This document shows positions 1 to 10,250 of a stretch of DNA of 10,250 bases, one piece after another. Positions within the stretch are counted from its first letter, which is position 1. Each line of letters begins with the position of its first letter. The notes beneath the pieces were generated by a model. It was not told the origin of the DNA, made no database searches, and saw nothing but the letters and a program-made list of their open reading frames with translations. The DNA comes from Candidatus Saccharimonadota bacterium. Its GTDB lineage: Bacteria; Patescibacteriota; Saccharimonadia; Saccharimonadales; UBA4665. Location: positions 1 through 10,250 of the forward strand of contig DAHVAE010000020.1 of assembly GCA_027314795.1 (NCBI GenBank). Reading direction: 5' to 3'. A program made the translations under genes and the position numbers.

Positions 1-22
1 GTCTAGGCATTATCCTATTCAT
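1..22 (-). CDS. Start of a downstream gene, possibly ftsW (partial)
   Basis: The mraY stop codon overlaps an ATG in the arrangement TAATG (ATG at 20-22). This opens a frame that runs without a stop to the window edge and reads M-N-R-I-M-P-R. A second in-frame ATG lies at 8-10 behind AGGATA. Such a stop/start overlap usually means translational coupling. In dcw clusters the gene after mraY is often murD or ftsW, and ftsW proteins commonly start with a short basic stretch before the first membrane helix, so ftsW is my guess. Only seven codons are visible, so neither the identity nor the exact start can be fixed. Confidence 0.3.
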
Positions 23-1065
23 TAGTTCATCCGATTAATCAGAAAGATTACCAGACCAAGAAAGGCAGCAGCCTGTCCTAAAATCCAAAAACGCATAGTA
101 ACTTTGGTTTCTGGCCACCCCTTAGCTTCAAAATGATGATGTATTGGTGAAGACAGGAATACTTTTTTACCGTGTCTTAATAATCTCGAAGTCCGATTTA
201 TAATTACCGAACCAGTTTCCATAACGTATACTATGCCGATTATGGGCAGTACATAGACGGTATTTGTTTGCATGGCAATAATGCCTAGAGCCGTACCCAA
301 AGCAAACGACCCCACATCCCCCATAAAGAATCTGGCTGGGAAAATATTAAACCATGTGTAGCTTAACAGTGCGCCGACTACAGTTATACAAAAACCTGCT
401 AATGCATATTTATGCTCAACTACGGCAATGATTGCGTAGGCAGCAAATGATGAACTTAGTAGCCCACCAGCCAGACCATCAAGGCCGTCAGTAATATTTA
501 CTGAGTTAGCTGTAGCTATTACCACGAACCAAAATACTATTATTACAAATACGCCTAATTTCCAATCATGAATATATGGTAAATAAATTGAGTGAACGCC
601 TAATTTTTCATAGAACCACCAACCACCAGCAAAAGCTACAATACTATATAGTCCAAATTTAACTTTAGCCTGCATACCAGCAATTTTGCTATTAAAGCCA
701 CGTATGTTCATCGTATCATCTATTAGGCCAATAAACCCTGCAAAGACCATGCCAACCATTGGCAGCCACGTTTGTGAACGATAAAAATTATCGAAAAGAG
801 TAACTATCGCAATACTAATAACAAAAATCGTACCAGCCATATTAGGAATGTTGCGGTGGTGCTTAGCGGCATGAAGCTTTTTATATACAGTTGCTTCACC
901 TCCAGACCATGCTTCAGATCTAGGCTTCTTCCACCACTGGAACCTATACGCAAGTGTAGTAAATAACGGCGTAATCAGCATGCTTAGCATGAAGCTCGCT
1001 AACCCGAGCGACATTATACGAAGAAGAACGTGGTTGGAGATGGCAAAATGCAATGTGAAATTCAT
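22..1065 (-). CDS. mraY: Phospho-N-acetylmuramoyl-pentapeptide transferase MraY
   Basis: MraY makes lipid I in the cytoplasmic membrane by moving phospho-MurNAc-pentapeptide from UDP onto undecaprenyl phosphate, the first membrane step of peptidoglycan synthesis. The 347 residues form many hydrophobic helices, as expected for this ten-helix enzyme, and the length is close to the usual 320-360. Family motifs are intact: the Asp pair D116-D117 in GLIDD, N187-S-V-N-I-T-D193-G-L-D196-G, F-M-G-D250-V-G-S, and the H309-H-H triple before the last helix. The first cytoplasmic loop (about residues 41-75) is basic, and the usual TPTMGG-like segment reads IPNMAG. The gene lies 30 bases after ftsI. It has no Shine-Dalgarno site, but an extended -10 promoter lies 14 bases before the ATG. 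The stop overlaps a probable next start. Identity is secure. Confidence 0.97.
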   Translation of the reverse strand: MNFTLHFAISNHVLLRIMSLGLASFMLSMLITPLFTTLAYRFQWWKKPRSEAWSGGEATVYKKLHAAKHHRNIPNMAGTIFVISIAIVTLFDNFYRSQTWLPMVGMVFAGFIGLIDDTMNIRGFNSKIAGMQAKVKFGLYSIVAFAGGWWFYEKLGVHSIYLPYIHDWKLGVFVIIVFWFVVIATANSVNITDGLDGLAGGLLSSSFAAYAIIAVVEHKYALAGFCITVVGALLSYTWFNIFPARFFMGDVGSFALGTALGIIAMQTNTVYVLPIIGIVYVMETGSVIINRTSRLLRHGKKVFLSSPIHHHFEAKGWPETKVTMRFWILGQAAAFLGLVIFLINRMN

Positions 1066-1079
1066 ATTAGTTTCTTATG

Positions 1080-1088
1080 ATTATATCA
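1080..1088 (-). promoter_or_regulatory. Extended -10 promoter of mraY
   Basis: On the minus strand the ftsI-mraY gap contains TGATATAAT, a perfect extended -10 (TGn plus TATAAT). No good -35 hexamer lies about 17 bases upstream, which is tolerable for an extended -10. The predicted transcript would start about 8 bases before the ATG, too short a leader for a normal Shine-Dalgarno. Promoter activity is inferred from the motif alone. Confidence 0.5.
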
Positions 1089-1095
1089 TCTGTTA

Positions 1096-2874
1096 TTAAT
1101 TAGTCTTAGGCGCTACATAACCTTCATTAATCAGCATATGGGCTATATCCGCAAAAACAGGCTGCCCGCCATAAGAGCCTGCATACCCAGGCACGTTTGG
1201 CTTTATGTTATAAACGTCAATTACATATTGAGGTTTATTCCCGCCAACAAAACCTGTATACGTTCCATTAAATATGTTTGTGTAATAACCGCCGCCTGGT
1301 TTTGCTACTTGGGCAGTGCCAGTTTTACCACCAACCATGTACTGAGGTGGAAAATTCATAAAGCTAAAACCTCCTTTTAGGTATGCTTGTACAACATTTT
1401 CCTCTAGGGGTATCATATCAGAACCAACTTGTGGGCTAACTACGTTGCGTACTAGTACTTTCGGCTGGTTTATGGTGACTTTACCGCTAGGACTAATGGT
1501 CTCTGCAACTAATGTCGGTTGATAGTATGTGCCGCCGTTAATAATACTGGAGTCGGCTGCCGCTAATTGTAATGCCGTCAATTGAACGCCCTGACCAAAT
1601 GCTGAGTTAGCATAAGTTAAATCTATACTCGGATCAGACATATTAGGTTTAGGTACGTATCCTGCTGATTCATAACCCTGCTCTATTCCGGTAATTTGCC
1701 CCAATCGATAGTGATTTACCATATAGTTATACCAGGCATCCATACCTTTTTGGTCTATTTGGCCGCCGCCCATCTGCATCAACATCCAAACAGCACCAGT
1801 ATTAAGTGAGAGTGCCAGAATACTTGCAATATTTTGTTCTCTAGGACCACCGTCTATCTTAATATCAGTAATATTAAAACCATCAACTACCCAGTGTGCA
1901 GGATCAAAAAACGACGTATTAGGTTGAATTACGCCTAAATTAAGTGCTGCAGGTGTGGTCAAAGTCTTCATAACAGATCCCGGTTCGATAGCATCTGTTA
2001 TAGCCGCATTTTCAAATAATTTTGGGTTTGTAACATTTTGATAATTTGCAGGATCGTAAGTTGGGTAATTAGCCATTGCAACTATTTGGCCATTACTAGG
2101 GTTCATAATTATTGCACTTAATCCCTGTGACTTTGTTGACTTATAGTCTTTAGCTAATATTTGTTCCAGCTGTTCTTGCATCCCAAGGTTAATGGTTAAC
2201 ACAACATTACTGCCGTTTACAGGCGCAGTTTCAATATTGCCATTAGTAGCAGGCAGCGGAACGCCGCTGGCATCTGTAATGGCTTTTACCCTTCCAGGTT
2301 TTCCGGCAAGTTCTTTATTAAGGGCCTGTTCTATACCATATTCTCCTTGACCACTTGGGTTAACAAAACCTAGTAATTGTGCCGCCAGACTACCGTCTGG
2401 ATATGCCCTATAGGCATTGGGCTGCGTGCCAATACCGGGTATCTTAAAACTCAAGATTTTATTACTTTGATTTTGGGTTAATTTCTTTGCTAAGATTACA
2501 TACTCCTCGTGAGGAGTAGCCATCTGGTTGGCATAAAATGACTTACTACCGCCAATAACACTTGAGATTTTGTCTGCTATGCTCTGCAGGTTCTTAGTAT
2601 ATTGAGGATCGGCATAAAGAGTATAGAGTGTTTGGTTTAACACTATCGGTACAATTTGATTACCATCCTTTGCCTCAATTAATCCCCTGATCGCAGGTAT
2701 TTGATATTGTTTTAGTTGATAACTCAGTGCAGCGTTCTTATATTCGCTGTATTTAATAATTTGCACGTAAAATAGTCGTATAACAAAAATAGCTACTATT
2801 AATGTTATCACTCCGTAAAGAATACGGATGCGCTTAATATATCCTATTTTGAGATTTATGTTTTTTGGACTCAT
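1096..2874 (-). CDS. ftsI: Penicillin-binding protein 2/3-type transpeptidase FtsI
   Basis: A class B penicillin-binding protein: it crosslinks peptidoglycan at the division septum and works with FtsW and the FtsQLB group. One membrane anchor lies near residues 17-38 after a basic cytoplasmic start. A dimerisation/pedestal region follows, with a degenerate R-G-L-I motif at 63-66, then the transpeptidase domain from about residue 225 to the end. Active-site motifs are S300-V-M-K303 (nucleophile Ser), S356-L-N358 and K517-T-G519. There are no PASTA repeats. The 592-residue length is ordinary for FtsI. Its position between an FtsL-like gene and mraY supports FtsI rather than an elongation PBP. 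A TATAAT hexamer lies 9 bases before the ATG and there is no Shine-Dalgarno. The SLN motif in place of the common SSN is a mild variant. Identity as a class B PBP is secure; the FtsI label rests mainly on context. Confidence 0.95.
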   Translation of the reverse strand: MSPKNINLKIGYIKRIRILYGVITLIVAIFVIRLFYVQIIKYSEYKNAALSYQLKQYQIPAIRGLIEAKDGNQIVPIVLNQTLYTLYADPQYTKNLQSIADKISSVIGGSKSFYANQMATPHEEYVILAKKLTQNQSNKILSFKIPGIGTQPNAYRAYPDGSLAAQLLGFVNPSGQGEYGIEQALNKELAGKPGRVKAITDASGVPLPATNGNIETAPVNGSNVVLTINLGMQEQLEQILAKDYKSTKSQGLSAIIMNPSNGQIVAMANYPTYDPANYQNVTNPKLFENAAITDAIEPGSVMKTLTTPAALNLGVIQPNTSFFDPAHWVVDGFNITDIKIDGGPREQNIASILALSLNTGAVWMLMQMGGGQIDQKGMDAWYNYMVNHYRLGQITGIEQGYESAGYVPKPNMSDPSIDLTYANSAFGQGVQLTALQLAAADSSIINGGTYYQPTLVAETISPSGKVTINQPKVLVRNVVSPQVGSDMIPLEENVVQAYLKGGFSFMNFPPQYMVGGKTGTAQVAKPGGGYYTNIFNGTYTGFVGGNKPQYVIDVYNIKPNVPGYAGSYGGQPVFADIAHMLINEGYVAPKTN

Positions 2875-2883
2875 CCAACATAT

Positions 2884-2889
2884 ATTATA
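2884..2889 (-). promoter_or_regulatory. Possible -10 box close to the ftsI start
   Basis: A perfect TATAAT on the minus strand ends 9 bases before the ftsI ATG, so a transcript from it would carry a leader of about 3 bases. No convincing -35 is present and the extended TG is absent, so this is weaker than the mraY and small-membrane-protein promoters. It fits the pattern of close -10 boxes in this window. Confidence 0.35.
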
Positions 2890-2900
2890 CTCGCCTAAGC

Positions 2901-2924
2901 CCCAATAACAGATAGGTTATTGGG
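2901..2924 (-). repeat. Inverted repeat over the ftsL-like stop codon
   Basis: CCCAATAAC and GTTATTGGG form a perfect 9-base-pair stem with a 6-base loop. The ftsL-like stop codon (2917-2919) lies in one arm. No T-run follows on the minus strand, so it is not a standard intrinsic terminator. It could protect the 3' end of the upstream message, act as a processing site, or weaken readthrough into ftsI. Function unknown. Confidence 0.55.
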
Positions 2925-3264
2925 TCAACGTGGCACTTGGTGTAACAGCTACCATTGATTTAGCAACAGAGCTATTTTGAACACGATTAAGAGATTGTAA
3001 CTGTGCTTGGGCTACCTCAAGATTTTGCTTTTGGTTTTCAAGCTGCTGTTGCTTAGTTTGCAAGTTAGCAATTTGATAACCATAGGTGTTAGTTTTGGTT
3101 ACTTGAGTTAAGTAAATTAAGCCCAATAAGCAAGCTAACACTACTAATATGATAGTGTTACTTATTGGCCCAATTTTGCGCTTTGTTAAGGCAAAACTGA
3201 CAGAGTTACGATTACGTCCAGAATAGCGTGTGCGATTCATGGCGAGGCTTGAAGAGTATGTCAT
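2917..3264 (-). CDS. FtsL-like bitopic division protein
   Basis: A 115-residue protein with the FtsL/DivIC layout: a basic cytoplasmic tail (residues 1-33, many Arg and Lys), one membrane helix at about 34-54, then a Gln- and Leu-rich coiled coil at about 61-94 and a short polar end. In the divisome FtsL joins FtsB (DivIC) and FtsQ (DivIB) and activates the FtsW-FtsI pair. Sequence conservation in FtsL is low, so the call rests on topology and on its place between rsmH and ftsI, the usual ftsL slot. The start at 3262-3264 has no Shine-Dalgarno; a second ATG nine codons in, just before the Arg-rich tail, is an alternative. A weak TATAAA lies 18 bases upstream. No FtsB or FtsQ gene is seen here. 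Confidence 0.75.
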   Translation of the reverse strand: MTYSSSLAMNRTRYSGRNRNSVSFALTKRKIGPISNTIILVVLACLLGLIYLTQVTKTNTYGYQIANLQTKQQQLENQKQNLEVAQAQLQSLNRVQNSSVAKSMVAVTPSATLTQ

Positions 3265-3299
3265 ATTTTTACTACTTTTAGTTTTATATTTGTTTGGTG

Positions 3300-3329
3300 C
3301 CTAGCTTAAAAGAAATCTCTTAAGCTAGG
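3300..3329 (-). repeat. Perfect inverted repeat between rsmH and the ftsL-like gene
   Basis: CCTAGCTTAA and TTAAGCTAGG pair perfectly over 10 bases around a 10-base loop; 2 to 3 more pairs can form inside past one mismatch. It sits in the 126-base rsmH to ftsL-like gap, about 35 bases before the ftsL-like start. Neither strand has a T-run after it, so a classic terminator is unlikely. An RNase III-type processing site, an mRNA stabiliser or a dimeric protein site are possibilities. The rest of this gap shows nothing I can name. Confidence 0.6.
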
Positions 3330-3390
3330 CTGTACTAGGTTATGTTAAGATAATACCCTAACTTTTACCTTGTACGTACGGGATCTGCTC

Positions 3391-4308
3391 TTAACCTGAA
3401 TTGGCATTTGAGACAACTCCCTTTCTTTTTATTTTCGCTACGGCCCGAAGTTTAGCACTTCTGGCTCGTGGATTATGGGCAGTTTCAATGAAGTTAGCGT
3501 GGACAGGATGTTTAGTGAGGAGCTTTAAGCTGCTGTCATAGCGATTACCACTATGGGCAGCAAAAAACTGTTTAACAATTCTATCCTCCAGACTATGGAA
3601 GCTTATAACTGCTAATTTGCCTCCAGGAGACAAAAGCCTTAACCAAAGCGGTAGACTATCCGCTAATAGGTCTAGCTCATTATTGACTGCAATTCTCAAG
3701 GCCTGAAAGGTTTTAGTTGCAGGGTTATGGCGGCTGTGCCCACCATAAACTGCCGCTATTACTGCCGACAGCTCACTGGTAGAGTATATCGGTCGATTAT
3801 TGGCAATTGCCTCAGCTATTAAACTAGCTTTTGACTCTTCGCCGTAATCCTTTAAGATGCGGTCAATTTCCTCTTTGGGAAAATGGTTTATTATCGTATC
3901 AGCAGTAAATGTTTGCCGTCTATCCATTCTCATGTCTAGCGGCCCATCCTGCTGGAACGAAAATCCACGACTACCCTCGTTAAGGTGCGGTGACGATACT
4001 CCAAGATCGGCCAAAATCAAATCGAACTGCATTTTTGATGAAACTAGCTCTTTACAGGCTCTATAGAAGTCATCATGAATGATTCTTGCACTAGATGAAC
4101 CAAACAATTTATTTAGTTCCGCTACTGCTTGATCATCACGATCAATTAATACTGCTAGATCGGGCCTAGCAGTTTTTTCTAATATTGCCGTTGAGTGCCC
4201 ACCATAACCGGCCGTTAAATCGAGATAACTATCACCTTTCTTGGGCTTTAGTAGCCGCAATACCTCTTTAATAAGGACTGGTTCGTGCTTTTTGTTTTTG
4301 GTTTTTAT
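3391..4308 (-). CDS. rsmH: 16S rRNA (cytosine1402-N4)-methyltransferase RsmH, AUA start proposed
   Basis: RsmH (MraW) uses S-adenosylmethionine to methylate N4 of C1402 in the ribosomal P site. Numbered from the proposed start, the motifs are: H8-E-P-V-L12, the SAM-binding D-L-T-A-G-Y-G-G-H-S at 30-39, D-L-G-V-S-S-P at 101-107, G-F-S-F-Q-Q-D-G-P-L-D-M-R-M-D at 115-129, S-F-H-S-L-E-D-R at 236-243, and the C-terminal N-P-R-A-R-S-A-K at 279-286. The only conventional start, TTG at 4258-4260, removes the conserved HEPVL-KEV segment, which is encoded in frame just upstream. No ATG, GTG or TTG lies between it and the stop codon at 4348-4350. The ATA at 4306-4308 gives 305 residues, normal for the family, and has AAAAAGGA ending 9 bases upstream. 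If ATA is not used, the annotated protein would be 3391-4260 (289 residues). Identity is certain; the start is an inference. Confidence 0.93.
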   Translation of the reverse strand: MKTKNKKHEPVLIKEVLRLLKPKKGDSYLDLTAGYGGHSTAILEKTARPDLAVLIDRDDQAVAELNKLFGSSSARIIHDDFYRACKELVSSKMQFDLILADLGVSSPHLNEGSRGFSFQQDGPLDMRMDRRQTFTADTIINHFPKEEIDRILKDYGEESKASLIAEAIANNRPIYSTSELSAVIAAVYGGHSRHNPATKTFQALRIAVNNELDLLADSLPLWLRLLSPGGKLAVISFHSLEDRIVKQFFAAHSGNRYDSSLKLLTKHPVHANFIETAHNPRARSAKLRAVAKIKRKGVVSNANSG

Positions 4309-4596
4309 TTTGGTGTATCCTTTTTGCTTGTTTTTGTTTTTCCAAGGTCACCTAACCAGCAGCCAACTTTTTGTTTTGATTTAATTTTTGTTTTAAAGGA
4401 CAAATAGACGTGTAAAGAAGAATTCTTTATAGCCTGTTCGTCAATTGAGAGACTTATGTGTGAGGTGGAGTTTTGGGAGGTGTTTTTAAGAAAGAACTAG
4501 GTTATTTTAAGTGGGTTCCTATCCTGTTCCACTTGTTGACTGCCAGTTAGCCAATCTCGAGGGAGCATTAACTAACTATTAAATTTTTAAAGAACT
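4309..4596 (-). other. Long rsmH leader with possible alternative RNA structures
   Basis: This 288-base gap inside a compact operon holds no gene I can support. On the minus-strand RNA, arms at 4567-4577 and 4545-4555 form an 11-pair hairpin (two G-U). The segment at 4538-4550 can instead pair with 4352-4364 over 13 bases (three G-U), close to the rsmH Shine-Dalgarno. The two pairings share 4545-4550 and exclude each other. A further 6-pair stem, AAGTGG with CCACTT, lies nearby on the minus strand (about 4509-4534). A 23-codon frame at 4497-4568 has no Shine-Dalgarno and ends in TAG. The A-rich last 60 bases resemble a ribosome standby region. I found no convincing promoter or terminator. Pairings this long can arise by chance in AT-rich DNA. 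Confidence 0.35.
4318..4325 (-). promoter_or_regulatory. Shine-Dalgarno site that decides the rsmH start
   Basis: The minus strand reads AAAAAGGA here, followed by 9 bases and then the proposed ATA start at 4306-4308. Its core matches the anti-Shine-Dalgarno consensus and its spacing is normal. For the TTG at 4258-4260 the nearest purine-rich stretch (AAAGAGG) lies only 2 bases away, which is too close. This is one of only two well-spaced Shine-Dalgarno sites in the window. Confidence 0.6.
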
Positions 4597-4956
4597 TTAC
4601 TTAGCCATCAATCGCCAGTATTTACCTGCCCTGATAGCTACAACGTTATGCGTTATGCCGGCGTAATCCAAGAGGTGCTGCTCAAGACTAAATCTTCCTT
4701 GTTTCAGGTCAATCTGCCCCTCTGCCTTGCCCGTTCTAAATTGAACGTTCAAATCAGCCGTAGCCTCATCTAGTATGTTCCCAATGAGGTGTGGCTCAAC
4801 TTCTTGGCCCCATACATCTTTCGAGTACAGATGTAGGTACTTTTTAAAGCCGCGGGTGACAACCACTCCACTTGCGAACTCGTGCCTAAGCTCAGTCGGT
4901 ATTGATAACCGCCTTTTGCTATCCAGCTTTCGTTCGAAATAATCTATTGTCGCCAT
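4597..4956 (-). CDS. mraZ: Transcriptional regulator MraZ
   Basis: MraZ is the DNA-binding regulator that heads dcw operons and, in studied species, controls its own promoter by binding short GTGGG/TGGGN repeats as a ring-shaped oligomer. The 119 residues contain the two tandem AbrB-like halves: D12-S-K-R-R16-L-S-I-P at the start, and a second copy around I82-D-L-K-Q-G-R88-F-S-L followed by Y98-A-G-I. The second DXXXR motif is degenerate: in alignment Leu84 takes the Asp place. The first motif has Arg15 where Gly is usual. The protein is slightly shorter than the common 140-150, mostly at the C-terminus. The ATG is preceded directly by AAGGG, too close for a normal Shine-Dalgarno. Four GTGGG boxes lie upstream, which strongly supports the identity and autoregulation. 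Confidence 0.95.
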   Translation of the reverse strand: MATIDYFERKLDSKRRLSIPTELRHEFASGVVVTRGFKKYLHLYSKDVWGQEVEPHLIGNILDEATADLNVQFRTGKAEGQIDLKQGRFSLEQHLLDYAGITHNVVAIRAGKYWRLMAK

Positions 4957-5012
4957 CCCTTATTTCATTAGTGGTTTTTTTATTTTTGCGCGAGGTAAGC
5001 TATTTTGGCCTA

Positions 5013-5058
5013 CCCACGATTACCCACTAACAAGAGCATACTCCCCACAGCTCCCCAC
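5013..5058 (-). promoter_or_regulatory. Array of four MraZ-type operator boxes
   Basis: On the minus strand GTGGG occurs at 5054-5058, 5044-5048, 5023-5027 and 5013-5017. Start-to-start spacings are 10, 21 and 10, so all four lie on about the same face of the helix. This matches the known MraZ operator pattern (TGGGN repeats with 5-base spacers) and lies 57 to 102 bases before the mraZ start. MraZ probably binds here to control the dcw operon. Confidence 0.8.
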
Positions 5059-5063
5059 CACAA
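5035..5063 (-). promoter_or_regulatory. Candidate mraZ/dcw operon promoter
   Basis: TTGTGG (5058-5063) and TATGCT (5035-5040) are separated by 17 bases on the minus strand. Each hexamer is only a partial match (3 of 6 and 4 of 6), but two operator boxes fall in the spacer region and two just downstream of the -10, where bound MraZ would block RNA polymerase. The predicted leader is about 72 bases. The hexamers alone would not convince; the operator arrangement is what supports this placement. Confidence 0.35.
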
Positions 5064-5070
5064 GCATTAA

Positions 5071-5102
5071 ATAATAAAAAAGTGGTGTTTCTAACACCAC
5101 TT
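5071..5102 (-). terminator. Intrinsic terminator after the small membrane protein gene
   Basis: On the minus strand a 10-pair stem (AAGTGGTGTT with AACACCACTT, loop AGA) runs straight into a T-rich tail (TTTTTTATTATTT, partly overlapping the stem end). It is oriented to stop transcripts coming from the gene at 5263-5529, giving a 3' untranslated region of about 160-190 bases. It separates that unit from the dcw operon, whose MraZ boxes begin 12 bases further on. Confidence 0.8.
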
Positions 5103-5109
5103 ATCCACA
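5101..5109 (+). promoter_or_regulatory. DnaA box, perfect consensus
   Basis: TTATCCACA is the strict consensus DnaA-binding site. It touches the terminator stem and lies about 40 bases from the MraZ operator array. A second identical box in the same orientation lies at 5202-5210. About 90 bases of very AT-rich sequence (roughly 23% GC by my count) separate them. Confidence 0.55.
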
Positions 5110-5201
5110 GTATTATTATTCGGCTAAATTTTCGAGCTTTTATGTTGCTTTATATAACAGATTGAAAACTAACAGATGTAAATAATAATTGAATATCGTA
5201 T

Positions 5202-5210
5202 TTATCCACA
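5202..5210 (+). promoter_or_regulatory. DnaA box, perfect consensus (second copy)
   Basis: A second TTATCCACA, 101 bases from the first and in the same orientation. Just beyond it the minus strand carries TTATCCCCT, a two-mismatch box in the opposite orientation, so TTATCC and GGATAA face each other across 12 bases. The rest of 5110-5262 is AT-rich sequence with no other element I recognise. Confidence 0.55.
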
Positions 5211-5262
5211 GGTTTTAGGGGATAAGTATCAAGTACAATATTTTGAACACTTTTTTTACGAA

Positions 5263-5529
5263 TTAATACTTACCTGACCTAGAAGGAGTACGTTGAGTTT
5301 CGCTATAACTAACATAAGCAGGCACTACATCATCCTTTTCTCTGCTAACCGGATTGTTGATGTCATCAGTATTGTTGGTTTCAACCCTTATAACTTGACC
5401 CGGAAGAACGTAGCGATTAACACTATGATTGGGCATTCTCATCATACCAACTATAGTCGCGAGAGACATAATACTTATGCCTAGGAAGCTCGCATAACTT
5501 TTTATAAACAATGTTGTATTTTGAAGCAT
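5263..5529 (-). CDS. Small single-pass membrane protein of unknown function
   Basis: I do not recognise this 88-residue protein. Residues 1-11 are a short tail with one Lys. Residues about 12-30 form one hydrophobic helix, followed by a polar region with a short V-L-P-G-Q-V-I-R-V stretch (41-49), an acidic, Asn-rich part (50-68) and a Ser/Thr/Arg-rich end. This looks like a membrane-anchored protein with a flexible outer tail, though orientation cannot be fixed from sequence. The V-L-P-G-Q stretch faintly recalls LysM-type repeats, but there is far too little for a domain call. It lies 44 bases after yvcK, has its own strong promoter (5540-5568) with almost no leader, and ends before a good terminator, so it is probably a separate transcription unit. 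That the frame is open and so well flanked supports a real gene. Confidence 0.75.
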   Translation of the reverse strand: MLQNTTLFIKSYASFLGISIMSLATIVGMMRMPNHSVNRYVLPGQVIRVETNNTDDINNPVSREKDDVVPAYVSYSETQRTPSRSGKY

Positions 5530-5539
5530 TACTATGTGT

Positions 5540-5568
5540 ATAATAGCATAAGCTTGTTATATAGTCAA
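5540..5568 (-). promoter_or_regulatory. Strong sigma70-type promoter, nearly leaderless
   Basis: TTGACT (5563-5568), a 17-base spacer and TATTAT (5540-5545) are each one base from the sigma70 consensus at ideal spacing. The -10 ends 10 bases before the ATG, so the transcript should start about 4 bases upstream of it. It occupies the 44-base gap after the yvcK stop. This is the best-matched promoter in the window. Confidence 0.75.
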
Positions 5569-5573
5569 ATCTG

Positions 5574-6578
5574 TTAAATTATTTGTTCTTCAAGTATTTT
5601 TTGAACCTCGTTCGCTAGAGATTCACTGTTGTGCCTTAATAGCGACCTCTCTAATAGAAAGTCATTTTTATCCTGTTTTGCTCCTATATATGATAGTAAT
5701 TTAGCGGGTTTGGCTATATATTTCGCTTGCCGAAGAGTTTGTTCGTCAATGATTACCGGATGCTCATCATTTCTTGCATATTTGACTAACAGTTCTTCTG
5801 ATGGCGGATCAATATTGTAAATTACAAAATCTATTGTGTCTTTACCTGCAAACCTTTCTAATTCAGCTACGTAATCACTCACCTTGAACATAGCTGTGTT
5901 TTCTGGTTTATTAACCAGATTACAGATATAGACTACCGCAGCTTTGGAATTCTTTAGGGCATCAGGGACACCGTCAACCAATAAAGTTGGGATTAATGAG
6001 GTATATAAATTACCAGGTGAGATAACTATTAAATCCGCTTTAGAAATAGCTTTCGACGCTTCGGGAGCTATCTTGGCTTTTGGTTTAAGATACAGCGACG
6101 GTCTGGAGCCAATCTGAAGTTTTTTATTATCTACTGCCTTCTGACCAATTATCTGTTCTCCTTTATAGTCCATTATCAACTGGCATTTCTCCGTTGTAAC
6201 AGGTAATACCTCGCCTTTTATGTTAAGTACTTCGGATGCCATTTTCACTGCTTCAAGGAAGTTGTCTGTCATCATCTCTACAGAACTTAAAAAAAGATTT
6301 CCAAACGAATGACCGCCTAGACTGCTACCGGCTGGGAACCTAAAATTAAACAGGTTTCTTAGAGACACTGGCGCCTCGCTTAAAGCCACCAGACACTGCC
6401 TAATGTCACCAGGCGGCAAGACTCCGTATTCGTCTCTAAGCTGGCCTGTGGAGCCACCATCATCAACCATATTTACAAGAGCTTTTAAGTCGCAATCTAG
6501 CTTTTTTAAACCAGTTAGCACTGTAAAGCTGCCGGTGCCACCACCGATAACCACTACCTTTGGTTTTTTAGTTGTCAT
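5574..6578 (-). CDS. yvcK: YvcK/GlmR family UDP-sugar-binding protein (CofD-like fold)
   Basis: YvcK (GlmR, 'gluconeogenesis factor') binds UDP-GlcNAc and, in Bacillus and relatives, supports peptidoglycan precursor supply and cell shape. The 334 residues are full length. Family motifs in order: V-I-G-G-G-T-G-S at 10-17, V-D-D-G-G-S-T-G-Q-L-R at 38-48, P-P-G-D-I-R-Q at 55-61, G-G-H-S-F-G-N at 88-94, S-P-G-N-L-Y-T-S at 187-194, and C-N-L-V-N near 219-223. The fold is shared with CofD (2-phospho-L-lactate transferase), but the DDGGSTG and GHSFGN motifs fit YvcK. The start ATG at 6576-6578 overlaps the end of the NYN gene by 11 bases and has no Shine-Dalgarno, so translation is probably coupled to that gene. 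Whiter/RapZ-type partners often found beside yvcK are absent; the dcw operon instead follows closely. Confidence 0.93.
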   Translation of the reverse strand: MTTKKPKVVVIGGGTGSFTVLTGLKKLDCDLKALVNMVDDGGSTGQLRDEYGVLPPGDIRQCLVALSEAPVSLRNLFNFRFPAGSSLGGHSFGNLFLSSVEMMTDNFLEAVKMASEVLNIKGEVLPVTTEKCQLIMDYKGEQIIGQKAVDNKKLQIGSRPSLYLKPKAKIAPEASKAISKADLIVISPGNLYTSLIPTLLVDGVPDALKNSKAAVVYICNLVNKPENTAMFKVSDYVAELERFAGKDTIDFVIYNIDPPSEELLVKYARNDEHPVIIDEQTLRQAKYIAKPAKLLSYIGAKQDKNDFLLERSLLRHNSESLANEVQKILEEQII

Positions 6579-7134
6579 CGTGTTTTTTACTGACTGTTTT
6601 CTTAGACCTATACTCTAAACGACCCCTAAGTTTATCTAAGTTAATGATATTTTTCTCAAATGGTTTTAATAAAGTGGAATATTGCCAATTAGGTGCCATC
6701 ACCCAGGCTAATTTTTGCCTACTAAGTAAGTATTCTATAAGGCTATAAAAATCGCCGTCTCCAGATACAATTATAGCTTTTGAATAATTGTGCATTTCTT
6801 TAAGCGCTGTTAGGACTATTTCCGTATCAACATTACCCTTTACGGTGTTTTTATCTGCATCTTTATTTTCACCTTCTTTAGGTTGTGCGTGAATCTCTAG
6901 AGTTGGTTTAAGCACCACTAAATAACCTAAGCTATGCATATACTCATAAAGTGACTCGTTTTCAGCCATATAACCTATAAACATATATGCCTTAGTAACT
7001 GAATATTCTTTTCTTAAAAATTGTCTAAACTTACGCCAATCCATCTTCCAGCCCATACGCTGCGTGCCCAGGTTGAGGTTCTGACTATCTATAAAAGCAT
7101 AAACTGCTTTGTTTTTACGAAATCTCGTTCTCAA
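6568..7134 (-). CDS. NYN-domain (LabA/DUF88-like) PIN-fold protein
   Basis: The 188-residue protein carries the acidic pattern of NYN domains, a PIN-like fold found in metal-dependent RNases: F14-I-D16-S-Q-N19 after a basic start, N101-V-D103 in the middle, and S124-G-D126-G-D128-F near the C-terminal third. The C-terminus is basic (R-S-K-K-T-V-S-K-K-H). Role in the cell is unknown; RNA processing or decay is the usual guess for the family. The start is TTG at 7132-7134 behind AAAGGA with 7 bases spacing, one of only two good Shine-Dalgarno sites here. It begins 21 bases after the helicase stop and overlaps yvcK by 11 bases, so the three probably share transcripts. Family call is strong; a precise function cannot be given. 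Confidence 0.88.
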   Translation of the reverse strand: MRTRFRKNKAVYAFIDSQNLNLGTQRMGWKMDWRKFRQFLRKEYSVTKAYMFIGYMAENESLYEYMHSLGYLVVLKPTLEIHAQPKEGENKDADKNTVKGNVDTEIVLTALKEMHNYSKAIIVSGDGDFYSLIEYLLSRQKLAWVMAPNWQYSTLLKPFEKNIINLDKLRGRLEYRSKKTVSKKHDDN

Positions 7135-7141
7135 TAAATTA

Positions 7142-7154
7142 TCCTTTGATTATA
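7142..7154 (-). promoter_or_regulatory. Shine-Dalgarno site and nearby TATAAT before the NYN gene
   Basis: AAAGGA (7142-7147) lies 7 bases before the TTG start and fixes it. Just upstream TATAAT (7149-7154) could be a -10, but it lacks a good -35, and a transcript starting about 7 bases after it would lose much of the Shine-Dalgarno. The ribosome site therefore suits readthrough RNA from the helicase gene, while the hexamer may be fortuitous. Confidence 0.55.
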
Positions 7155-7155
7155 C

Positions 7156-8400
7156 TTATCTTAACACTTGTTTATCTGACTCGATACGTAGTTTTTTATC
7201 AAAATCCTGAACTTTAGCATCTACAAATAGCGACATCTTGTTTAGGCCCAGTAAGTATAGTCCTTCAATATTACGTAGTCTAGATAAAGCCACGTAGCCC
7301 ATACCAACACTAAAAGCATGGCTCAAATCTATTGCTGCCTCATCTAAGCTCATCCCTTGGCTTTTATGGATAGTAATTGCCCAAGCTAGCTTGAGTGGCA
7401 GTTGCCAAGCTTCAGCCAGTACCATACCATCTACCTCTGCACGCCAATTGTGCTGTTTCAGGATGATATATGCTTGCCTTTGCATCCGTATTACAGGATA
7501 ACCAGATTTAAAGGCTACAACCTTACCCCTGTCGCCATTAACATAGCCAGATTTGTAATCATTGGCTGTAAATATTACTTCACCACCAACTTTTAGCCCT
7601 AAGACTTCTGGGCTTAGTATAGACTTTTTGAGCCTTTCTACTTCCTTCGCAGAGCCTCTGGTCTGCATCTTATATCGCCTCTCCTTGCCCTTCAGAGACG
7701 TAAGGTTAGCAATATTAACTTTATCTACATCAAAGTTATGCGAATACAGCTTTAAAGTGTTAGTACGAACTTTTTGGCTAACATTAAGTTTAGATCTTAA
7801 AATAGCTAATTCTTGTTCAGTAACACGATTTTCTCTGATTGCCTGAAGTATAGAATTTAATTCATCGCCAGCCTGTTGCCGATGTTGCTCTGTCAAGTAA
7901 CATACCTTGAGCTCTAGCTCCTGCCAACTTTTAGCTAAATATACATATGAAACCAGCTGCTTACTTACGGGCGGTAATTGAAACAGATCACCAACTAAAA
8001 CCACCTGCATGCCGCCCATAGCTTTATTGCTGCCACGGAGCAATTTAGCTAGATCGTTTATTAAATCCAATCTGTTTGCATCTAACATAGATATCTCGTC
8101 AATAACTAAAACGTCAGTTGACCGATATCGATCAGACAGCTTACTTCTATTTAGTAATTTGAGTTTGTCTTTAACTAAAAGACTATCTGATAACCCAATA
8201 CCCGCCCAGGAATGAATTGTAATCCCATTTAAATGAGTAGCCGCAATGCCGGTAGTAGCTGTAACGGCTACATTAAGCTTCCTTTTTCTAGCTTGTTCTA
8301 TAAACAGGTTTAATAGATAGGTCTTCCCTGAGCCGGGCGGACCGGTAAGGAAAATATTATTGCCGTTTAGCATAATTTTTAGGGCTTGCTGTTGGGTCAT
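7156..8400 (-). CDS. PIF1-like SF1B DNA helicase
   Basis: A 414-residue superfamily 1B helicase of the PIF1/RecD2 group, which unwinds DNA 5' to 3' and in studied members helps with forks, G-quadruplexes or repair. Motifs in order: Walker A G20-P-P-G-S-G-K-T27; motif Ia T-A-T-T-G-I-A-A near 47-54; Walker B V99-I-D-E-I-S-M-L106; motif III G137-D-L-F-Q-L-P-P144; motif IV area near 214-230; and the C-terminal motifs T343-I-H-K-S-Q-G-M-S351 and V370-A-L-S-R374. It is compact, essentially the two RecA-like cores with no added C-terminal domain. The ATG at 8398-8400 has no Shine-Dalgarno; a candidate promoter lies just upstream. No catalytic motif is missing. The family is certain; the cellular job is not shown by the neighbours. 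Confidence 0.95.
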   Translation of the reverse strand: MTQQQALKIMLNGNNIFLTGPPGSGKTYLLNLFIEQARKRKLNVAVTATTGIAATHLNGITIHSWAGIGLSDSLLVKDKLKLLNRSKLSDRYRSTDVLVIDEISMLDANRLDLINDLAKLLRGSNKAMGGMQVVLVGDLFQLPPVSKQLVSYVYLAKSWQELELKVCYLTEQHRQQAGDELNSILQAIRENRVTEQELAILRSKLNVSQKVRTNTLKLYSHNFDVDKVNIANLTSLKGKERRYKMQTRGSAKEVERLKKSILSPEVLGLKVGGEVIFTANDYKSGYVNGDRGKVVAFKSGYPVIRMQRQAYIILKQHNWRAEVDGMVLAEAWQLPLKLAWAITIHKSQGMSLDEAAIDLSHAFSVGMGYVALSRLRNIEGLYLLGLNKMSLFVDAKVQDFDKKLRIESDKQVLR

Positions 8401-8408
8401 TTAAGGCC

Positions 8409-8437
8409 ATGCTAGCAGCACTCGACCCAAGCTACAA
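8409..8437 (-). promoter_or_regulatory. Candidate helicase promoter, nearly leaderless
   Basis: TTGTAG (8432-8437), a 17-base spacer and TAGCAT (8409-8414) preceded by TGC, an extended -10. Both hexamers are partial matches (3 and 4 of 6), but the spacing and extended TG help. The -10 ends 8 bases before the ATG. The 63-base glyS-helicase gap also has a short AT-only hairpin (AAATCA with TGATTT near 8436-8450) that is too weak to call a terminator. Confidence 0.4.
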
Positions 8438-8463
8438 ATCAAAATGATTTAAGATTTAATAAC

Positions 8464-9828
8464 TTAAAATTTGGCAAAAAAGCTAGTTAATTCTTGAATC
8501 GGCATGCGCTTTTGTTCTGTGGTATCTCGATCTCTAAGCGTTACCGTATCATCTTCCAGAGTAGTAAAGTCTATGGTTACACAGTAAGGCGTCCCGATTT
8601 CATCTTGCCTGCGATACCTTTTGCCAATATTACCATTATCATCCCAGGCAACATTTGGACAAATTTGTTTAATTTCATTAAAAACTTGGCGAGCTTTTTC
8701 TCCAAGTTCTTTCTTATTTTTAAGCAAAGGGCTAACCGCAACCTTATACGGCGCCAGCTTCGGACTGAGCTTAAGTAACGTGCGTTTCTCACCATTAATC
8801 TCGTCCTGGGTGTATGCTTCACAAAGAACTGCTAAAACATGCCTGTCCAGCCCAAAAGTTGGCTCTAGTACATGAGGTATAAAAGAGTTGGTAGTACCTT
8901 TCTCTGTATATTCCATATTTTTACCAGATAGTTTTTGATGATTCGCTAAATCAAAGTCTGTACGATATGCGAAACCACCAATCTCCTTTGGCCCCATTGG
9001 ATAGGCATACTCAAAGTCTAAAGTTCGTCGACTGTAATGAGCCCTCTCTGACTCACCAATTTCCTTCTCGCTAATGTGATCGCTGCTTAGTCCTAGGACT
9101 TCGGTATACCATTTTCTCTGCATTTCTAGAAGCGTATTGAATTCAGCCTCCCAATCTTCAGATTTTATAAAGTATTCAAACTCCATAATCTCTAATTCTC
9201 GAGAGCGAAAAACAAAGTCACGTGGAGATATTTCATTCCTAAAAGATCGACCAATCTGAGCAATACCAAAAGGTAAATCAGGATAAAATGTATCGAGTAT
9301 ATTTTTAAAGTTAACAAACATTCCCTGAGCCGTTTCTGGGCGCAAGTACACTACTGCTGATTCATCTTCAACTGGACCGGCGTAGGTTTTAAACATTAAA
9401 TTAAATTGTGCACCATTACCAAGGTCATTACCGTCAGGGCTTTTAATCTTATGTTCAGCTATTTGTGCCGACATTTGTTGCAGATCCATAGCCTCAGTAT
9501 TGATACCGTTTTCTTCTAGTAAATGATCGAGTCGGTAACGTTTTTTAGTCACTACATCCTCTATTAAAGGATCATTAAAGGTGTCCACATGGCCGCTAGC
9601 CTCCCAGACTTTTGAATTCATTAAAATAGCACTATCAAGACCATACATATTGCTTTGATTATCTACGAAAGTTTGCCACCAAAGATTCTCTATATTACGC
9701 TTTAAGCTGACACCAAGTGGTCCATAGTCCCACGTACCAGATAGTCCGCCATATATTTCAGACCCCGGGAAAATAAAGCCACGACGTTTACATAAACTAA
9801 CAATGTCTTCGAGAGAGAAACTTTCCAT
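8464..9828 (-). CDS. glyS: Glycyl-tRNA synthetase, alpha2 (dimeric) type
   Basis: Charges tRNA-Gly in the cytoplasm. The 454 residues match the class IIa single-chain enzyme (often named glyQS or GRS1), not the two-subunit alpha2beta2 GlyQ/GlyS form. Visible marks: G28-L-S-G-T-W-D-Y-G-P-L-G39 near the start, N143-L-M-F-K-T148, motif 2 with F197-R-N-E-I-S-P-R, motif 3 with E322-P-T-F-G-L-D-R329, and a C-terminal anticodon-binding domain from about 355. The usual Cys-Pro-x-Cys zinc-ribbon region before N-L-M-F reads K-S-P-D-G-N, so the cysteines appear lost. Length is close to bacterial members (about 450-510). A TATAAT ends 10 bases before the ATG and overlaps the recO stop; there is no Shine-Dalgarno. 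The recO-glyS pairing is common in bacteria. Confidence 0.96.
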   Translation of the reverse strand: MESFSLEDIVSLCKRRGFIFPGSEIYGGLSGTWDYGPLGVSLKRNIENLWWQTFVDNQSNMYGLDSAILMNSKVWEASGHVDTFNDPLIEDVVTKKRYRLDHLLEENGINTEAMDLQQMSAQIAEHKIKSPDGNDLGNGAQFNLMFKTYAGPVEDESAVVYLRPETAQGMFVNFKNILDTFYPDLPFGIAQIGRSFRNEISPRDFVFRSRELEIMEFEYFIKSEDWEAEFNTLLEMQRKWYTEVLGLSSDHISEKEIGESERAHYSRRTLDFEYAYPMGPKEIGGFAYRTDFDLANHQKLSGKNMEYTEKGTTNSFIPHVLEPTFGLDRHVLAVLCEAYTQDEINGEKRTLLKLSPKLAPYKVAVSPLLKNKKELGEKARQVFNEIKQICPNVAWDDNGNIGKRYRRQDEIGTPYCVTIDFTTLEDDTVTLRDRDTTEQKRMPIQELTSFFAKF

Positions 9829-9838
9829 CTTGAAGCCA

Positions 9839-9844
9839 ATTATA
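9839..9844 (-). promoter_or_regulatory. -10 box of glyS overlapping the recO stop codon
   Basis: A perfect TATAAT on the minus strand ends 10 bases before the glyS ATG and shares its bases with the recO TAA stop (9840-9842). No clear -35 is present. A transcript from here would have about a 4-base leader, matching the small-membrane-protein promoter in spacing. Confidence 0.45.
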
Positions 9845-10250
9845 CCGAAAGATAGGTCCTAAACATAGCATCTATAGCTGGTTTCAGGTCAACATCCTCA
9901 TGATTTTTTAGCTGCACGTTAAACACTTTTTGGCTATCTGCTGAATCAAAAAGTAACCTTAACAATTTAATATGTCCTGCCTTATATTTTCCGCTCGGAG
10001 ATAGCCTTAGTGCCATCGAAGACACGTTTAAATCATACTTCCAGTTTTCGTTAAGTTGCTGATTATTCACATCAGTTAGAAGATTGGGTGAATGACCTGC
10101 CAACATCAGTAACTTTGACTTAAAATACAACTCTAAAAAAGTGATCGAAACAGAAGCTTCGTTTAATAACATTATTAGCTGGCAAAGTAAAAAAAAGTAG
10201 CTGCTCTCTGGGTTATCTTCTGTATTTTTATCAAAGACCCTTAGGATTTC
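9840..10250 (-). CDS. recO: DNA repair protein RecO, C-terminal part (cut by window edge)
   Basis: RecO loads RecA onto SSB-coated single-stranded DNA together with RecR in gap repair. The reading frame is open from the window edge to a TAA at 9840-9842 (about 136 residues), so the gene starts outside; the ATG at 10170-10172 is internal. The part L-E-L-Y-F-K-S-K-L-L-M-L-A-G-H-S-P-N-L matches the characteristic RecO stretch (F-E-L-x-L-L-x-x-x-G-x-x-P-x-L) that opens the C-terminal domain. Zinc-finger cysteines that often follow in RecO are absent, as in many zinc-less members. Its place directly before glyS agrees. The short visible length and weak conservation of RecO limit certainty. Confidence 0.75.
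   Translation of the reverse strand, partial: EILRVFDKNTEDNPESSYFFLLCQLIMLLNEASVSITFLELYFKSKLLMLAGHSPNLLTDVNNQQLNENWKYDLNVSSMALRLSPSGKYKAGHIKLLRLLFDSADSQKVFNVQLKNHEDVDLKPAIDAMFRTYLSV

Follow-up and report, generated by a model that had tools for sequence, protein, structure and literature searches.

The rsmH locus and its start region

The window, i.e., the whole stretch of 10,250 nucleotides that was analyzed, is the complete contig C14 of a genome assembly of 681 kb (101 contigs), which is denoted G000 here. The closest relatives with names are mostly Candidatus Saccharibacteria or Saccharimonadales, to which we therefore assign the window. Its minus strand carries rsmH (mraW), which encodes the N4-methyltransferase of 16S rRNA C1402. 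The gene is adjoined upstream by mraZ, a dcw-type position, and the ORFs downstream of it resemble, by eye, ftsL, ftsI, and mraY (Table 1). Upstream of mraZ, an 88-aa ORF (5263-5529) without a Pfam match adjoins a 334-aa ORF (5574-6578). The RsmH protein of 305 residues that the earlier note had derived from an ATA codon was recovered. It matches the Pfam family PF01795 (Methyltransf_5) with 297.4 bits at a cut-off of 27, and its residues 6-292 cover positions 2-308 of the 309 positions of the profile, i.e., the domain is near full length. Methylation of C1402 by this protein is predicted from its membership in the RsmH/MraW family.

Table 1. Coordinates of rsmH, its neighbor, and the features of its start region in the window
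Feature	Positions	Strand	Remarks
rsmH (mraW), 16S rRNA C1402 N4-methyltransferase	3391..4308	minus	305 aa counted from ATA
mraZ	4597..4956	minus	Pfam PF02381
Probable start codon ATA	4306..4308	minus	Sole near-cognate codon common to both genomes of the genus in frame, from stop to HxPVL; Met at this position in P0002
AAAAAGGA, Shine-Dalgarno (SD) motif	4318..4325	minus	9 bases ahead of ATA; identical in G001
Second ATA, where the relatives have their ATG (ATGCACCAA)	4316..4318	minus	Out of the rsmH frame here
TTG, earliest conventional start codon in the rsmH frame; probably not the true start	4258..4260	minus	TTA in G001; used in the P0001 call
In-frame stop codon TGA upstream of rsmH	4348..4350	minus	
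mraZ-rsmH leader	4327..4596	minus	Long; sequence blocks conserved order-wide
GTGACCTTG of the conserved leader	4343..4351	minus	Out of the rsmH frame in G000 and G001

After the TGA, the frame reads CCT TGG AAA AAC AAA AAC AAG CAA AAA GGA TAC ACC AAA ATA (4308-4306), and from the ATA it continues with AAA ACC AAA AAC AAA AAG CAC GAA CCA GTC CTT ATT AAA GAG GTA TTG (4260-4258). The window DNA contains no ATG, GTG, or TTG in the rsmH frame from the stop codon to the HEPVL motif (HxPVL in general). The earlier note was correct about this absence, and its positions and letters for the ATA, the SD motif nine bases upstream, the TTG, and the stop codon were all accurate. A start at the TTG would strip HEPVLIKEV from RsmH. 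The window's RsmH is called from the TTG in the protein databases (P0001, 289 aa), with two contigs on record that agree on this call.

The AAAGGA within the SD motif is complementary to the 3'-end of the 16S rRNA of the window genome, which reads GGATTACCTCCTTTCT. The 16S rRNA gene of this genome is interrupted (L277, contig C35, minus strand, from approximately 7481 to 4500). The group I intron family RF00028 matches at 6440-6749, and an insert of approximately 410 bases separates TTGTACA from CACCGCCCGTCA, near C1402, the target of RsmH; a weak match to group II D1-D4 (RF01998) at 5474-5548 falls inside this insert. A further insert after AAGTCGTA contains an ORF that holds a stop codon and that, by eye, we take to be LAGLIDADG-like.

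The start region in a second genome of the genus

A single other genome of the same genus was compared, G001 (LSA5.bin99, contig JAJZKE010000010.1, also numbered L034), which is a separate assembly. Its RsmH is 73% identical to that of the window over all 305 residues, and its start region reads TAA AAA GGA TAC ACT AAA ATA AAA ACC AAA AAT AAA CAA CAT CAG CCA GTC TTA TTA. The SD motif AAAAAGGA, the spacing of nine bases, and the ATA are the same in both genomes. No 16S rRNA was found in G001, and the complementarity of the SD motif rests on the 16S tail of G000.

In G001, an in-frame TAA lies six codons ahead of the ATA, closer than the TGA of the window. It confines the start to the twelve codons before HxPVL, and the sole near-cognate codon among these is the ATA. 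From stop codon to motif, ATA is also the only codon one base away from ATG that the two genomes share in frame. From the ATA to the codon before the TTG, the genomes differ by five synonymous and three non-synonymous changes in 16 codons (counted by eye), which indicates that this stretch is protein-coding. Together with the identity of the SD motif, spacing, and codon in the genus-mate, which upholds the AUA start proposed in the earlier note as the best reading, these comparisons make it very probable that rsmH is translated from the AUA at 4308-4306, nine bases behind AAAAAGGA.

rsmH starts across the order and beyond

The rsmH gene is present in 381 of 392 genomes of the order, and 128 of these genes were read as DNA (80 of 100 drawn-up stretches were taken, one of them a duplicate). 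A canonical in-frame start before HxPVL was found in 126 of the 128 genes, in 123 cases with ATG. The two exceptions were G000 and G001, both members of the window's genus. As a control, 80 rsmH loci from several phyla were taken, and one (L039) was skipped. Among the 79 further loci, a script identified a canonical start in 77, and inspection by eye added L057, which gives 78; the lone exception, L034, turned out to be G001's own record. The absence of a canonical rsmH start in both members of the genus is more than chance. SD motifs are rare at this gene in the relatives: a core 4-12 bases before the start was present in 5 of the 126 relatives' genes, measured from the nearest ATG or, where ATG is absent, from the nearest start, whereas such a core precedes 212 of the 548 canonical starts in conserved genes of G000 and G001.

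Gene calls in the clade of the window's RsmH

The protein databases contain twelve further RsmH sequences with 70-76% identity (P0002-P0013), which, together with G000 and G001, form one clade of 14 with support of 100/99 in a 68-row tree, the bootstrap of which was not fully settled. Genus g8 also carries ATA at the position of the ancestral start, and a sister relation to it was considered; this was rejected, as the tree does not show it and groups G008 with G014. Nine of the twelve proteins (P0004, P0005, P0007-P0013) have gene calls that begin within or beyond HxPVL, versus 4 of the 107 other listed proteins (P0015, P0017, P0022, P0099). This is as expected if an upstream ATG, GTG, or TTG is absent. 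For five of the nine, the longest contig measures 61 to 354 kb. The contigs of P0004, P0008, and P0013 measure 1.5-3.1 kb, and truncation of the gene by a contig end could also explain these three short calls. P0010 and the RsmH of G001 are one and the same protein (zero distance). A missing canonical start in the nine is thus a prediction from gene calls, with G000 and G001 as its DNA basis.

The three remaining proteins differ. P0002 begins with MKTKNKQHEPVLLKEV, and its Met falls exactly on the ATA position. P0003 (MTL...) and P0006 (MIL...) begin at the apparent leader and retain K-I-K-T-K at the site of the ATA. The trait is therefore not fixed in the clade, given the Met in P0002 and the apparent upstream in-frame starts in P0003 and P0006. 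The earlier note had held that relatives showing ATG at this codon would point to an assembly error. A Met does stand there in P0002, but ATA is common to two species, and the two observations together argue that the codon is the start and not an error of assembly. One practical consequence is that standard gene callers shorten RsmH in much of the window's clade.

The leader and the ancestral start

The leader between mraZ and rsmH contains GGTGA[CT]CT[TC]G in 109 of the 128 upstream regions and CTCCACCTCACACA in 96, and both occur in 80. An Rfam scan of 3200-5300 yielded no family at the gathering score, and the leader is possibly an undescribed cis-element. A stem formed by GCUGGUU of the leader and the HxPV codons, with the SD motif and the AUA in the loop, can be drawn for both species; its z values were only -1.52 and -1.11, and it was dropped.

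The usual rsmH start of the relatives is ATGCACCAA, which was found in 52 of the 61 with a readable CACCAA block. Their ATG (ATGCACCAAAA...) aligns with the second ATA of the window at 4318-4316 and not with the ATA at 4308-4306. In G001, the second ATA is followed by CAC TAA and is unusable there without a frameshift. Where the ancestral start position does not hold ATG, ATA is the most frequent codon (7 of the 61 readable cases, G000 and G001 counted in). The five others (L016, L024, L026, L181, and L201) lie outside the genus and have another canonical in-frame start nearby; these relatives, too, may initiate at AUA, or the codon may be a relic. Their existence indicates that the change from ATG to ATA is common here. 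In the clade of the window, the old ATG appears to have been lost, the N-terminal tail of RsmH shifted by one frame, and the SD motif gained; the order of these events is our reconstruction.

A genome-pair screen and the infC gene

ORFs of at least 50 aa from the covered part of G001 (671 kb) were compared with those from the covered part of G000 (561 kb). This yielded 605 reciprocal pairs, 572 of which were closed at the 5'-end, and 372 pairs were left after the removal of shadow ORFs. No canonical codon was present upstream of the alignment in either genome for 239 of the 372 pairs. Visual inspection of the 14 of the 239 with the most identical residues before the shared start left, among these best 14, only rsmH and infC with a conserved N-terminus ahead of any canonical start in both genomes. 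The remaining inspected pairs mostly had an ATG a few columns away, and a few were noise. A canonical codon in one genome was found for 65 pairs, of which the best 12 were listed, and the 68 pairs with a canonical codon upstream in both genomes cannot be judged by this approach. For the L245/L229 pair, the twenty codons upstream of the shared start are identical in translation at 16 of 20 positions with zero synonymous changes, which suggests a conserved non-coding element.

The second gene, infC, encodes IF3, and this parallel goes beyond the account of the earlier note. Its start region reads GAGGAGACTAAACCC ATA GCC AGA TTC in G000 and AAAGGAGAGAATT ATA GCC AAG TTC in G001. An infC match was obtained in 53 of 60 genomes of the order, and 30 loci were drawn, of which 25 were used (four were without the motif, and one was mis-registered). 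In the 25 readable cases, the aligned start codon was, by eye, ATA in 10, ATC in 13, and ATT in 2. In three of the 25, a canonical codon also lies close by in the same frame, upstream in G021 and G020 and after the ATA in G014. The near-cognate start of infC thus seems to be old in the order, and that of rsmH seems to be new to the window's clade.

The same genome pair was used to characterize the internal decoding of AUA. In pairs with at least 60% identity and at least 100 columns, 3880 ATA codons were aligned, 1523 times with ATT or ATC and 61 times with ATG. By these alignments, AUA inside genes is decoded as isoleucine, and the start would therefore represent near-cognate initiation and not another code. 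In the stretches of G000 and G001 that were scanned for tRNA genes, nothing odd was seen by anticodon; three CAT tRNAs were found in G001 and one in G000.

A possible feedback of RsmH on its own synthesis

Initiation at the AUA would most simply use the ordinary initiator tRNA at a near-cognate codon. IF3 discriminates against AUA, and ribosomes that lack m4C1402, the product of RsmH, take non-AUG starts more readily, so that a shortage of IF3 or the absence of the C1402 methyl group would favor the reading of the AUA of rsmH. A shortage of RsmH could then raise the translation of rsmH itself. The purpose of the arrangement might be to hold RsmH low and to couple its level to the fidelity of initiation. 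This idea is built on the analogy to infC and on the rise of non-AUG initiation upon loss of RsmH in E. coli. Self-control of RsmH through its own rRNA mark, as a second start-codon homeostat beside infC, is a tentative proposal, to which we assign a probability of about one in three.

The published data, which are cited here from the available portions of the respective texts, are not uniform. Without RsmH, non-AUG initiation increases in E. coli (PMC6821322), and the same effect is worded differently and tied to UGA read-through in a second source (PMC7694415). A third source describes fidelity and UGA effects of differing sign, and the available portion of its text does not mention non-AUG initiation (PMC13245932). 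A match to RsmI (TIGR00096) was found in none of the 31 genomes searched, with 12 of 14 controls positive; C1402 may carry only the N4 methyl group in the bacteria of this order, and the m4Cm1402 data of E. coli therefore apply only in part.

If the proposal were true, maturation of 16S rRNA would be coupled to the stringency of initiation in ultra-small bacteria. That the genes for IF3 and RsmH, two factors of start choice, carry the same codon suggests a role that near-cognate starts may have as stringency sensors, and the AUA start of rsmH offers a concrete test of the role of the m4C1402 mark.

Alternative explanations

The strongest alternative contests the purpose of the AUA and not its use as the start codon. 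The AUA could be real but merely tolerated, the ATG having been lost by drift and the SD motif rescuing enough translation, without any feedback. The frequency of ATA at the ancestral position, where five of the seven cases have a different canonical start, fits this view, as does the Met at the new position in P0002, which indicates that the codon comes and goes. On this view, little enzyme would be needed, and a weak start would suffice. However, infC, the only other gene with the trait among the top-ranked pairs, is an unlikely partner under drift alone, and the shortened gene calls are kept in most members of a diverse clade. We consider the chances of a merely tolerated start to be even.

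The other alternatives are directed against the AUA start itself. Translation could begin at a GTG or TTG of the leader (4351 or 4345) and pass into the frame of rsmH through a +1 frameshift or through slippage on the AAAAAGG run. The conserved GTGACCTTG is only one frame away in G000 and G001 and, judged from the proteins, seems to be in frame in P0003 and P0006, and AAAAAGGATACAC, where any such shift would take place, is identical in both genomes. Against this, no SD motif was seen by eye ahead of the leader GTG, the A runs are only five long, and the leader frame of G001 is closed by a TAA after thirteen codons. Furthermore, a stop codon directly follows the motif in 16 of the 109 motif-bearing relatives, so conservation of the motif does not depend on its capacity to start a protein. 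We regard a start in the leader as unlikely.

A start of RsmH at TTG 4260-4258 in the window species is less probable still. It agrees with the conventional call of P0001, but it would remove HxPVL, which the Pfam model covers from profile position 2. As a general start, the TTG fails in the relative: G001 has TTA at this site, and its first conventional start comes 35 residues past the lysine after the TAA, beyond HxPVL.

The earlier note had named a sequencing error that hides an ATG as its main alternative, and an error of sequencing or assembly in codon or frame now has only a very slight probability. Both genomes are draft bins, and the contig of G001 has an assembler coverage of only 1.7 according to its record title. 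Nevertheless, the letters are identical in two genomes whose RsmH proteins differ by 27%, so two separate assemblies would have to err alike, and the shortened calls across the clade, as well as the identical TTG call of P0001 on two contigs, further weaken this explanation. The last alternative, that AUA is methionine in this genus and the start is ordinary under another code, has next to no probability: AUA starts do occur where AUA means methionine, as in the human mitochondrial code, but the codon alignments contradict it here, and only two genes stood out by inspection among 372 pairs. AUA starts in human mitochondria are named in PMC6821322.

Comparison with known systems

In the literature searched, of which the available portions of text were considered, no earlier report of an AUA start of rsmH was found, and AUA starts outside infC amounted to only a handful of bacterial genes. 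The non-canonical start of rsmH is well supported by the sequence comparisons, and rsmH, as a new gene in this known class, is an unusually apt one. A further parallel is prfB, the mRNA of which is used for autoregulation by a frameshift. Like the proposed rsmH loop, the prfB mRNA reads out the event on which the encoded factor acts, but that event is termination, and the readout is by frameshift; an RsmH variant was among the suppressors in the prfB study (PMC13245932).

Near-cognate starts outside infC have been characterized in S. aureus by profiling and reporters, namely, AUA for ccpN and citZ and AUU for cvfC1. The near-cognate reporters of cvfC1, ccpN, and citZ reached about 10% of the AUG output, and ccpN up to 30% in rich medium. 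These genes have other functions, and no loop via ribosome modification is involved, as far as the available text goes (PMC13009471). In Streptomyces, sigR is likewise a gene other than infC that is held down by a non-canonical start and repressed by IF3; however, its codon is GTC, and its product, a sigma factor, does not act in start selection (PMC5472188).

The closest parallel is infC. Its near-cognate start is ATT in E. coli, ATC in Streptomyces, and AUA in S. aureus (PMC5472188, PMC13009471), and the AUA starts of infC and ccpN in S. aureus were seen by ribosome profiling, with an extended SD motif (PMC13009471). Both infC and rsmH have an AUN start behind a strong SD motif, the product of both is a factor of start-codon fidelity, and infC of the window's genus also starts with ATA. 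They differ in that IF3 binds the 30S subunit, whereas RsmH modifies C1402 of the 16S rRNA, and in that the near-cognate start is found in all 25 readable infC genes of the order, whereas that of rsmH occurs in one clade. Feedback of IF3 on infC is known (PMC5472188), whereas for rsmH it is the hypothesis put forward here.
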